Shown piece by piece: positions 1 through 64,000 of a stretch of DNA of 64,000 nt. The stretch comes from SAR202 cluster bacterium AC-409-J13_OGT_754m. GTDB taxonomy: Bacteria; Chloroflexota; Dehalococcoidia; Lucifugimonadales; GCA-2712585. A program made the translations under genes and the position numbers. The notes beneath the pieces were generated by a model. The model saw only the letters and a program-made list of their open reading frames with translations. It was not told the DNA's origin and ran no database searches. Location of the stretch: contig VEXD01000002.1 of the NCBI GenBank assembly GCA_009391235.1, forward strand, positions 62,001 to 126,000, given 5' to 3'. Positions within the stretch are counted from its first letter, which is position 1, and each line of letters starts with the position of its first letter.

Positions 1-133
1 CATTTCTCCGTACGTTATAAAGGAAAAAAGCTATGCCTGCGACAGCTAAACTTATTAAGATTGTTCTAATCAAATCCCAATCCAATACAGTAATATTACT
101 AGTAATACTTGTCAGTTGCTTTTGGGTATTTTG

Positions 134-394
134 TCATTGCGTGAGTCTCTTCACTCTCATAGAAGCCTTTCTCAAGGATATTAGCATCGGCCGGAAGCTG
201 AGTACGTTGTCTACAATTGGTTTGGAGATTTGACCTCGTTGCCACCCCAACAGTAGTTGCACCAGCACCTCTGTTATAGCTTCCTCATCATCTCGGCACT
301 CCTGAATAGACCTTTTCCAACTTTCAACTTCGGAAGCCCTTTCACCAGCTTCTGCGCCCCGCTCTACGCTGCTATCTTCGTTAGACCTTTTCAT
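134..394 (-). CDS. hypothetical protein, 86 aa
   Basis: I do not recognise this protein. It is highly charged, with Glu/Arg-rich residues 1-35 and then a short hydrophobic stretch around residues 42-50, and has no signal peptide or known motif. The ATG is preceded by AGAGG at very short spacing, so initiation is not well supported. A competing frame on the other strand (33-233) overlaps it. It lies in the accessory left end of the window, just beside the first copy of a 44-bp repeat. It may be a real small gene or a chance reading frame. Confidence 0.35.
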   Translation of the reverse strand: MKRSNEDSSVERGAEAGERASEVESWKRSIQECRDDEEAITEVLVQLLLGWQRGQISKPIVDNVLSFRPMLISLRKASMRVKRLTQ

Positions 395-412
395 GCCTCT
401 ATATTACACTAA

Positions 413-456
413 GCGTCTACTGAACGGGTAAGCTGGAGTAACCGCCTACTGGCAGT
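413..456. repeat. 44-bp dispersed direct repeat, copy A1
   Basis: This 44-bp stretch matches 1215-1258 at about 40 of 44 positions, in the same orientation. Both copies start GCGTCTA and end CTACTGGCAGT, with GAACGGGT and AGTAACCG conserved inside. The two copies bracket a pair of paralogous small genes (542-811 and 919-1212). Neither copy is coding in a convincing frame. Confidence 0.75.
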
Positions 457-541
457 CCTTTTCCTTGGTCTTACTGTAAAAAGAATGTTGTAGTAATATG
501 TACCATGATAATATCTTAAGGCTAAATATGAAGGAGGAGTC

Positions 542-811
542 ATGAAAATTATAATCAGTTCGGAACTTACAAAAGGTTACGAGCTTTGGAAAAATCTTTT
601 TTTGAGTACAGATTCTCAAAGAGAAAAATATGGGGTTAAAGTTTTGGCATATGGTCATGCCCAAGATAATGAAAATAAAATTTACCAAGTTCTTGAAGTA
701 GAGTCTATGGAGAGAATGCAAGAAGGTTTGCAAGACCCTGAGATAGCTAAACTTAGAACAGATGCAGGTGTTAATTTAGATTCTCAAGAAGTTGTATTCT
801 TAGTTGAGTGA
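542..811 (+). CDS. small orphan protein, paralogue 1 (89 aa, DUF3764-like size and pattern)
   Basis: This is a soluble protein of about 90 residues without signal peptide or membrane segment. Its start is well supported by AAGGAGGAG just upstream of the ATG. The alternating strand/helix pattern (MKIII..., KVLAYGHA, YQVLEVESME) resembles small dimeric alpha/beta-barrel proteins such as DUF3764. That is an inference from the pattern and not a firm family call. It shares a C-terminal signature with the next gene (919-1212): E-x-E-[ST]-M-E, then D-P-E, and AGV-x-x-DSQEVV at the end. The two are therefore diverged tandem duplicates. The opposite-strand frame at 446-733 is a shadow. Confidence 0.75.
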   Translation: MKIIISSELTKGYELWKNLFLSTDSQREKYGVKVLAYGHAQDNENKIYQVLEVESMERMQEGLQDPEIAKLRTDAGVNLDSQEVVFLVE

Positions 812-825
812 GATAAGGCTAACAG

Positions 826-862
826 GTATTACTCAGTAATTTTAGTAATTACTGAGTAATAC
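826..862. repeat. perfect 16-bp inverted repeat (hairpin)
   Basis: Arms 826-841 and 847-862 (GTATTACTCAGTAATT and its exact reverse complement) enclose a 5-nt loop. It lies between the two paralogous small genes, 15 bp after the first stop. There is no T-run after it, so it may be a weak terminator, an mRNA-stabilising hairpin or an operator. Confidence 0.8.
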
Positions 863-918
863 TCGACAATCTATCTCGGGTCTTTATAATCTAAATTGAG
901 AATAGGAAGGGAAAAGAA

Positions 919-1212
919 ATGAGATTTCTGACAACATTCAAAAAAACCAAAGAATGCAGCTTTGAAAGCTGGTTGAAACTAGTTGATGACTTAAAGTCTC
1001 ATATGCAAAAAAATGGACTAAAGCTAATAGTGGCAACGGAAACCGAAGATGGAACAAGAATTTATGATATAGCTGAAGCGGAAACTATGGAAGGCATCAC
1101 GGCATTTATGTCTGACCCAGAGGTAATTAGAATGAGACAAGAAGCTGGTGTAGATACTGATAGCCAAGAAGTAGTCAGTGCCGTAAGTGAATATCACATC
1201 TTTCAGAATTAA
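919..1212 (+). CDS. small orphan protein, paralogue 2 (97 aa)
   Basis: This is a paralogue of the gene at 542-811. Conserved positions include the central E-A-E-T-M-E segment, S-D-P-E-V and the terminal AGVDTDSQEVV block. It is predicted soluble with no membrane segment. The start is supported by AATAGGAAGGGAA upstream of the ATG. The stop codon lies only 2 bp before the second copy of the 44-bp repeat (1215-1258), so the repeat may be carried with the gene. Its function is unknown; as for its paralogue, a small dimeric alpha/beta-barrel fold is only an inference. Confidence 0.7.
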   Translation: MRFLTTFKKTKECSFESWLKLVDDLKSHMQKNGLKLIVATETEDGTRIYDIAEAETMEGITAFMSDPEVIRMRQEAGVDTDSQEVVSAVSEYHIFQN

Positions 1213-1214
1213 TA

Positions 1215-1258
1215 GCGTCTATTGAACGGGTCAGCTGCAGTAACCGTCTACTGGCAGT
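1215..1258. repeat. 44-bp dispersed direct repeat, copy A2
   Basis: This is the second copy of the repeat at 413-456, about 40/44 identical and in the same orientation. It starts 2 bp after the stop codon of the gene at 919-1212. Confidence 0.75.
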
Positions 1259-1296
1259 ACGTATACGTTGAACGGTTATGCCTATACCGAATGTAA

Positions 1297-1323
1297 GCGT
1301 GATTAATGGCGATGCAGTTTGAA
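1297..1323. repeat. 27-bp dispersed direct repeat, copy B1
   Basis: It matches 2090-2116 at 24 of 27 positions in the same orientation, with core CGATGCAGTTT. The two copies bracket the membrane-protein gene at 1356-1904, as the A repeats bracket the small paralogues. Confidence 0.65.
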
Positions 1324-1355
1324 GTTTATGCGCTAGCGCCTTCTGAGTTATCAGT

Positions 1356-1904
1356 TCACTCTGCTCTTCTCATAGTGAATATTCCCAAGATGACTAAAAC
1401 TAGACTATTAAGCATCCATAAAGGTATCACAATGCTTTCACCGTTGTTTGATAAAAACTCAGGACTCGAGATAGCAATAGAAGCAAACGTTACTAAGGAG
1501 ACAACTGATAATAAACCCGATAGCCATTTAGGGAAAAGGTTGGTTTGTAAATATCCTATTCCAGTTATGAAATATCCAAGATACATAATAGACCAAGCTG
1601 TCATTCCAACCGCTTCTGCAATTAAGTCAGATTCGGCGCTTATTTCTGTACTGTTTATAGCATCTCCAACAAGTCCCATGGTCAAACCAACAACTATTAT
1701 TAGTAATCCTGTATCAATGAAAGGATTTCTTGCAACATTCCTTGTCATCATAAAAGCTAGTGGGATAGTAACCAATGCATAAGCAGCAATTTTTTCTGTA
1801 TGCGCCGTACCTAGAAGTCCTGTTTCGCCTAGAACCATATAAACAGCGATTGAACCAAGACCCGCGATTATAAACAATATTCCATTCATCATTTTAGCTG
1901 TCAT
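1356..1904 (-). CDS. integral membrane protein, 182 aa, unknown function
   Basis: The protein is almost entirely hydrophobic, with about six predicted membrane segments (roughly residues 7-27, 38-53, 64-82, 98-118, 128-148 and 158-176). Charged residues are confined to short loops. The overall layout resembles small DUF4386-like membrane proteins, but I see no diagnostic motif and make no firm assignment. The start ATG follows AGGACGGTAAATT. It is the only leftward gene of its neighbourhood and is bracketed by the 27-bp repeats at 1297 and 2090. The forward frame at 1306-1782 is its shadow. Confidence 0.65.
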   Translation of the reverse strand: MTAKMMNGILFIIAGLGSIAVYMVLGETGLLGTAHTEKIAAYALVTIPLAFMMTRNVARNPFIDTGLLIIVVGLTMGLVGDAINSTEISAESDLIAEAVGMTAWSIMYLGYFITGIGYLQTNLFPKWLSGLLSVVSLVTFASIAISSPEFLSNNGESIVIPLWMLNSLVLVILGIFTMRRAE

Positions 1905-2089
1905 AATTTACCGTCCTAAAACTATATTTTATCATTTCATAATAAGTCCCAGCTACAAGTTTTTCGGCTGTTGTTAGGTAGGTAGCGGATATATATCTAT
2001 ATCTCTCTAGGACAAATGACCCGCTTGATTGCGGATAACTCCTTTTTTAATAGTGTGCAATCGTGTACATACCCTATATATAAAGGTAG

Positions 2090-2116
2090 GCGTGAATAAT
2101 GACGATGCAGTTTCAA
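2090..2116. repeat. 27-bp dispersed direct repeat, copy B2
   Basis: This is the second copy of the repeat at 1297-1323 (24/27 identical), 36 bp before the lipoprotein gene. Confidence 0.65.
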
Positions 2117-2152
2117 CTCTAGCGGATACCATTTATAATATAAAGACACGAT

Positions 2153-2527
2153 ATGAAAAGACTATTTGTTATAGCCATGCTGATGTTTACCGTGCTTGCC
2201 TGTTCGACTGGGCCTACTGAACAGGAAGTTGATAACCTAAAGAAAGCACACATTGCTCAGCTTGAAAAGAACACTGCCATCCAAAAACAAATAGATGTTC
2301 TGAAAAACCGAACTGAAGAGTTGGAAACTGAACTGAATAATTCTAAACTTGTTGACTTCATCGTAGTAAAAGAGATGAAAACGAATCCTGATTCAGCTTC
2401 AGGAAAGGACGTTGTCGCTATTACATACCAGGTCGGTGATAGCACAGAGACTATTAGGATGTGGTGGAATTCAGAATGTCATACAGATACCGTAATCGGT
2501 GCCCCACTTCCTTTAAGTTGTAGATAG
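2153..2527 (+). CDS. small lipoprotein with coiled coil, 124 aa
   Basis: The N-terminus is a lipoprotein signal peptide: MKR, a hydrophobic core and lipobox V-L-A-C with the lipidated Cys at residue 17. Residues about 25-62 are a heptad-like Leu/Glu/Lys stretch predicted to be a coiled coil. The C-terminal half is a small beta-rich segment with two more Cys (C-H-T-D and L-S-C-R), which could form a disulfide. It is probably membrane-anchored and exposed outside the cytoplasm. No specific function can be read. It is the last gene before the tRNA-Gly boundary of the accessory region. Confidence 0.65.
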   Translation: MKRLFVIAMLMFTVLACSTGPTEQEVDNLKKAHIAQLEKNTAIQKQIDVLKNRTEELETELNNSKLVDFIVVKEMKTNPDSASGKDVVAITYQVGDSTETIRMWWNSECHTDTVIGAPLPLSCR

Positions 2528-2854
2528 TAACTCGCCCCTCATCTCTACTACCCTTTTTGTTTCCATAAGTCTGTCATGCATAGGCATATACCCATAAACA
2601 GAACTCCAAACCATACCCCAACGTCTTAAAACAACCAGAACAACCAACAAATACTAACGCCATCACTCACCCCTCAGAGACCCAACCCCACCCCGAAACC
2701 TCGAACTCAAACACCACGACATAAGCAACAATCTAGTGTCAGGTTTGGGTGCAGTGAGAGCAGTTTTCAAACAACATTGCAGTAAACTTTGCAGTAAAAA
2801 GGAGTCAGGAATTAGGGAATATACTCCATAACTAGGGCATTTGTGCCTAGTAAA
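2528..2854. other. non-coding stretch between the accessory genes and tRNA-Gly
   Basis: No supported gene is seen in these 327 bases. They contain a C-rich tract around 2665-2710 and a short direct repeat, TTGCAGTAAA, at about 2780 and 2791. The apparent leftward frame here runs into the tRNA-Gly gene and is not credible. The position directly downstream of a tRNA 3' end is a common integration point for mobile islands, but no integrase gene is visible in the window. Confidence 0.5.
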
Positions 2855-2929
<75 letters not shown>

Positions 2930-2959
2930 TCTTAATATTGCAATGCCTACGAAGAAGCC

Positions 2960-3034
2960 TGGTGCCGAGGGGCGGGATTGAACCACCGACACGTGGATTT
3001 TCAGTCCACTGCTCTACCACTGAGCTACCTCGGC
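2960..3034 (-). tRNA. tRNA-Phe(GAA)
   Basis: The acceptor stem GCCGAGG pairs with CCTCGGC. The anticodon loop CTGAAAA gives anticodon GAA. The T-arm contains GGTTCAATCC, and CCA is encoded. It is on the minus strand and likely cotranscribed with tRNA-Gly. Confidence 0.96.
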
Positions 3035-3157
3035 CGGCACTTTTAATACTAATTACACCCTTGCAGAGTGTCAAGTTTAGGTAACTATCTTTGGTTATAC
3101 GTGCGTGCTAGAATACGCTGTCGTAAAGATTAATCATGCGTAAAAAAGCGAGTGGGA

Positions 3158-4189
3158 ATGAATCTTTTATACGTTACTTCTGATATTCCTGGCTCTGGGA
3201 AAACGCTTCTGAGTCTGGCTTTAGCTCAGGAGCGGATTAGGTTAAATGAAAAAGTGGGATACTTTAAACTAATGTGGGATACGATTGATTCTGATGACGA
3301 TGCGGAATTTGGGTATAAGTTGACTGGTCAAACTTCAAATGACTCCGTTTCAACACTCAAAGTAATGACAATAAGTGAGATGCTTAGTTGTAATGAGGAT
3401 GATGTTGTAAATCTAGTACTCGATAAAATAGCGACTGTTTCCCAAACTTTTGAAACCCTGATCATTGAAGGTCCATCAATTTCTATAGATGGTAGAGACT
3501 TAACTAATATTTCCAGGAAAATCATAGAACAATCAGGGGCAAAAGGAGTTATTGTAATTAGTGGAGCGAAGGGTTTAGATAATATTGACTGGTTGGAGTT
3601 AAATAAAACCTTTGGGGGATTCCTGTCTGGAGTGCTCCTTAACTCGATTACTCGGTATAGATTTAACGAAACGGTTCGTGTCATGACTGAGCAATCACAA
3701 AAATCTAACATGAGGTTGTTGGGAGTTATTCCTGAAGATCGCCGCTTACTGGCGGTTACAATGCTAGAGATTAGTTCATATTTAAACTGCAGCTGGGTTA
3801 ATGGTTGTGATAACAGCCGCCATTTAATTCACAATTTTCTTATTGGTGGCAATATTATGGATTCTGGTGAAACCTATTTTGGTGCAATAGATAATAAAGT
3901 TGTTGTAGTTAGGGGAGATCGTCCTGATATACAACTGGCGGCATTATCAACTTCTACTAGAGGACTAATCCTTACTGGTGGATTTGAACCTGTGGAGTAT
4001 GTCCGACATGAAGCTTCAGCATTAGATGTACCCATGTTGATTGTGAATTCTACTACGTTTGAAACAGTCGAGGCTTTAGGTGGATTGATAAAAGTTGCTA
4101 ATTCTCACCATGCAGAAAAAATAGAAATGTTTAGGGATTTATTATTTGATGAGGGTGCAGACATTAATTTAAGTGGTCTATTTAACTAG
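3158..4189 (+). CDS. BioD-like P-loop ATPase with DRTGG domain (phosphotransacetylase N-terminal type)
   Basis: The N-terminal half is a dethiobiotin-synthetase/CobQ-like P-loop domain, with Walker A SDIPGSGKT near residues 8-16 and I-I-E-G-P as the Walker B-type segment around residue 108. The C-terminal third (about residues 225-325) contains VVVVRGDRPDIQLAAL and fits the DRTGG regulatory domain. This two-domain arrangement occurs fused to phosphate acetyltransferase or as a stand-alone COG0857-type protein. Here no acetyltransferase domain follows, so its role is probably regulatory or nucleotide sensing. I chose the ATG at 3158; a GTG six bases upstream is also possible. An AT-rich short hairpin (4202-4218) follows the stop. 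Confidence 0.75.
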   Translation: MNLLYVTSDIPGSGKTLLSLALAQERIRLNEKVGYFKLMWDTIDSDDDAEFGYKLTGQTSNDSVSTLKVMTISEMLSCNEDDVVNLVLDKIATVSQTFETLIIEGPSISIDGRDLTNISRKIIEQSGAKGVIVISGAKGLDNIDWLELNKTFGGFLSGVLLNSITRYRFNETVRVMTEQSQKSNMRLLGVIPEDRRLLAVTMLEISSYLNCSWVNGCDNSRHLIHNFLIGGNIMDSGETYFGAIDNKVVVVRGDRPDIQLAALSTSTRGLILTGGFEPVEYVRHEASALDVPMLIVNSTTFETVEALGGLIKVANSHHAEKIEMFRDLLFDEGADINLSGLFN

Positions 4190-4306
4190 ATTTTCGCGGG
4201 GTAAAATTCATAATTTTATTTACTTACACTAATTCCCTATTGTCTCCTAACAAATTAGGAGTTAGAATTTGACAAGACATCAACTATTCCAAGGGGGGGC
4301 AGGTGA

Positions 4307-4678
4307 TTGAATGTATTGTGTACCCATCTATTGCTAGAACTGAGAGAATGTAACTCAGTTCTTTTGAACGATCTAGATTTCGTTAGAGAAACAATCATAA
4401 AAGCGGCGGATGCGGTTGGGGCTACTATAATTGGGGAGTCTTTTCATAGCTTTGAGCCGCAGGGTGTAACCGGAGTACTGGCCATAGCTGAATCCCATAT
4501 AAGTATCCATACATGGCCTGAGTATGGCTACGCTGCTGCGGATATTTTTACATGTAGTTCTTCCATAGAACCAATGGATGCTGCTCAACTGTTGATTGAT
4601 TCCCTTGAATCAAAGAGACATGAGATCTCCGAGATTCAAAGGGGTGTTGAGTCAAATACATCCGTGAGTCATTCCTAA
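4307..4678 (+). CDS. speD: S-adenosylmethionine decarboxylase proenzyme (bacterial class 1B)
   Basis: It decarboxylates S-adenosylmethionine to supply the aminopropyl group for spermidine. It is made as a proenzyme that cleaves itself to create a pyruvoyl cofactor. The cleavage site is A-E-S-H-I-S with Ser63 as pyruvoyl precursor, and the conserved His68 and Cys83 are present. All three are numbered exactly as in the Thermotoga enzyme when translation starts at the TTG at 4307. That start is strongly supported: an in-frame TGA lies immediately before it and an AAGGGGGGG ribosome-binding site just upstream. The length of 123 aa is typical. speE follows after 16 bp, so the two form a polyamine operon. 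Confidence 0.93.
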   Translation: MNVLCTHLLLELRECNSVLLNDLDFVRETIIKAADAVGATIIGESFHSFEPQGVTGVLAIAESHISIHTWPEYGYAAADIFTCSSSIEPMDAAQLLIDSLESKRHEISEIQRGVESNTSVSHS

Positions 4679-4694
4679 AAGGCAAGCGAAAACC

Positions 4695-5612
4695 GTGACT
4701 TTTCCAGGGAAGTGGCTTTTTGAACTTATTAGTCCTGATATGATACTTGGGTACAGGATAAAGAAAATTCTGTATTCTGGAAAAACTGAGTATCAATCTG
4801 TTGATATTATTGAGACAGATACATTGGGTACGTCACTTGTATTGGATGGTAAAACCCAATCAACTTCTGTAGATGAATACATCTATCACGAATCATTAGT
4901 TCATCCAGCTATGATTGCACATTCAAACCCTCGTAAAGTGTTTATTGGTGGGGGCGGAGAAGGAGCTACTCTGAGGGAGGTTCTAAATCACAGATCAGTT
5001 GAAGCCGTGGTTATGCTAGATCTTGATAGCGAAGTTGTTGATCTCTGTCGCAACTATTTGGCTAAGCATAGTGATGGATCTTTTGATGATAATAGACTTA
5101 CGTTAATTCATGCTGATGCGAGGGAATACCTACTTAATTCAAATGAGCTTTTTGACGTTATTATATTGGATTTGGTAGATCCGTTAGAAGAAGGCACAGC
5201 TTACACGCTATACACGAAAGAATTTTACACTATAGCTAAAAATAGATTGAATGCCGATGGTATTCTGGTGACTCAATCGGGACCATCAGGCCTTTTGCAT
5301 TACAAGGAATGTTTTAGCCCAATCTATCGTACTTTGATGACTATATTTCCTGACGTTCGTCCTTACAATATACATATTCCAGCTTTCGGCACAATGTGGG
5401 GGTTTTCCTTGGCTTTTGCTGAACGTCAAGAATCCGAAGTGTTTGATTATGAAGCCGTTGACAGAAAGATAGAGGAACGGATTATATCGACTTTAAAGGC
5501 ATATGATAGTGTAACTCATAAACACATGTTTTCATTGCCGTTATACCTTCGCAATGGTCTCGATGAAGAGACTCGAATAGTGAAAGATGACAACCCAGTT
5601 TTTATGATTTAA
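4695..5612 (+). CDS. speE: polyamine aminopropyltransferase (spermidine synthase)
   Basis: It transfers the aminopropyl group of decarboxylated AdoMet to putrescine or a related amine. The family signature is clear: VLDGKTQ, DEYIYHE, the nucleotide-binding IGGGGEGAT near residue 90, LDLDSEVV, and the acidic active-site loop LDLVDP around residue 156. The D-L-x-D-P-x-x-x-G-T-A-Y variant of that loop resembles the thermophile/thermospermine-type aminopropyltransferases, so the acceptor may not be plain putrescine. The GTG start at 4695 keeps the usual W-x-x-E N-terminal strand. It forms an operon with speD. Confidence 0.9.
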   Translation: MTFPGKWLFELISPDMILGYRIKKILYSGKTEYQSVDIIETDTLGTSLVLDGKTQSTSVDEYIYHESLVHPAMIAHSNPRKVFIGGGGEGATLREVLNHRSVEAVVMLDLDSEVVDLCRNYLAKHSDGSFDDNRLTLIHADAREYLLNSNELFDVIILDLVDPLEEGTAYTLYTKEFYTIAKNRLNADGILVTQSGPSGLLHYKECFSPIYRTLMTIFPDVRPYNIHIPAFGTMWGFSLAFAERQESEVFDYEAVDRKIEERIISTLKAYDSVTHKHMFSLPLYLRNGLDEETRIVKDDNPVFMI

Positions 5613-5747
5613 ACCGATTGGTTTGTCATAGGTATTCTTAATGTAAAGTTTGAATGGAACGGCTAGTTATGAATAAATTATGTGTATTGCCAATAAATTC
5701 TTGTAACGAATATTAAATACTAGTTAAAAAGTAATAATATTGGCTAA

Positions 5748-6986
5748 ATGAGAAAGTTAATTATTTATGCCTGTGTGATGTTCATGCTCCTAATAGTTGG
5801 CCAAGGTGGCTTTTCTTTTTCTCAAACTGAATCAATGTCTAACAACTATAGGTGGTCACTACTTAAGTGGGAGGTGGCAAACCTTCCAGATAAATGGGTT
5901 TATAAGGTCAAACAGTTAGTGCCTTGGTATAACATTACCTTCAGTGATAAAGATGATTTACAACGGTTTTTTGATGTTAGCACTGAAATTAGTAGAGTGA
6001 AAGCCTTGAATGTTGGTGGTATCGCAGATAGAGGCATAGTAAGTGCAACAGGCATGGCTGATACTGAACGACTGGATGAAATGATTTCACTGCAAACTCG
6101 ACTTAAACCTAGGATAGAAGAAAGCCTTGAAACCCATGTGAGTGAAGCCCTTGAAAAAGAGGGCCTCGAGTCCAATTTAGGTATTTTGTGGCCTCCCGTG
6201 GATGTTGCGCTGGAAAGGCCGCCTTCTCTGTTAGTCATATCCCCCAGGAACATTATACGAAGACAACAATCATTGCTTTTGAGACCTAATATTATTATCA
6301 GTCAGAGAGACAAACTTGAAAAAAGGATCACCAGTGAGGAGAATCTGTCAGCTTTGGTTATTGATATCGGGGGCATAGCGACATATCCCAGTATTGTGGC
6401 ACCCACACATGGGCTTAGAGAATCATTAGTTATCATTGTTCATGAATGGTTACATCAGTATTGGTTTTTCAAACCGTTAGGGCGCAACTATTGGCTGGAT
6501 GACAATACTACCATCCTTAATGAATCCGCCGCTGATATGATAGCGGATGAGATGGGAGGCCATATTTTTCGAAACATTGTGGGACTTGATGTTGACGTGA
6601 GCGATCATGAATCTGATATAACTGATCAGAGTGGCTTTGTTTTTCCCGATGAAATGCGTGCAACAAGACTTGAAGTTGAGCAACTATTGAAACAAGGAAG
6701 GGTACAGGACGCTGAGTTGTATATGGAACAGAGAAGGCGGCTATTCGTTGACCAAGGTTATCAAATACGAAAGCTAAATCAGGCTTACTTTGCTTTTCAT
6801 GGCACATATGCGGGTACCCCTGCCTCAATCAGCCCTATAAAAGAAGAATTGCAATTTTTTAGATCTAGTACATACGATATAGGAGACTTTGTACGGCAGT
6901 TGGCACAATTTTCCAACTATGCTGAATTTAAAGAACATATTGTTATGATGAGTAATTATGAAAATGCCGAGGAGGTCGGTGATTGA
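5748..6986 (+). CDS. exported HExxH putative zinc metalloprotease, 412 aa
   Basis: Residues 1-25 form a signal peptide (MRK followed by a hydrophobic core). A zinc-protease motif H-E-W-L-H lies at residues 232-236. It is followed 22 residues later by N-E-S-A-A-D (Glu259), the pattern of a gluzincin-type third zinc ligand. The remainder shows no domain I can name. It is probably secreted or periplasmic and membrane-proximal. It is followed by, and overlaps 4 bp with, an aldo/keto reductase gene, so the two are translationally coupled. Substrate and role are unknown; peptidase activity is inferred from the motif only. Confidence 0.7.
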   Translation: MRKLIIYACVMFMLLIVGQGGFSFSQTESMSNNYRWSLLKWEVANLPDKWVYKVKQLVPWYNITFSDKDDLQRFFDVSTEISRVKALNVGGIADRGIVSATGMADTERLDEMISLQTRLKPRIEESLETHVSEALEKEGLESNLGILWPPVDVALERPPSLLVISPRNIIRRQQSLLLRPNIIISQRDKLEKRITSEENLSALVIDIGGIATYPSIVAPTHGLRESLVIIVHEWLHQYWFFKPLGRNYWLDDNTTILNESAADMIADEMGGHIFRNIVGLDVDVSDHESDITDQSGFVFPDEMRATRLEVEQLLKQGRVQDAELYMEQRRRLFVDQGYQIRKLNQAYFAFHGTYAGTPASISPIKEELQFFRSSTYDIGDFVRQLAQFSNYAEFKEHIVMMSNYENAEEVGD

Positions 6987-7972
6987 AATACCGTCGATTG
7001 CCCAAAACTGACTTGAATCTTTCCGAGATCGGTTTCGGTGTTTGGACGCTAGTTTCCAATTCGGTGGTTCGGATAGATGAACGAGATGCTTCGGACTTGT
7101 TATTGAGGGCATATGATCGAGAGATTAATTTTTTCGATACCGAGGATATTTATGGAAGGGGCTATGGTGAAGAATTACTTGGCAATGTATTTAGAAAAAA
7201 GCGACATGAAGTAATCATAGCTACTAAGGGTGGATACGATTTTCATAACACTATTCCATGGATTGAACAACCAAAGCTTACACAATGTTTTGATCCTGGT
7301 TTCATTAAACTTGCCTGTGAACAGAGTCTAAAGAGACTTAAAACAGATTACATTGATATTTATCAACTTCATAATCCCGAATTGACCGTGCTAGAGAAAG
7401 AAGACATTTTGGAGATATTGGAGTTACTTGTTAAGGAAGGGAAAATTCGGTATTACGCATTTGCGTTAAGTTCTGATATGAGCCAGATTCCCTACGAGGA
7501 AAGAGAACTAAGCCTAGGAAATATCAGGTCACTCCAAATCGATTACAGTATTCTGAATCAAGAGGCATCACGTTACCTCTTTCCTATTGCCAAAAGAGAA
7601 GGCATAGGTTTAATTTCAAGAGAACCACATGCTTCGGGAATCCTTACGGATATGATTGTTACTCCTTATCAATTATTTGATTCAGACCAGTTTATTCATA
7701 CACACGAAGATTTGGGTGGCAAATATATCAATAATCCAGAAATCTTAAGATTCCTTGGAGAGGATAGCGGTAGAAGCTTATCTCAATCTGCTATTAAGTT
7801 TTGTTTGGCTGAACCATCCATAATATCTGTATTGCCTAACATAACTAACACAGAGAATTTAAATGACTATATACTTTCATCAGATTCTGATGATCTTTTA
7901 GATTCTGAATTGCTTAGAATAAAAAAATTATGGCAATCTGGATTTGAGGTGATAGGATCAGAATATTATTAG
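6983..7972 (+). CDS. aldo/keto reductase
   Basis: An NAD(P)H-dependent oxidoreductase of the aldo/keto reductase superfamily. The N-terminal T-D-L-x-x-S-E-I-G-F-G-V-W-T strand, the N-F-F-D-T-E-D-I-Y-G active-site segment (Asp and Tyr) and ATKGG (catalytic Lys) are all present. So are DYIDIYQLHNP (the usual His) and the Q-x-x-Y-S-I-L-N-Q cofactor region. The translation start is TTG at 6983, embedded in the stop codon of the upstream gene and preceded by GAGGAGG. The length of 329 aa is normal. The physiological substrate cannot be read from sequence. Confidence 0.88.
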   Translation: MKYRRLPKTDLNLSEIGFGVWTLVSNSVVRIDERDASDLLLRAYDREINFFDTEDIYGRGYGEELLGNVFRKKRHEVIIATKGGYDFHNTIPWIEQPKLTQCFDPGFIKLACEQSLKRLKTDYIDIYQLHNPELTVLEKEDILEILELLVKEGKIRYYAFALSSDMSQIPYEERELSLGNIRSLQIDYSILNQEASRYLFPIAKREGIGLISREPHASGILTDMIVTPYQLFDSDQFIHTHEDLGGKYINNPEILRFLGEDSGRSLSQSAIKFCLAEPSIISVLPNITNTENLNDYILSSDSDDLLDSELLRIKKLWQSGFEVIGSEYY

Positions 7973-8032
7973 GTTTAAATTGACAGGGGTTATTAATACA
8001 TAAATCAGGTCCCATAGTATTAATAGTTTGCA

Positions 8033-8061
8033 TTGACAACCTATTGAGGCTGTAATATAAT
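8033..8061 (+). promoter_or_regulatory. consensus sigma-70-type promoter
   Basis: TTGACA at 8033-8038 and TATAAT at 8056-8061 are separated by exactly 17 bp, a perfect housekeeping promoter. It drives the exported-protein gene at 8189, leaving a leader of about 120 nt. Confidence 0.85.
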
Positions 8062-8090
8062 TCAGCGACTTTTAGGCGGTAGTCCTTTTT

Positions 8091-8151
8091 GCGGGGAATT
8101 TAGGTGATCTTTTAAAGAGAACTAGGTTGTTCAGCCCCGGTGTATCTCCGC
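8091..8151 (+). promoter_or_regulatory. putative structured 5' leader
   Basis: Between the promoter and the start codon, GCGGGGA (8091-8097) can pair with TCTCCGC (8145-8151), with one G-U pair. The enclosed 47 nt hold at least one small hairpin (8125-8136) and an AT-rich palindrome around 8107-8117. This looks like a junction-type RNA element. It does not match a riboswitch class I can name with confidence. Confidence 0.35.
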
Positions 8152-8188
8152 GAACTAAAGGGTATAAACGTAAATCGGAGGATATCAA

Positions 8189-8644
8189 ATGAGTCGATTT
8201 TTGAAGATAAAGATGCCAGTTATGGCGGTAGTATTGTCGATGCTGGTTCTGACTATAGGAGTAACAGCAGTTATTGCTTCGTCCTCATCTGCCCCAAGTG
8301 GAGCTGCTCCAGTAGTGCAGGCTAGCCCGGTAGAGGTCGTAGTTGAAGATTGTAACGCCTCAGCCAACTTTAACATAATAGGAGCTGGGTTCCCTCCAGG
8401 GAAAGCAGTAATCGTTTCCGTCCTTCTCGAAAATGGTAAGCAGTACTATGTATCATCTGGTAGTGCTAATGCAGCTGGTGCTATTTCGATAGACACCACT
8501 TTGAGAGGAGAAGTTCCTATTTCTCGACGTCAGGCTGTTGTAGTTCCCGCAATCATCGATCATTGCCAGGTAGCTACTATATCTGCTAAGGATACAGCGG
8601 GTAACTGGGTTAACGCTGGAGTTTCGTTCATAGCAGAAAAGTAG
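8189..8644 (+). CDS. exported or membrane-anchored protein of unknown function, 151 aa
   Basis: A signal peptide or signal anchor (residues about 10-30) is followed by a short Ser/Ala/Pro-rich linker and a beta-rich domain of about 100 residues. The segment F-N-I-I-G-A-G-F-P-P-G-K-A-V recalls Ig-like/IPT-type extracellular domains. Two cysteines (about residues 54 and 127) could form one disulfide. The start is supported by a strong AATCGGAGGATATC ribosome-binding site. A perfect promoter, a long leader and a strong terminator suggest a highly expressed monocistronic surface or secreted protein. Function unknown. Confidence 0.75.
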   Translation: MSRFLKIKMPVMAVVLSMLVLTIGVTAVIASSSSAPSGAAPVVQASPVEVVVEDCNASANFNIIGAGFPPGKAVIVSVLLENGKQYYVSSGSANAAGAISIDTTLRGEVPISRRQAVVVPAIIDHCQVATISAKDTAGNWVNAGVSFIAEK

Positions 8645-8730
8645 TCTTAACAGTTGATGTGAAGGGATGACTTGTCGGTTACCCCCTAACATACTGATAC
8701 TTAGCTATACGTTATAAAGACGTTTATATC

Positions 8731-8768
8731 GTCACCCCCGCTTTCAGCGGGGGTGACGGTTTTTTTTT
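8731..8768 (+). terminator. strong intrinsic terminator
   Basis: A 12-bp perfect stem (8731-8742 with 8746-8757, GTCACCCCCGCT and its complement) has a 3-nt loop and is followed by a run of nine T. It lies about 90 bp after the exported-protein gene. Confidence 0.95.
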
Positions 8769-8840
8769 AACTTGTGACCTTTGTGGAATTCCCAAAGAAT
8801 GCGATAAGATTACAACTATGAGCTTAGAGTGAGGAAGTTA

Positions 8841-9347
8841 ATGATAAGGTCAATAGAAGGTAAGACACCTAGAATTCACCCGAGTGTATTCGTTAGTGAA
8901 TCCGCCTACGTTGTGGGCGATGTTGAAATTGGTGAAGGGTCAAGCGTTTGGCCGGGTGCTGTGGTTAGAGGCGATTATGGACGAGTGGTAATAGGGCAAG
9001 GGACTAATATTCAAGATAATGCAGTAGTTCATTCAGATAACTATTTAGAAATAGGAAACAATGTATCCGTCACTCACGGAGCAGTTATACACTGCTCTAA
9101 GGTTGGTAATAATGTGATGGTTGGGGTTAATGCAGTTCTTTTGGAAGATGCCGCAATAGGCGAGAATTGCATCATAGGTGCAGGATCGGTTGTATTACCT
9201 AATTCTATAGTGCCTCCTAATTCCGTAGTAGTAGGAGTTCCTGGAAGAATTATGCCCTTAAAAAAAGAATTTGTTGAGAAAATAGCCGCTACGGCAACTA
9301 GATATCAGTATAATGGCAAGCGTTTTCTTAATCAGGGTTTGGATTGA
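8841..9347 (+). CDS. gamma-class carbonic anhydrase family protein
   Basis: It has a left-handed beta-helix of hexapeptide repeats, with the family pattern SVWPGAVVRGDYG, I-Q-D-N-A-V-V-H and T-H-G-A-V-I-H. The three His are the expected metal ligands. The protein therefore fits the YrdA/PaaY/gamma-carbonic-anhydrase group, trimeric and cytoplasmic. Carbonic anhydrase activity is not guaranteed for this branch. I chose the ATG at 8841, which has GAGGAAG at good spacing; a GTG four codons earlier (8829) is the alternative. It converges on the aminotransferase gene with only 21 bp between stops. Confidence 0.88.
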   Translation: MIRSIEGKTPRIHPSVFVSESAYVVGDVEIGEGSSVWPGAVVRGDYGRVVIGQGTNIQDNAVVHSDNYLEIGNNVSVTHGAVIHCSKVGNNVMVGVNAVLLEDAAIGENCIIGAGSVVLPNSIVPPNSVVVGVPGRIMPLKKEFVEKIAATATRYQYNGKRFLNQGLD

Positions 9348-9368
9348 ATTGCTGATATAAAAGAACTT

Positions 9369-10550
9369 CTATATAAATTCACTTGCAACTTTTTGGAAAC
9401 CTTCCAGAGATCCATTCAAAACTCTGTCATCCACACAATAGGATATGCGAAAATACCCCGGTCTTCCAAATCCATGCCCTGGAACAGTTAGAACATTGTA
9501 CTCTTGTAATAGGTTAACAAATTCTATGTCATTCTCTATCGGAGACTTTGGGAACATATAAAAAGCTCCCTGTGGCCTAGTAACTTGATAACCCATAGAA
9601 GTGAGTTCTGAATATAAAAGATCGCGTTTGTCTTGGTATTGTTGGATGTTAACAGATACTCCTTGTAAGGCTCGAATGGTGTTTTGCATTATTGCAGGTG
9701 CATTTACGAATCCTAAGCTGCGATTCCAAAAAATTAATGCCTCCATAAGTTGAGATTTGTGGCCATACTTCGGATTTAAAGCGATGTAGCCTATCCTTTC
9801 GCCTGGTATAGCTAGATCTTTCGAATGAGAATGGATCGCTATACTGGCATGGTGGTGTTCAAAAACATGAGGATATATTAGATCGTCAAACACTATCCTA
9901 CGATAAGGTTCATCGCTTATCAGGAAAATTTCACTTCCAAGCTCAGATTCCTTTTTTGAAATCAAGGCCCCTATCTGTGAAAGAGTTGATTTAGGGTACA
10001 AAACCCCAGAAGGATTATTAGGTGAATTTATCAGGATTGCCCTTGTTTTAGGCCCTATCAAATCGGCTAAAGATTCTAGGTCTGGTTGGAATGATTCGTT
10101 TGTTTGAGATACAACTGGGATTCCCTGATGGTTCTCAATGTAGAATGTGAATTCCCCAAAATAGGGTGCTAAAATGATTACCTCGTCTTGGGGATTAAGT
10201 ATTGATTCGAATACCACGTTTAAGGCGCCTGCTGCACCACATGTCATGAGAATTTCATCATGAGAAAAACCAAGTCCTGATTCTTGGGTAAGTATTTGAG
10301 CTATAGCATCTCTAGTGGATTCATACCCTGCATTGGGCATATATCGGTGATAGCCATGAGGAGGAGAGTTGATTAATTTTGCGACTTCTCCTGTGAATTC
10401 CTGAGGGGGTTCGACTATGGGATTTCCCAACGAAAGGTCAAATACATTGTCATCTCCGAATCTTTGCTTTAATTCGATTGCCACCTCGAACATCTTTCGT
10501 ATCCAGCCGCCTTGCTTGATTGCTAATTGTGATCTATTAGATATGGCCAT
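9369..10550 (-). CDS. pyridoxal-phosphate aminotransferase, class I/II (aspartate aminotransferase-like)
   Basis: This fold-type I aminotransferase is 393 aa long. Landmarks are SLGNPIVEPP near the start, LMTCGAAGALN, NSPNNPSGVLYP (substrate/PLP contact), ISDEPYRRIVFDD, and the Schiff-base lysine in SHSKDLAIPGERIGYI. The conserved Arg close to the C-terminus lies in PGYFRISYC. The exact amino donor cannot be assigned. The start ATG is preceded by a good GGAGGTAACAGG site. A possible 28-codon reading frame lies just upstream on the same strand. Confidence 0.88.
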   Translation of the reverse strand: MAISNRSQLAIKQGGWIRKMFEVAIELKQRFGDDNVFDLSLGNPIVEPPQEFTGEVAKLINSPPHGYHRYMPNAGYESTRDAIAQILTQESGLGFSHDEILMTCGAAGALNVVFESILNPQDEVIILAPYFGEFTFYIENHQGIPVVSQTNESFQPDLESLADLIGPKTRAILINSPNNPSGVLYPKSTLSQIGALISKKESELGSEIFLISDEPYRRIVFDDLIYPHVFEHHHASIAIHSHSKDLAIPGERIGYIALNPKYGHKSQLMEALIFWNRSLGFVNAPAIMQNTIRALQGVSVNIQQYQDKRDLLYSELTSMGYQVTRPQGAFYMFPKSPIENDIEFVNLLQEYNVLTVPGHGFGRPGYFRISYCVDDRVLNGSLEGFQKVASEFI

Positions 10551-10579
10551 CCTGTTACCTCCTGATTCAGCCGTTTGCC

Positions 10580-10666
10580 TCAGTTAAAAGTTATAAACAA
10601 TCCTAGAGCAAATCCAATAATTCCTATGACTGTTTTGATAGGATTATTTTTTGCATACTCCAACAC
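10580..10666 (-). CDS. possible 28-aa single-span membrane microprotein
   Basis: A GTG-initiated 28-codon frame with an AGAGGTAAT site upstream encodes a basic, polar N-terminus followed by one hydrophobic segment (V-I-G-I-I-G-F-A-L-G-L-F-I). It ends 29 bp before the aminotransferase start, so it would be the first gene of that transcript. It may be a chance frame; conservation is needed to decide. Confidence 0.3.
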   Translation of the reverse strand: MLEYAKNNPIKTVIGIIGFALGLFITFN

Positions 10667-10783
10667 AAATATTACCTCTTGATAAGTAGTTGACTGGTAT
10701 TTGATAATACAAGTATCTTCTATCATAAAGATGAGAATAATATAACAGTATAGTCACAACAATTTATAGGGTGTTTATAAAAA

Positions 10784-10882
10784 ATGTTATTTTGGCTAGT
10801 TTTTATATGTGGTGTGGGTTTGGCAGCTTTTGTTATTTACAAAGCTTTATTCAGAGAACACGGTAAAGGTGGAATCGAGTAA
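10784..10882 (+). CDS. possible 32-aa single-span membrane microprotein
   Basis: An ATG-initiated 32-codon frame. Residues 1-19 are a hydrophobic helix (F-W-L-V-F-I-C-G-V-G-L-A-A-F-V-I-Y) and residues 20-32 a charged tail with H-G-K-G-G. The composition is that of small subunits of respiratory or transport complexes, but there is no good ribosome-binding site. It lies 73 bp upstream of thiG. I do not recognise a family. Confidence 0.4.
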   Translation: MLFWLVFICGVGLAAFVIYKALFREHGKGGIE

Positions 10883-10955
10883 CTGTTATAGCATCATTTT
10901 GGTAGCACTTAATTTCCATAAGATATAATCATATACGGAAGAAGGAGAAGTGGTA

Positions 10956-11756
10956 GTGGCAGACTTTCTTGAAATTGCAGGCAAAAAATTTACTTCGAGG
11001 CTTATTGCCGGAACCGGTAAATATCAAAATATGGATATGATGGTTGAAGCGATCAAGGCTTCCGGAGCGGAGATAGTGACGGTAGCTATTCGAAGGCTTG
11101 ATTTAGAAAATCCTAATGAAAAAACCATTCTGGATTATTTGGACTGGACCAAATATAGTGTTTTGCCTAATACGGCAGGATGCCGCACTGTAGAAGAAGC
11201 TTTATTTGTAGCAAGATTGGGGAGGACGGTAACGAAATCAAATTGGGTTAAGCTTGAAGTGATTCCAGATCCAAAATATCTGTTTCCAGATCCGGTAGGC
11301 ACTTTTATGGCGGCAGAGCAACTGCTCAAAGAAGGATTTGTGGTATTACCGTATATTCATGCGGATCCGGTATTGGCTTCCAGATTAGAGAAGCTAGGAT
11401 GTTCTACTGTTATGCCGTTAGGGTCAGCTATTGGGTCTGGTCAAGGTATACACACAGAAGATGAAATTAGGATGATTGTTGAACAAAGTGCGGTTCCAGT
11501 TATAGTTGATGCGGGTTTAGGAGTGCCATCCGATGCATGTCAGGCTTTGGAAATGGGAGCTGATGCTGTTCTAGTTAATACAGGGATTGCTCAATCTACT
11601 GATCCTGTACTGATGGCTACTGCATTTAAGGAAGGAGTGATAGCCGGTCGTAAAGCTTTTATAGCTGGTCGAATGGGGAAAAAGTCTTATGCGATAAGTA
11701 GTAGTCCAGATGAAGGTGTGCCTAGAACAATCCATGGTTCGTTAGATGATTACTAG
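10956..11756 (+). CDS. thiG: thiazole synthase
   Basis: It forms the thiazole phosphate ring of thiamin from 1-deoxyxylulose 5-phosphate, dehydroglycine and the ThiS thiocarboxylate. Recognised from [28 protein letters not shown], the catalytic lysine in V-K-L-E-V-I-P-D, and the phosphate-binding loops [10 protein letters not shown] and V-N-T-G-I-A. The GTG at 10956 is eight bases from AGGAG and is preferred over the GTG at 10950. It overlaps thiE by 11 bp in a thiG-thiE-thiS operon. I see no TPP riboswitch in the upstream 70 bases. Confidence 0.93.
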
Positions 11757-12393
11757 GAGTTTGCCTCAGCCAATTTTGTGTCTTATTACGGATAGTAAAC
11801 GTTATGGATATTCTAATATTGTCGAGACCGTGAAATTGGCCGTCGAAGGCGGGGTCAACATGGTCCAAATCCGGGAAAAAGACATGTATTCTCCAGACAT
11901 GTTGGTTTTGGTCGAAGAGTTGACATCAATTATTGATGGTAGGGCATTGATATTGGTGAACGAGCGGTTAGATGTAGCAATTGCAAGTGAAGTTGATGGG
12001 GTTCATTTAGGAGAGAATTCTTCCGATCCATTGTTTGCAAGAAAGTTGATTGGAAAAAACATGTTGATTGGGAGGTCTGTGCATAGTCTAGAAGGTGCAA
12101 TGCATGCACAAGAGCAAGGAGCGGATTATTTAATTGTTGGTTCCATATTTCATACCAATTCGCATCCTCATGTTAAGCCAATGGGCCTTCAGTTTTTAGA
12201 AGAACTGCAGATGAATATTTATATACCATTCATGGCAGTGGGTGGTATAAATGAATCTAATGTGTCTGATGTGATGCAATTAGGAGCAAATGGGATAGCG
12301 GTAATAGGGGCTATATGTGATTCAGCTTCTCCTGGAGAAGCTGCTCAAAATCTGAGAGTGATTCTAGATAATGTTTGGAGTTCTAATACTTAG
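11746..12393 (+). CDS. thiE: thiamin-phosphate synthase
   Basis: It couples the thiazole and pyrimidine moieties to thiamin phosphate. The TIM-barrel landmarks are V-Q-I-R-E-K-D near residue 45, [21 protein letters not shown] and [10 protein letters not shown] late F-M-A-V-G-G-I-N-E glycine-rich loop binds phosphate. The length of 215 aa is normal. Translation starts inside the end of thiG, indicating coupling. Confidence 0.92.
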
Positions 12394-12410
12394 AATGTAT
12401 GGGATTAATC

Positions 12411-12614
12411 ATGATAGATGTTACGGTAAACGGAAAATCAATCAAATTAGACTCGTCAATGAATCTTACTGACCTGTTGCGATTTTTGAATGTAGACAGT
12501 CAGTATGTGGCAGTGGCCCATAATGGAGAAGTTGTTCAAGTATTAGACCTGATGTGTATTGTTGTAAATGATGGTGATGAGGTGGAAATAGTACGCCCTG
12601 TGGGTGGTGGCTAG
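12411..12614 (+). CDS. thiS: sulfur carrier protein ThiS
   Basis: A ubiquitin-like sulfur carrier of about 67 aa ending in V-R-P-V-G-G-G, so its C-terminal Gly can be adenylated and thiocarboxylated to feed ThiG. V-A-V-A-H-N-G-E-V-V and D-G-D-E-V-E-I are typical ThiS strands. The ATG at 12411 gives the usual length; an ATG at 12399 would add four residues. Its stop codon overlaps the stop of the convergent selD gene in a shared CTAG. Confidence 0.92.
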   Translation: MIDVTVNGKSIKLDSSMNLTDLLRFLNVDSQYVAVAHNGEVVQVLDLMCIVVNDGDEVEIVRPVGGG

Positions 12615-13654
12615 GGTACAACTTTTATTAGATGATCTGTATGGTTCTTTACTTCCCCGATTATAACTGAATGTTCACAACCATTGTTATGTAGATCATT
12701 AATCAATGTGTCTGACTTCTCTTTGTCCACGGAAATCAAGAGACCGCCCGAGGTTTGAGCGTCACATAAAAACAATTGTTGCTCGAGATTAATATTTGTC
12801 CAATCAACTCGTTGATATGAGCTTTCGGCGTTGCGGCGACTACCACCTGGTATCATGCCGTCTGAAATATGTTTCCATACTCCCTCGATTGCTGGAACGG
12901 AGGAAAGCTGTATGGTTGCTGATGTGCCACTTTCTTTCATCATAGAGCATAAGTGACCAATTAATCCAAATCCTGTAACGTCAGTAGCTGCATTAACTCC
13001 TATTTCCACCATGCATTTAGAGGCATTAGAGTTCAAAGTGGCCATGAGCTCGATGGTACTACTTATAAGTTCGGGGGAACATTGTCCTTGCTTTGCAGCA
13101 GTTGTTATAATCCCCGTTCCTAGTGGTTTAGTAAGGATAAGTTTATCACCCGGCTTAGAACCTGATTTGGTTACTTCTTCTCCGGGTTTTACTATGCCTA
13201 GTACAGCCATACCGTATTTTGGCTCCTTGTCATCTATAGTATGGCCGCCGGCTATCAAACATTTGGCTTCCTGAGCTTTGCTATACCCACCTTTTAGTAT
13301 TTCCCCTAGTATATCTTTAGGTAATTCGGCGGGGAATCCTACTATATTCAATGCGAACAGAGGTCGTGCTCCCATTGCATAAACGTCGCTTAAGGCATTA
13401 GATGCAGCAATCTGTCCAAATGAGAATGGGTCATCCACTACAGGTGGGAAAAAGTCTACTGTAAACACAAGACCTATATCTTCGCTTAGTTTATATACCG
13501 CAGCGTCATCTCCGGTTTCCAACCCTACAAGGAGGTTTGGATCGGTCATGACGGGTAGTTTGCTCAGGACCTGCACCAGGTCCTCATGACTGAACTTTGA
13601 AGCTCAGCCAGCACAATTGGCAAGATCGGTTAATTTAACCTGATTATATCCCAT
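12611..13654 (-). CDS. selD: selenophosphate synthase, itself a selenoprotein (in-frame TGA at codon 17)
   Basis: It makes selenophosphate from selenide and ATP for selenocysteine and selenouridine synthesis. An apparent start at 13576 lacks the catalytic N-terminus. Reading on upstream in the same frame gives V-K-L-T-D-L-A-N-C-A-G-[TGA]-A-S-K, the family active-site loop, with TGA (13606-13604) at residue 17. Lys follows at residue 20, exactly the spacing of the Cys17/Lys20 pair of E. coli SelD. The ATG at 13654 has AAGGAA at good spacing; an ATG at 13672 is the alternative. Further motifs include the metal-binding E-T-G-D-D-A-A-V-Y and A-T-D-V-T-G-F-G-L-I-G-H. The total length of 347 residues is normal for the family. 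It starts about 28 bp after tRNA-Asn on the same strand. Confidence 0.93.
13566..13606 (-). promoter_or_regulatory. bacterial SECIS element of selD
   Basis: It comprises the UGA at 13606-13604 and a downstream perfect 7-bp hairpin (arms 13584-13578 and 13572-13566, AGGACCT/AGGTCCT, loop GGTGC). The loop begins about 26 nt after the UGA, within the range used by bacterial SECIS elements, and contains the G-U expected for SelB recognition. Position and shape support selenocysteine insertion rather than termination. Confidence 0.75.
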
Positions 13655-13681
13655 GTGTTGTTCCTTGGTCATTTGATGGGT

Positions 13682-13756
13682 TGGCTCCCGAGGTAGGATT
13701 CGAACCTACGACCTAGCGGTTAACAGCCGCCCGCTCTACCGCTGAGCTACTCGGGA
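13682..13756 (-). tRNA. tRNA-Asn(GTT)
   Basis: The acceptor stem TCCCGAG pairs with CTCGGGA. The anticodon loop CTGTTAA gives anticodon GTT. The T-arm contains GGTTCGAATCC, and CCA is encoded (13684-13682). selD begins a few bases downstream on the same strand, so the two are probably cotranscribed. Confidence 0.96.
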
Positions 13757-13952
13757 ACGATGTTTGCTAATAGGATTGTAACATCGTCTAGTATTACCTC
13801 TCAACTGGATGCAGCTACTATTTAGTTAGGATTGTAGATTGTGTTTCTCCATAATAGGCATACAATAGATTCTTGTAGAATATATGGCATATAAACCGGA
13901 ACACTTTATATTTGCGTATAGTAAAGAGACCCACTCTAATAGGGGAGGCAAA

Positions 13953-15320
13953 ATGTCAGACTATTTGGATGATCTAACTAATTTTATAGCAGAGTTTAGA
14001 TATGCTGATCTGTCCGATTTGACAAAGAGTTCCATCAAGAAAGTTGTTATGGATACAATTGGTGCTATGTTGGCAGGTAGCCGTCTTTCAGAAAATAAGA
14101 ACTTAGCTCATCTGGTTGGCAAAACCTTTGGTCCTGGCGATTGTACGCTAATTGGACACTCTTCAAAAGTTCCAGCCATAGCCGCCACTTTTTCGAATGC
14201 AACAGCAGGTGTTTCGCTGGAAATGGATGAAGGAAATCGCATGGGTGGTGGACATCCTGGAATCCACGTAGTTCCTGGTGCCCTTTCAATTGCTGAAGAA
14301 ATGAATATGGATGGTGCGAAATTCTTGGAAGCTGTAGCCGTTGGATATGAGGTAATTTCACGAATTGGAGGTGCTACTAAACCAAGAGAGAATGTTCATT
14401 CCCATGGTACTTGGGGAACTATAGGGACTGCAGTAGCAACAAGCAAACTCATGGGGTATTCCCCTACAAGAACGAGAAACATAATAAATTTAGCTGCCTC
14501 TATGAGTCCTGCTAACTCATGGTCTCCCTGTTTTGAAGGGGCTACCGTCAGGAATTTGTATCCAGGCAGGTCAGGGATGCAAGGCATATTGGCCGCTCAA
14601 CTTGACGGTTGCGGATTCACTGGATTATATGATGGGCCGTCTGATGTATACGGCACCATATTAGCAGACGAATTTATTCCAGAGGTAGTTATCTCTGGGA
14701 TTGGTGTAGATAATCTGCGAATTGAGCAAAACTATTTTAAGTTTCATGCATGTTGCTTATACAATCATCCTGCCTTGGATGCTGTATATAAAATGTGGGA
14801 TAAAGATAAGTTTACAGTTCAAGATATTGAATCTATACGTGTTGTTACAGTGCCATTCGCTCAACGAATGGCACAGTCTTATCCGGAAAACATTTTATCT
14901 TCTAAGTTTCATGTGCCATTCGCAATAGCATTGTTTCTGATTACAGGACAAACTGATGCTGAAGCTTTCACTACCGCTACACTTTCTCGTATGGATATAA
15001 AAGAACTGGCTCAGAGAATATTCATTCATGAAGATACTGAAATGAACATTAGAAGAAAAGATTATCCATTAGCTAATGTGTCCATAATGTTCACAGATGG
15101 TAGTTTGATCGAATGTGATACCAACTACATATATGGCGACTTTATGAATCCTAGAACTGATAAGGAACTTGTAGATAAATTTACGTCTTTAAGCCAACAG
15201 ACGATAGGTGAACAAGGAGTTAGTAGTGTCATCGATCTTATACAAAGATTGGACCAATTAGATACGATTAAAGAACTAACCAATTTGCTGGGGAATCATA
15301 ATACCACCGCACCCTATTGA
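13953..15320 (+). CDS. MmgE/PrpD family protein
   Basis: This is a member of the 2-methylcitrate dehydratase (PrpD)/MmgE/aconitate-decarboxylase superfamily. Family marks include D-T-I-G-A-M-L-A-G near the start, A-T-F-S-N-A-T-A-G-V-S-L-E-M-D-E-G, G-H-P-G-I-H-V-V-P, G-Y-E-V-I-S-R-I-G, H-S-H-G-T-W-G-T and K-F-H-A-C-C-L-Y-N-H-P-A-L-D-A. The substrate is unknown; no methylcitrate-cycle genes are nearby, so propionate use is not implied. The ATG at 13953 has AGGGGAGG in front and is preferred to one 69 bases upstream. It overlaps the next gene by 4 bp. Confidence 0.88.
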   Translation: MSDYLDDLTNFIAEFRYADLSDLTKSSIKKVVMDTIGAMLAGSRLSENKNLAHLVGKTFGPGDCTLIGHSSKVPAIAATFSNATAGVSLEMDEGNRMGGGHPGIHVVPGALSIAEEMNMDGAKFLEAVAVGYEVISRIGGATKPRENVHSHGTWGTIGTAVATSKLMGYSPTRTRNIINLAASMSPANSWSPCFEGATVRNLYPGRSGMQGILAAQLDGCGFTGLYDGPSDVYGTILADEFIPEVVISGIGVDNLRIEQNYFKFHACCLYNHPALDAVYKMWDKDKFTVQDIESIRVVTVPFAQRMAQSYPENILSSKFHVPFAIALFLITGQTDAEAFTTATLSRMDIKELAQRIFIHEDTEMNIRRKDYPLANVSIMFTDGSLIECDTNYIYGDFMNPRTDKELVDKFTSLSQQTIGEQGVSSVIDLIQRLDQLDTIKELTNLLGNHNTTAPY

Positions 15321-17074
15321 TGGGATCAAATGGTAGTGCGTTAAATATAGTAATTGCAATGGAGGAATGGATTATGGAACGGTCACCACACGGTATAAAC
15401 TACCAGGCTTTTCGCCCTGTAATAATGGGGCGAAGAGGGATGGTATGTTCAGCTCATCCATTGGCATCTCAAGCTGGTATTTCCATATTAGAAAAGGGTG
15501 GGAATGCAATGGATGCGGCAACAGCTGTGGGAGCAGTTCTTAATGTTGTGGAGCCACATATGTCTGGGATTGGCGGAGATGGCTTTATAATGATATACGA
15601 TAAAAGCCAACAATTTGTTACTGTTGCTAACGCTACTGGAGCGGCTCCTTATATGGCAACCAGAGAAAGATATCTTCCAAAAGGAATTCCGTTCAAAGGC
15701 AGCATGTCGGTTTCTGTACCTGGCCTACTTAAAGGTTGGGTGGAAGCGCATCAACGATACGGTAAAATGAGTCTGTCAGATGTGTTTAATGCTGCAATAG
15801 AGTTGGCAGATTTTGGATTTCCTGTTACGCACAAGCTTTCTTCCGCCATAATGACTGACAGTTTACTTCGTGAATTCCCTTCTTCGAGAGCCATTTTTAC
15901 GCGTGATGGTGTGCCACTAGGTCCTGGAGATATTCTCTATCAACACGATTTGGCTAAAACTTTATGCAAGATTGCTACGGAGGGCTCTGATGTTTTCTAT
16001 AGAGGTGAAATAGCTCAGGCTATTGTTAATTTTGTTACTGAGCAGGGCGGCATTTTGTCGCTCAAAGATATGAGAGATTGCAACTTGCGATGGGAAGACC
16101 CAATCAGCACAATATATAGAGGACACACTGTTTTTGAAGCACCTCCCAATTCGAGTGGCCATGTTTTGTTACAAGAACTTAACCTTATAGAAAATTTTGA
16201 TATGAGTGTTTTGGGATGTAACACTTCTGTAGCTATACATGCCATGGTAGAGGCAAAGAAACTGGCTTTTGCTGACAGAGAGACTTATTTAGCAGACCCT
16301 GAATTTGTCGATGTGCCTATTGAGGGTCTACTATCTAAGCAATACGCTAAAGAGAGAGTTGAGCTAATTGACCTTGAACGTGCGTCCAAAAATGTAAGCT
16401 CTGGTTTTCCCGTAAATCACCAAGCAGTTAATTATAAAAATGGAGCTAATATAAGCCGATCTCAGCCTCAAGAGGAGGATACCACATGTTTTTGCGTTGT
16501 TGACCGATGGGGCAATGCTGTGGTTCAACTCCAAAGCCTCCAGAGTGGATTTGGCTCAAGTCTGGTAGTTGAGGGCACAGGAATTCTTCTTAATAACCGC
16601 ATGACGTATTGGCACCTTGAAAAGGACCATGTGGATTGTCTTCAACCTGGGAAAAGGGTACGACATACCATGAATCCAGTTATGATCTTTGATTCTATAA
16701 ATGGCAATCAAGAATTGCAATTAGCTTGTGGAACACCGGGAGCTGATACTCAAGTACAAACTAATCTACAGGTAATTAGTCATGTTTTAGATTTCGGAAT
16801 GAATGTTGTAGAGGCAGTAGAGGCACCGCGTTGGCGACATATGCAAAACCCTACAGAATCCACTTATCCTCATACCTGTGATGACATTCTTCAAGTTGAA
16901 GGTAGGTTCGCAGAAGATGTGATTAGCGGACTTAGCGAAAGGGGTCATGATTTGGATATTATGGGCAATTGGGACGCTGCAGGTAGTGAAATGATGATAC
17001 AGGTTGATTCTCAAACAGGTAGTTTATTTGGAGGAGCTGATCCACGACGCGATGGTTATGCGCTGGGGTTATAG
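15317..17074 (+). CDS. gamma-glutamyltransferase family (Ntn hydrolase proenzyme)
   Basis: The gamma-glutamyltranspeptidase fold is clear: M-V-C-S-A-H-P-L-A-S, KGGNAMDAA, E-P-H-M-S-G-I-G-G-D-G-F near residue 85, and a self-processing Thr in D-T-T-C-F-C-V-V-D around residue 390. It cleaves and transfers gamma-glutamyl groups or related amides. There is no evident signal peptide, so it may act in the cytoplasm, as many environmental homologues may. The first ATG overlaps the upstream stop; an ATG at 15374 preceded by GGAGGAATGG may be the true start. It is coupled with the MmgE/PrpD gene and likely part of one catabolic operon with the deacetylase that follows. Confidence 0.88.
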   Translation: MMGSNGSALNIVIAMEEWIMERSPHGINYQAFRPVIMGRRGMVCSAHPLASQAGISILEKGGNAMDAATAVGAVLNVVEPHMSGIGGDGFIMIYDKSQQFVTVANATGAAPYMATRERYLPKGIPFKGSMSVSVPGLLKGWVEAHQRYGKMSLSDVFNAAIELADFGFPVTHKLSSAIMTDSLLREFPSSRAIFTRDGVPLGPGDILYQHDLAKTLCKIATEGSDVFYRGEIAQAIVNFVTEQGGILSLKDMRDCNLRWEDPISTIYRGHTVFEAPPNSSGHVLLQELNLIENFDMSVLGCNTSVAIHAMVEAKKLAFADRETYLADPEFVDVPIEGLLSKQYAKERVELIDLERASKNVSSGFPVNHQAVNYKNGANISRSQPQEEDTTCFCVVDRWGNAVVQLQSLQSGFGSSLVVEGTGILLNNRMTYWHLEKDHVDCLQPGKRVRHTMNPVMIFDSINGNQELQLACGTPGADTQVQTNLQVISHVLDFGMNVVEAVEAPRWRHMQNPTESTYPHTCDDILQVEGRFAEDVISGLSERGHDLDIMGNWDAAGSEMMIQVDSQTGSLFGGADPRRDGYALGL

Positions 17075-17112
17075 GTGTAAAGTAATAAGATTAATGATTA
17101 AGAGGGAATATT

Positions 17113-17835
17113 GTGATTGACGAACATAAAAGAATTTTGTTGGTAATACCACATGAAGACGATGGAGAGGGAGGATGTGGTGGATCTGTTGCTAGATGGG
17201 CTCTAAATGGTGCAGATATCACGTTTCTATTGTGCACCAATGGAGATAAAGGCACGAGTGAACTTGAAATGACTAGCAAACGATTAGCTAATATACGTCA
17301 AAAAGAACAATTGGCAGCGGCACGTGTGCTTGGAGTAAAACAAGTTTCTTTTATGGGTTATCCTGACGGTGAATTGGAAGATGAAATATGGGCAAGAGAA
17401 TATATTGTTAGGGAAATAAGGAAGCACAAGCCATCGTTAGTCATGTGTATTGATCCATTTAGGAGTAAAAGGCATGCACATAGGGACCATCGTATTAGCG
17501 GATTGTTAGCTTTAGATGCAGTGTTTACATATTCGTGGTCGGAGACCTATTTCCCTGATCAGATTCAGAGAGATGGATTGGAAGCACATAGAGTCAGTGA
17601 AGTTTATTTATGGAGCAGCGAAAATCCTGACATGTGTGTAGATATAGGTGACACAATGGAGTTAAAGGCTGAAGCATTAGCTGCGCATGCCTCTCAAATG
17701 AAGGAACCTGACAAAATTCTTCAAAGAACGATAGATCGCGCTAGAGCTGTTGGAAAAGATTTCGGTGTTTCTCATGCAGAGAGTTTTCGTAGAGTTATAG
17801 TTCACAAAACTTTATCTCATTGGGCAGAATATTGA
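17113..17835 (+). CDS. PIG-L/LmbE family deacetylase
   Basis: A zinc-dependent N-deacetylase of the GlcNAc-PI de-N-acetylase/LmbE family. The N-terminal metal motif reads P-H-E-D-D-G-E-x-G-C-G-G, a variant of the usual P-H-P-D-D-E. The second metal motif H-A-H-R-D-H-R-I-S-G lies near residue 125. T-N-G-D-K-G and E-Q-L-A-A-A-x-V-L-G-V are typical. Start is GTG with AGAGGGAA upstream. It lies 38 bp after the gamma-glutamyltransferase, which suggests joint processing of an N-acylated or glutamylated small molecule; that is inference. Confidence 0.85.
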   Translation: MIDEHKRILLVIPHEDDGEGGCGGSVARWALNGADITFLLCTNGDKGTSELEMTSKRLANIRQKEQLAAARVLGVKQVSFMGYPDGELEDEIWAREYIVREIRKHKPSLVMCIDPFRSKRHAHRDHRISGLLALDAVFTYSWSETYFPDQIQRDGLEAHRVSEVYLWSSENPDMCVDIGDTMELKAEALAAHASQMKEPDKILQRTIDRARAVGKDFGVSHAESFRRVIVHKTLSHWAEY

Positions 17836-17963
17836 TATATTTCCGTGTCTTGGAGTATCCTTTCCGAGATTATTTACAGATATTGCTTTATTTAAATTAG
17901 GTCCAATAATATTTCAAGAAACTTAATGTAATTGCCATGTTAAAATAGTAGTCACAAATTGTT

Positions 17964-19328
17964 ATGAAGTTTAGAGAATTACCAAGTGTTGATAAGATTT
18001 TATTGAACAACGATATAAAGCCGTTGTTGGAACAATATTCGCGTGCTTGGGTAACAAGCATTATCAGAGTTGTGCTTCAAGCGGCACGACTTGATATAAG
18101 TAATGGTTCTGAGCCCCTAACCTTGGATCAAATAGTGCAGTTGGTTTATGAGAAGTGTATAGAACTGGTTTGTGTAAGACCTATGAAAGTGATTAACACT
18201 ACCGGGGTTATAATTCATACGAATTTAGGTCGTTCTCCTTTAAGTCAAGACGCTTTGGATGCTATGGAGAGTTCTGGTAAAGGATACGGTGATCTCGAAT
18301 TTGATATTAAAGAGGGGAAGAGAGGATCTAGGGATACTTATATTCTGGATTTATTGAAATATCTAACCGGAGCTGAATCAGGTTTGATAGTTAATAATAA
18401 TGCCGCAGCTATGTTATTGGGCCTTACAGTTTTCGCTCAAGGTAAGAATGTTGTTATCTCAAGAAGTGAATCTGTTGAAATAGGTGGGGGTTTTAGAGTA
18501 CCAGATGTGATAGAACAAAGCGGTGTTAGAATCAAAGAAGTTGGGACTACTAACCGCACTTTCATAAAAGACTACGAAAATGCTATAGATGAACAGACCG
18601 TTGCCATAGTCAAAATACATCCGAGTAATTTTAAGGTTATGGGGTTTACCGCTTCTCCTGATTTGCCTGAACTAGTTGAATTTGCGCATAAACGAGAATT
18701 ATTAGTTATGCATGATATAGGAAGTGGTTGTTTATTAGACGTTACCAGATTTGGGTTGGCTTACGAACCTCTTCCCATAGACAGTGTAAAGGCAGGGGTA
18801 GACTTAGTGTTCTTTTCAGGAGACAAGTTACTGGGTGGCCCACAGGCTGGGATAATTGTAGGTAAAAAGAGTTTAATAAATCGCATGGCCTCCCATCCAA
18901 TGGCTCGTGCACTAAGAATGGATAAAACTAGATTGGCTGCTCTTCATGCTACCTTAAACCATTACATTAAAGGTGATGTATTGGAGAAAATTCCTATATG
19001 GAGAATGATAACTGCAACAAGTATTGATATTAAGAATAGAGCTATACGTTGGAAAAATATTATTGGGGATGTAGCAACAGTCAAATCAGCTTATTCTACA
19101 ATTGGAGGTGGAAGCCTTCCTGGTGAAACACTTGAGACTTGGGTTGTAGCTATAAATTGTAGCGGGTTTAAGGGTGGGGCTGAGGCAATGTCGTGTCTTT
19201 TGCGTAGGCAGGACCCACCTATACTAGCCCGAATTGAACAGGAACAAATATTATTAGATCCCAGAACTGTGGATAAACATGAAGAGGATACTTTAATATC
19301 TGTTATTAAAGATGTGATAAATGGATGA
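17964..19328 (+). CDS. selA: L-seryl-tRNA(Sec) selenium transferase
   Basis: This PLP enzyme converts Ser-tRNA(Sec) to Sec-tRNA(Sec) with selenophosphate. SelA features are V-I-N-T-T-G-V-I-I-H-T-N-L-G-R, V-N-N-N-A-A-A, S-R-S-E-x-V-E-I-G-G-G-F-R-V-P, T-N-R-T, H-D-I-G-S-G and the PLP lysine in F-S-G-D-K-L-L-G-G-P-Q-A-G. The length of 454 aa is normal. It overlaps an 87-aa gene by 8 bp. With the selenoprotein selD 4.3 kb away, this shows an active selenocysteine pathway; selB and the selC tRNA are not in the window. Confidence 0.94.
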   Translation: MKFRELPSVDKILLNNDIKPLLEQYSRAWVTSIIRVVLQAARLDISNGSEPLTLDQIVQLVYEKCIELVCVRPMKVINTTGVIIHTNLGRSPLSQDALDAMESSGKGYGDLEFDIKEGKRGSRDTYILDLLKYLTGAESGLIVNNNAAAMLLGLTVFAQGKNVVISRSESVEIGGGFRVPDVIEQSGVRIKEVGTTNRTFIKDYENAIDEQTVAIVKIHPSNFKVMGFTASPDLPELVEFAHKRELLVMHDIGSGCLLDVTRFGLAYEPLPIDSVKAGVDLVFFSGDKLLGGPQAGIIVGKKSLINRMASHPMARALRMDKTRLAALHATLNHYIKGDVLEKIPIWRMITATSIDIKNRAIRWKNIIGDVATVKSAYSTIGGGSLPGETLETWVVAINCSGFKGGAEAMSCLLRRQDPPILARIEQEQILLDPRTVDKHEEDTLISVIKDVING

Positions 19329-19584
19329 TATAAATTTCCTAAATCGAATTCAAGACAAGATTGAACGGGCAACTGGGAAATCTATAGAATTACTGATAGA
19401 TGAAGAAAACTCTAATTCGTTAGAGGTGGAATTAGAGGATTCAATTCCTAGGTTAATTTTTGGGCATGCTGTTTTACAATATCCAGGTTTTGCTAGGTTA
19501 TGCATTGAATATTCCGTTGCTTGCATACGTGAAGGTAGACAGATAAGCACCTTAGAGTTTCATGCTGTGCTTGGGAGAAATTAA
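19321..19584 (+). CDS. small protein coupled to selA, 87 aa, unknown
   Basis: I do not recognise a family. The protein is soluble and acidic in its first half (many Glu/Asp, residues 24-43). A more hydrophobic C-terminal half has two Cys (L-C-I-E-Y-S-V-A-C-I). The ATG overlaps the last codons of selA, so translation is coupled and the product may act with SelA or in Sec decoding. That link rests on position alone. Confidence 0.6.
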   Translation: MDDINFLNRIQDKIERATGKSIELLIDEENSNSLEVELEDSIPRLIFGHAVLQYPGFARLCIEYSVACIREGRQISTLEFHAVLGRN

Positions 19585-19652
19585 TAATCAATACCTTCAC
19601 TTTGCTCGTCTGAATTTGAAAACATGAGTCATTTGAGGAATGAGTGTTCAGG

Positions 19653-20774
19653 CTAAAACTGTTCTACCACTTCCATTAATGCAGTTAGCATTTCGTTCTC
19701 AGGTACGATACGCGTTTTTTTCCCCTTAACGAATATGATAGCTCTGCCGGCTCCTGCAGCTATTCCTACGTCAGCGTCTTTGGCCTCTCCTGGTCCGTTT
19801 ACCTCACATCCCATTACTGCAACTTTGATATTCTTATCCATCTTTTTTAGGAGCTTATCGACGCTGTTGGATAATTTTATGACGTCGACATCTGCACGTC
19901 CGCAGCTAGGACAGGCTATTAGCGTTGGTCCCCTTTGACGGAGATTTAAAGATTTGAGTATTTCGTGGCCAGCTATTACTTCCTCACGAGGGTCGGCACT
20001 TAGCGATACGCGTATTGTGTCTCCGATACCTTGATATAAGAGATATCCCAGTCCTATAGCACTGCGAATTGATCCAGCCATCGCAGTCCCAGCTTCAGTG
20101 ATACCTAAATGTATAGGATATGGCACCATTTTGGACAAACGTTGATATGCAAGTATCGTAGTTGGTACGTCAAAAGCTTTGAGTGAAATTTTAATAAGGT
20201 CAAAATCTAGTGATTCAAGTAAATCCATTTCCCATAAAGCGGTAGCCACCATGTGGTCCACTACAGTGTATTCTTCTTTTCGTGAGGCTAATCCTTTAGG
20301 TAGGGAATTTACCATATCAGAAACTCGGGAATATCCTCTGGATTTTCCAATACCACCAACAGGGGGCAAGCTTCCAAAATTGACGCCTATTCTTATAGGG
20401 AGTTCTCTTTCTTTGGCAGATCTAACAATTTGTTTTACCTGTTCTGAGTCGCGTATATTGCCCGGGTTTAATATTAATCCATCAACACCAGATTTTATTG
20501 CTTCCAAGGCTAAATGGTAATGAAAATGTATATCTGCAATGAGGGGTATTTTGATTTGCTTTTTGATGTCTCGTAGTGCAATAGCTGCCTCTTGATTAGG
20601 CACAGCACATCTGATGATGTCACATCCAACTTCTTCTAATTGTTTGATTTGTTTTACGGTTGATTGAATATCCCGTGTATCTGTCTTAGTCATGGATTGC
20701 ACGCTAATTGTTGCATTTCCACCGATTTGGACATCACCAACTCGTATTATTCTAGTTGCTCTACGTTGTGTCAT
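19653..20774 (-). CDS. ispG: 4-hydroxy-3-methylbut-2-enyl diphosphate synthase
   Basis: This is the penultimate enzyme of the MEP isoprenoid pathway, a [4Fe-4S] reductase. Typical stretches are S-V-Q-S-M-T-K-T-D-T-R-D, C-D-I-I-R-C-A-V-P, N-P-G-N-I-R and the cluster ligands in A-C-P-S-C-G-R and G-C-E-V-N-G-P-G-E-A. The length of 373 aa is that of the standard bacterial form. It ends the leftward rpsB-to-ispG block together with dxr and rseP, so two MEP-pathway genes sit in one cluster. Confidence 0.95.
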   Translation of the reverse strand: MTQRRATRIIRVGDVQIGGNATISVQSMTKTDTRDIQSTVKQIKQLEEVGCDIIRCAVPNQEAAIALRDIKKQIKIPLIADIHFHYHLALEAIKSGVDGLILNPGNIRDSEQVKQIVRSAKERELPIRIGVNFGSLPPVGGIGKSRGYSRVSDMVNSLPKGLASRKEEYTVVDHMVATALWEMDLLESLDFDLIKISLKAFDVPTTILAYQRLSKMVPYPIHLGITEAGTAMAGSIRSAIGLGYLLYQGIGDTIRVSLSADPREEVIAGHEILKSLNLRQRGPTLIACPSCGRADVDVIKLSNSVDKLLKKMDKNIKVAVMGCEVNGPGEAKDADVGIAAGAGRAIIFVKGKKTRIVPENEMLTALMEVVEQF

Positions 20775-20809
20775 TAGTTAAGTTCTTCGATTAGTGACCG
20801 TATGCCTAA

Positions 20810-21865
20810 TCACCTGATAAAGCTATCTCCTCTAATTATTCTTGAGACGTCATTGTAGCTTATTACTACAATGATGGCGATTAGAATAGCGAATCCAATC
20901 ATGTGAAATTGGCCTTCTTTTGCTGGAGAAATCCTCTTCCCTCCTCTTATCCATTCAATGAGAGCAAAAAGAGATCTTCCTCCGTCCAAACTGGGTATGG
21001 GTAACATGTTAAATGCAGCGAGACTTATACTTAATAAAGCGGCGATAGGTATCAACGCGGTTACACCAGCTATTGATACCACTTCTTGTGTTCCTTTTAC
21101 TATGCCAACTGGACCAGAGCCTGGGAAAGGAGCCTCCCCGATTAGCCATTGAAGCAATGCCTGCCATGTAAAGAATAAAACATTGCGTATTTCGATGACT
21201 GCCTTAGGTACTGCTTTCCATATAGGGTATGATTCTTGGATGATTCTTGCGTTTTCTAGGGATAGTTTTATGCCAACAGGACCTTCATCAATTGGTGGTT
21301 CCCAACGGGGTATCAACGATATTTGTTGCTGAATGTCGTTACGTTGAATCGTTATAGTTATTTGCGATCCAAGATTTCTATATGTATTTTCTCTAATGGC
21401 ACCAATATTATGGATGTCCTTGTCATTAACATAAACTATCTGATCTCCTGGGAGAAGGCCAGCTAATTCCGCTGGAGAATTCGTGCTGACATCTTGTATT
21501 ATCACATTGCCAGTCGCAACGTCTCTTGGTGTCATAAACATACCTGTAAAAATTGCTAGTGCTAATAGCGCGTTCATAAAAGAGCCCGACCCTAGAATTA
21601 TTAATCTTATATACGGCTTTTTGTTGGCCAGGCTTCTATGATGAGTGGGATTGTTTTCACCTTCTAGTTTGACAAAACCTCCGAGAGGAATGAGGTTAAG
21701 AGTATATTCCGTTTCCCCTTTTTTCCATCCAACCAATTTAGGTGGAAACCCTATGCCAAACTCGTTAACCTTGACCCCAAAAAGTTTGGCCGTTAAGAAA
21801 TGCCCTAATTCATGTATGACCACTAGGGCAACTATCATAATAATTAGTTCTAGTGCTAGGATCAT
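20810..21865 (-). CDS. rseP: site-2 protease family, M50 zinc metalloprotease (RseP type)
   Basis: An intramembrane zinc protease. The first membrane helix carries H-E-L-G-H, a PDZ domain lies at about residues 115-190, and the C-terminal helix holds N-M-L-P-I-P-S-L-D-G-G with the third metal ligand. About four membrane segments are predicted. It probably trims membrane-bound anti-sigma factors or signal-peptide remnants. The ATG at 21865 overlaps the dxr stop by 4 bp and places the protease helix at the N-terminus; an upstream frame extension inside dxr is rejected. Confidence 0.92.
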   Translation of the reverse strand: MILALELIIMIVALVVIHELGHFLTAKLFGVKVNEFGIGFPPKLVGWKKGETEYTLNLIPLGGFVKLEGENNPTHHRSLANKKPYIRLIILGSGSFMNALLALAIFTGMFMTPRDVATGNVIIQDVSTNSPAELAGLLPGDQIVYVNDKDIHNIGAIRENTYRNLGSQITITIQRNDIQQQISLIPRWEPPIDEGPVGIKLSLENARIIQESYPIWKAVPKAVIEIRNVLFFTWQALLQWLIGEAPFPGSGPVGIVKGTQEVVSIAGVTALIPIAALLSISLAAFNMLPIPSLDGGRSLFALIEWIRGGKRISPAKEGQFHMIGFAILIAIIVVISYNDVSRIIRGDSFIR

Positions 21866-22998
21866 TGTGTATCTCCCGCCAAGGCTAGAGCTTTGAGCCT
21901 GGCCCATCTGTCTGCTGCTTGTATGTTTTCTAAGCTATCTGCCTTTGAAAACTTGTGGTCAAAGAGTACTGAATCGACGAGCCTTGGTATGTCCGTAAAT
22001 GATATGCGGTGATTTAAGAACAAATCGACGGCGACTTCGTCGGCAGCTGTTAACACAGTGGGATAAGTTCCTCCTTGTATTCCAGCTGATACGGCAAGCG
22101 TGAAGCATGGATATCGTGATTTATCTAAAGGTTTCAATTCCATATTTGTCGCTACATGTGTATCAAATGGGCGCAACATTGGATTTGCTACTTTTTCTGG
22201 ATAAAACAGTGCGTGTTGTATCGGCAGCCGCATATCCGGAGGACTTATTTGTGCCTTTATTGACCCATCTGTTAGTTCTATCATCGAATGTATCAAACTT
22301 TGAGGATGTATCATGACTTCTATATTTTCAAACCCAACATCAAACAGTATGTGAGCCTCTATAACTTCGAACCCTTTGTTCATTAGAGTAGATGAGTCAA
22401 CGGTTATTCTCTTGCCCATATTCCAGGTGGGATGTTGTAAGGCTTGTTTAGGAGTCACGTCGTCCAGTTCACCAGGATCAATGTTATAAAATGGGCCTCC
22501 GGATGCTGTTAGAATTATTCTTCGTATGGGCTGAGATTCACCTTGCATGCATTGCCATATAGCGCTTGGTTCACTGTCGACAGGCAGCAATAGAGCACCA
22601 GATTTTCTAGATATTGTCTTTATTAATTCTCCGGCCATTATGATTACTTCTTTGTTGGCTATACAAACCGTTATGCTCTTTTCAAGAGCTTTAATTGTTG
22701 GTATTAGACCGATGTTCCCGCTGGTTGCAACCATCACAATGTCCACATTTGGCTGAGACACCATTTGTTCCATGGACATTAATTGAATATTCTTGTTTTT
22801 GATTATTGAATGAGAGGGTTCTATACAATATACGGACTTGGGTTGAAACTCTTCTATCTGACTTTCTAGGAGATGGACGTTGTTGCCTGCAGCTAGACCA
22901 ATCAATTCAAATTTATCAGGGAAGGTTTTGATTATGTCTAAGGTTTGGCGTCCAATAGAGCCTGTTGAGCCCAGAACCACTAGTCTCTTCTTTGCCAA
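21862..22998 (-). CDS. dxr: 1-deoxy-D-xylulose 5-phosphate reductoisomerase
   Basis: This is the first committed MEP-pathway enzyme, NADPH-dependent. It shows V-L-G-S-T-G-S-I-G-R-Q-T-L at the nucleotide-binding site, A-N-K-E at about residue 120, L-P-V-D-S-E-P-S-A-I-W-Q (metal and substrate site) and T-A-S-G-G-P-F. M-G-K-R-I-T-V-D-S-S-T-L-M-N-K-G follows. The length of 378 aa is normal. It is coupled to rseP by a 4-bp overlap. Confidence 0.95.
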   Translation of the reverse strand: MAKKRLVVLGSTGSIGRQTLDIIKTFPDKFELIGLAAGNNVHLLESQIEEFQPKSVYCIEPSHSIIKNKNIQLMSMEQMVSQPNVDIVMVATSGNIGLIPTIKALEKSITVCIANKEVIIMAGELIKTISRKSGALLLPVDSEPSAIWQCMQGESQPIRRIILTASGGPFYNIDPGELDDVTPKQALQHPTWNMGKRITVDSSTLMNKGFEVIEAHILFDVGFENIEVMIHPQSLIHSMIELTDGSIKAQISPPDMRLPIQHALFYPEKVANPMLRPFDTHVATNMELKPLDKSRYPCFTLAVSAGIQGGTYPTVLTAADEVAVDLFLNHRISFTDIPRLVDSVLFDHKFSKADSLENIQAADRWARLKALALAGDTQ

Positions 22999-23050
22999 AC
23001 TACCTCCGTATGCCCATCGTGTTGTTTCATAGATCTCCTAAATTGAATCC

Positions 23051-23896
23051 CTAGATAATTATAAGTGTCAAAAGATAATACGTCACTGGGATAGTGAGCA
23101 ATAGTGAATCAATCCTGTCTAACATGCCTCCATGCCCCGGCAAAAGAGTTCCAGAATTGCCAGTGTTTGTGGCACGTTTGATTATGGATTCTGCTAGATC
23201 CCCAAATACTGCAGTAACACCTAAAAGCATGCCCAGAAATATTTGTTCAATTTCAGAAATTGGTAAGTCAAAGAGTGCCGACAAAGCCAAGGAGGCTATA
23301 ATTGCTGCCGTGATTCCACCTAACACTCCCTCCCAGGTTTTATTTGGACTTATGGATTCTGCTAACTTATATTTACCAATGCTAGTTCCAATACAGTATG
23401 CAGCTGTGTCTATCGCGAAAGTTAGTAATAATACGTACAAAAGCCAGTCTGTGCCGTTGTAATTTAATTGGTTTATTTCTCTCAGTAATAAAGCATGAGA
23501 TAGCAAGAACCCTATATAAATAGGTCCTATACAGGTTAACATCCAGTTTTTAAGGATATCCGTTTTGTTATTAGACTGATTGATAATTGTTAACGTAAGA
23601 GTAAATAGGATTCCTATTACTATAATGTGAACTGAATAGTTACCTATTTCATGCGCGAATTGCGCATTAAATACAAATATGGTTGTCCAAATAACGGTTA
23701 TATAAAAGTAGTCTTTTTGGGTTATCGTGCGGATCATGCGGTGGTATTCTATTAGTGACCAAATTGCAGCTATGGTAACGATTGCCGTAGTTAGTGGATA
23801 CCCGGAAATTATTATCGCAATAAGTGCCGGGATACCAATTAGGCTTACCACCAAACGGGGCAAAAAACTTTTGGATTTAGGGAACCACCTTTCCAA
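23051..23896 (-). CDS. cdsA: phosphatidate cytidylyltransferase
   Basis: An integral membrane enzyme making CDP-diacylglycerol for phospholipid synthesis. It has about eight hydrophobic segments, and the family signature near the C-terminus reads S-P-N-K-T-W-E-G, then L-P-G-H-G-G-M-L-D-R-I-D-S. D-L-A-E-S-I-I-K-R lies between the two. It overlaps uppS by 20 bp in the usual uppS-cdsA order. Confidence 0.93.
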   Translation of the reverse strand: MERWFPKSKSFLPRLVVSLIGIPALIAIIISGYPLTTAIVTIAAIWSLIEYHRMIRTITQKDYFYITVIWTTIFVFNAQFAHEIGNYSVHIIVIGILFTLTLTIINQSNNKTDILKNWMLTCIGPIYIGFLLSHALLLREINQLNYNGTDWLLYVLLLTFAIDTAAYCIGTSIGKYKLAESISPNKTWEGVLGGITAAIIASLALSALFDLPISEIEQIFLGMLLGVTAVFGDLAESIIKRATNTGNSGTLLPGHGGMLDRIDSLLLTIPVTYYLLTLIII

Positions 23897-24629
23897 ATCT
23901 TCTCCCTCTATTCCTATAGGCAGCGATAGCTTTCTCTATATCTAGTGGCCCTAAGTCTGGCCAAAATGTGTTAGTGGAGTAAAATTCGCTATACGCGGAT
24001 TGCCATAGCAGAAAGTTGCTCATTCTTTGTTCTCCGCCAGTTCGTATGATCAGGTCTGGGTCAGGGATTCCTTTAGTGTACAGATAATTAGCAAATAATG
24101 TTTCATTTATCTCACTTGGGGTTATACCGTCTATTATAATTCTTTTGATGGCTTCCACAATTTCGTCCTTACCACCGTAATCGAAGGCTACGCAAAGGGT
24201 TATATAATTGTTGTGTTTCGTTAACTCTTGAGCCTTATTAATCGCGTTAAGTAAATCCGGATCCAGTCGGTCTCTTCTTCCTAAATGAATGATACGGGCA
24301 CCTAGTTTATGTAGGGATTGTGATTCTAAATCTATTACTTCCCGAAGCATTCCCATGAGTCCTGAAACTTCTGTTTGTGGCCTGGACCAGTTTTCGGTTG
24401 AAAACGCGAAGATAGTCACATATTTTATTCCAAAAGAAGCTAGTTTTTCTAAAACTAAGCGTATTCGTTTCACACCTGCACGATGGCCATCTAGGCGGGG
24501 CAGTCCCTGGTTGCTGGCCCATCGCCCATTTCCATCCATAATTACAGCTACGTGTAAAGGTACGTTCAAATTATCCATAATTGATCGTCCAATGGGGCTG
24601 ATTGAATGTAGGGTTTCTGTTGGTTTCAA
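23877..24629 (-). CDS. uppS: isoprenyl transferase (undecaprenyl diphosphate synthase)
   Basis: A cis-prenyltransferase supplying the lipid carrier for envelope glycans. V-I-M-D-G-N-G-R-W-A near residue 32 holds the catalytic Asp. G-H-R-A-G, F-A-F-S-T-E-N-W-x-R-P and the C-terminal P-D-P-D-L-I-I-R-T-G-G-E-Q-R follow as expected. The length of 250 aa is usual. An internal ATG at residue 18 (M-D-N-L) is an alternative start. Confidence 0.94.
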   Translation of the reverse strand: MKPTETLHSISPIGRSIMDNLNVPLHVAVIMDGNGRWASNQGLPRLDGHRAGVKRIRLVLEKLASFGIKYVTIFAFSTENWSRPQTEVSGLMGMLREVIDLESQSLHKLGARIIHLGRRDRLDPDLLNAINKAQELTKHNNYITLCVAFDYGGKDEIVEAIKRIIIDGITPSEINETLFANYLYTKGIPDPDLIIRTGGEQRMSNFLLWQSAYSEFYSTNTFWPDLGPLDIEKAIAAYRNRGRRFGKVVP

Positions 24630-24677
24630 ATTAGAGAATGCCTACAAAGGCAGATCGCATCTCCAGCAAAGTTTTGG

Positions 24678-26510
<1,833 letters not shown>

Positions 26511-26525
26511 CTCCTTCAGTGAAGG

Positions 26526-27473
26526 CTATTTTTCTGAACCCTGTTTCTTTTCAGCATCAGTTGTGTCGTCTGTTGATGCAACAGTTTCTTCGGCAGTTGT
26601 GTCGTCTGTTGATGCAACAGTTTCTTCGACAGTTGTGTCGTCTGTTGATGCAACAGTTTCTTCGGCAGTTGTGTAGTCTGTTGATGATGCCGCAACTTGT
26701 TGGGTACTAGGATCGTTGATTGTTCCAGTGGGAATGGTTTCCTGAATTAGTGCCATTCTTTCTTGCGTGCCTTGGATAGCTGCTGTAGCGATACGAGATG
26801 AAATCAGTCGTATTGAACGTATGGCATCGTCGTTTCCAGGTATATGGTGGTCTACAAGCTCTGGGTCACAGTTAGTATCTATAATCGCTATTATAGGTAT
26901 ACCAAGTTTTCTGGCTTCCGCAATGCAAATGGTTTCCTTAGGCATATCCACAACGAATAGTGCATCGGGTACCCGTTTCATATTTCTAATGCCGCGAAAA
27001 TATTTGTATAACCGCTCTAGTTTTACATCAAGGACCAAAGCTTCTTTTTTAAGCATGTGGTCCCATTTACCAGATAATTTAGCATCCTCTAGCTCAATCA
27101 TATAGTCTGCACGGCTTCTAATGGTCGCAAAGTTAGTGAGAGTGCCTCCGAGCCATCTTTGGTTTACGAAGGGCATACCGCAACGAATCGCTTCTGCCTC
27201 AATAGCCTCTTGAGCTTGTTTCTTAGTACCTACAAACAAGATCTCTCCCCCGGACAGAACTATTTCTTTTGCCGCAGCCGCACTGGCTTCAAGGCAACGC
27301 AAGCTTTTTTGCAAGTCTATAATATGAATGCCATTACGTTCAGTGAATATATATGGCTTCATTCGTGGATTCCAACGACGCGTTTGATGTCCAAAGTGCA
27401 CTCCCGCTTCCAAGAGTGCCTTCATCGAAATTTGCGCTCGCTCTTCTTGAACTTGTTCAGTTTCCTGAACCAT
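26526..27473 (-). CDS. rpsB: 30S ribosomal protein S2 with repetitive acidic C-terminal tail
   Basis: A small-subunit protein. [17 protein letters not shown] begins the core, followed by [19 protein letters not shown] and D-T-N-C-D-P near residue 195. The core ends around residue 240. After that comes a 70-residue extension rich in Thr, Asp, Glu and Ser, containing three nearly perfect copies of a 12-residue unit and a partial one. The tail looks disordered and strongly acidic. It leads the tsf-pyrH-frr block. Confidence 0.95.
26560..26690 (-). repeat. 36-bp in-frame tandem repeat in rpsB
   Basis: Three consecutive 36-bp units (26560-26595, 26596-26631, 26632-26667) differ at only one or two positions. 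They are followed by a degenerate partial copy to about 26690. Each unit encodes 12 residues of the pattern T-D-D-T-T-x-E-E-T-V-A-S, so copy-number change would keep the frame. Confidence 0.93.
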
Positions 27474-27830
27474 ATGCTATTTTCCTATAAATATAATTTT
27501 GGATGGTCCGACGGCTGAGTATAGCATAGGGCCAATTATTGAGCAACGACAACGGAGAGGTAAATGAGGCATTTGCAGTTAGTATGATTGATAGTATGCC
27601 TCTACTTAATTAAGTTTAGAGCATAGCTGTTAGAAACAGATTGCGTTGACAAAATATACTTAATCATGGCACCATTATGCCCAGAAATTTGTCCTGAGTG
27701 TATTGTCGGATGATATAATAATCTACTTACTCTATGTATATGGGGAAGTAAGTCTCGTTTTTGATAAGTACGGGGTTTTCGTCTTGTTCAGTGACAAAGT
27801 GTAGAGTTGTAAAGTACGAGGTTAATCATA
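27474..27830. other. intergenic region between rpsB and the MetE-like gene
   Basis: These 357 bases separate divergent genes and must hold both promoters. I see no gene. There is a loose hairpin (GAGGCAT at 27566-27572 with ATGCCTC at 27596-27602) and a tighter one nearer the right-hand gene, listed separately. No known riboswitch is recognised. Confidence 0.5.
27725..27761 (+). terminator. possible leader hairpin or attenuator before the MetE-like gene
   Basis: ACTTACT (27725-27731) pairs perfectly with AGTAAGT (27747-27753). Three bases later a T-run begins (27757-27761). It lies 70 bp upstream of the MetE-like start, so it could attenuate that gene; the stem is A/T-rich and the call is weak. 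Confidence 0.3.
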
Positions 27831-28994
27831 ATGTCCAATCGAAATTTGTTTCCAGTAACTGTAGTTGGTAGTTGGGCCAGACCAAGCTATCTAATAAAGG
27901 CTTTGCGGAGCAGGCAAGCAGGTGAAATATCTTTTAAGGATTTCAACGATGTAGCAGATAAAGCTGTACTTGAGGCGTTAGATCTACAAGAACAAGCTGG
28001 GGTGGACCTACTCACTGATGGTGAACAGCGTAGGGATAACTTCTATTCGTTTGTAGTCGAGAAACTTTCTGGGATGAAACTCACGAAAGTATCTGAGTTA
28101 ATGGATTACGCAAAAGATCGAGCGCGCTTTGAAGAAGTTCTTCGTGCTTTGGATGTTCCTGCCTTTGCCATAAAGAGCCCAATAGCAATTGATAAGATAC
28201 AAGTTCAAGAGCCGTTGGCTTTGGATGAATTGTCATTTGCAAAAAAACATACTAATCGTGATATCAAGGTAACTTTACCCGGCCCATATATGCTTACTAG
28301 GGCGAGTTGGTTTGAAGGACTGACTGATAAAGTTTATCCGGAACCCGAAGACCTTGCTAAAGATGTGGTCAAAATTCTCAGAGACGAATTTGAAATTTTG
28401 AAGAATGCAGGTGTTGATTTCATACAGTGGGATGAGCCTACATTGTCGCAAGTGGCATTTGGGGAAGAGACCAAGGAGACGTTCATGTGTGCAGCTTTGC
28501 CAAATAGGCGTGACCCTTCTGAAGAATTGGAATTTGCAGTCAGATTAATGAATGAAACCATGTCTGGATTAACTGGTGTAAAAACTGGTGTTCATATTTG
28601 CCGCGGTAACTGGAGTAGAAGAGAGGATGTTTTGTTAGAAGGCAACTATGGTCCTCTATTGCCATATCTTGTAGAAATGAATGTAGACCAACTTGTGTTG
28701 GAATGTGCTACACCTAGAGCAGGAGATTTGGACGTGTTTAAAGAGTATGGAAATGAAAAAGAGATTGGATTTGGTGTGGTAAATCCGCGAACAGATGAAG
28801 TGGAATCTCCTCAACAAATAGTGTCTCGTGTTGAAGAGCTGTTAAAGTATTTTGATCCAGATAAGATCTACCTAAATCCTGATTGTGGATTTGGAACATT
28901 TGCAGAAAGAAACATAAATACTAATGAAGTGGCGGTTAATAAGCTCAAGTCTGTATCTGCAGCGGCAGATATTTTGAGAAGCAAATATAGTTAG
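27831..28994 (+). CDS. cobalamin-independent methionine synthase family (MetE C-terminal-like), 387 aa
   Basis: It matches the C-terminal catalytic domain of cobalamin-independent methionine synthase, without the N-terminal half. The zinc-ligand segments are visible: V-H-I-C-R-G-N-W (His and Cys) near residue 260, L-E-C-A-T and N-P-D-C-G-F-G-T-F near residue 352. D-L-L-T-D-G-E-Q-R-R is the N-terminal signature. Such single-domain proteins may transfer a methyl group from methylcobalamin, methyltetrahydrofolate or small methylated compounds to a thiol. The specific substrate is unknown. An OsmC gene follows after 35 bp. Confidence 0.85.
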   Translation: MSNRNLFPVTVVGSWARPSYLIKALRSRQAGEISFKDFNDVADKAVLEALDLQEQAGVDLLTDGEQRRDNFYSFVVEKLSGMKLTKVSELMDYAKDRARFEEVLRALDVPAFAIKSPIAIDKIQVQEPLALDELSFAKKHTNRDIKVTLPGPYMLTRASWFEGLTDKVYPEPEDLAKDVVKILRDEFEILKNAGVDFIQWDEPTLSQVAFGEETKETFMCAALPNRRDPSEELEFAVRLMNETMSGLTGVKTGVHICRGNWSRREDVLLEGNYGPLLPYLVEMNVDQLVLECATPRAGDLDVFKEYGNEKEIGFGVVNPRTDEVESPQQIVSRVEELLKYFDPDKIYLNPDCGFGTFAERNINTNEVAVNKLKSVSAAADILRSKYS

Positions 28995-29029
28995 TAGAGT
29001 ATGCCAATATACGGTAACGGGAGGATGAA

Positions 29030-29560
29030 ATGGCTGATAATGTAATAATTAACGGGTTGGATCAAGGTAAACTTAACGAAGTCCTAGAATCCTTCAAAAC
29101 CCAGGAGGTATTTGAAGCAGTAACGGGTCCATGGAAATCGAGAGTGGTTTGGCAAAGCGGTTTCCGTGTTAAAGCTTACATGCGTCAGCATGTGGTAGAA
29201 ATGGATGAACCTGAGGGGCTCACCGCGACTGATACTGCGACTAGTGCACACGAACAACTTTTGTCTGCTATGGGTAGTTGTATGGCTGTTGGATTTGTAT
29301 TGAATGCTACTAAGAGGGGTATAGCCATTCATGATTTTGAGATTGCCATGGAAGGCAGTTTCGATAATATCAGAAAATGGGCCGGAGTAGAGGATAGTGG
29401 TAATCCAGGGTACGGTGGGATTACTGCTAAAGCTTTTGTTAGTGCTGATGCAGATGCCTCTGTACTGCAGGAAATATGGGATCTGGCTGTTGAAGGTTCA
29501 CCTGTAACCCAAACTGTCAAACGAGGTACTACTGTAACTGCGGACTTTGAGGCAGTTTAG
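29030..29560 (+). CDS. OsmC family protein lacking the second cysteine
   Basis: This belongs to the OsmC/Ohr-type fold, usually thiol-dependent peroxide reduction. The first conserved Cys is in A-M-G-S-C-M-A-V-G around residue 84. The position of the second, normally C-P-V-x-x-T, reads E-G-S-P-V-T-Q-T-V, so Cys is replaced by Ser. A one-Cys mechanism or a different function is therefore likely; a Ser-bearing subfamily exists. The start is supported by ACGGGAGGATGAA upstream. Confidence 0.82.
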   Translation: MADNVIINGLDQGKLNEVLESFKTQEVFEAVTGPWKSRVVWQSGFRVKAYMRQHVVEMDEPEGLTATDTATSAHEQLLSAMGSCMAVGFVLNATKRGIAIHDFEIAMEGSFDNIRKWAGVEDSGNPGYGGITAKAFVSADADASVLQEIWDLAVEGSPVTQTVKRGTTVTADFEAV

Positions 29561-29610
29561 CAATTTAGTAGAGATCGAAACGAGATTTCCTGAGTGTAGA
29601 CAGTGTCGTT

Positions 29611-29636
29611 TAAACTAGTTAATGCGAACTAGTTTA
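29611..29636. repeat. perfect 10-bp inverted repeat
   Basis: TAAACTAGTT (29611-29620) and its exact complement (29627-29636) flank a 6-nt loop, 50 bp after the OsmC stop. There is no T-run, so it may be an operator or a weak terminator. Confidence 0.7.
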
Positions 29637-29751
29637 GCAAGCATTCTTTGCGGGGTGGGTTAATTAATTTAGTATTAGCCTGCCTTAACCTTAACTGCCA
29701 TTGTATTAGGTACGTTATGTGTTTTTTATAGAACTCAGATTTGGAGATGTA

Positions 29752-30534
29752 ATGATAACTTTTGAATCATCTAATTGGGTGGAACAGAAAATAGGGCAAG
29801 ATGGATTTCTTATTCTGGACCCGCGTAGTTCCATGCAATATTTAAAAGGGCACATAAATGGAGCTATCAGCCTTCCAGTAAAGAGGCTATTTGATGCTAA
29901 CGGTATATTGCTAGGAGTAAGCGAATTAGAACAAGTATTAGGATCAGTCGGACTAGATAACAATATAGTCCCTGTTTTGTATGATCGATATGATGGTCAA
30001 TCGGCTTCTATTCTATCTTGGGCAATGGAATATGTTGGTTGTAATGACTTACGAATTATGGATTCATTTTTTGAAGGATGGGTTTCTGAGACTCGCGAAA
30101 CATTTTATCGACCAGTTGCTCCTGTGGAGCGAAAATTTGTTGCTAACATCAAGGCCCACATACGAGTTTCCATGAAAGACGTTGTAGATGATACTGAATC
30201 AAAATTGATAGATTTCCGTTCTTACGAAGAATTTGCTGGAAATTCTGAACTGGATAGTAAGCCGGGTCATATACCTGGATCTCAAAATATAGAATGGAAT
30301 AAATTAGCTGGTATTGATGGACAATTCCTAGTTTCTGATGAAGAGTTAGTTAATATCTTTAACCAAGTTGGATTGGATAAAAAAGATGAGATTATAGCCT
30401 ACTGTCGCTCGGGCAGACGGGCTTCGCTAGGATTTATTGCACTCAATAAATTGGGTTACAAAGTAAAACTTTATGATGGCTCGTTTTTGGAATGGTCGAC
30501 AAACGATCAACCTGTGGATGCCACATTAGCGTAG
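29752..30534 (+). CDS. sulfurtransferase, tandem rhodanese domains
   Basis: It has two rhodanese domains of about 120 residues each, as in thiosulfate or 3-mercaptopyruvate sulfurtransferases. The first (L-I-L-D-P-R-S, G-H-I-N-G-A-I) is non-catalytic. The second (L-I-D-F-R-S, G-H-I-P-G-S) carries the active-site Cys in A-Y-C-R-S-G-R-R-A near residue 223. The R-S-G-R-R loop is closer to thiosulfate than to mercaptopyruvate transferases. The ATG at 29752, preceded by GGAGA, is preferred over one 33 bases upstream. Confidence 0.88.
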   Translation: MITFESSNWVEQKIGQDGFLILDPRSSMQYLKGHINGAISLPVKRLFDANGILLGVSELEQVLGSVGLDNNIVPVLYDRYDGQSASILSWAMEYVGCNDLRIMDSFFEGWVSETRETFYRPVAPVERKFVANIKAHIRVSMKDVVDDTESKLIDFRSYEEFAGNSELDSKPGHIPGSQNIEWNKLAGIDGQFLVSDEELVNIFNQVGLDKKDEIIAYCRSGRRASLGFIALNKLGYKVKLYDGSFLEWSTNDQPVDATLA

Positions 30535-30606
30535 ACCAATTGTTAATAATTCAGTAGGGAATTTATTACTGGACTATCGGTCCCAAGACCTAAATTGGAT
30601 GCCTGT

Positions 30607-32295
30607 TTATGCGAGATTCAACTTCACAGCCCTTTTATGGATCTTGTATTCGCCAGATTTGGCTAATGTTTGTTCCACATACTGTTGTGGCACATCAACC
30701 AGTGTATGTTTATCCAGAATACTTATAGAACCAATGGTATTGCCAGGAAATTTTGCATGGTAGGCGATCGTGCCTACAACATCAGCAGGACGCACACCAT
30801 GGGATCTTCCCGCGCCAAAAGTCAGCCGAACCATTCCCTTTTCGTAAGAACTATTGGCGCCATTGCGATCCTTCCTTTTTTTAATGGATTTGATCTTACG
30901 CCGAGAATTCTGTAACCGCCTAGTCGGGCTGTTGCTAAGTGGTGTCCTGCGCCGGGAATTCTGGAACCTCTCTTCTTGTACTTCGCTAATCTGTGCAATA
31001 GGGCGCTGCTTCTCCTCTCTACGGACCATTTTAAGGGCTATTGCAGCAATTTTAAGCGGATCGTGCCCTATTTCTACCAGTTGGGTAACCATCTGTAATT
31101 CCCTGCGACAACGACCGCGGTCCAACCAGGTTGTCATCTCCTCAAGTAACTGCGTTTTCCTATGCTCCTCGATTTCCTCCGTTGTGGGAATTGGTTTCCT
31201 CGTGATCTCCTGTTTGGTAAATCCTTCTATCCTATGCAGGCGCCACAGTTCCCTCGTTGCCAATAGGGAAATGGCAATACCCGTTTTTCCGGCTCTCCCC
31301 GTCCGTCCAACGCGATGCACGTACAATTCCGGTTCCTCGGGTAAGTCATAATTGAACACGTGCGAAATGTCGTTAATGTCCAATCCCCGGGCTGCCACAT
31401 CCGTAGCGACAAGTATAGTAGTTTGATTACTCCGAAAGCGATTCAAAACCTGTTCTCGAGTCTGCTGGTTCAGGTCACCATTCAAAGCCTCGGCAGGAAA
31501 GCCGCGTCCCGTAAGCTCATTCACCAAATCACTTGTTCCAACCCGCGTCCTAACAAATATGATCGCGCTGGTGATATCCTCAATCTCAAAGAGGCGTGTG
31601 AGAACAGCTAGTTTATCCTCCTTATTAACCAGACAATATTGATGTTCAGTTGCATCAACCGTGAGATGTTTGCTTTTAATGGTGACCGACTTTGGAGAAT
31701 GCATGTATTTGTTAATCATTCTGCCGAGTTTCGGCGGGATGGTGGCAGAAAAGAGAGCAGCTTGACGTTCTGATGGGAGTGTACTTAGAATCTCCTCCAT
31801 ATCCTCCATGAAACCCATGCTGAGCATTTCATCAGCTTCATCAAGAACGACGGTGCGCAGAGAACTTAGGTCGAGTACTTTCTTATTTATAAGGTCCAGT
31901 AAGCGCCCAGGGGTACCTACTACAATATCCACTCCCTGCCTGAGACGATTGATCTGCAGGTTATACCGTTGACCTCCATATACTGCAAGAACACGCACAT
32001 TCAGACGCTTTCCGTATTCATTTGCAGCCTTGGCTACCTGTATAGCCAGTTCCCGTGTCGGAGTCAGGACAAGAGCCTGTATTCCAGAGTGGTTCCGTTC
32101 CAAGGTTTGAAGAATGGGCAACATGAAGGCGGCGGTTTTCCCGGTACCTGTCTGGGCCTGACCGATCACATCATTACCATCCAACATCAACGGGATAATC
32201 TCCGATTGAATCGGTGTTGGGGTGATATAGCCAAGATCAGATACGGTCTGATCCAGTTGCGACATTAAACCCAATTGGGCAAATTCGGTTGTCAT
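30607..32295 (-). CDS. DEAD-box ATP-dependent RNA helicase with DbpA-type C-terminal domain
   Basis: It unwinds RNA, probably in ribosome assembly or cold-adapted RNA turnover. All core motifs are present: Q-motif T-P-I-Q-S-E, A-Q-T-G-T-G-K-T, P-T-R-E-L-A, V-L-D-E-A-D-E-M, S-A-T-I-P, and H-R-V-G-R-T-G-R-A-G near residue 330. A basic linker (about 440-480) leads to a DbpA-like RNA-binding domain at the end (L-T-F-G-A-G-R-S-H-G-V-R-P-A-D). It is CsdA/DeaD-like in layout. Its G+C looks higher than that of the neighbours, suggesting horizontal acquisition. The start has GTAGGAGT upstream. Confidence 0.92.
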   Translation of the reverse strand: MTTEFAQLGLMSQLDQTVSDLGYITPTPIQSEIIPLMLDGNDVIGQAQTGTGKTAAFMLPILQTLERNHSGIQALVLTPTRELAIQVAKAANEYGKRLNVRVLAVYGGQRYNLQINRLRQGVDIVVGTPGRLLDLINKKVLDLSSLRTVVLDEADEMLSMGFMEDMEEILSTLPSERQAALFSATIPPKLGRMINKYMHSPKSVTIKSKHLTVDATEHQYCLVNKEDKLAVLTRLFEIEDITSAIIFVRTRVGTSDLVNELTGRGFPAEALNGDLNQQTREQVLNRFRSNQTTILVATDVAARGLDINDISHVFNYDLPEEPELYVHRVGRTGRAGKTGIAISLLATRELWRLHRIEGFTKQEITRKPIPTTEEIEEHRKTQLLEEMTTWLDRGRCRRELQMVTQLVEIGHDPLKIAAIALKMVRREEKQRPIAQISEVQEERFQNSRRRTPLSNSPTRRLQNSRRKIKSIKKRKDRNGANSSYEKGMVRLTFGAGRSHGVRPADVVGTIAYHAKFPGNTIGSISILDKHTLVDVPQQYVEQTLAKSGEYKIHKRAVKLNLA

Positions 32296-32730
32296 TGTAC
32301 TCCTACCTACGTTGTTAAAAGTTCACTGCATTACCTGTCCCGGTTCCCTGGTTTCTTTCAATAGTTGATCCTGCTTATAAATAAAAATCCGCTGTCACAA
32401 CATAAAACCGCTCATTCCTCGTATAAAGGTCAGGCGGTATTCATTTGGCCTACCAAAGGGAACGGTTCTATTTGAACACATATCTCGACTCAGTTACCTA
32501 TAAAAAGGGTCTAATTATTCACTGTTTTATTAATATCCGGTACGGGTCATTTAAATAGTTAGGCATCTAAGTTAACCAAACACAGACCATTACGGAAGTG
32601 CTCAATCATTTCTCTGAACTGGTACAGGGTCGCTAACTAGATAGTCACGGCTAGCAGTGACTATTTTTAATATGTTGGTTCGTTCATGCCATAAAAGATT
32701 GCTTGCAAATTCAGTTAGGAAGCTACTTTA
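32296..32730. other. intergenic region right of the helicase gene
   Basis: These 435 bases include the helicase 5' leader and promoter on the minus strand. I see no coding sequence. A stem-loop near 32641 is listed separately. The length of the leader would fit post-transcriptional control of a DEAD-box helicase, but I cannot identify a specific element. Confidence 0.45.
32641..32668 (+). terminator. possible intrinsic terminator hairpin
   Basis: ATAGTCAC (32641-32648) pairs perfectly with GTGACTAT (32657-32664) around an 8-nt loop and runs into five T. There is no obvious rightward gene upstream, so its client is unclear. Confidence 0.45.
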
Positions 32731-32991
32731 TCAAGCATTGCTCACGGACATACTGAAGTCTCTTTCGATAAATTCGGTGTCTTCTGAGCTTAAAGCTTTG
32801 TTTACGCTAAAAGAGCCTTCAATACTCAGATCGTCTCTTCTTGTAAAAGGTCGGTTGGGATCAGGGAATTCAGGGTCATATCCTTTTCTATCCAAGAATC
32901 TCTGAAGCAATGAAGAACGTTCTATAGCTATCTTAGTGGCAAGACTGCCTGTGGATGCGAAATTGTACAAGACTCTAGAGGTTTCCGCCAT
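32731..32991 (-). CDS. hypothetical protein, 86 aa
   Basis: I do not recognise this protein. It is soluble and charged, with K-G-Y-D-P-E-F-P-D-P-N-R-P-F in the middle and an acidic C-terminal third. The ATG has AGGA about ten bases upstream, a modest ribosome-binding site. It stands alone between the helicase and the molybdenum hydroxylase genes, and no function can be suggested from position. Confidence 0.5.
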   Translation of the reverse strand: MAETSRVLYNFASTGSLATKIAIERSSLLQRFLDRKGYDPEFPDPNRPFTRRDDLSIEGSFSVNKALSSEDTEFIERDFSMSVSNA

Positions 32992-33179
32992 TTTGCACCA
33001 ATCCTATACTGAAATTTTGTAGTAGACAAGGTGAATTGTCTTATTAATCTCTTAAGCAATTATACACAGAAATGCTAACTACATGTCACATCACTTCGAT
33101 ATTCTATTATTGGTGAGCAATTAGGGTTGTCAGATTGCTAAGAAACTAGAGCATAGTTATAATGCATCTTTGAAATACA

Positions 33180-34079
33180 TTGGATCATATAGGAGGTGCT
33201 GCCCTGCGAAACTTCAAATATTTCTCACCAACTACTCTGGGTGAAGCTATACGTTTAATGGCGGATCAGGGGATAAGCACAAAGATATTGGCTGGTGGAA
33301 CGGATATATTGGTTCAGTTGAGGTCTGATAGATTTCAGGTTGATCGTTTGATTGACGTGAAAAACATTCCAGAGATGAATGAACTTAGCTATTCTACTAC
33401 GGACGGACTTCTTTTGGGGGCCGCCGTTCCTTGTTACAAGATATATGAACATAATGATGTTCGCGAGATGTATTCAGGGGTGGTTGATGCTGCCTTTATT
33501 ATAGGAGGCATACAGATACAGGGTAGAGCAACTATAGGAGGTAATCTTTGTAACGCTTCTCCCAGTGCTGATGCCATACCTTCTTTGGTTGTTTTAAGTG
33601 CTATATGTTTGATAGAAGGCCCAAATGGGCGTCGCGAATTAGCTGTCGAGGAGTTTTGCACGGGACCTGGCAAGAATGCACTTGCCCCCGGAGAGATTCT
33701 AGTAGCTCTAAGATTCCCTCCTACGGTAGCCTCGTCTGGTGCGCATTATCTTAGGTTTATCCCTAGGAACGAGATGGATATTGCTGTTGCAGGAGTGGGA
33801 GCATGGGTTTCTTTAGATGAAAAAACTCATCGAGTAAAACAAGCTCGAATTGCACTATCAGCTGTGGGGCCAACTCCAATATTTGCTAAAGAGGCAAGTG
33901 AAATTCTTTCGGGACTTGATCCCAACGAAGAATCATTTGAGCTTGCTGCTCAGGCAGCGCAGAAGGCAGCCAGTCCTATAGATGATATGCGGGGAACGGT
34001 TCGTCAGAGAGTTCATTTAGTTGGAGTGCTTACTAAACGTGCTTTACGTAAAGCAGTTAATAGAGCAAAGGAGTCTTAA
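33180..34079 (+). CDS. molybdenum hydroxylase FAD-binding subunit (CoxM/XdhB family)
   Basis: This is the middle subunit of a xanthine-dehydrogenase/aldehyde-oxidoreductase-type enzyme, binding FAD. The signature A-G-G-T-D-I-L-V-Q-L lies near residue 38, with G-G-I-Q-I-Q-G-R-A-T-I-G-G-N-L-C-N-A-S-P-S-A-D as the second FAD loop. The start is unusual: TTG at 33180 has no good ribosome-binding site. A CTG at 33204 is placed ideally behind AGGAGG and gives the typical M-x-N-F-x-Y-F-S-P N-terminus. The 2Fe-2S and large subunits follow within 6 and 3 bp, forming a clear operon. Confidence 0.9.
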   Translation: MDHIGGAALRNFKYFSPTTLGEAIRLMADQGISTKILAGGTDILVQLRSDRFQVDRLIDVKNIPEMNELSYSTTDGLLLGAAVPCYKIYEHNDVREMYSGVVDAAFIIGGIQIQGRATIGGNLCNASPSADAIPSLVVLSAICLIEGPNGRRELAVEEFCTGPGKNALAPGEILVALRFPPTVASSGAHYLRFIPRNEMDIAVAGVGAWVSLDEKTHRVKQARIALSAVGPTPIFAKEASEILSGLDPNEESFELAAQAAQKAASPIDDMRGTVRQRVHLVGVLTKRALRKAVNRAKES

Positions 34080-34084
34080 GGAAA

Positions 34085-34564
34085 ATGAGTGAGAAGGTGC
34101 ATATTGAGACCAATATCAACGGTTCGCAAGTGGAGTTCCTTTGTGAACCTAGACAGAGCCTCTTAGAAGTGTTACGTGATGTATTGGATATGACTGGGAC
34201 TAAAGAGGGTTGTAATGACGGCAACTGTGGGGCTTGCACGGTGATCGTTGACGATAGAATAATTGATTCGTGCCTGATGCTTGCCGTTGAGTCTCAGGGC
34301 AAGAAGATAACTACGATTGAGGGTGTGGCTTACACTGATCGTCTGCATCCCTTGCAGCAGGCTTTTCTCGAGAATGCTGCTTTGCAGTGTGGTATTTGTA
34401 CGCCTGGATTTATAGTAGCAGCGAAGTCCTTGTTGGATAGGGAGCCCGACGCTGATGAAGGACGTATACGGCAATGGTTAGCTGGGAATCTCTGTAGGTG
34501 TACTGGGTATGACAAGATAGTACGAGCTGTTCTTGCAGCGAAAGAAACTATGAAGAATGAATAA
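34085..34564 (+). CDS. molybdenum hydroxylase iron-sulfur subunit (CoxS family)
   Basis: A small subunit with two [2Fe-2S] clusters. The plant-type cluster is G-C-N-D-G-N-C-G-A-C-T-V with a later C; the second is C-G-I-C-T-P-G-F and L-C-R-C-T-G-Y. The length of 159 aa is standard. It passes electrons from the molybdenum subunit to the FAD subunit. The stop is 2 bp from the large-subunit start. Confidence 0.94.
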   Translation: MSEKVHIETNINGSQVEFLCEPRQSLLEVLRDVLDMTGTKEGCNDGNCGACTVIVDDRIIDSCLMLAVESQGKKITTIEGVAYTDRLHPLQQAFLENAALQCGICTPGFIVAAKSLLDREPDADEGRIRQWLAGNLCRCTGYDKIVRAVLAAKETMKNE

Positions 34565-34566
34565 CA

Positions 34567-36939
34567 ATGAATAACATGGAGGCTAGCAAATTTGAGAAAC
34601 TAAGATTTGTGGGTAGTCGTCCCATACGGCATGATGGTTTAGAAAAAGTTACAGGTCAGGCTCGTTATGGTGCAGATATAAGTTTCCCACAAATGCTTTA
34701 TGGAAAGATTCTCCGAAGCCCATATGCGCATGCCCGAATCAAATCCATAGATTTTAGCCGTGCCTTGGCCCTAGAAGGGGTACAAGCTGTAGTTACTTCG
34801 TCAGATTTCCCCAAACCTTGGCTTACTGATGAGACGGGAATTGATTCTAAATTAATAAATATCAAGTTTTCGAGTAATAACGTATTAGCCGGGGAGAAGG
34901 TGCTCTATAAAGGGCATGCTGTTGCTGGAGTGGCCGCCTCTAACGCGTATATAGCTGAGAAGGCTTTGGATTTGATAGATGTTTCCTATGAAATACTCCC
35001 ACCAATTTTGGATGTTATGCAGGCCATCAAAGTAAATGCTGGAATTATTCATGAGGGGATGTTCCCTTATCCTGAATCTGGGTTGATCGCTTCTGAGTTT
35101 AATAGCAGTCTAATAAGTAATTCTACATTGGATATGTCTAATCATCATCAAGGTGATGACAGTAAATATTCCAATATAGCAGGTTATTATATTCAGGAAA
35201 TCGGTGATATAGATAAGGGTTTCATGGACGCTGATGTAGTAGTGGAAAGAGAATACAATACTGGCTCTGTTCATCAAGGATATATAGAGCCACATAGTGC
35301 TACTGCAATATGGAATAGGGATGGGAAAGTCACCATTTGGTGCAGTTCTCAAGGACACTTTGGAATGCGGGACCAAACAGCTGAGGTCGTTGGTATTCCC
35401 GCTTCAGATATCAAGGTTATCCCTATGGAAATTGGTGGAGGATTTGGAGGAAAGACGACTGTTTATTTGGAACCTGTGGTAGCAATGCTATCTAAAAAGA
35501 CGGGTCGTCCAGTAAAAATCACAATGACGCGCCAAGAAGTATTTGAAGGAACGGGGCCAACGTTGGGATCATATATGAAGGTTAAGATTGGAGCCACAAA
35601 GGATGGGATGATTACGGCGGCGCAGGCTCTTTTGGCTTACGAAGCCGGGGCTTTCCCGGGCTCCCCCGTTAATATGGGTGCTCAATGCATTTTCGCTCCA
35701 TATGATATTCCCAATGGGAAGGTAGAGGGTTTTGATATATTGGTTAATAAACCAAAAGTTGCGGCTTATAGAGCACCTGGTGCTCCCGCGGCTGCGTTTG
35801 CCGGAGAAACAGTAATAGATGAACTCAGCTGTAAATTGAATATAGATCCTCTATTGTTCCGTCTCAAGAATAGTGCGAAAGAAGGGACTAGGCGTATTTC
35901 TGGACCTGTTTTTCCTAGGATTGGATTTCTGGAAACTGTAGAAGCCAGTAGAATTCATCCGCATTATTTATCTGATTTTGGCGGCCCCAACCGAGGACGT
36001 GGTGTAGCAGCAGGGTTTTGGTTTAATGGATCAGGTCCTTCCAGTGTTATAGTTAATGCTAATGCCGATGGGACGGTTAGTCTGATTGAAGGGTCTCCAG
36101 ATATTGGAGGTACCAGAGTAGCTGTTGCCATGCATGTGGCTGAAGTTTTAGGCATACCTATTGCTGATGTGCATCCGTCAATAGGAGACACTGATTCGAT
36201 TGGATTCACATCCATGACAGGTGGAAGCAGTGTTGCATTTAAAACGGGATGGGCTGCTTATCAGGCTGCACAGGATTTAAAAGCTCAAATGATTGAAAGG
36301 GCTTCTGACATATGGGATGTAGAAGCGGGCGAAGTTAATTTAAAGGATGGGAAATTCAACCATTCAACAAATCAAGATTTGCAAATGGATTTCAAAGAGC
36401 TAGCGGGCATGTTGAACGCTACTGGTGGCCCGATAGTTGGTAGGGCCGCTATTAATCCAGGTGGAGCAGGTGCAGCAATATCTGTACATATTGTGGACGT
36501 GGAAGTAGATCCTGAAACTGGCAAGTTAACCATTTTAAGGTACACCGTTGTACAGGACGTAGGGAAAGCTATCCACCCAGATTATGTAGAAGGTCAAATG
36601 CAGGGCGGAGCTGTACAGGGTATTGGCTGGGCATTAAATGAAGAATATATCTTTGATAAAGAAGGTGTTATAAAGAATCCTACATTTCTAGACTATCGGA
36701 TGCCTACCAGTCTAGATTTGCCGATGATAGACACTCATATTGTCGAAGTTAACAATCCAGGCCATCCATATGGTGTGCGTGGAGTGGGGGAGGTTCCTAT
36801 AGTGCCTCCCATGGCTGCTATTGCGAATGCTATTAACAGTGCAGTAGGAATTCGCATGAATACATTGCCAATGTCTCCTCCTGTTTTATTGGAAGCTTTA
36901 TGGGCCAATAATGGAGCAGGCAAGGTATATGGTGATTAA
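34567..36939 (+). CDS. molybdenum hydroxylase large subunit (xanthine dehydrogenase family, molybdopterin-binding)
   Basis: It binds the molybdenum cofactor and hydroxylates a carbon next to nitrogen or a carbonyl. R-H-D-G-L-E-K-V-T-G-Q-A-R-Y opens the protein. G-G-G-F-G-G-K is near residue 297, A-A-Y-R-A-P-G-A-P near 400, and the catalytic Glu in G-V-R-G-V-G-E-V-P near 740. The active-site loop is not the A-Y-x-C-S-F-R of true CO dehydrogenase, so CO oxidation is not supported. The likely substrate is an N-heterocycle or aldehyde. A MoaD-like gene follows directly. Confidence 0.92.
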   Translation: MNNMEASKFEKLRFVGSRPIRHDGLEKVTGQARYGADISFPQMLYGKILRSPYAHARIKSIDFSRALALEGVQAVVTSSDFPKPWLTDETGIDSKLINIKFSSNNVLAGEKVLYKGHAVAGVAASNAYIAEKALDLIDVSYEILPPILDVMQAIKVNAGIIHEGMFPYPESGLIASEFNSSLISNSTLDMSNHHQGDDSKYSNIAGYYIQEIGDIDKGFMDADVVVEREYNTGSVHQGYIEPHSATAIWNRDGKVTIWCSSQGHFGMRDQTAEVVGIPASDIKVIPMEIGGGFGGKTTVYLEPVVAMLSKKTGRPVKITMTRQEVFEGTGPTLGSYMKVKIGATKDGMITAAQALLAYEAGAFPGSPVNMGAQCIFAPYDIPNGKVEGFDILVNKPKVAAYRAPGAPAAAFAGETVIDELSCKLNIDPLLFRLKNSAKEGTRRISGPVFPRIGFLETVEASRIHPHYLSDFGGPNRGRGVAAGFWFNGSGPSSVIVNANADGTVSLIEGSPDIGGTRVAVAMHVAEVLGIPIADVHPSIGDTDSIGFTSMTGGSSVAFKTGWAAYQAAQDLKAQMIERASDIWDVEAGEVNLKDGKFNHSTNQDLQMDFKELAGMLNATGGPIVGRAAINPGGAGAAISVHIVDVEVDPETGKLTILRYTVVQDVGKAIHPDYVEGQMQGGAVQGIGWALNEEYIFDKEGVIKNPTFLDYRMPTSLDLPMIDTHIVEVNNPGHPYGVRGVGEVPIVPPMAAIANAINSAVGIRMNTLPMSPPVLLEALWANNGAGKVYGD

Positions 36940-37209
36940 ATGGCTAGGGTATTTATACCAACGATGCTTAGAGCTCTAGCGGATGGGAATGCGGAATTGA
37001 AGATTGAAGCAAGTAATGTTAGAGAAGCAGTTGATTTATTGGACGTAAAATTTCCAGGTTTCAAACTGCAGATTTTAGAAGATGGAAAATTGCGTTCAAA
37101 CATAGTAGTAGCTGTGGACGGAGAAACTAGCAGGCTTGGTCTTCTGGAAAAACTACATACTGATTCTGAAGTTCATTTTATCCCAGCTATAGGTGGTGGG
37201 GCACAATAG
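36940..37209 (+). CDS. MoaD/ThiS-family ubiquitin-like protein with C-terminal extension
   Basis: An 89-aa beta-grasp protein (I-P-T-M-L-R-A-L-A-D-G, A-V-D-G-E, V-H-F-I-P-A-I-G-G-G). It ends G-G-G-A-Q, so the Gly-Gly used for thiocarboxylate formation is not at the very end. It starts at the base after the large-subunit stop, so it is cotranscribed with the molybdenum hydroxylase. It may serve molybdopterin or sulfur delivery for that enzyme, or work as an alternative sulfur carrier needing trimming. I cannot decide between these from sequence. Confidence 0.8.
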   Translation: MARVFIPTMLRALADGNAELKIEASNVREAVDLLDVKFPGFKLQILEDGKLRSNIVVAVDGETSRLGLLEKLHTDSEVHFIPAIGGGAQ

Positions 37210-37281
37210 AACAAGTTGAGATTATAAATTTTCCTTGCCCGTGTTAGATATTGTTTAGAATGCTATATCGGTTGTTTGTGA

Positions 37282-38400
37282 CTATTCAATATGATACAAG
37301 CGAGCGCAGTTCTCACCAGCTATCAGTCTTTTTTCTCTTTCTGGTATGCCATTTAGTATTTCATCAACAATCTCTCTAGATTTTGGAAATGTTGATTCAG
37401 CGTGCGGGTAGTCCGAGCCCCAAACAAGCGTTTCAACTCCTACGTGGTTTCGTAATTCGATTCCAAGTGCGTCTTCTTGGAAGCTTATAAACATATTCTG
37501 CCGAAAAAAATCGCTTGGCATCATGTTTTTATCGAAACGCATACCATCGAAGCGTACGGGTCTTTCTTTATAAACGGTGTCCATTCGTTGCAAAAAATAC
37601 GGAGCCCAAGATATTTCGAACTCTACAATTCCTATTTTTAGGTTAGGGTGTCTTTCGAATACTCTGGAGTAAATGAGGGCGGCTACGTTATCTTTCATGT
37701 GATATTCCTGGTTGGTGAATTCGACCAATCCCTTTCCTTCACCGTGGGTGGGGATGTCACTAGGGCTCCACCTTGAAGTGCCTATATGGATACTTAGTGG
37801 CACATCTAGTTCGGAAGCGGACGCCCACAAAGGTTCATACATTGGACTGTCGTAACGCCCGAATAATGGTCGTTGAGGAATCATAGCTCCCACCAAACCC
37901 ATTTTCTTTGTCCTTCTCATTTCATTGACGGCGTCTCCAACGCTGTCAACATTTATCATTGCGATACCCTTTAGCCTTTTAGGATAGTGAGCGCAAAAAT
38001 CTGCTAGCCAATCGTTATATGCCCTGAAAATAGCGGATAATAAGTCAGTAGATGGTATAACCCAGACAGTTAATCCCATAGAAGGGTACAGTATCCCGGC
38101 GTGAACTGTATCGATGTCTAAGTCCTTAACATGTTCATGCGGATCCATTCCTCCTAGCCTTACGTCTTCATATGTTCCTTCAGTTACTATGGTTTCTGGT
38201 GCGTCAAATCGCCTTCCAGCTTGCGTATTGGATCCAATAATTCCAAATTTTATATTTCCGTCTGCGTACCATTGATCATTCCCCCCTTCCCTTACGACCC
38301 TAGGTGCTCTGTCTCTGTATTCGGGGTCAATTCTATCTGTCCATAGGTTAGGTGGTTCCATGACGTGTGAATCTGATGAGATCAGTTTATACATAGACAT
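37282..38400 (-). CDS. amidohydrolase family 2 metal-dependent hydrolase
   Basis: It is a TIM-barrel hydrolase or decarboxylase of the ACMSD-like amidohydrolase-2 group. S-S-D-S-H-V-M-E-P-P near the N-terminus supplies a metal-site segment. S-I-H-I-G-T appears in the middle and the C-terminal W-G-S-D-Y-P-H-A-E-S-T-F-P motif contains the catalytic Asp. Such proteins are common in degraders of aromatic and cyclic compounds. I chose the ATG at 38400, behind GGAGGAG; the ATG at 38424 would put that site inside the gene. Confidence 0.86.
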   Translation of the reverse strand: MSMYKLISSDSHVMEPPNLWTDRIDPEYRDRAPRVVREGGNDQWYADGNIKFGIIGSNTQAGRRFDAPETIVTEGTYEDVRLGGMDPHEHVKDLDIDTVHAGILYPSMGLTVWVIPSTDLLSAIFRAYNDWLADFCAHYPKRLKGIAMINVDSVGDAVNEMRRTKKMGLVGAMIPQRPLFGRYDSPMYEPLWASASELDVPLSIHIGTSRWSPSDIPTHGEGKGLVEFTNQEYHMKDNVAALIYSRVFERHPNLKIGIVEFEISWAPYFLQRMDTVYKERPVRFDGMRFDKNMMPSDFFRQNMFISFQEDALGIELRNHVGVETLVWGSDYPHAESTFPKSREIVDEILNGIPEREKRLIAGENCARLYHIE

Positions 38401-38487
38401 TGTTATACCGTCTCCTCCTAGCATCCAACAGGCTAATATTTGTTCACGATTATGTGATTCTATCGATTGCGTGTCAATTGAAGCTTA

Positions 38488-39738
38488 TTATTTTACAAGT
38501 GATCCAGACTTGAAAACTGCGGCTACTTTGGATAGGTTCTTTATATCCTGAATAGGATTTCCATCTAAGATTAATACGTCCGCTTCTTTCCCTGCCTCTA
38601 ATGTGCCAACTAGGTTGGAGACTCCTGTTGAAGCGGCTGCATCCTTAGTAGCAGATATAATCCCTTGATGATTACTCATGCCTAAGCTAGTCAGAGCCTC
38701 AACTTCTCGTTGGAATTCCCCAAGTGGATAATTCCCCCACCCGCTATCTGAACCGGCAGCAAATTTCACTCCTAATTCGATCATTCGGTTACATGCATCG
38801 TGGTGGATGTCTCTTCTACGCATGGCTGCATCCAGTCTCTCTTGTTCTTCTGCTGTGAGTTTTCGTGTGCGCTGGATTGCTTCCAACAAAAATATCCTTG
38901 CTAGTCCTACGTGCAGCGTTAGATTTACCCAAGCACCCTTCTTTGCGATTTTCTCCGCAACAGCTTGATCGAACTTATAAGTTCCATCGGGCTGGAAATA
39001 AGTACAATGAATTATCATATCCGCTCCGGCTTCAAGAGCACTGTTTATACCTGCTGTTGCCTGGCAATGAGCGGCTACTGGTTTATTGAACTTGTGTGAT
39101 TCCCATGCTAAAGCATTAAGTTCATCGTCATTAAAAGCAGGAAGATAAGGGAAAGTGTTTTCCGTACCTCCCCCGTTAACCATTACCTTAATGAAATCCG
39201 CCCTTTCTTTAACGAGTTGCCGTACGGCTGCCCGTACACCTTCGATTCCGTCGGCCTCACCTCCCATCATCCAGCAATGACCTCCAGTCACGGTAATTGG
39301 GCGTCCACTTAAAAGCATTCGTGGGCCATTAACAAAACCATTTTCTATTCCCTCTTTTAATGAGAAGCTGGTGCGATCTTTCGCTCCATTATCCCTGGCC
39401 GTTGTTACTCCACTTTCCAAATGAGATGCTGCATTTTTTACAGACTGAAGCAAGATAAAGTCATTATGGTTGGCATATACTTCCTCTGGGGAACTTCCAT
39501 CACCCGGCATGTTCATATGAGTATGGACATCCACTAGTCCAGGCATAATAGTCTTGTGAGGAAATTCAAAGACGGTCGGATTCAATCCTTCCGGGAATTG
39601 CAGATCTTTGGCCGGTCCTACCCATTTAATTGTAGTTCCTGAAATGATTACTGCTGCTTCCTCGATAGGGGGGCCTCCATTACTGTCGATGAGTAGGCCT
39701 CCCTTTATTACTTTCATATCCTCGTTTCCCTGTTTCAT
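38488..39738 (-). CDS. amidohydrolase family 1 (imidazolonepropionase/prolidase-like)
   Basis: A metal-dependent hydrolase of the urease/amidohydrolase superfamily. The beta-sandwich strand M-P-G-L-V-D-V-H-T-H-M-N holds the HxH metal site near residue 70. Further ligands are V-A-A-H-C-Q-A, I-H-C-T and G-S-D-S-G-W. E-A-G-K-E-A-D-V-L-I-L-D closes the fold. It probably opens a lactam or cyclic amide or cleaves dipeptides. The ATG has AAGGAG at ideal spacing. It lies 87 bp upstream of the other amidohydrolase in the same direction. Confidence 0.88.
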   Translation of the reverse strand: MKQGNEDMKVIKGGLLIDSNGGPPIEEAAVIISGTTIKWVGPAKDLQFPEGLNPTVFEFPHKTIMPGLVDVHTHMNMPGDGSSPEEVYANHNDFILLQSVKNAASHLESGVTTARDNGAKDRTSFSLKEGIENGFVNGPRMLLSGRPITVTGGHCWMMGGEADGIEGVRAAVRQLVKERADFIKVMVNGGGTENTFPYLPAFNDDELNALAWESHKFNKPVAAHCQATAGINSALEAGADMIIHCTYFQPDGTYKFDQAVAEKIAKKGAWVNLTLHVGLARIFLLEAIQRTRKLTAEEQERLDAAMRRRDIHHDACNRMIELGVKFAAGSDSGWGNYPLGEFQREVEALTSLGMSNHQGIISATKDAAASTGVSNLVGTLEAGKEADVLILDGNPIQDIKNLSKVAAVFKSGSLVK

Positions 39739-39791
39739 ATATTTCTCCTTAACCTTGTACTATTCAGATATCAAAGTGGTCCGAAGCGGGT

Positions 39792-40619
39792 TCAAGCCTT
39801 AAATGCATTCGAAAAGAAAGTTACTATGGGTCGTGCGGCTGTTTCTCCTAGGTCGTATGTGGCATGACCTATCCCCTTAAACGTATGCAAGGAGTAGTCA
39901 GCTCCCCATCGATCAAGGATTTTCGATAGAGCTATAGGGTTCTCTAAATACAGCATGTTTTCATCTTCATCTCCATGTACGAAAAGGACTTTTGGCAATA
40001 AATCAATTGCCTTTCCAGGATATTCTTTTGCTAGTATTTGAGTACGCCTGATGGGATCGTTATATGATAATGTCTGGATAGCCGTTTCATCAGAGGTGGA
40101 TGCGGGAATTCCGTAGGCTCTGAGAAGAGGTCCTTTGAATTTCCTGTTTCGGATTACACTTTCGTAAGATAGTGTAGCTTGTTGTAAAACCACGGCATTA
40201 ACTTTGCCTAGCAGTGGCCCAGTGACAGTGTTCCAAATTACTGCTCCTCCTAGACCACCCCCCATGAAACCTATTTTACCTTGGTTTATGCTAGGGTGTT
40301 GAGCTAGAGAATCGAACAACATTGCGTTGGCCGTCACAGCCGAAGGTCGTCCCCAATGATTTCCAGTTGCATGTGAACCTGATACGGCGAAGCCATGTTG
40401 GTTAAGAAAATCCAAGAAAAGCTGTTTCTGCTTTTCGACTAGCCAATCCGCTTCACCATTTTTTACATAACCTCTATTGCCATGGCACTGTATCACGCAT
40501 GGTATAGGCGGATTATCCAGATGGAAGGAACTTGGAGTACGCAAATAGCACCATTGACCTCCAGCTTTGAAATAAACGGTTTGTGCACCATTTTTGAGCT
40601 TGCAAGGAATGTTTACCAT
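39792..40619 (-). CDS. alpha/beta-hydrolase fold protein lacking the nucleophile serine
   Basis: The fold is recognisable from the C-H-G-N-R-G oxyanion-loop region, the nucleophile-elbow strand I-G-F-M-G-G-G-L-G-G, a late acid strand V-L-F-V-H-G-D-E-D-E and G-I-G-H-A-T. The elbow should read G-x-S-x-G, but residue 122 is Gly, so the classical Ser nucleophile is absent while the Asp and His regions remain. It may be inactive, or a binding or chaperone-like homologue. It is 53 bp downstream of the amidohydrolase start and 25 bp from the cupredoxin gene, all on the same strand. Confidence 0.75.
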   Translation of the reverse strand: MVNIPCKLKNGAQTVYFKAGGQWCYLRTPSSFHLDNPPIPCVIQCHGNRGYVKNGEADWLVEKQKQLFLDFLNQHGFAVSGSHATGNHWGRPSAVTANAMLFDSLAQHPSINQGKIGFMGGGLGGAVIWNTVTGPLLGKVNAVVLQQATLSYESVIRNRKFKGPLLRAYGIPASTSDETAIQTLSYNDPIRRTQILAKEYPGKAIDLLPKVLFVHGDEDENMLYLENPIALSKILDRWGADYSLHTFKGIGHATYDLGETAARPIVTFFSNAFKA

Positions 40620-40644
40620 AATGCCCCTCTAGTTGTTACGATAT

Positions 40645-41100
40645 TTATTCGACGTAGAATTGACCGTACATTCCAGACTGATAGTGTGCTGCCACATTGC
40701 AAAAAATGACGTATTTACCTGGGCTCATATTTAGTGAAAGGGAGTAGGTGCTAGAAGGGCCCAAATTCTCTTGTGGGATTCTTCCCAGAATTTCCCCAAC
40801 GGTCTGTTCATTCACCTTGGCTTCAAATGAGTTCACTTCTAAAGAATCTGCCGTCAGGTTAGTTTTGACTACAATGAAATCGTGGTTTAATAGGCCCTTA
40901 TTTTCTACTTGAAATGCAATTGTTCCTGCCTTAGCTGGTGAATTGGAGGACCCGCGGTCAAGAAATGATAAAGAATATTCCTCTAACTTCACCCTGGCTG
41001 TGCTTTCATTATTTGCAGATGATGAATCGTCTCCTCCGCAGCTACTGGATACAATTGCGAGGCACATCAACACTGACAATATTAAGATATTACGATTCAT
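40645..41100 (-). CDS. cupredoxin-like lipoprotein (type 1 copper)
   Basis: The lipoprotein signal ends at Cys21 in S-S-S-C-G-G-D, followed by a Ser/Asn linker and a plastocyanin-type domain. Copper ligands are visible: His in L-N-H-D-F, then Cys in I-F-C-N-V, His in A-A-H-Y and Met in S-G-M-Y-G. It is a membrane-anchored electron carrier outside the cytoplasm. No partner oxidase is nearby. Confidence 0.88.
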   Translation of the reverse strand: MNRNILILSVLMCLAIVSSSCGGDDSSSANNESTARVKLEEYSLSFLDRGSSNSPAKAGTIAFQVENKGLLNHDFIVVKTNLTADSLEVNSFEAKVNEQTVGEILGRIPQENLGPSSTYSLSLNMSPGKYVIFCNVAAHYQSGMYGQFYVE

Positions 41101-41192
41101 TTGGGCACTCCTTTTAGCAGTTGCATCTATTATACATGTTGGTGTAGTAGTTGACCAAAAGGTATAGAAATAGTGCTAATATGTAGAATGCA

Positions 41193-42485
41193 GTGCAATT
41201 TGGCGACGTTAATTTTAGTTCAGCCAGTTTAATGTCGGGGACCATTAAGGATATTAAGAGAAATTTGAAGAAGCATAATCAGGACAGGGGATTCATATTA
41301 TCAATTCTTGCTTTGGGTCATGGTGTATCGCACTGGATAGACCAAAGCTTTCCAGTCCTTCTCCCTACTATAGCTTCGTCTCTAGGGTTAGGAACTTTCC
41401 AGATTGGAATTATTGCTTGGGTAAGACAGATTGGCTTTGGTGTTGGAAGTATTCCTGGTTTGCTAGTAGATATGTTGCGAAAATATTGGGGAATTATGCT
41501 TGCAGGATGTTTAGTTTGGACATCCATTTCTTACGTTCTGGTTGGAGCCTCCTTTTCATATTACATGTTGATAGTTACAATATTTTTTGCTTCTTTACCC
41601 GGAGCATTGTGGCATCTACCTGCTGCTGCCTCTCTATCTCGGAGATTTCCTGACAAACGCGGCTTTGCGTTGTCTATACATGGTTTGGGCGGGAATATAG
41701 GTAATGCAATTGGACCCTTTACGGTTGGTATTTTACTTAGTGTATTAGCTTGGAGAGGCATATTACTGGTACAGGCATTGCCAATTTTGTTGGTAGCTAT
41801 AATTATCAAAGTATTCCTGAAAGATTTGGGCATGGACAGTGGGAAAAAGGATACATTTTCTCTACGCGGTCAAATACAAGCTTTCTACACCGTATTGCGG
41901 AATAACAGGGTGATGGGATTGACTGGCGTAGGAGTCATTAGAGAGATGGCATTAAGCTCTATGTTTCTGTGGACTCCGTTTTATTTAACTGAGCAGATTG
42001 GCATGGGGTCTTTCCAGTTAGGAATCCATATGGGTCTCCTAACTGGGATGGGTATAATTTCCACACCATTTCTGGGAAGCATGTCTGATAAATATGGTCG
42101 GAAAATCATACTTATCCCAGGGTTTATAATTAGTGGTATTCTTATGGCGCTCACCGTCGCAGCTGGAAATGGAGTTTGGCTAACCGTGGTAATTTGCGCG
42201 CTTGGTCTCTTTTCTTTCTCATTACATCAAGTAATAATGGCTGCTGTTTTGGACTATGTACGTGAAGGAACAGAAGCTACTACTGTTAGTGTTATGTTCG
42301 GAGTAGGTGGAATATTGAGTGCATTTTCAGCTTTGATAACAGCAGCAATAGTTGATTCTTTCGGCATTGAATACGTTTACTATTATCAAGCAGTTTTGAC
42401 AGGATTAGCATTATTGCTTTTACTCGTTATACCAATGAATGTTAGTAATTATAATCCTTACAGGCACCAAATTGAGGAACCTTAG
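41193..42485 (+). CDS. major facilitator superfamily transporter
   Basis: The protein has twelve predicted membrane segments. The MFS loop 2-3 region has L-L-V-D-M-L-R-K, and a second-half copy of the motif reads G-S-M-S-D-K-Y-G-R-K-I-I. S-H-W-I-D-Q-S-F-P at the first helix resembles nitrate/oxalate-type and other organic-anion MFS members. The substrate is unknown; the catabolic setting suggests uptake of an organic acid. The start is uncertain: GTG at 41193 or ATG at 41232, neither with a clear ribosome-binding site. Confidence 0.85.
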   Translation: MQFGDVNFSSASLMSGTIKDIKRNLKKHNQDRGFILSILALGHGVSHWIDQSFPVLLPTIASSLGLGTFQIGIIAWVRQIGFGVGSIPGLLVDMLRKYWGIMLAGCLVWTSISYVLVGASFSYYMLIVTIFFASLPGALWHLPAAASLSRRFPDKRGFALSIHGLGGNIGNAIGPFTVGILLSVLAWRGILLVQALPILLVAIIIKVFLKDLGMDSGKKDTFSLRGQIQAFYTVLRNNRVMGLTGVGVIREMALSSMFLWTPFYLTEQIGMGSFQLGIHMGLLTGMGIISTPFLGSMSDKYGRKIILIPGFIISGILMALTVAAGNGVWLTVVICALGLFSFSLHQVIMAAVLDYVREGTEATTVSVMFGVGGILSAFSALITAAIVDSFGIEYVYYYQAVLTGLALLLLLVIPMNVSNYNPYRHQIEEP

Positions 42486-42528
42486 TAGATCGAGATAAGG
42501 TGTTTTTAGAAAGTTTATATTGGTGTTT

Positions 42529-43449
42529 ATGAGTGTAATTTTCCAACCAGTTGATTGGGCAACCCTCGCAATAGTGAGTGCAGCCCTATTTGGCACAGTC
42601 AGCATCGTAGACAAATTCATTATCGAACGACAGGTGCAAGACGTAAGAACGTTCATACTGATCATTGGTATTCAAGCGTGGATACTTGGCCTGATCATCC
42701 TGTTAAATCAACCTATAGAAACAGGTACATCTTTTGGGTCGGTAATGCTGGCGATAGCAGCCGGTTTGACGGAGAGTGGCGGGCTTATTCTCATGTTCTA
42801 TGCTCTTCGCACCGATGAGGTTTCAAGAGCTGTTTCAGTAACCCAAACCTTTCCTATATTTGTTGCAATACTGGCAGTCCTTTTCCTAAATGAAACACTT
42901 GGGACATTGGAATGGATGGCCATAGTGGTAACAGTTTTAGGAGCCGTAATATTATCGACACGACGCACATCCGAGGGAAACCTGTTACTAACTCGCTCCT
43001 TCTTGCTGCTGATACTAGCAAGCGTAGCTATGGCCTTATCCCGTATTCTGGCTAAGGAAGCCCTAACCGAACTTTCTTCCTGGAATATGCTAGGTATATT
43101 CCTAATCAGTCTTACCCCAGGCTTTCTTGTTGTCTGTTGTCGGCGCACTACTATTAGAGAAGCATATCAAATCGTAAAGAGGCCAATAACCTTTTCTTTT
43201 TTTATAGGTGACTCAGCTATAGCCATAGGGGCTCTATGGGTCCAGTTCGCTGCCTTCGCAGCAGGACCTGTTTCTCTCGTATCTGCCTTAGTAGCCACTA
43301 GACCCTTCTTCATTTTCATGTACACTATTCTCTTAAGTCAATTTATGCCCCGTTTCCTTTCAGAGCCACTGAACCCCCGTATTCTCGTAGTTAAATTTCT
43401 CGCGATCGCCATGATAGTAGGTGGTAGCAGTCGTATACTTATGAACTAA
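42529..43449 (+). CDS. EamA/DMT-family transporter
   Basis: It has ten hydrophobic segments in two five-helix repeats, as in the drug/metabolite transporter superfamily. The end of the first repeat shows the typical F-L-N-E-T-L-G-T-L-E-W-M-A-I-V-V-T-V-L-G-A-V. It probably exports or imports a small metabolite. The ATG at 42529 is preferred to the TTG nine bases earlier. Its G+C is a little higher than its neighbours. Confidence 0.85.
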   Translation: MSVIFQPVDWATLAIVSAALFGTVSIVDKFIIERQVQDVRTFILIIGIQAWILGLIILLNQPIETGTSFGSVMLAIAAGLTESGGLILMFYALRTDEVSRAVSVTQTFPIFVAILAVLFLNETLGTLEWMAIVVTVLGAVILSTRRTSEGNLLLTRSFLLLILASVAMALSRILAKEALTELSSWNMLGIFLISLTPGFLVVCCRRTTIREAYQIVKRPITFSFFIGDSAIAIGALWVQFAAFAAGPVSLVSALVATRPFFIFMYTILLSQFMPRFLSEPLNPRILVVKFLAIAMIVGGSSRILMN

Positions 43450-43600
43450 CGTGAAATTTAATGCATTATAGCTGAGACAAAATGCTTGCAATAACTTTGG
43501 GGTTAGAGAAGCATTGACATTATAGACTTCTGTTACAGGCCCTTGTTTACTAATGGTCAAGGGTCATTTGGGGTCGAAGTTTAAGGTGCAAACAGTACTT

Positions 43601-44875
43601 TTACGGGTAGATCCCACGTATATTAGTAGCAGTAGCTACTCTGTCGATGGCGTTAACCATTGCCGCGGTTCTCATGTCAACATTGTAGTGTTGTGATGTG
43701 TTGAACACTTCGTTAAAGCTTCGAGTTAATATAGAATCCAAGCTTTTATCTACTGCTTCTTTTTCCCAGAAAAAGCGTTGCAGATTCTGTACCCACTCAA
43801 AATATGAGACTACCACTCCCCCTGCATTGGCTAGTATGTCAGGGATAATCAAAGAACCTTTATCGGTTAGTATTTTATCTGCCTCTGGTGTAGTAGGCCC
43901 ATTTGCGCCCTCTACTATGATTTTTGCACTAATTCGTGAGGCATTATTACCTGTTATTTGTTGTTCTAGTGCAGCAGGCACTAATATGTCGCAACTTGTT
44001 TCAAGAAGTTCTTCATTAGTGATAACGTCGCAGTTCGCGAATCCAGATACAGAGCCCGTTGAATTCTTTTGTGCTAATAGTTCGTTTGAATCCAATCCGC
44101 TGGTCCGAGATATGGCACCACCACTATCACTGGCAGCAATGATTTTACAACCTAGTTCCTGCAAAAGATGAGCAGCCCAGTATCCTACATTACCGAATCC
44201 TTGGACTACGACGGTAGCTCCGTTTAAGTTGAGTCCTATATGTTTTGCTGCTTCTCTGGTGGTTATCATTACGCCACGCCCAGTGGCTTCTGTTCGGCCT
44301 AAGCTTCCTCCTATCTCAATTGGCTTACCGGTCACAATCCCCACTTCGGTGAATCCCTTATGCATACTTATAGTGTCCATAATCCAAGCCATAGTTTGAC
44401 CGTCAGTATTAACGTCGGGGGCAGGAATATCAGAGTAACTACCAATCAAAGGAGATATTTCTGTGGCGAATCTTCTTGTAAGTCTCTCCATCTCTCCTGA
44501 AGACATAGACTTTGGATTGCAAGTTACCCCTCCTTTACCACCTCCGTAAGGAAGGTTAGTGACCGCACATTTCCAGGTCATCCAACTTGCCAGAGCTTTA
44601 ACTTCATCTAATGAAACGTCAGGATGAAATCTAATTCCACCTTTTGCTGGCCCTCTAGTCATATTGTGCTGGACTCTGTGTCCAGTGAAAACTTGGATCT
44701 TTCCGCTATCCATCTTTACTGGAAAGTTTACCGTGAATTCTCTTTTGCAACTGCTAAGTACTTGTCTCATTCCCTCTTCAAGATTTAGCACATCTGCTGC
44801 AGCGTTGAATTGTTCGACTGCCATAGCAAATACGGAATCTTTCATATTTGATGGATCAAGGTTTTCCTGTATCAA
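43601..44875 (-). CDS. gdhA: glutamate dehydrogenase (Glu/Leu/Phe/Val dehydrogenase family)
   Basis: It interconverts glutamate and 2-oxoglutarate plus ammonia. Recognised from R-V-Q-H-N-x-x-R-G-P-A-K-G-G-I-R-F-H-P and the catalytic-lysine region W-K-C-A-V-T-N-L-P-Y-G-G-G-K-G-G. P-A-P-D-V-N-T, then the Rossmann segment V-V-Q-G-F-G-N-V-G, and G-A-N-G-P-T-T complete the pattern. The length of 424 aa suits the hexameric NAD- or dual-specific type. It stands alone. Confidence 0.93.
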   Translation of the reverse strand: MIQENLDPSNMKDSVFAMAVEQFNAAADVLNLEEGMRQVLSSCKREFTVNFPVKMDSGKIQVFTGHRVQHNMTRGPAKGGIRFHPDVSLDEVKALASWMTWKCAVTNLPYGGGKGGVTCNPKSMSSGEMERLTRRFATEISPLIGSYSDIPAPDVNTDGQTMAWIMDTISMHKGFTEVGIVTGKPIEIGGSLGRTEATGRGVMITTREAAKHIGLNLNGATVVVQGFGNVGYWAAHLLQELGCKIIAASDSGGAISRTSGLDSNELLAQKNSTGSVSGFANCDVITNEELLETSCDILVPAALEQQITGNNASRISAKIIVEGANGPTTPEADKILTDKGSLIIPDILANAGGVVVSYFEWVQNLQRFFWEKEAVDKSLDSILTRSFNEVFNTSQHYNVDMRTAAMVNAIDRVATATNIRGIYP

Positions 44876-45058
44876 TGTGTTCCTCCGTAGGTTTCACGCC
44901 TATTTATGACGCAGTAATTAATTTGGAAGGTCATCCGAGTAGCACTGGTAACTTGATTTGTGCATATGGGGCCATCCCAGCTTTTGAAATTATCAGGGTG
45001 GCGATGATTTTCATTAGTTCTATAGTCAGTTTACTATATAGAGTATGTTCTAGCTGAA

Positions 45059-45250
45059 CTAAAACCTTCGCTGCTTTCGTCTAGCTCTTCGGATTGCACG
45101 TTGCGTTGCTTCGCGTACCTTTTCACTTTTCGTTCTAAAAAAGCGTCGCCTCTTTACCTCTCGTAGGATCCCTGAGCGTTGTACCCCTGACCGAAACCGG
45201 GTTATTAGGCTCTCTGTTGACTCTCCCTCATGGAGTGTCACATGTGTCAT
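45059..45250 (-). CDS. rpsU: 30S ribosomal protein S21
   Basis: A 63-aa, very basic protein with the S21 pattern: V-x-L-x-E-G-E-S-x-E-S-L-I-x-R-F, then G-I-L-R-E-V-K-R-R-R-F-F and a long Arg-rich C-terminal helix. The start ATG is preceded by AAGGAGAAATAG. A hairpin-forming sequence (45281-45286 with 45294-45299) lies in its leader. Confidence 0.93.
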   Translation of the reverse strand: MTHVTLHEGESTESLITRFRSGVQRSGILREVKRRRFFRTKSEKVREATQRAIRRARRKQRRF

Positions 45251-45469
45251 CTATTTCTCCTTATGGTTACACTAGTCATCACTACGATGATACCGTAGTC
45301 ATTATTTTATTGATACTAAATATAGCAAATACGTGAGCAACTGTACAACAATTAAACGGTATATTCGCTACTCCATTTAAATGGTTACTTCCATTTGCAA
45401 TAAATCCCAGTATTTATTAATCGTTGCTCTGACTGAAAGGGGCTTGTTATACTTCGCAGTGATGAGGTT

Positions 45470-46405
45470 ATGAAGTTGCGGAACATTACAGTTAAAATTC
45501 CGGCTACCAGCGCTAATCTTGGTTCTGGCTTTGATTGCTTGGGGTTGGCTTTAGATTTGTGGAATACTGTCAGAATTGCTGTGAATGAGGGCGCGGAAAA
45601 TTCAGAGATTAAGATAACTGGTTATGGTTTGGGAGATTTGTCGACAGACAATACGAATCTTGTACTGAAATCGGTATTGAATGTTTATGAACATGTTGGA
45701 ATTGCCGCACCTAATTTTCTAATTCATTGCGACAACTTGATTCCATTAAAAAGGGGATTGGGAAGTAGTGCTGCGGCAATTGTAGGGGGATGTGTGGCTG
45801 CAAATCAGCTTCTTGGTGAAATTCTGTCTATTGATGAACTCCTAGTAAGGGCCTCGGAAATTGAAGGTCATTCAGATAACGTAGTAGCTGCTTTGATGGG
45901 TGGGATAAAAATTGTTGCAAAAGATAATGCAAGCCTAATGACAGCCTCTGTTCCAACACCCAACAATTTGAAGACCGTATTATTTATTCCTGATACCAGC
46001 GTTTCCACTCTTAATGCGAGGAATAGCCTACCCTCCATGGTCCCTTATGATGATGTAGTATTTAATTTAAGTAGAGTAGCGTTGTTGGTGAATTCGTTGG
46101 CGACAGATAGATTAGAGGGTTTAGTTGTGGGAACCCAAGATAGGCTCCATCAACCACATCGAATACCCTTATTCCCTCCTGCTGGGTTAATTATGAAAGA
46201 AGCAATTAAGGCTGGGGCTTTAGGTGCCTTTCTCTCAGGGAGTGGCCCTACTGTATTGGCTCTTGCAAGAGGTAGAGAAATGACAATAGCTTATGAGATG
46301 GCTGAAGCTGCGCGAAAGGCTAATTTAGATGGCAACATTATGATCACAGACATTTCTGCCAGTGGTGCCTATGTGGTTAATGATTCCGATGAAGAATTAA
46401 AATGA
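45470..46405 (+). CDS. thrB: homoserine kinase
   Basis: A GHMP kinase that phosphorylates homoserine for threonine synthesis. P-A-T-S-A-N-L-G-S-G-F-D-C-L-G at the N-terminus and the ATP loop P-L-K-R-G-L-G-S-S-A-A-A-I near residue 95 are diagnostic. G-A-F-L-S-G-S-G-P-T is motif 3. It overlaps lysC by 4 bp. Confidence 0.94.
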   Translation: MKLRNITVKIPATSANLGSGFDCLGLALDLWNTVRIAVNEGAENSEIKITGYGLGDLSTDNTNLVLKSVLNVYEHVGIAAPNFLIHCDNLIPLKRGLGSSAAAIVGGCVAANQLLGEILSIDELLVRASEIEGHSDNVVAALMGGIKIVAKDNASLMTASVPTPNNLKTVLFIPDTSVSTLNARNSLPSMVPYDDVVFNLSRVALLVNSLATDRLEGLVVGTQDRLHQPHRIPLFPPAGLIMKEAIKAGALGAFLSGSGPTVLALARGREMTIAYEMAEAARKANLDGNIMITDISASGAYVVNDSDEELK

Positions 46406-47619
46406 CATTGGTAGTTCAAAAATATGGAGGCAGTTCTCTGTCGAACGCTTACAGGATTAAGCACGTAGCACAACGCGTTGTTGATGTGTGGAAATCAGGA
46501 AAACAAGTAGTAGTTGTTGTTTCAGCTATGGGAGATACGACGGATAACTTGATTGATCTTGCTACTGAAGTTTCTGTTGAACCTGAACCTAGGGAACTAG
46601 ATCTGCTTCTTTCGTCAGGGGAATTGGTTTCGTGTGCATTGTTGACAATGGCAATCAGGTCTTTGGGATTGGATGCTGTTTCTCTTACCGGACTTCAGGC
46701 TGGAATTCACACTGATACTTCTTACGGTAGAGCTAGGATATCCCGAGTGGATTCAGCCAGAGTCTCACGGGAAATCAGTGAAAACAAAATCGTTGTTGTG
46801 GCAGGCTTCCAGGGAGTTAATCAGTATTTTGATGTTACCACTCTGGGTAGAGGAGGGTCAGATACATCCGCGGTTGCATTAGCGGTTGCTTTAAATGCAG
46901 AACGTTGCGAAGTATATACAGACGTTGAGGGCATATATACGGCAGACCCCAAAATCGTAAAGAGTGCGAAGAAAATTGATAACATCACATTTGAAGAAAT
47001 GTTGGAACTTGCTGCTTATGGAGCAAAAATGCATCCTCGCTCTATTGAATTGGCAGCAACAAATAATATGCCGATATACGTGGCATCTAGTTTTAATGAG
47101 ACCCCTGGCACCTTAATTTATGGAGATATTACTATGATGGAACATAGTGTCAAAGTTACTGGAGTGGCCTACGATCGCAATGTCGCTAAAATAACATTAA
47201 GAGGAGTACCAGATCACCCAGGGATAGCTGCTAACCTCTTTGAGCCTTTGGCTAGTTTAGGTATTAGTGTGGATACTATTGTGCAAAATGCGAGCATAGA
47301 TGGATTCGCAGACCTTAGCTTTACTGTAATAGGTAGCCAACTAGACGAGGTAGTTACCCAAATAGAGTCTCTGAAAAGTGATGTTGGAAATGTGGAAATT
47401 GTTACTGATAGAAACCTGGCTAAAATAAGCATTGTAGGGGCTGGGATGTTAGATTCGCCTGGCTATGCCTCGCGTATGTTCCGCGCATTAGCAGATGCAT
47501 CGATTAATATTGAAATGATCACTACGTCCGAAATACGGATTACCTGTATTATTTCTGAAGATAGCGTTTCGAAAGCTGTTAATGTATTACACCAAGCCTT
47601 CGAACTAGAGATTCCTTAA
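46402..47619 (+). CDS. lysC: aspartate kinase
   Basis: This is the first step of the aspartate family of amino acids. V-Q-K-Y-G-G-S-S-L opens the protein, followed by V-V-V-S-A-M-G, T-L-G-R-G-G-S-D-T-S-A and Y-T-D-V-E-G-I-Y-T-A-D-P. Two ACT domains after residue 265 (L-R-G-V-P-D-H-P-G-I-A; I-S-I-V-G-A-G-M) imply feedback control by lysine and/or threonine. It is coupled to thrB upstream and shares one base with the glycosyltransferase start downstream. Confidence 0.94.
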   Translation: MTLVVQKYGGSSLSNAYRIKHVAQRVVDVWKSGKQVVVVVSAMGDTTDNLIDLATEVSVEPEPRELDLLLSSGELVSCALLTMAIRSLGLDAVSLTGLQAGIHTDTSYGRARISRVDSARVSREISENKIVVVAGFQGVNQYFDVTTLGRGGSDTSAVALAVALNAERCEVYTDVEGIYTADPKIVKSAKKIDNITFEEMLELAAYGAKMHPRSIELAATNNMPIYVASSFNETPGTLIYGDITMMEHSVKVTGVAYDRNVAKITLRGVPDHPGIAANLFEPLASLGISVDTIVQNASIDGFADLSFTVIGSQLDEVVTQIESLKSDVGNVEIVTDRNLAKISIVGAGMLDSPGYASRMFRALADASINIEMITTSEIRITCIISEDSVSKAVNVLHQAFELEIP

Positions 47620-48359
47620 TGATTGATCACCCATTCCTATCTGTAATTATACCTGCTTATAATGAACAAACTCGTATAGTGTCCGCAATCACTTCTGTAG
47701 CAGAGTATCTAAGGTCACAGAATTACACCTGGGAGTTATTAATAGTTGATGATGGCAGCACTGATGAAACTGAGACAATTGTCAAATGTCATCCGGATTA
47801 CGGAGAATCTGTTCGATTGGTATCAGTGATTCATGGTGGAAAGGGTTGGGCGGTCCAAAATGGGATGCTTAATGCTAAGGGGCTCTATCAATTTCTCTGT
47901 GATGCGGATCTATCGATGCCAATACAGCATCTACAGGATTTCCTGCCTCCTAAAGCACCAGATGGCGATATCATTATAGGCTCTAGAGAGATGCCTATGT
48001 CATCTCGTTTTGGTGAACCCTTTATTCGGCACCTAATGGGAAGAATTTACAATTCGATAGTGCGCTTTGTAGCAGTTTCAGATATACGTGATACACAATG
48101 TGGATTCAAATGTTTTACAAAAGAATCTGCAGAGAAGCTTAGTAGGCTTCAAACTATTAAGGGATTTGGATTTGATGTTGAGCTTCTATATGTAGCAAGA
48201 AAACTAGGTCTAAAGATCTCCGAAGTTCCTATTGATTGGTACTATAATTCTGACAGTAAAGTAAGGCCTTTTCACGACTCCATCCGGTCTATTGTTGATC
48301 TTTTAGTTATAAAGTGGAATAACATACGTGGAAAATATCTTCCTACCACTATCGATTGA
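47619..48359 (+). CDS. family 2 glycosyltransferase (dolichyl-phosphate sugar synthase-like)
   Basis: It is a GT-A fold enzyme: L-S-V-I-I-P-A-Y-N-E at the N-terminus, I-V-D-D-G-S-T-D-E-T near residue 45, a D-A-D metal motif in L-C-D-A-D-L-S-M-P and D-T-Q-C-G-F-K-C-F in the C-terminal part. This is the DPM1/ALG5-like pattern that transfers sugar from a nucleotide sugar to a polyprenyl phosphate. Its coupling to lysC seems positional rather than functional. Confidence 0.88.
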   Translation: MIDHPFLSVIIPAYNEQTRIVSAITSVAEYLRSQNYTWELLIVDDGSTDETETIVKCHPDYGESVRLVSVIHGGKGWAVQNGMLNAKGLYQFLCDADLSMPIQHLQDFLPPKAPDGDIIIGSREMPMSSRFGEPFIRHLMGRIYNSIVRFVAVSDIRDTQCGFKCFTKESAEKLSRLQTIKGFGFDVELLYVARKLGLKISEVPIDWYYNSDSKVRPFHDSIRSIVDLLVIKWNNIRGKYLPTTID

Positions 48360-48598
48360 AATAGTGCCGTTAGGTTTAGATTATTTTATTGACTTGTTTA
48401 TTTTTACTGAATCGCTTTTATGCCAATTTATTCCATTGATACTCGGCATTTGACCTAATATGTTTCAGTATTAGGAGTGATTGTCTTAAATTGGTGCAGA
48501 AGTAGTCTGGAATCTGCTTGACCGAGAAGCCTGAATTGTAGTAATTCTAGTGTAAATTTCAACTATTAATTGAATTTGCACAAAGATCAAGTGGAGAA

Positions 48599-49450
48599 AT
48601 GAATTTAATTACTTTAATAGAAGACGGAAGTAGGATAAAGAAAGAAAAATGCAAGGAAGCCATCCAATTGGCCTTATCCGGCAAATGGAGGGAGGCAATA
48701 CCAGTTAATCAAATGATACTTGCTTATTTTCCGGAAGATACCGAGGCACTTAGTAGAATAGGTAAGGCTTATTTGGAGTTAGGTGATTACACCAAGTCTA
48801 GAAAAAACTTCCAGAAAGTTTTGGAAATTTCGCCTTATAATTCAATTGCCAAACGAAACCTGAACAGACTGCAACGTTTGCCTGACACGAATGGAAATGT
48901 TATTAAAGGAAGAGAAGTTAGACCACAGCTATTTATAGAAGAAAGTGGCAAATCTGGGATAACTCATCTTGCTCAGACTGCTGGTGAAATAGTTTTAGCG
49001 AAGATAGCAGCTGGTGACGTGGTTAATATGAAACTGCATGATAATAAATTGGCAGTACTTAACCAGGAAGGGGATAGGCTTGGTTTTGTAGAGACCAGGT
49101 TGGGTAGTAGGCTAGTGAGACTTATGAAATTGGGCGTTTTATATGATGTAGCTGTTTTGAGAGTTGATGGTGATAATGTCACTGTGATTGTCCGCGAGAC
49201 TTTTCGGGATTCCAGTGTCCTGGATACCCCCTCATTTCCAAGCATCAAACCTATTGACCATGGTAGAAATGTTGTAGATTCTAGACGAAGATATAATATT
49301 GATAATGATTTAGATGACGGTTATGGTGACGATTCTTTAGGAAGGTGGGAATTAAATTCATACGACCCGATTCAATCTAATGAAGGAAATGCCGTATCAA
49401 ATTCAACCTCTATAGAGGACGAAGATGAAGATGAAGATGAAGATATATAG
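48599..49450 (+). CDS. TPR protein with conserved C-terminal domain and acidic tail
   Basis: Residues about 20-95 contain two to three tetratricopeptide-type helical repeats (A-L-S-R-I-G-K-A-Y-L-E-L-G-D-Y; N-F-Q-K-V-L-E-I-S-P-Y-N). Residues about 130-215 form a beta-rich module (V-N-M-K-L-H-D-N-K-L-A-V-L-N-Q-E-G-D-R-L-G) that I have no name for. The protein ends in an alternating Glu/Asp tail. It has no signal peptide. It probably acts as a cytoplasmic scaffold or adaptor; the function is unknown. Confidence 0.75.
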   Translation: MNLITLIEDGSRIKKEKCKEAIQLALSGKWREAIPVNQMILAYFPEDTEALSRIGKAYLELGDYTKSRKNFQKVLEISPYNSIAKRNLNRLQRLPDTNGNVIKGREVRPQLFIEESGKSGITHLAQTAGEIVLAKIAAGDVVNMKLHDNKLAVLNQEGDRLGFVETRLGSRLVRLMKLGVLYDVAVLRVDGDNVTVIVRETFRDSSVLDTPSFPSIKPIDHGRNVVDSRRRYNIDNDLDDGYGDDSLGRWELNSYDPIQSNEGNAVSNSTSIEDEDEDEDEDI

Positions 49451-49550
49451 ATTCACCATGCTAATTAATCGTTGTAATGTCTTTCATCGATTGACATTTA
49501 AAGGTGAGCAGTGCTAGGTTTATACGGCTAGTCAGGATGGTGTAGTTATA

Positions 49551-49940
49551 ATGCCAGATAGATTCGTTAGAGAGATCGAAGAAATTCTGAAAGAAACTGA
49601 AGATTCGGACTCTTTAGATTCTCGAAAAGACCCTTCAGAAAAAGATTTTGGAAGCAATGATTCCATAGGCAGACCTGCTGGGTTTTTGAGGTCGAGCAAC
49701 ATGATGCTAGCAGGAATTGCATTTTTGCTCATTGCGGCTTTGATGAGACAAATTTTCCCTGGAATGGTTCAGTTATTGTTATGGACTGGAATAGCAATGT
49801 TCATTGGTGCATATTTTCTTTTCTTCATTAAACCGAACAGCAATAAGTATCAAAAAAAATGGAGAGGGCAAGTAATAGATATAGAAGCGGATGTGTCTAT
49901 ATGGCGTAGGTTTATAAATTCTTTTCGTAGAAGAGTTTAG
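49551..49940 (+). CDS. small membrane protein, 129 aa, unknown
   Basis: A hydrophilic, acidic N-terminal part (residues 1-45) precedes two adjacent membrane segments (about 50-68 and 72-92) and a basic C-terminal tail that should face the cytoplasm. No family is recognised. It follows the TPR gene by 100 bp in the same direction. Confidence 0.65.
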   Translation: MPDRFVREIEEILKETEDSDSLDSRKDPSEKDFGSNDSIGRPAGFLRSSNMMLAGIAFLLIAALMRQIFPGMVQLLLWTGIAMFIGAYFLFFIKPNSNKYQKKWRGQVIDIEADVSIWRRFINSFRRRV

Positions 49941-49989
49941 AGAACAAATTATTACTAACTAGTGATTCGACAAAAAAAGGGAAATACCC

Positions 49990-50712
49990 TTAATTTAATT
50001 CTACCAGATATATTCTTGACGCAGACCCAAATCCCAATGCTGATTCGCTACTAGACGTTTTAAATGTGATAACGTCTCTATAATCTCCAATCTCTAGTAT
50101 TTGAATGGAATTTCCTGGCAATAGATTATTGTTAGATAGGTATTTAACTAACCTGCTATCTTCATCAGGTATGCTTTTAACAAGGTATTTCTTGCCGGCT
50201 TTCGTCTTGTCCATGGATAATACGCTTCCAGTTGGCGGTTTGTAACCACTATTTGGAATGGGCTTGCCGAAGGGACACGTAGTAGGATTATTTACAGCTT
50301 TACAGATATATTCCTCTAAGAAACTGGTTATGCCATGTTCTAGCATATGGGCTTCTTGGTCGGCTTGAGAAAGTTCTACTCCTAGAATATCAACGACCAA
50401 CCTTTCTGCTAATCTATGTCTACGGGTGATTGCGGATGCGATTCTGTCACCAGTGGCTGTAAGATGAATTTCTTTCCTAGAGTTGATGTTAATAAGTCCA
50501 TCTCTAGACATGCGACGCAAAGTCGCCAATATAGTAGGCAAGGAAGTTCCTAATTCTTCTGATGCTGGTAGCATGCGTATGTAGGCAGCCAACTGACTTG
50601 GCACAGGATTAGTTTGTTCTTCTCTAAGTATGTAGAGAGATAACAGGTAGTTTTCCACTACTGGAGATAGTCGTTTAGCATTTTCCTTAATTGTAGTTTT
50701 TGGTGCTGCCAT
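49990..50712 (-). CDS. DtxR/MntR-family metal-dependent repressor
   Basis: The N-terminal winged helix (V-E-N-Y-L-L-S-L-Y-I-L, T-I-L-A-T-L-R-R-M-S-R-D-G-L-I) binds DNA. The dimerisation/metal domain has H-R-L-A-E-R-L, A-H-M-L-E-H-G-I-T and C-P-F-G-K-P-I-P around residues 100-150. A C-terminal FeoA/SH3-like domain follows. It likely senses iron or manganese. No transporter target lies next to it. Confidence 0.88.
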   Translation of the reverse strand: MAAPKTTIKENAKRLSPVVENYLLSLYILREEQTNPVPSQLAAYIRMLPASEELGTSLPTILATLRRMSRDGLININSRKEIHLTATGDRIASAITRRHRLAERLVVDILGVELSQADQEAHMLEHGITSFLEEYICKAVNNPTTCPFGKPIPNSGYKPPTGSVLSMDKTKAGKKYLVKSIPDEDSRLVKYLSNNNLLPGNSIQILEIGDYRDVITFKTSSSESALGFGSASRIYLVELN

Positions 50713-50861
50713 TTTGTGGAAGAAAGATATATATGGAATTTCTCTAAAACGCTCTTATTTTATTACTGCCGGATAAAATACCTTATGGTTTAAGGGTTTC
50801 CTTAAGTATTTACGCTAACTATTTCAAATGCTTGGATAAAGCAAATGGATGTGGTGCTGAA

Positions 50862-51134
50862 CTATAGACTCGTTTTTAATTCAGACAGGTCTCTGTCTTT
50901 GAAATAGTCATAATTCATTTGTGTGTATAGTCCCCATTGTTCTGGTACTGTTTCCTCTGGGAAAATAGCTACCACTGGGCATACTGGCTCGCATGCAGCA
51001 CAGTCTATGCATTCATCAGGGTTAATGTAGAACATATTATCGTCATCGGTAGTATAAATACAGTCCACCGGGCATACGTCTACACATGAGGCGTCTCTAA
51101 CATCTACACAGGGTTCGGCTATAATATAGGTCAT
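50862..51134 (-). CDS. 7Fe-type ferredoxin
   Basis: A 90-aa electron carrier with two cluster motifs. The first is C-x7-C-x3-C-P-V-D-C near the N-terminus, which fits a [3Fe-4S] or mixed site. The second is C-I-D-C-A-A-C-E-P-V-C-P for a [4Fe-4S] cluster. The acidic C-terminal extension (residues 60-90) is typical of Thermus/Mycobacterium-type seven-iron ferredoxins. Its redox partner cannot be read from context. Confidence 0.93.
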   Translation of the reverse strand: MTYIIAEPCVDVRDASCVDVCPVDCIYTTDDDNMFYINPDECIDCAACEPVCPVVAIFPEETVPEQWGLYTQMNYDYFKDRDLSELKTSL

Positions 51135-51312
51135 AGAGTCTTACATTCCTCCTTGGGCATTATAGTAATCGTAAAATTTAAATAATGGATTCTGGGTTGG
51201 CTATTATAGCATAGTGGCGAGTGGTGATGTAATGAAAAAAGGGCTCTACACTGACGGGTTTAATTGATAAGTTCTTATTCACCATTTGGACCAATAAGTT
51301 TGAATTTATATA

Positions 51313-51753
51313 TTATAAAACTAAACCATAGGTACGTTTCATAATATTTAGGTTGACGAATGTTTCAGTTCGCGTCACTCCAGGGATAGCTCCAATTTTT
51401 TTGCGTAGAAAGTTACCCAAGTCTTCAGTGGATGTCATTCCTACCCAAGTGAATATATCGAATGCTCCAGTTGTTATAGCTACATAATGAGCTTCTTTTA
51501 AAGAAGCGAGAGCCTCCGCCACTGAGTCCAATTTGCCGGGCGCAGTCTGGAGCCCAATTAAAGCGGCCGTAGAATACCCCATTTTGTCGAGGTTTGGGAC
51601 TGCTATTATTTTAACCACACCGTCTTGGGTAATGCGACGTAGCCTTCTCCTTACCGTTCCCTCACTTACCCCGACAGCCCTTGCTATACGAGCGTTGGAT
51701 CCTCTACCGTCTTTTTGAAGGATTTCTATTATGCTGCGATCCAATTCGTCCAT
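51313..51753 (-). CDS. Lrp/AsnC-family transcriptional regulator
   Basis: The N-terminal helix-turn-helix (L-D-R-S-I-I-E-I-L-Q-K-D-G-R, I-A-R-A-V-G-V-S-E-G-T-V-R-R-R-L) and the C-terminal RAM ligand-binding domain are clear. Length 146 aa. It probably responds to an amino acid. No obvious target operon is adjacent. Confidence 0.92.
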   Translation of the reverse strand: MDELDRSIIEILQKDGRGSNARIARAVGVSEGTVRRRLRRITQDGVVKIIAVPNLDKMGYSTAALIGLQTAPGKLDSVAEALASLKEAHYVAITTGAFDIFTWVGMTSTEDLGNFLRKKIGAIPGVTRTETFVNLNIMKRTYGLVL

Positions 51754-52003
51754 TGTTTACTCCTCCATCAAGAATCCGGGGATAGTATGATATATTACGA
51801 TACGAATACTGTCAATCTGTTACTACCTGCAACTGATCATGTATGTTTTAGAAGCCTAGTGCGATCGGTTTACATACAAAAACAGGATTATATTGGGCTT
51901 TCAGAAATATAGGGATTTTCAATATAGCTAAGCTTTATTCTCAATATTTAGTCACATTGTTGTTGTTTTTCAGAAAGCTCTGCTATAGTTGGATTCAGTT
52001 GAT

Positions 52004-52096
52004 GGAGGGATCGCATAGTGGCCTAGTGCGGGCGCCTGCTAAGCGCTTAGGCCGAGTTAATCGGCCTCGCGGGTTCGAATCCCGCTCCCTCCGCCA
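52004..52096 (+). tRNA. tRNA-Ser(GCT)
   Basis: The acceptor stem GGAGGGA pairs with TCCCTCC. The anticodon loop CTGCTAA gives anticodon GCT. A long variable arm (AGGCCGA paired with TCGGCCT) is typical of Ser tRNAs. The T-arm holds GGGTTCGAATCCC, and CCA is encoded. miaB starts 17 bp downstream and may be on the same transcript. Confidence 0.95.
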
Positions 52097-52113
52097 GGAA
52101 TGTTTGTAAACCT

Positions 52114-53376
52114 ATGAATAAATATTACATATGGACAATTGGATGCCAAATGAATACGGCGGATTCAGAGCGCTTGGCTAGCGCTTTAGAGTATTCAGGG
52201 CTAACTTCCGTTGATACTCATGATAAAGCAGATGTAATTGTTCTGAATTCTTGTGTGGTAAGGCAGTCTGCAGAGGATAAAGTCGTTGGGACGTTGGGTA
52301 TGATGAAAGCGATTAAGCGGTCTAATCCTGACAGAGTTTTAGCATTAATGGGATGTATGGTGGGTCCGAAAACTGATGAACTCAAGGCAAGATTTCCTTA
52401 TGTAGATGTTTTTATGAAGCCACAGGAGTATGCGCCTCTATTGGATTTGCTTTCATTAGATACGGAAGGATGCTTAGCTAATTTAACTCCCATACGACCT
52501 GATATTAGCGGCTATGTTCCAGTCATACATGGTTGCGATTTAATGTGTACATTTTGCATCATTCCTTTTAGAAGAGGACGTCAAGTAAGTAGGCCTATGT
52601 CGGATATTGTTAGAGAAGTAGAATTGTTAGTGCAAAGAGGGATGAGGGAAGTAACTTTGCTGGGTCAAACAGTAGATGCATACGGACACGATTTAGTAGA
52701 CGAAACAGATTTGGCTGATTTGTTATATGAAGTAAGTAAAACCGACAAACTTGTAAGGCTAGGGTTTCTTACATCACATCCCATTTTTATGACCGAACGA
52801 ATAATTCAAGCTGTAAGAGATATAGATAAAGTAGCCGAACGGATTAACCTGCCTGTTCAATCAGGGGATGATAATGTTTTACATAATATGAGAAGAAGAT
52901 ATGATTTAGTTCAGTATAGGAACTTAGTAGAAAAAATAAAGTCTATCATTCCTGATGTGTCATTAAGCACGGATATAATAGTTGGCTTTCCGGGCGAATC
53001 CAATGAGGAATTCGAGAACACCTTGAAGCTAGTAGAGGATGTGCAATTTGATAAGATTCATATATTAAAATATTCTGAGAGGCCAGGGACTTTGGCAGCT
53101 CGTAAGATGGTGGATGATGTTTCTAAGGAAGAGAAGCAGTATAGATTTAAGGTGCTAGAAGAAACTCAAAAGCAAATATCCTATAAGAAAAACATGAGTT
53201 TAGTGGGTAAGACATTGGACGTACTTGTTAATGGCCAAAAAGGTGAAAAATGGGAGGGTAGGACAAAGTCAGATAAACTCGTGGTTTTTGATTGCAACAA
53301 GGATTTCTTAGGCGAGATTGTTAACTTACGTATTGAGTCTGCAAGTGCCTGGTCCCTTAAGGGTGCTTTGGTTTGA
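52114..53376 (+). CDS. miaB: tRNA-2-methylthio-N6-dimethylallyladenosine synthase
   Basis: A radical-SAM methylthiotransferase acting on A37 of tRNAs. The N-terminal UPF0004 domain has G-C-Q-M-N-T-A-D-S-E, N-S-C-V-V-R and M-G-C-M-V-G. The radical-SAM cluster is C-D-L-M-C-T-F-C near residue 148. A C-terminal TRAM domain ends the protein. The length of 420 aa is a little shorter than E. coli MiaB. It sits directly behind tRNA-Ser. Confidence 0.92.
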   Translation: MNKYYIWTIGCQMNTADSERLASALEYSGLTSVDTHDKADVIVLNSCVVRQSAEDKVVGTLGMMKAIKRSNPDRVLALMGCMVGPKTDELKARFPYVDVFMKPQEYAPLLDLLSLDTEGCLANLTPIRPDISGYVPVIHGCDLMCTFCIIPFRRGRQVSRPMSDIVREVELLVQRGMREVTLLGQTVDAYGHDLVDETDLADLLYEVSKTDKLVRLGFLTSHPIFMTERIIQAVRDIDKVAERINLPVQSGDDNVLHNMRRRYDLVQYRNLVEKIKSIIPDVSLSTDIIVGFPGESNEEFENTLKLVEDVQFDKIHILKYSERPGTLAARKMVDDVSKEEKQYRFKVLEETQKQISYKKNMSLVGKTLDVLVNGQKGEKWEGRTKSDKLVVFDCNKDFLGEIVNLRIESASAWSLKGALV

Positions 53377-53515
53377 TAATAGATGTTACTTTTTGATTGG
53401 AATGATGGTTTCCAAACTTGAGACAGTGTAATACAATTGATATCGTAAATTCGTATATAATACTTACTCGTAGTTAATACCAAATCTATTAGGGAAAATC
53501 AGCTCATTAGAGTTG

Positions 53516-54775
53516 ATGCTATCATCGAAACAGGAAGGTATTTTATTGACCACTGGATTAAATAGAGATAGGAGAAGAATTCTCCCAATAACGGAGATTG
53601 AGCACTCGGCTTTCTGTAAGACTGAGGATGAACTTCCTTCGAAGCCACTAGTCGAAGAGTTCAATGTTAATATAAGGTGGCAGCAAATCCCTGTGGAATA
53701 TCTTCACCTGACTGCTGATGAACTTGATATTAGAATTGGAGAGGCTAGAGCAAAACTAGGTGATGAAGTCATTATTCTTGGACATCATTATCAGCGAGAA
53801 GAAGTTATAAAGTATGCTGATTTGCAAGGCGACTCATACCTCTTATCAAAATATGCGGCGTCGCATAGTCAATCAAAATATATAGTGTTTTGTGGTGTGC
53901 ATTTTATGGCAGAAACTGCCAGAACTCTTTGTTCTGATAGCCAGCAGGTAATTTTGCCGAATATTACTGCAGGTTGCTCTATGGCTGATATGGCACCAAC
54001 TGAAGATGTATTAGATGCATGGGACGATCTTAAACAGATTTTGGATGAGGATGAGTCTATAGTTCCCATAACCTATATGAACTCTACTGCTGAAATCAAA
54101 GCTTTGTGCGGGCGGAATAATGGCATTGTATGCACTTCATCTAATGCTGCTGCTGTAATGAGATGGGCATTTGAACGAGGGCGCCGTATTCTATTTATGC
54201 CGGATCAACATTTGGGTCGAAACACTGGAATAGCTCTGGGGATTGGGCTAGATGAAATGATAGTGTGGAATCCGTTTAAACCATTGGGGGGTCACACTCC
54301 CGAAGAGATTAGGAATTCTAAAATCATATTGTGGCAAGGCCATTGTTCTGTACACACTAGATTCACTGTAAGGCAGATAAATTCTGCTAGAGAGAGACAT
54401 CCAGGTATAAATGTGATAGTACATCCAGAATGCACTATGGAGACAGTCCAAGCAGCAGATATTAATGGTTCTACAGAAACCATAATTAAATCGATAAATG
54501 AATCTGCACCTGGTAGCAAATGGGCTGTAGGTACAGAGATAAGTCTTGTTAATAGGTTAGCTAAGAATAATCCTGATAAGACTATATTTTGTCTGGATCC
54601 CGTAGTGTGTCCTTGTTCGACTATGTATCGGATACATCCCGCATACTTATCTTGGGTGTTAGATCGATTGGTTGAAGGTGAGGTTGTAAACGAGATTAAG
54701 GTGAGTAGTGAAACTAAAAAATATGCGAATATTGCTCTGCAACGAATGCTAGAAGTCACCTCTGCTTCGAATTGA
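53516..54775 (+). CDS. nadA: quinolinate synthase
   Basis: This [4Fe-4S] enzyme condenses iminoaspartate with dihydroxyacetone phosphate for NAD synthesis. I-L-G-H-H-Y-Q-R-E-E-V and G-D-S-Y-L-L-S are conserved. The three cluster Cys are in V-F-C-G-V-H-F-M, V-C-T-S-S-N-A and the final C-P-C-S-T-M region. An N-terminal extension of about 70 residues precedes the core, as in long-form NadA proteins. nadC follows after 48 bp, but nadB is not in the window. Confidence 0.93.
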   Translation: MLSSKQEGILLTTGLNRDRRRILPITEIEHSAFCKTEDELPSKPLVEEFNVNIRWQQIPVEYLHLTADELDIRIGEARAKLGDEVIILGHHYQREEVIKYADLQGDSYLLSKYAASHSQSKYIVFCGVHFMAETARTLCSDSQQVILPNITAGCSMADMAPTEDVLDAWDDLKQILDEDESIVPITYMNSTAEIKALCGRNNGIVCTSSNAAAVMRWAFERGRRILFMPDQHLGRNTGIALGIGLDEMIVWNPFKPLGGHTPEEIRNSKIILWQGHCSVHTRFTVRQINSARERHPGINVIVHPECTMETVQAADINGSTETIIKSINESAPGSKWAVGTEISLVNRLAKNNPDKTIFCLDPVVCPCSTMYRIHPAYLSWVLDRLVEGEVVNEIKVSSETKKYANIALQRMLEVTSASN

Positions 54776-54823
54776 TCCTTAAGACTCTTAATTTGCTCCC
54801 TTGAAGTCACATCTTTAGTTATT

Positions 54824-55669
54824 TTGATAACCACAGAGACACAACGCTTAATTGATTTGGCCCTGGATGAAGACCAGGTTTATAATGATCTGACCACTGA
54901 TTCTTTAATTGACCCTAAGGTTGTTGGAACCGCTAGGTTTATTTCTAAGCAAGCTGGGGTTTTATCGGGTATTTATGTTGCCTCTGAAGTTTTCCGTAGA
55001 ATCGATCATTCGATTAAGTTAGAAATTCATATTGATGATGGAAACGAAGTGCAACCGGGTTCTATCTTGGCTGAAGTTTTTGGTAAAGCAGGAACCATTC
55101 TGAGAGGGGAAAGAACGGCTTTGAATTTCTTGCAGCATATGAGTGGTATTTCTACTGAAACTTCAAAATATGTAAATGCTATTAAGGACTATAAAGCTCT
55201 GGTGCTTGACACCCGTAAAACTATTCCAGGATTTCGAATGCTCGATAAATACGCGGTTAAAATGGGAGGGGGAGAAAATCACAGGTTGAACCTAGCTGAT
55301 GGAATCCTTATAAAAGATAATCATATTGCTATATTAAAAGATAGTAATATGAATCTTTCCGACATTGTGAACATTTCTAGACAGAATACAATTACCCCTA
55401 ACAAAACAGAAATAGAAGTTACTAATTTGAGTCAATTAGAGGATGCATTATTAGGAAATCCTGACATTATATTATTGGATAATATGTCGATTGAAGATAT
55501 GCGTAAATCAGTTAAGAGAGTTAATGGCAAACTTTTACTAGAGGCATCTGGAAACGTAACTTTGGAGAATATAGCCAGCATAGCAGAAACAGGTGTTGAC
55601 CTAATATCCGTAGGCGCATTAACCCATTCTTCGAAAGCGTTAGATATTAGTTTAGAAACAGAATTCTAG
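54824..55669 (+). CDS. nadC: nicotinate-nucleotide pyrophosphorylase (carboxylating)
   Basis: It converts quinolinate and PRPP to nicotinate mononucleotide. L-R-G-E-R-T-A-L-N-F-L-Q-H-M-S-G, L-D-T-R-K-T-I-P-G-F-R and K-M-G-G-G-E-N-H-R are diagnostic. L-L-D-N-M and E-A-S-G-N-V-T-L follow. The length of 281 aa is normal. The only possible start in range is the TTG at 54824; I see no ATG or GTG upstream in frame. It is the second gene of the nadA-nadC pair. Confidence 0.93.
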   Translation: MITTETQRLIDLALDEDQVYNDLTTDSLIDPKVVGTARFISKQAGVLSGIYVASEVFRRIDHSIKLEIHIDDGNEVQPGSILAEVFGKAGTILRGERTALNFLQHMSGISTETSKYVNAIKDYKALVLDTRKTIPGFRMLDKYAVKMGGGENHRLNLADGILIKDNHIAILKDSNMNLSDIVNISRQNTITPNKTEIEVTNLSQLEDALLGNPDIILLDNMSIEDMRKSVKRVNGKLLLEASGNVTLENIASIAETGVDLISVGALTHSSKALDISLETEF

Positions 55670-55674
55670 TTATA

Positions 55675-56574
55675 TTAAGTTTGTTCTGGTTTGAATTGCT
55701 CAATAAGTTGGAACAATTCAGTACGTAACAAATCATCTATCGGCCCAGCTGGATGTCTCACAATGGAATTCGATATTAAACCTCTAGCCTTTATGGCCTC
55801 TTTTCTGATACTCAGATTAATGCCTTCTTGGTTTTCAAAAAGTATCAGTGGCAAGAATTTGTTAAATGTAGCCGTTGCTTCGGCATAGTTTTCATTAGCG
55901 AAAAGGCTAACGATTTTTACTAAGACTTCTGGGTATGCAAATCCCGTCATCGCGCCCATGCTGCCTCTATTGAGTTCATCTATCAGGAATGCTCCACCTA
56001 GTCCCCCAAAAACTCCTATCTTGTCACCCAAAATATTCCGGATACGCGTAAGCTTCGTTGGCGTAGGAGGGTCTTCCAATTTTAAATATTTGAAGTTTGG
56101 GATTGTGTTTGCCATATCAGCTATAAGCTGTGGTGACATATGTACCCCGGAAGATTGAGGAAAATCCTGGACTACTATAGGAATACTCACAGCATCTGAT
56201 ACGCGTTTATAGAAATCCATTACGGTATCGGGGTTCGGTTTTGCTATAGGGGGTGGTGAAACCATGATTGCGGAAGCTCCCATTTGTTCTGCAGTTTTTG
56301 ATTGTGATACAGCTACAAATGTGCTCGACCCGGTAGTTCCTACTGTTACGTGTATGTCTTTGTTTGCCTCATCCATAACGGTTTGCAAAACAACAGAACG
56401 CTCAGCATCATTTAACCGTCTCCACTCACCCATTTCACCTAAAGCTACTACTCCTACACAACCTGACTGTTTAGCTTTGTTTACTAAGTTCTTAATGGAT
56501 TTGCTATCAACACTTTCATCCTTATTAAATGGTGTGACTAACATCCAGTGCATTCCAGAGAATGAGTCCTTCAT
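55675..56574 (-). CDS. dihydrodipicolinate synthase-family aldolase (not clearly DapA)
   Basis: It is a Schiff-base TIM-barrel protein of the DapA/N-acetylneuraminate lyase family. T-P-F-N-K-D-E-S-V-D opens the barrel, G-E-M-G-E-W-R-R-L replaces the usual G-T-T-G-E, and the catalytic Lys is in K-Y-L-K-L-E-D near residue 162. The usual Y-N-x-P-x-R-T segment reads Q-D-F-P-Q-S-S-G, so the tyrosine of the proton relay is missing. True DapA activity is unlikely; another aldol or dehydratase reaction is expected. It is paired with a degenerate SDR gene upstream on the same strand. Confidence 0.82.
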   Translation of the reverse strand: MKDSFSGMHWMLVTPFNKDESVDSKSIKNLVNKAKQSGCVGVVALGEMGEWRRLNDAERSVVLQTVMDEANKDIHVTVGTTGSSTFVAVSQSKTAEQMGASAIMVSPPPIAKPNPDTVMDFYKRVSDAVSIPIVVQDFPQSSGVHMSPQLIADMANTIPNFKYLKLEDPPTPTKLTRIRNILGDKIGVFGGLGGAFLIDELNRGSMGAMTGFAYPEVLVKIVSLFANENYAEATATFNKFLPLILFENQEGINLSIRKEAIKARGLISNSIVRHPAGPIDDLLRTELFQLIEQFKPEQT

Positions 56575-56641
56575 GAATTGTTACTCCTTGTCCCGAGTTT
56601 TGGCTTGCATTTTGATTTAGCAGAGATAGGTGATATGACGG

Positions 56642-57214
56642 TCAAATGTTTACGATACTAATAACTTCTTCTACCAGTTTATCGCTATTTAGGCTCATTT
56701 GACTATCATCAGAATTTTGGAATGATTCCAATGGTATTAAGGTTACTTTGATATTTGTTTCTGATAATGACCGGGATATTGTTTCACTAAATTCAACTAT
56801 GGCCTGATGTGAAGCAGCTGATTGTACTGGAGTTGTACTGTGGTCCGTTACAGCCATCAACAATATGTGTCCTAAATCTTGAGTTTTCATTTGTGTTATC
56901 ACTGTTTCGGTGAATGTGGTGATAGACTGGACATTAGCTTCACCTATCTCTTCAATGTTTAAGCTATTAATCAATATATCCACTTTCCCCAATATGGCTT
57001 CAACGTTAGAGAGAATAAATCGGACGTCGTTTTTGTCGGCAAAATCCCCTCTCATGGGCAACGCGTCCCCTCCGAAAGTTTCCACATTCCTTAGAACTCC
57101 CTCTGTGCCTTCCACGGCTATTTTGGCACCCGATTTTGCCAAAGCAATAGCTATTTGACTGCCAGGTATTAGTCCACTTCCTGTAATGACTGCAACTTTA
57201 CCTTGTAGTGTCAT
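56642..57214 (-). CDS. degenerate short-chain dehydrogenase/reductase fold protein, 190 aa
   Basis: The Rossmann start K-V-A-V-I-T-G-S-G-L-I-P-G-S-Q-I-A resembles T-G-x-x-x-G-x-G. D-I-L-I-N-S-L-N fits the N-N-A-G strand. The Y-x-x-x-K catalytic pair is absent: the region reads Q-S-A-A-S-H-Q-A around residues 131-138. The protein is about 50 residues shorter than a normal SDR and its C-terminal half is divergent. It probably binds a nucleotide or acts structurally. It lies 67 bp upstream of the DapA-family gene, so the two may be one operon. Confidence 0.7.
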   Translation of the reverse strand: MTLQGKVAVITGSGLIPGSQIAIALAKSGAKIAVEGTEGVLRNVETFGGDALPMRGDFADKNDVRFILSNVEAILGKVDILINSLNIEEIGEANVQSITTFTETVITQMKTQDLGHILLMAVTDHSTTPVQSAASHQAIVEFSETISRSLSETNIKVTLIPLESFQNSDDSQMSLNSDKLVEEVISIVNI

Positions 57215-57416
57215 AAAATCTCCTTAATTGAATACCCTTTTTATACACCGATTCGAGTTAAGATCCAACTTTAGCATTGGAGGAATTGATGAGTATGGTG
57301 CTAAAACCCTGATAATGGTAAAGGATTGCACTCATTTGACCTTAGTGCTCAAATATAGAAATGCTAGAATAGGCCTAATAAGATTTGCCTATATTTTTAT
57401 AGAGACTGAATAAATT

Positions 57417-58307
57417 GTGCAGACGAAGATCATAGATCTAATGGGACCACGGCCGACTTTGTCTTTTGAGTTTTATCCTCCTAAACTACAGGAAGGAATA
57501 CCTTCTGTATTTAAGTCGATCGACAAATTGAAGGAATTTTCCCCTGATTTCGTATCCGTAACTTATGGAGCTGGTGGCTCTACACAGTCTTTAAGTGAGC
57601 AAATATCTATCAGAATAAAGGAGCAAACTGATTTAGTTGTTATGGCGCACTTGACCTGCGTAAGTCAAACAAAAACTGATGTACATAATGTACTAACTAG
57701 ATTGGCAGATGCAGGAATTCAAAATATTATAGCTTTGAGAGGCGATCCACCTCTCGGACAAAATGAATTTATTGCTAATAAGGATGGGTTTTCGCACGCA
57801 AATGAACTTATAGATCATATACGAACCAATTTTGAATTTGGAATTGCTGCAGCCTGTTATCCAGAAGGTCATAGTGAATCGACTAATTTGGAATTAGATT
57901 TGGAATATACGAAACGTAAGGTGGATGCAGGGGCCCAATTTTTGGTCACACAACTGTTTTTTGACAACGCTTACTTCATTAATTTTTTAAACAGGGCTCG
58001 TCAGATAGGGATCAATGTTCCCATATTGGCTGGTGTGCTTCCTATACTCAGGACTGAACAAATTCGTAGGTTCACTGCTTTTTGTGGTGCAACTATTCCT
58101 GATTCATTGGGTCAACAACTTAATAACCTATCCCATGATGCTGCTGCTGTTAGGGAATTAGGAATAGAACAATCAACTAATCAGGTTATGGATCTCATGG
58201 AGAAAGGAATTGATGGTATTCATTTTTACGCGTTAAATAGAAGCTACTCTATATCAAGAATTTTATCTAATATTGGATGGGTGAAATCTGCAAATATCTC
58301 ACGATAA
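57417..58307 (+). CDS. metF: methylenetetrahydrofolate reductase
   Basis: An FAD-dependent TIM-barrel enzyme making 5-methyltetrahydrofolate. S-F-E-F-Y-P-P-K near the N-terminus, V-T-Y-G-A-G-G-S-T near residue 50, H-L-T-C-V, L-R-G-D-P-P and A-A-C-Y-P-E-G-H-x-E-S are typical. Q-L-F-F-D-N and the late G-I-D-G-I-H-F-Y-A-L-N complete the pattern. Start is GTG at 57417 with no clear ribosome-binding site. It supplies methyl groups for methionine synthesis; a MetE-like gene lies elsewhere in the window. Confidence 0.92.
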   Translation: MQTKIIDLMGPRPTLSFEFYPPKLQEGIPSVFKSIDKLKEFSPDFVSVTYGAGGSTQSLSEQISIRIKEQTDLVVMAHLTCVSQTKTDVHNVLTRLADAGIQNIIALRGDPPLGQNEFIANKDGFSHANELIDHIRTNFEFGIAAACYPEGHSESTNLELDLEYTKRKVDAGAQFLVTQLFFDNAYFINFLNRARQIGINVPILAGVLPILRTEQIRRFTAFCGATIPDSLGQQLNNLSHDAAAVRELGIEQSTNQVMDLMEKGIDGIHFYALNRSYSISRILSNIGWVKSANISR

Positions 58308-58373
58308 TATAGCTCTGATTTGTATTAATAGGTTTGTTACTAATTTATGAGGCTGCTAAATCACAATTAAACT

Positions 58374-59276
58374 ATGGATAATAAACAACTAGAGGAAATT
58401 GAGTCATTCGCGACACAACTTTGTTATGATGCAGGGCAAATTTTATTGGACTATTTCCAGAAACCTATTAGCGTGGATTATAAATCAAAAGATCAGACGA
58501 ACCCCGTTACCGAGGCTGATAAAAGGAGTGAAGAATATCTTAGGGAATCGATCATAAAGGCATTCCCGGGACATGGTATTTTAGCTGAAGAGGGTTCACA
58601 AGTTAATGCCGAAGATTCTGATTGCATGTGGGTGATAGATCCTTTGGATGGAACCACCAATTTCGTAAATGGTTTTCCTATGTTTGGAGCTTCAATTGGC
58701 GTGTTAGACAAAGGTGTTCCTGTCGTTGGATGCGTGTTTTTGCCTTCTCCAAAGGATGTGAAGGGAGATGTTTTTCACGCTAGGAAGGGGGGAGGAGCAT
58801 TCCGTAATTCAGAATCTATTAACGTCTCTAGTGATAAGAAACCAAGGAGAAGCCGAGTGAGTGTATTCCCTGCAGCTTATCAGCAGAATTTCAGATTCAA
58901 AGATGAATTTAGACAATCATTTGGGGACTTACGGAGTCCTGGAAGCACTGTGTATGAAATAGCAATGACTGCTTGTGGTGTAATGCAATATGCAATGTTT
59001 GCCCATCCTTGGATTTGGGACGTAGCCGCAGGAATTGTTCTTGTAAAAGAGGCTGGAGGAGTCGTCTTAAACCCTAAAAATAATTATTCTTCGTGGGAAT
59101 CATTTGCGGGCTTTAAGGGATCAGATGGTATCGATCTGAGTCCTGCGGATTTGGAGTCGTGTCGTTCACCGTGGCTTTTTAGTAATTCCGATATTGCTTC
59201 ATTTATAACTAGGAATCTGATACCCAGAAGTAGTCTAGGTAGAAAGGTTTCATCTATCATGAGGCGTTGGTTTTAA
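58374..59276 (+). CDS. inositol monophosphatase family protein
   Basis: A Mg-dependent phosphatase of the SuhB/IMPase/CysQ family. The N-terminal P-V-T-E-A-D and G-I-L-A-E-E-G segments supply metal ligands. D-P-L-D-G-T-T-N-F-V-N-G-F-P is the main motif near residue 88, and W-D-V-A-A-G-I-V-L near residue 220 is the second. It may act on inositol phosphate, PAP or a sugar phosphate. Confidence 0.9.
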   Translation: MDNKQLEEIESFATQLCYDAGQILLDYFQKPISVDYKSKDQTNPVTEADKRSEEYLRESIIKAFPGHGILAEEGSQVNAEDSDCMWVIDPLDGTTNFVNGFPMFGASIGVLDKGVPVVGCVFLPSPKDVKGDVFHARKGGGAFRNSESINVSSDKKPRRSRVSVFPAAYQQNFRFKDEFRQSFGDLRSPGSTVYEIAMTACGVMQYAMFAHPWIWDVAAGIVLVKEAGGVVLNPKNNYSSWESFAGFKGSDGIDLSPADLESCRSPWLFSNSDIASFITRNLIPRSSLGRKVSSIMRRWF

Positions 59277-59476
59277 TGGCAGATAAGGTGTTGGAAATGG
59301 GGATTCTCATATACTCGATAGTATGATAACTGTTTCTGTTCTTATTATGTAAAACCCTTGAGTTTGATAACCTGATATATTTTATTTATCCAGAAATTTC
59401 TTATTTACAGGAGTTGCCTTGACATTTAGGGGTATCGGGCTGAAGATTGGAGGATACCGAGTAGGAGGATGGGAAT

Positions 59477-60241
59477 ATGCCTTACACCACAGATCAATAT
59501 GAAGGAATGATAGCCGAAACTATTACTGTTCAGAGTGAAGATGGAGATAGAATTCATGCGTATATTGCTAGGCCATTAGGGCCAGGGCCATTTCCTGGAG
59601 TAGTGCTTATTAATCACTTACCTGGCTGGGATGAGTACTATAAAGAGGCTACTCGTAGATTTGCCCATCATGGATATATAGCCATTTGTCCTGATATTTA
59701 TTGTCGGGTTGGCCACGGCACTTCAGATGATGTTGCCGCTCAGGCCAGGGCACAGGGCGGAGTGACCGATGATCAGGTAGTTGCTGATATGTCGGGTACT
59801 GCTGGTTTCATTAGGTCTCTACCTAACTCGAACAACAAGGTTGGTATAATCGGGTCTTGCTCTGGGGGGAGACACACCTTTCTTGTAGCGTGCAGAACAG
59901 CAGGTGTATTTGACGCTGCTGTGGATTGCTGGGGTGGAAACGTAGTACAGGACGCTGAAAAATTAACTCCTGCACAACCTGTTTCTCCCCTTGATTATGC
60001 GAAAGACCTAGATTGTCCTCTATTGGGCATTTTTGGCGAAGAAGATCAGAGTCCTTCTCCTGAACAAGTTGCTATACATGAAGAGCAGCTTAAACTCCAT
60101 AATAAGGATTATGAGTTTCATGTGTACCAAGGTGCAGGGCACGGATTCTTTTATTATGATCGTCCTCCCTATAGGCAAGAGCAAGCTATGGATGGATGGG
60201 GAAAGATTTGGGAATTCTTTGGCAAATTACTGGGTAATTAG
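59477..60241 (+). CDS. dienelactone hydrolase family protein
   Basis: This alpha/beta-hydrolase uses a Cys nucleophile: I-I-G-S-C-S-G-G-R-H near residue 120 fits G-x-C-x-G-G. The acid residue lies in G-I-F-G-E-E-D-Q and the His in G-A-G-H-G-F. Dienelactone hydrolases act in chlorocatechol or protoanemonin breakdown, but most family members have other carboxyl-ester substrates. The ATG follows AGGAGG at eight bases. A DUF6295-like gene follows after 35 bp, probably in one operon. Confidence 0.9.
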   Translation: MPYTTDQYEGMIAETITVQSEDGDRIHAYIARPLGPGPFPGVVLINHLPGWDEYYKEATRRFAHHGYIAICPDIYCRVGHGTSDDVAAQARAQGGVTDDQVVADMSGTAGFIRSLPNSNNKVGIIGSCSGGRHTFLVACRTAGVFDAAVDCWGGNVVQDAEKLTPAQPVSPLDYAKDLDCPLLGIFGEEDQSPSPEQVAIHEEQLKLHNKDYEFHVYQGAGHGFFYYDRPPYRQEQAMDGWGKIWEFFGKLLGN

Positions 60242-60276
60242 ATTGCAATTCAGTCAGAAAGGGGTGAATTGGGATA

Positions 60277-60540
60277 ATGTGTACAAATATAGCTGAAAAC
60301 GCTTACATAAATGGATGGGGAAAGGGCGTTGATGGATGGTTTAATGTTTCACAAGTCTGTGTTTCTTTTGATCACCCGACATATGCTCCATTCGAACACG
60401 CCGTAAATATCGATTTCATGAATATCCAAAATGGTAATGCTAAACGAGTTGCGGTAGAGCTCGACACTGAATCCGCAAAGGAATTGATTGGGTTATTAGA
60501 AACTGCCCTAGCTAAAGGGAAGGCACAAAAAATCAGTTAG
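60277..60540 (+). CDS. DUF6295-like small protein, 87 aa
   Basis: It matches my recollection of the DUF6295 pattern: M-C-T-N-I at the start, then G-W-G-K-G, W-F-N-V-S, F-D-H-P-T-Y-A-P-F-E-H-A, I-D-F-M-N and R-V-A-V-E-L-D. The Cys2 and the D-H-P and E-H residues could bind a metal. Function is unknown. It follows the dienelactone hydrolase gene closely and the start has AAAGGGG upstream. Confidence 0.75.
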   Translation: MCTNIAENAYINGWGKGVDGWFNVSQVCVSFDHPTYAPFEHAVNIDFMNIQNGNAKRVAVELDTESAKELIGLLETALAKGKAQKIS

Positions 60541-60554
60541 GTTTTAATTGAGTG

Positions 60555-60787
60555 TTACCGTTTCTTACGTCCAGCATATTCAGGGCAACCACTTCTTTTC
60601 GTTCTGGTTATGTTATGAATTGATGCTAACCATTCATGGTTTTTGTCACACAACCACCAGACTTTTCCCCACTACCTAGAGTATATTCCTCAGGTCTATT
60701 TACTCCATTCTTTGTAGGATGCCAATATTTAGCAACATCTGGAAAGTTGGTTAAGAAATTATATTTGGCCTGGAGTACTGTCATCAT
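60555..60787 (-). pseudogene. frameshifted zinc-ribbon (DUF4379-type) gene remnant
   Basis: From an ATG at 60787 the frame reads F-P-D-V-A-K-Y-W-H-P-T-K-N-G-V-N-R-P, the start of a zinc-ribbon domain (W-H-P-x-K-N-G). It breaks at about 60660-60665 and ends at 60626. One frame over, the same domain continues: W-W-L-C-D-K-N-H-E-W-L-A-S-I, then G-C-P-E-Y-A-G-R-K, to a stop at 60555. A one-base deletion explains this. The last Cys of the C-P-x-C pair is Tyr, a further sign of decay. It lies just downstream of the epimerase gene. Confidence 0.75.
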
Positions 60788-60799
60788 TAATTTCCAGTA

Positions 60800-61765
60800 T
60801 TATTCCGTATAGTTATATTCTTCACGCCATTTGAAGTAGGAACTAAGACCTTTGAATATGTCATACTCAGGCGAAAATCCTAAATCTTTTTTGATTCTTG
60901 ATGAGTCCATGCTCGTTCTAGGCGGGTCAACAGGATTCGGCTCCTGAGTTGGCATGGCCCCGATAAATTGGACACCTGGATAGACTTGCTGGAATGTATT
61001 TATTAATTTTTCTAAGGAAGTAGTATTACCGCTTGTTAGATTGTATAGGTTATTAGGTAAGTGTTTAGCATTTAGTACTTTACATATGCCTCCCGCTATA
61101 TCGTGGACATACGTAAAATCCCATTGGTTCCGTTCTGGTATTTCTATTGGTTCGTTTCTTATTGCTTTACCTGTCCATTCATGAAGAATACTCATTACTG
61201 AACGTTTACTTGTTACTCGTTCCATCGGACCATATGGGCCGCCTAGCCTTACACTAGACGATTGGAATCCATGCAGGATTGAGTATCTTTCGGTCAGCAG
61301 TTCGCTCGCATATTTGGTAATGTTGTAGACCTGTCGTGGTGCTACTGGAGTCTCTTCGTTACGCGATTGAGTTGAACCTTCATACACACCGCCAGAGCTA
61401 ACGTATACAAATCTCTTTACCTTCACTCTGCTTGCTAAATCAAGCAAATTGGTCGTGCCTATTAGGTTTATATCTATGATCCTACGACTGTCAGTTCTCT
61501 CTAGTTCTTCAGTAACTGCCGTATATACTGCAGCGTGGATAATATTCTCTATTTGATTCGAAGAAGCAATAGCAGTTAACGTCTCGCTATCTACAATATC
61601 TCCAACTAAAAAGGTTATTTTGTTGGACCAGGGAGACAGGTATTTTTGGACCAAAGCATCAGGGGGATGTAAATCCATGGATAATACATTGTGACCCTCT
61701 AATGCGAGTTGCCTTACAATGTTCGACCCTACAAAACCGTTACCGCCAGTGACTAATATTGTCAT
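60800..61765 (-). CDS. NAD-dependent epimerase/dehydratase
   Basis: An extended SDR acting on a nucleotide sugar or related ketose. T-G-G-N-G-F-V-G-S-N-I-V at the N-terminus binds NAD(P), and the catalytic Y-x-x-x-K is in Y-N-I-T-K-Y-A-S around residue 150, with V-S-S-G-G-V-Y-E before it. The ATG at 61765 follows AAGGAG; a TTG three bases upstream is not needed. The substrate is unknown. Confidence 0.9.
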   Translation of the reverse strand: MTILVTGGNGFVGSNIVRQLALEGHNVLSMDLHPPDALVQKYLSPWSNKITFLVGDIVDSETLTAIASSNQIENIIHAAVYTAVTEELERTDSRRIIDINLIGTTNLLDLASRVKVKRFVYVSSGGVYEGSTQSRNEETPVAPRQVYNITKYASELLTERYSILHGFQSSSVRLGGPYGPMERVTSKRSVMSILHEWTGKAIRNEPIEIPERNQWDFTYVHDIAGGICKVLNAKHLPNNLYNLTSGNTTSLEKLINTFQQVYPGVQFIGAMPTQEPNPVDPPRTSMDSSRIKKDLGFSPEYDIFKGLSSYFKWREEYNYTE

Positions 61766-62008
61766 CAAAAACTCCTTGAATATAATCGGAGTATTGCAAG
61801 AGAGGATGATAAATAGTTGTTATGGATTATTAAATAATCGAACGACTTTGATAGGTCCGATAGCTTTTGCATCCTCTCGTCCATCAATCTGGTATATTGA
61901 CACTTGGAGAATACGATAATACTCTCTATCTTTCTAGCCCTACGGGAAAAGTATTTGAATTTGAGTCATCAAAAATAATGTCTATAACCTACATTTAAAG
62001 GGGGAGTA

Positions 62009-63946
62009 ATGGCTCCTAAAACACTAGCAACTTATGGTTCTTGGAAATCACCTATTACTACTGAACTTATAGTATCTGATGGGATAGGTTTTACTGGACT
62101 GACAGTAGATGGAGAAGATGTATATTGGATAGAAATGAGACCTTCCGAGGGAGGACGTAACGTTATAGTACGACGTTCTGCTGATGGAGAAATAGTAGAC
62201 ATAACTCCACCAGGGTATAACGCTAGGAATACGGTTCATGAATACGGTGGAGGAGTCATGATGGTGAACGAAGGCACCGTATTATTTTCTAATTTTGACG
62301 ACCAAAAGCTATATATACAAAGTCCCGGTGATTCACCAAGACCTCTTAGTTCAGGTTCAGATATGCGATTTGCTGATGGGGTTATCGATTCTGATAGAGG
62401 CATTTTATTTTGTATTAGAGAAGATCACTCAGGGAATGGGGAGGCGGTTAATACATTAGTAAAAGTAGATATGGAAAGCGGTGGTATGGGTGACGTGATA
62501 GTTGAGGGGAACGATTTCTATGCTGCACCCAGATTGAGTCCAGATGGTAGCAAATTAGCTTGGATAACTTGGAGTCATCCCGATATGCCTTGGCATGGGA
62601 CCGAGTTATGGGTAGCAGACGTAAATGCGGATGGGTCACTCGGTAGTAGGAGTCTAATAGCTGGGGGGAAAGAAGAATCCATTTTAAGGCCTGAATGGTC
62701 ACCTAGTAATGATTTGTATTTTGCATCTGATGTCACAGGTTGGTGTAATCTTTATAGGTGGCGTGAAGGGGTTATAGATGCATTGTGCAAGATGGATGCC
62801 GAATTTGCTGGATCATCTATGTCTCTTGTTCCAAGTGAATACGCTTTTGAATCCGATTCCAAAATAGTATGCGCCTTCAATAAGCTTGGTACTTGGCATA
62901 TCGCTAAACTCGATACTGAGTCATTGAAGCTGGAAGAATTACAGATTCCTTTCACTGATGTTTCTAGATTGGGATTACATGCATATTCCGGGAAAGTCGT
63001 GTTTAGTGCAGGCTCACCAACAGATGCATTATCAATAGTGGAATTGGACCTAGATTCTGGAAACATTTCCGTACTTAGGAATTCAAAGAATATAGAGATA
63101 TCGGATGTATATCTTTCTGTTCCTGAAGCCATTGAATTTCCTACTGATAATGGTCTAACAGCACACGCATTTTTCTATGCACCCAAGAATGGGGAATTTG
63201 ACGGTTTATCTGAAGAAAAACCTCCTTTATTGGTTATAAGCCATGGTGGCCCTACAGGAGCTACTTCATCTACATTGAAATTGGAGACACAATATTGGAC
63301 TAGTAGGGGCATTGCTGTTGTGGACGTAAACTATGGGGGCAGTTTAGGGTACGGTAGGGCCTATAGAGAAAGATTGGATGGTAATTGGGGTATCGTTGAT
63401 GTGAATGATTGCGTCAATGCAGCTAAATACTTGTCGAACCGAGGCGATATTGATGGAGACCGTCTAATGATAAGAGGAGGTAGCGCTGGTGGTTACACCA
63501 CTCTGGCCGCGCTTGCTTTTACTGATGCCTTTAAGGCAGGCGCGAGCTATTATGGCTTAAGTGAGCTTGAAACTTTTATTGAAGATACTCATAAGTTCGA
63601 GTCGCGCTACTTAAATAGTTTGATAGGTCCTTATCCATCGATGAAGGAGACCTACTATGATCGCTCTCCTATAAATCACGTTGATAAATTGTCATGTCCG
63701 TTAATATTATTACAAGGACTGGAGGACAAAATTGTGCCCCCCAATCAAGCAGAATTGATGTTAGATGCCCTTAGGAAGAAGGGATTACCAGTAGCATATG
63801 TACCGTTTGAAGGTGAACAACACGGATTTCGACGTTCAGAGAATATTAAACGTTCGATGGAGGTCGAATTGTACTTTTATTCTCGGGTATTCAATTTCCC
63901 ACTAGCTGATGTTGTGGAGCCAGTACATATAGAAAACATGGATTAA
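62009..63946 (+). CDS. S9 family peptidase (prolyl oligopeptidase type)
   Basis: A 645-aa serine peptidase or acylaminoacyl peptidase. The N-terminal part (about 1-370) is a beta-propeller with W-S-P-S-N-D-L-Y-F-A-S-D and L-S-P-D-G-S-K-L-A-W. The C-terminal alpha/beta-hydrolase carries the triad: Ser in R-G-G-S-A-G-G-Y near residue 491, Asp in G-L-E-D-K-I-V-P and His in G-E-Q-H-G-F. No signal peptide, so probably cytoplasmic. The start has GGGGGAGTA upstream. Confidence 0.92.
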   Translation: MAPKTLATYGSWKSPITTELIVSDGIGFTGLTVDGEDVYWIEMRPSEGGRNVIVRRSADGEIVDITPPGYNARNTVHEYGGGVMMVNEGTVLFSNFDDQKLYIQSPGDSPRPLSSGSDMRFADGVIDSDRGILFCIREDHSGNGEAVNTLVKVDMESGGMGDVIVEGNDFYAAPRLSPDGSKLAWITWSHPDMPWHGTELWVADVNADGSLGSRSLIAGGKEESILRPEWSPSNDLYFASDVTGWCNLYRWREGVIDALCKMDAEFAGSSMSLVPSEYAFESDSKIVCAFNKLGTWHIAKLDTESLKLEELQIPFTDVSRLGLHAYSGKVVFSAGSPTDALSIVELDLDSGNISVLRNSKNIEISDVYLSVPEAIEFPTDNGLTAHAFFYAPKNGEFDGLSEEKPPLLVISHGGPTGATSSTLKLETQYWTSRGIAVVDVNYGGSLGYGRAYRERLDGNWGIVDVNDCVNAAKYLSNRGDIDGDRLMIRGGSAGGYTTLAALAFTDAFKAGASYYGLSELETFIEDTHKFESRYLNSLIGPYPSMKETYYDRSPINHVDKLSCPLILLQGLEDKIVPPNQAELMLDALRKKGLPVAYVPFEGEQHGFRRSENIKRSMEVELYFYSRVFNFPLADVVEPVHIENMD

Positions 63947-64000
63947 ATTTTATAGTTAGGAATAGTTGAGAAGGAAGTTAAAAACTTATGTATAAAAAGA

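Follow-up and report, generated by a model that had tools for sequence, protein, structure and literature searches.

A predicted selenocysteine-containing SelD in an uncultured order of Chloroflexota and a recoding hairpin that may have changed position

Introduction

Selenocysteine (Sec)-containing SelD is itself already well known, and the gene described here belongs to this known type. Sec was encoded by 19% of the SelD genes detected in a 223-genome set, always at the same position (PMC4561486, section 4), and UxxK is the motif listed for SelD in Table 1 of PMC13188914. In ocean metagenomes, a CxxU variant made up about 5.6% of the Sec-SelD proteins with a single domain (PMC2398784). The hairpins that direct Sec insertion in bacteria (bSECIS) are described in section 5 of PMC13188914 as having a loop of 3-9 nt, a stem of 4-16 bp, a G in the first two loop positions, a spacing of 16-37 nt and an energy of at most -7.5 kcal/mol.

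The gene lies in a 64,000-nucleotide stretch of DNA (the window) from SAR202 cluster bacterium AC-409-J13_OGT_754m. It resembles Sec-containing SelD (TIGR00476) in its catalytic UGA, its UxxK motif, a downstream bacterial SECIS and the presence of Sec genes in the genome. It departs from the known pattern in that all SelD matches listed for its order are of the Sec form (66/66, in 64 of 79 genomes). Likewise, the gene shares the CAGU sequence of the CxxU subtype of single-domain Sec-SelD, but CxxU is the rule here, in 60 of the 66 order genes. Its hairpin agrees with the bSECIS model in stem length, loop size, loop G, spacing and energy, whereas the orthologues of this one order use three spacings. 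Sec-SelD of this order (SAR202/Chloroflexi/Dehalococcoidia) is not the subject of any listed paper, judged by title or displayed abstract, and among the papers listed on bacterial SECIS position, bSECIS with SelD, relocation and alternative stems, no title or abstract opening mentions a bacterial SECIS that moved. The known Sec-SelD type is here extended to an uncultured order in which, judging from 79 genomes that vary in completeness, selenophosphate synthesis appears Sec-dependent.

Results and discussion

The selD frame crosses a single UGA

The minus-strand frame 12611-13672 is open once a TGA is read through and encodes SelD. Re-reading it confirmed the coordinates of the original prediction and exactly one TGA, at 13606-13604. 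The peptide that had been given for the region upstream of the standard start, V-K-L-T-D-L-A-N-C-A-G-U-A-S-K with U for the TGA, agrees with the translation. Against NCBIfam TIGR00476 (selD) the extended protein scores 383 bits (cut-off 125) over residues 13-319, in a match that spans the TGA. The SelD chains of PDB entries 3u0o and 2yye have Cys aligned to the TGA position, and U-A-S-K aligns with their Cys and Lys, which places the TGA at the catalytic Cys/Sec position of SelD with Lys three residues on, as had been proposed. Since the profile match spans the TGA and the PDB chains have Cys there, the frame that crosses it is not a chance one.

The gene has two candidate starts. ATG 13672 gives a protein of 353 aa (12611-13672) with the TGA as residue 23, and ATG 13654 one of 347 aa (12611-13654) with Sec17 and Lys20. 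ATG 13654 looks the better start, because an AAGGA resembling a ribosome-binding site (13662-13666) precedes it by 7 nt and because Sec17/Lys20 agrees with the numbering of E. coli SelD, which we take to be Cys17/Lys20. The UGA itself occupies 13604-13606. Three residues after it comes the codon for Lys20 (13595-13597), which completes UxxK and is Lys in 66/66 order genes. Three residues before it lies the codon for Cys14 (13613-13615), so that the motif is CxxU. Under table 11, the frame begins at GTG 13576 and runs to 12611 (321 aa). This GTG (13574-13576) occupies nt +28 to +30, counted from the UGA, and thus sits in the loop of the hairpin described below, so that it is probably a spurious start. 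The standard ORF list nevertheless starts there and loses the active site, which bears out the expectation that ordinary gene calling would truncate the protein.

A stable hairpin follows the UGA

A bacterial SECIS-like hairpin (13564-13586, minus strand; register A below) pairs nt +18 to +27 with +31 to +40 after the UGA, in 9 bp with one mismatch (+19/+39). The uninterrupted core joins +20 to +26 with +32 to +38. Its sequence is GGACCU-GGUGC-AGGUCC, in which the apical loop GGUGC (13573-13577) covers +27 to +31, or GUG alone if G27-C31 closes. On its own the hairpin reaches -12.3 kcal/mol, its spacing is 26-27 nt (loop GGUGC at +27 or GUG at +28), and it lies within all four published bSECIS constraints. 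The fold of the 42 nt after the UGA has a z of -3.11, with none of 200 shuffles equally stable, and that of 58 nt a z of -3.26, with 3 of 200. Synonymous-codon shuffles of the window selD were equally stable in 0/200.

The same region is unusually stable in the related genes. A narrower scoring gives the 66 order genes a mean of -10.9 kcal/mol downstream of the UGA versus -5.3 for synonymous shuffles; taken individually, 25 of them reach p ≤ 0.05. Five sites elsewhere in 65 of the order genes were scored as well, and there the gap between observed and shuffled values is at most 0.6 kcal/mol, with p ≤ 0.05 in 1 to 5 of 65. For 15 Cys homologues the narrower scoring gives -4.4 versus -4.5 shuffled (p ≤ 0.05 in 0/15). 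Whole-fold scoring gives -13.8 versus -8.8 shuffled for 89 distinct TGA loci (46 significant) and -9.4 versus -9.3 for the Cys loci (1/15 significant). In the scoring used below to assign registers, the best hairpin is weaker than -7.5 kcal/mol in 10/66 order genes, and 4/15 Cys homologues have one at -7.5 or better.

SelD across the order

The genome set comprised 79 genomes: the source genome, six of the same family and 72 more of the same order. SelD is represented among the matches listed by 66 genes in 64 of these, 65 of them at E 1.8e-79 or better and one a fragment at a contig end (G060). Read one by one, each carries a single TGA, at the selD catalytic codon; related genomes with an ordinary Cys codon, which would have pointed to an error, did not appear. 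The frame stays open for at least 260 codons past the TGA in 65 of the 66, the exception (L160) being cut by the contig end. The listed matches for the 79 order genomes include no Cys-SelD that could act as a spare. Among the 15 genomes without SelD, 12 are listed solely with weak matches that contain no stop (25-31% identity) and that we interpret as ThiL-type homologues, and three (G033, G047, G072) have only matches weaker than those listed.

The comparison was widened with the best 80 of 113 loci from a contig scan beyond the order set; one locus (L104) was dropped for want of an alignment at residue 23. The 145 aligned loci divide into 130 with TGA and 15 with Cys, the wider part being the best 80 of 113. 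Within that scope, no Cys locus comes from the order set or is titled Chloroflexota, two (L086, L100) being titled only as bacterium, and the nearest named SelD records are from Dehalococcoidia and SAR202-cluster Chloroflexota. Two loci titled Dehalococcoidia (L045, L046) are identical to two same-family genes (L021, L023) over 60 nt counted from the TGA.

The position three residues before U is Cys in 60/66 order genes and Ser in six (L145, L146, L148, L149, L158, L159). CxxU also occurs in 18 of the 64 named TGA loci from the best 80 of 113. One single-contig genome (G009) carries two near-identical Sec-SelD genes (L024, L125).

SelD and selB largely occur together. Counting selB at E ≤ 1e-60 and the listed SelD matches, 63 of the 79 genomes have both and seven neither, one has SelD only and eight have selB only. 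The single SelD-only genome (G025) has tRNA-Sec. The eight selB-only genomes, among 71 positive for selB, weigh against a perfect SelD-selB link; several are incomplete assemblies, and two (G034, G042), at 94-95% completeness, have selB and tRNA-Sec and no SelD match. Another of the eight (G052) falls under the selB cut-off. tRNA-Sec is present in 67/79 genomes, one of which (G031) has neither SelD nor selB.

Selenocysteine machinery and uses of selenophosphate

The source genome (1.03 Mb in 53 contigs, 70% complete) encodes the components that a Sec reading calls for. Its tRNA-Sec scores 72.3 bits (cut-off 47) and is called tRNA-SeC with anticodon TCA by ARAGORN, and its selB scores 355.8 bits (cut-off 242.25), so that both genes whose lack would have told against the original prediction are present above curated cut-offs. 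The window itself carries selA, the L-seryl-tRNA(Sec) selenium transferase gene (17964-19328, plus strand; TIGR00474, 529.9 bits, cut-off 267.9).

The genome also encodes candidate targets. Two of its six AhpC/TSA-family matches contain one in-frame TGA. One candidate selenoprotein is AhpC/TSA-type with the motif SWUAVC (L165, G000:C3:68230-68490), and another is a thioredoxin-NHL protein with YCUINC (L166, G000:C28:27-383); in both, the domain match runs across the TGA and a hairpin follows. PF02627 gave one weak, stop-free match in the source genome. The UGSC (NF041046) and GrdB/PrdB (PF07355) profiles matched nothing there and had no control match either. Within the window, ten of many TGA-extended frames were compared with Pfam, and none contained a domain needing the TGA.

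The selenouridine gene mnmH/ybbB (TIGR03167, E ≤ 1e-40) was found in 0 of the 79 genomes of varied completeness, with a control match in E. coli. The selenium-cofactor gene yqeB (TIGR03309) had no match in the 70%-complete source genome; its control was above cut-off in 1/14. Because mnmH was not found in the 79 genomes, nor yqeB in the source genome, Sec is the sole known use of selenophosphate with support here, though SelD may have further uses, the source genome being 70% complete.

Proposed function and alternative readings of the UGA

The gene is, with a probability of about 0.96 on the sequence evidence, a Sec-containing selenide, water dikinase (SelD) whose UGA is recoded through the hairpin, SelB and Sec-tRNA(Sec). 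That the TGA is read as Sec had been proposed at the outset, and the proposal is supported by the TGA in all 66 listed order SelD matches, by selA, selB and tRNA-Sec, and by the hairpin after the UGA. Ribosomes would begin at ATG 13654 and meet the UGA as codon 17. The hairpin, with its GGUGC loop at +27 to +31, would recruit SelB and Sec-tRNA(Sec), leading to insertion of Sec. In the N-terminal loop, Sec17 and Lys20 would then carry out the selenophosphate chemistry, and the Cys14-Sec17 pair of the CxxU motif could form a selenenylsulfide or aid selenium uptake. Selenophosphate would feed SelA and thereby Sec-tRNA(Sec), which in turn would be used to make further SelD as well as two or more additional candidate selenoproteins. 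An autoregulatory loop was part of the original prediction. Its core stands: SelD would need its own product, because sequence and known biochemistry indicate that selenophosphate is needed to make Sec-SelD. That the loop is also regulatory, with selenium acting on SelD supply, is an inference.

Other accounts of the TGA fare poorly. The window comes from a fragmented, incomplete assembly, and one might suspect that the TGA is an artefact of sequencing or assembly, or that the gene is a pseudogene with Cys as its real codon; yet the TGA is no error, because all 66 listed order SelD matches share it, and the long open frames beyond it in 65 of them speak against decay. We consider this account scarcely credible. 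Another possibility is that the UGA is reassigned or decoded by another tRNA (e.g. Trp or Cys) and not by the Sec machinery, since simple readthrough would leave the frame open too. Against this stand the joint presence of tRNA-Sec, selB and selA, the use of TGA to end other genes in the window (selA stops at 19328 under table 11 and would run to 19415 if read through) and the lack of any excess of stable hairpins in the Cys homologues, and decoding by another tRNA seems very improbable. Finally, the true gene might start at GTG 13576, as the table 11 list has it, and make a short SelD-like protein that lacks the N-terminal loop. SelD homology, however, crosses the TGA, all 66 order genes retain the motif around U and the GTG falls in the hairpin loop, which leaves a short protein with a negligible chance.

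The best hairpin falls into three registers

The best hairpin of the 66 order genes falls into register A in 26, B in 32 and C in eight, and reaches -7.5 kcal/mol in 56. The loop lies at about +21 after the UGA in C (centre +22), about +27 in A (centre about +29), the register of the window, and about +33 in B (centre +35). The same scoring assigns the 64 named TGA loci (from the best 80 of 113) to B in 27 cases, C in 22, A in four and elsewhere in 11, with 54 reaching -7.5. In the 15 Cys homologues, the positions of the best hairpin are scattered.

Base pairing follows the assigned register. The A genes (25 of 26) are 99.4% paired in A, with a covariation score reached by 0/500 shuffles, and B is at chance for them (179/500); further pair types are matched by 500/500 shuffles and both-side pair changes by 38/500. 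The B genes (31 of 32) are 94.6% paired in B, again with a covariation score reached by 0/500 shuffles, and are at chance in A (160/500); here further pair types are matched by 0/500 and both-side pair changes by 50/500. The part of the tree that holds the window (13 rows) is 100% paired in A (0/500) and at chance in B (156/500), and a second part (21 rows) is 92.9% paired in B (0/500) and at chance in A (277/500), both parts hanging on weak nodes (96/64 and 38/94). These contrasts arise partly by construction, because hairpin energy decided which genes went into the A and B sets and the tree parts were chosen to be uniform in register, and the shuffles ignore the relatedness of the genes. Alignment A1 and the careful tree omit a near-copy (L125, of L024), alignment A2 omits a fragment (L160), and the trees omit this fragment and a long branch (L159).

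A test free of this sorting predicted the register of each gene from the other members of its taxonomic family. It covered 18 families with at least two SelD genes, leaving out partner-tied genes and a family (f4) represented by two copies in one genome. The predicted register was the gene's own best in 36/41, against a mean fraction of 0.37 and a maximum of 0.76 in 2000 label shuffles. Pairing in the predicted register was 92.3%; the corresponding figures are 71.7% for synonymous shuffles and 67.4% for the two remaining registers. Taken individually, 14/41 genes reached 0.05. Same-register family members show double compensating changes in four families, at +21/+37 in f1, at two pairs each in f34 and f5 and at one in f18. 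Four of the 18 families (f3, f6, f14, f21) contain more than one register.

The SelD phylogeny calls for several changes of register. A careful tree of 66 rows, 63 of them order genes, was computed with the hairpin codons left out; its bootstrap had not fully settled. It implies nine register changes, compared with a mean of 26.3 for shuffled registers, of which 0/200 were as low. Counting well-supported branches alone leaves at least five changes for A, three for B and four for C. A quick tree of 84 rows gives 11 changes within the order; it includes 20 of the 64 named TGA loci, picked by hand, and the careful tree three. The careful tree places the three outgroup rows inside the order, which leaves register B a candidate ancestral state and no more. 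Even within one genus, two genes differ in register (L032 in A, L034 in C).

Some genes can form two hairpins at -7.5 kcal/mol or better, five of them in A and B (L030, L031, L038, L041, L126) and two in A and C (L029, L127). The codons involved are typically CUG-GNN-CAG-GUN-CUG. Alternative hairpins are possible because this pattern lets the G-type loop fall on either half, with a few changes in flanking codons deciding between them.

We think it probable, with reservations, that the SECIS hairpin of selD repeatedly jumped within the order between three positions 6-7 nt apart on the same codons, some genes being able to form two alternatives, while the UGA stayed fixed. The competing idea is that the three registers are a by-product of codon and amino-acid constraint and that only one of them, or another element, is the real signal. 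The conserved L-x-Q-V-L coding does make near-palindromic DNA, some genes form more than one hairpin, and registers were assigned by energy, with hand-picked tree parts on weak nodes and covariation partly by construction. Constraint alone sits badly with the success of family-based prediction in 36/41 genes and with the higher pairing there than in synonymous shuffles or the other registers, and we regard it as unlikely, though a serious contender. A hairpin that moved would imply that SelB of these bacteria tolerates distances from UGA to loop anywhere between about 20 and 32 nt. It would provide a series of natural experiments on the permitted distance between SECIS and UGA, by which the SelB spacing rule becomes testable, and on the way in which a signal embedded in coding RNA can shift its place while its function is kept. 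Bistable genes might even set the recoding of the selenium-activating enzyme by the choice of hairpin.

Two further observations concern the registers. The SxxU genes are all in register B except L159. One assembly (G008) contains two Sec-SelD genes, in registers B (L136) and A (L143); the latter may be a stray contig, because the contig that carries it is 3 kb long and the gene clusters with those of a different family.

Genomic neighbourhood of selD

A tRNA search placed a tRNA-Asn(GUU) gene (13682-13756, minus strand) 9 nt upstream of ATG 13672, a neighbour outside the proposed mechanism. A conserved tRNA-Asn/selD transcription unit was considered and rejected, the two genes being divergent in four of the six same-family relatives (L016, L018, L021, L023). 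Of the other two, one (L019) has tRNA-Asn on the selD strand at a distance of about 1.1 kb, and in the other (L017) none was found. Because tRNA-Asn lies beside selD yet divergent in the four relatives, a local rearrangement has evidently taken place.

On its other side, selD converges with a ThiS gene (12411-12614, plus strand; PF02597), whose TAG overlaps the selD stop in a shared CTAG. Farther along, an ORF of 87 aa (19321-19584, plus strand) overlaps the end of selA by 8 nt and has no Pfam or NCBIfam match.
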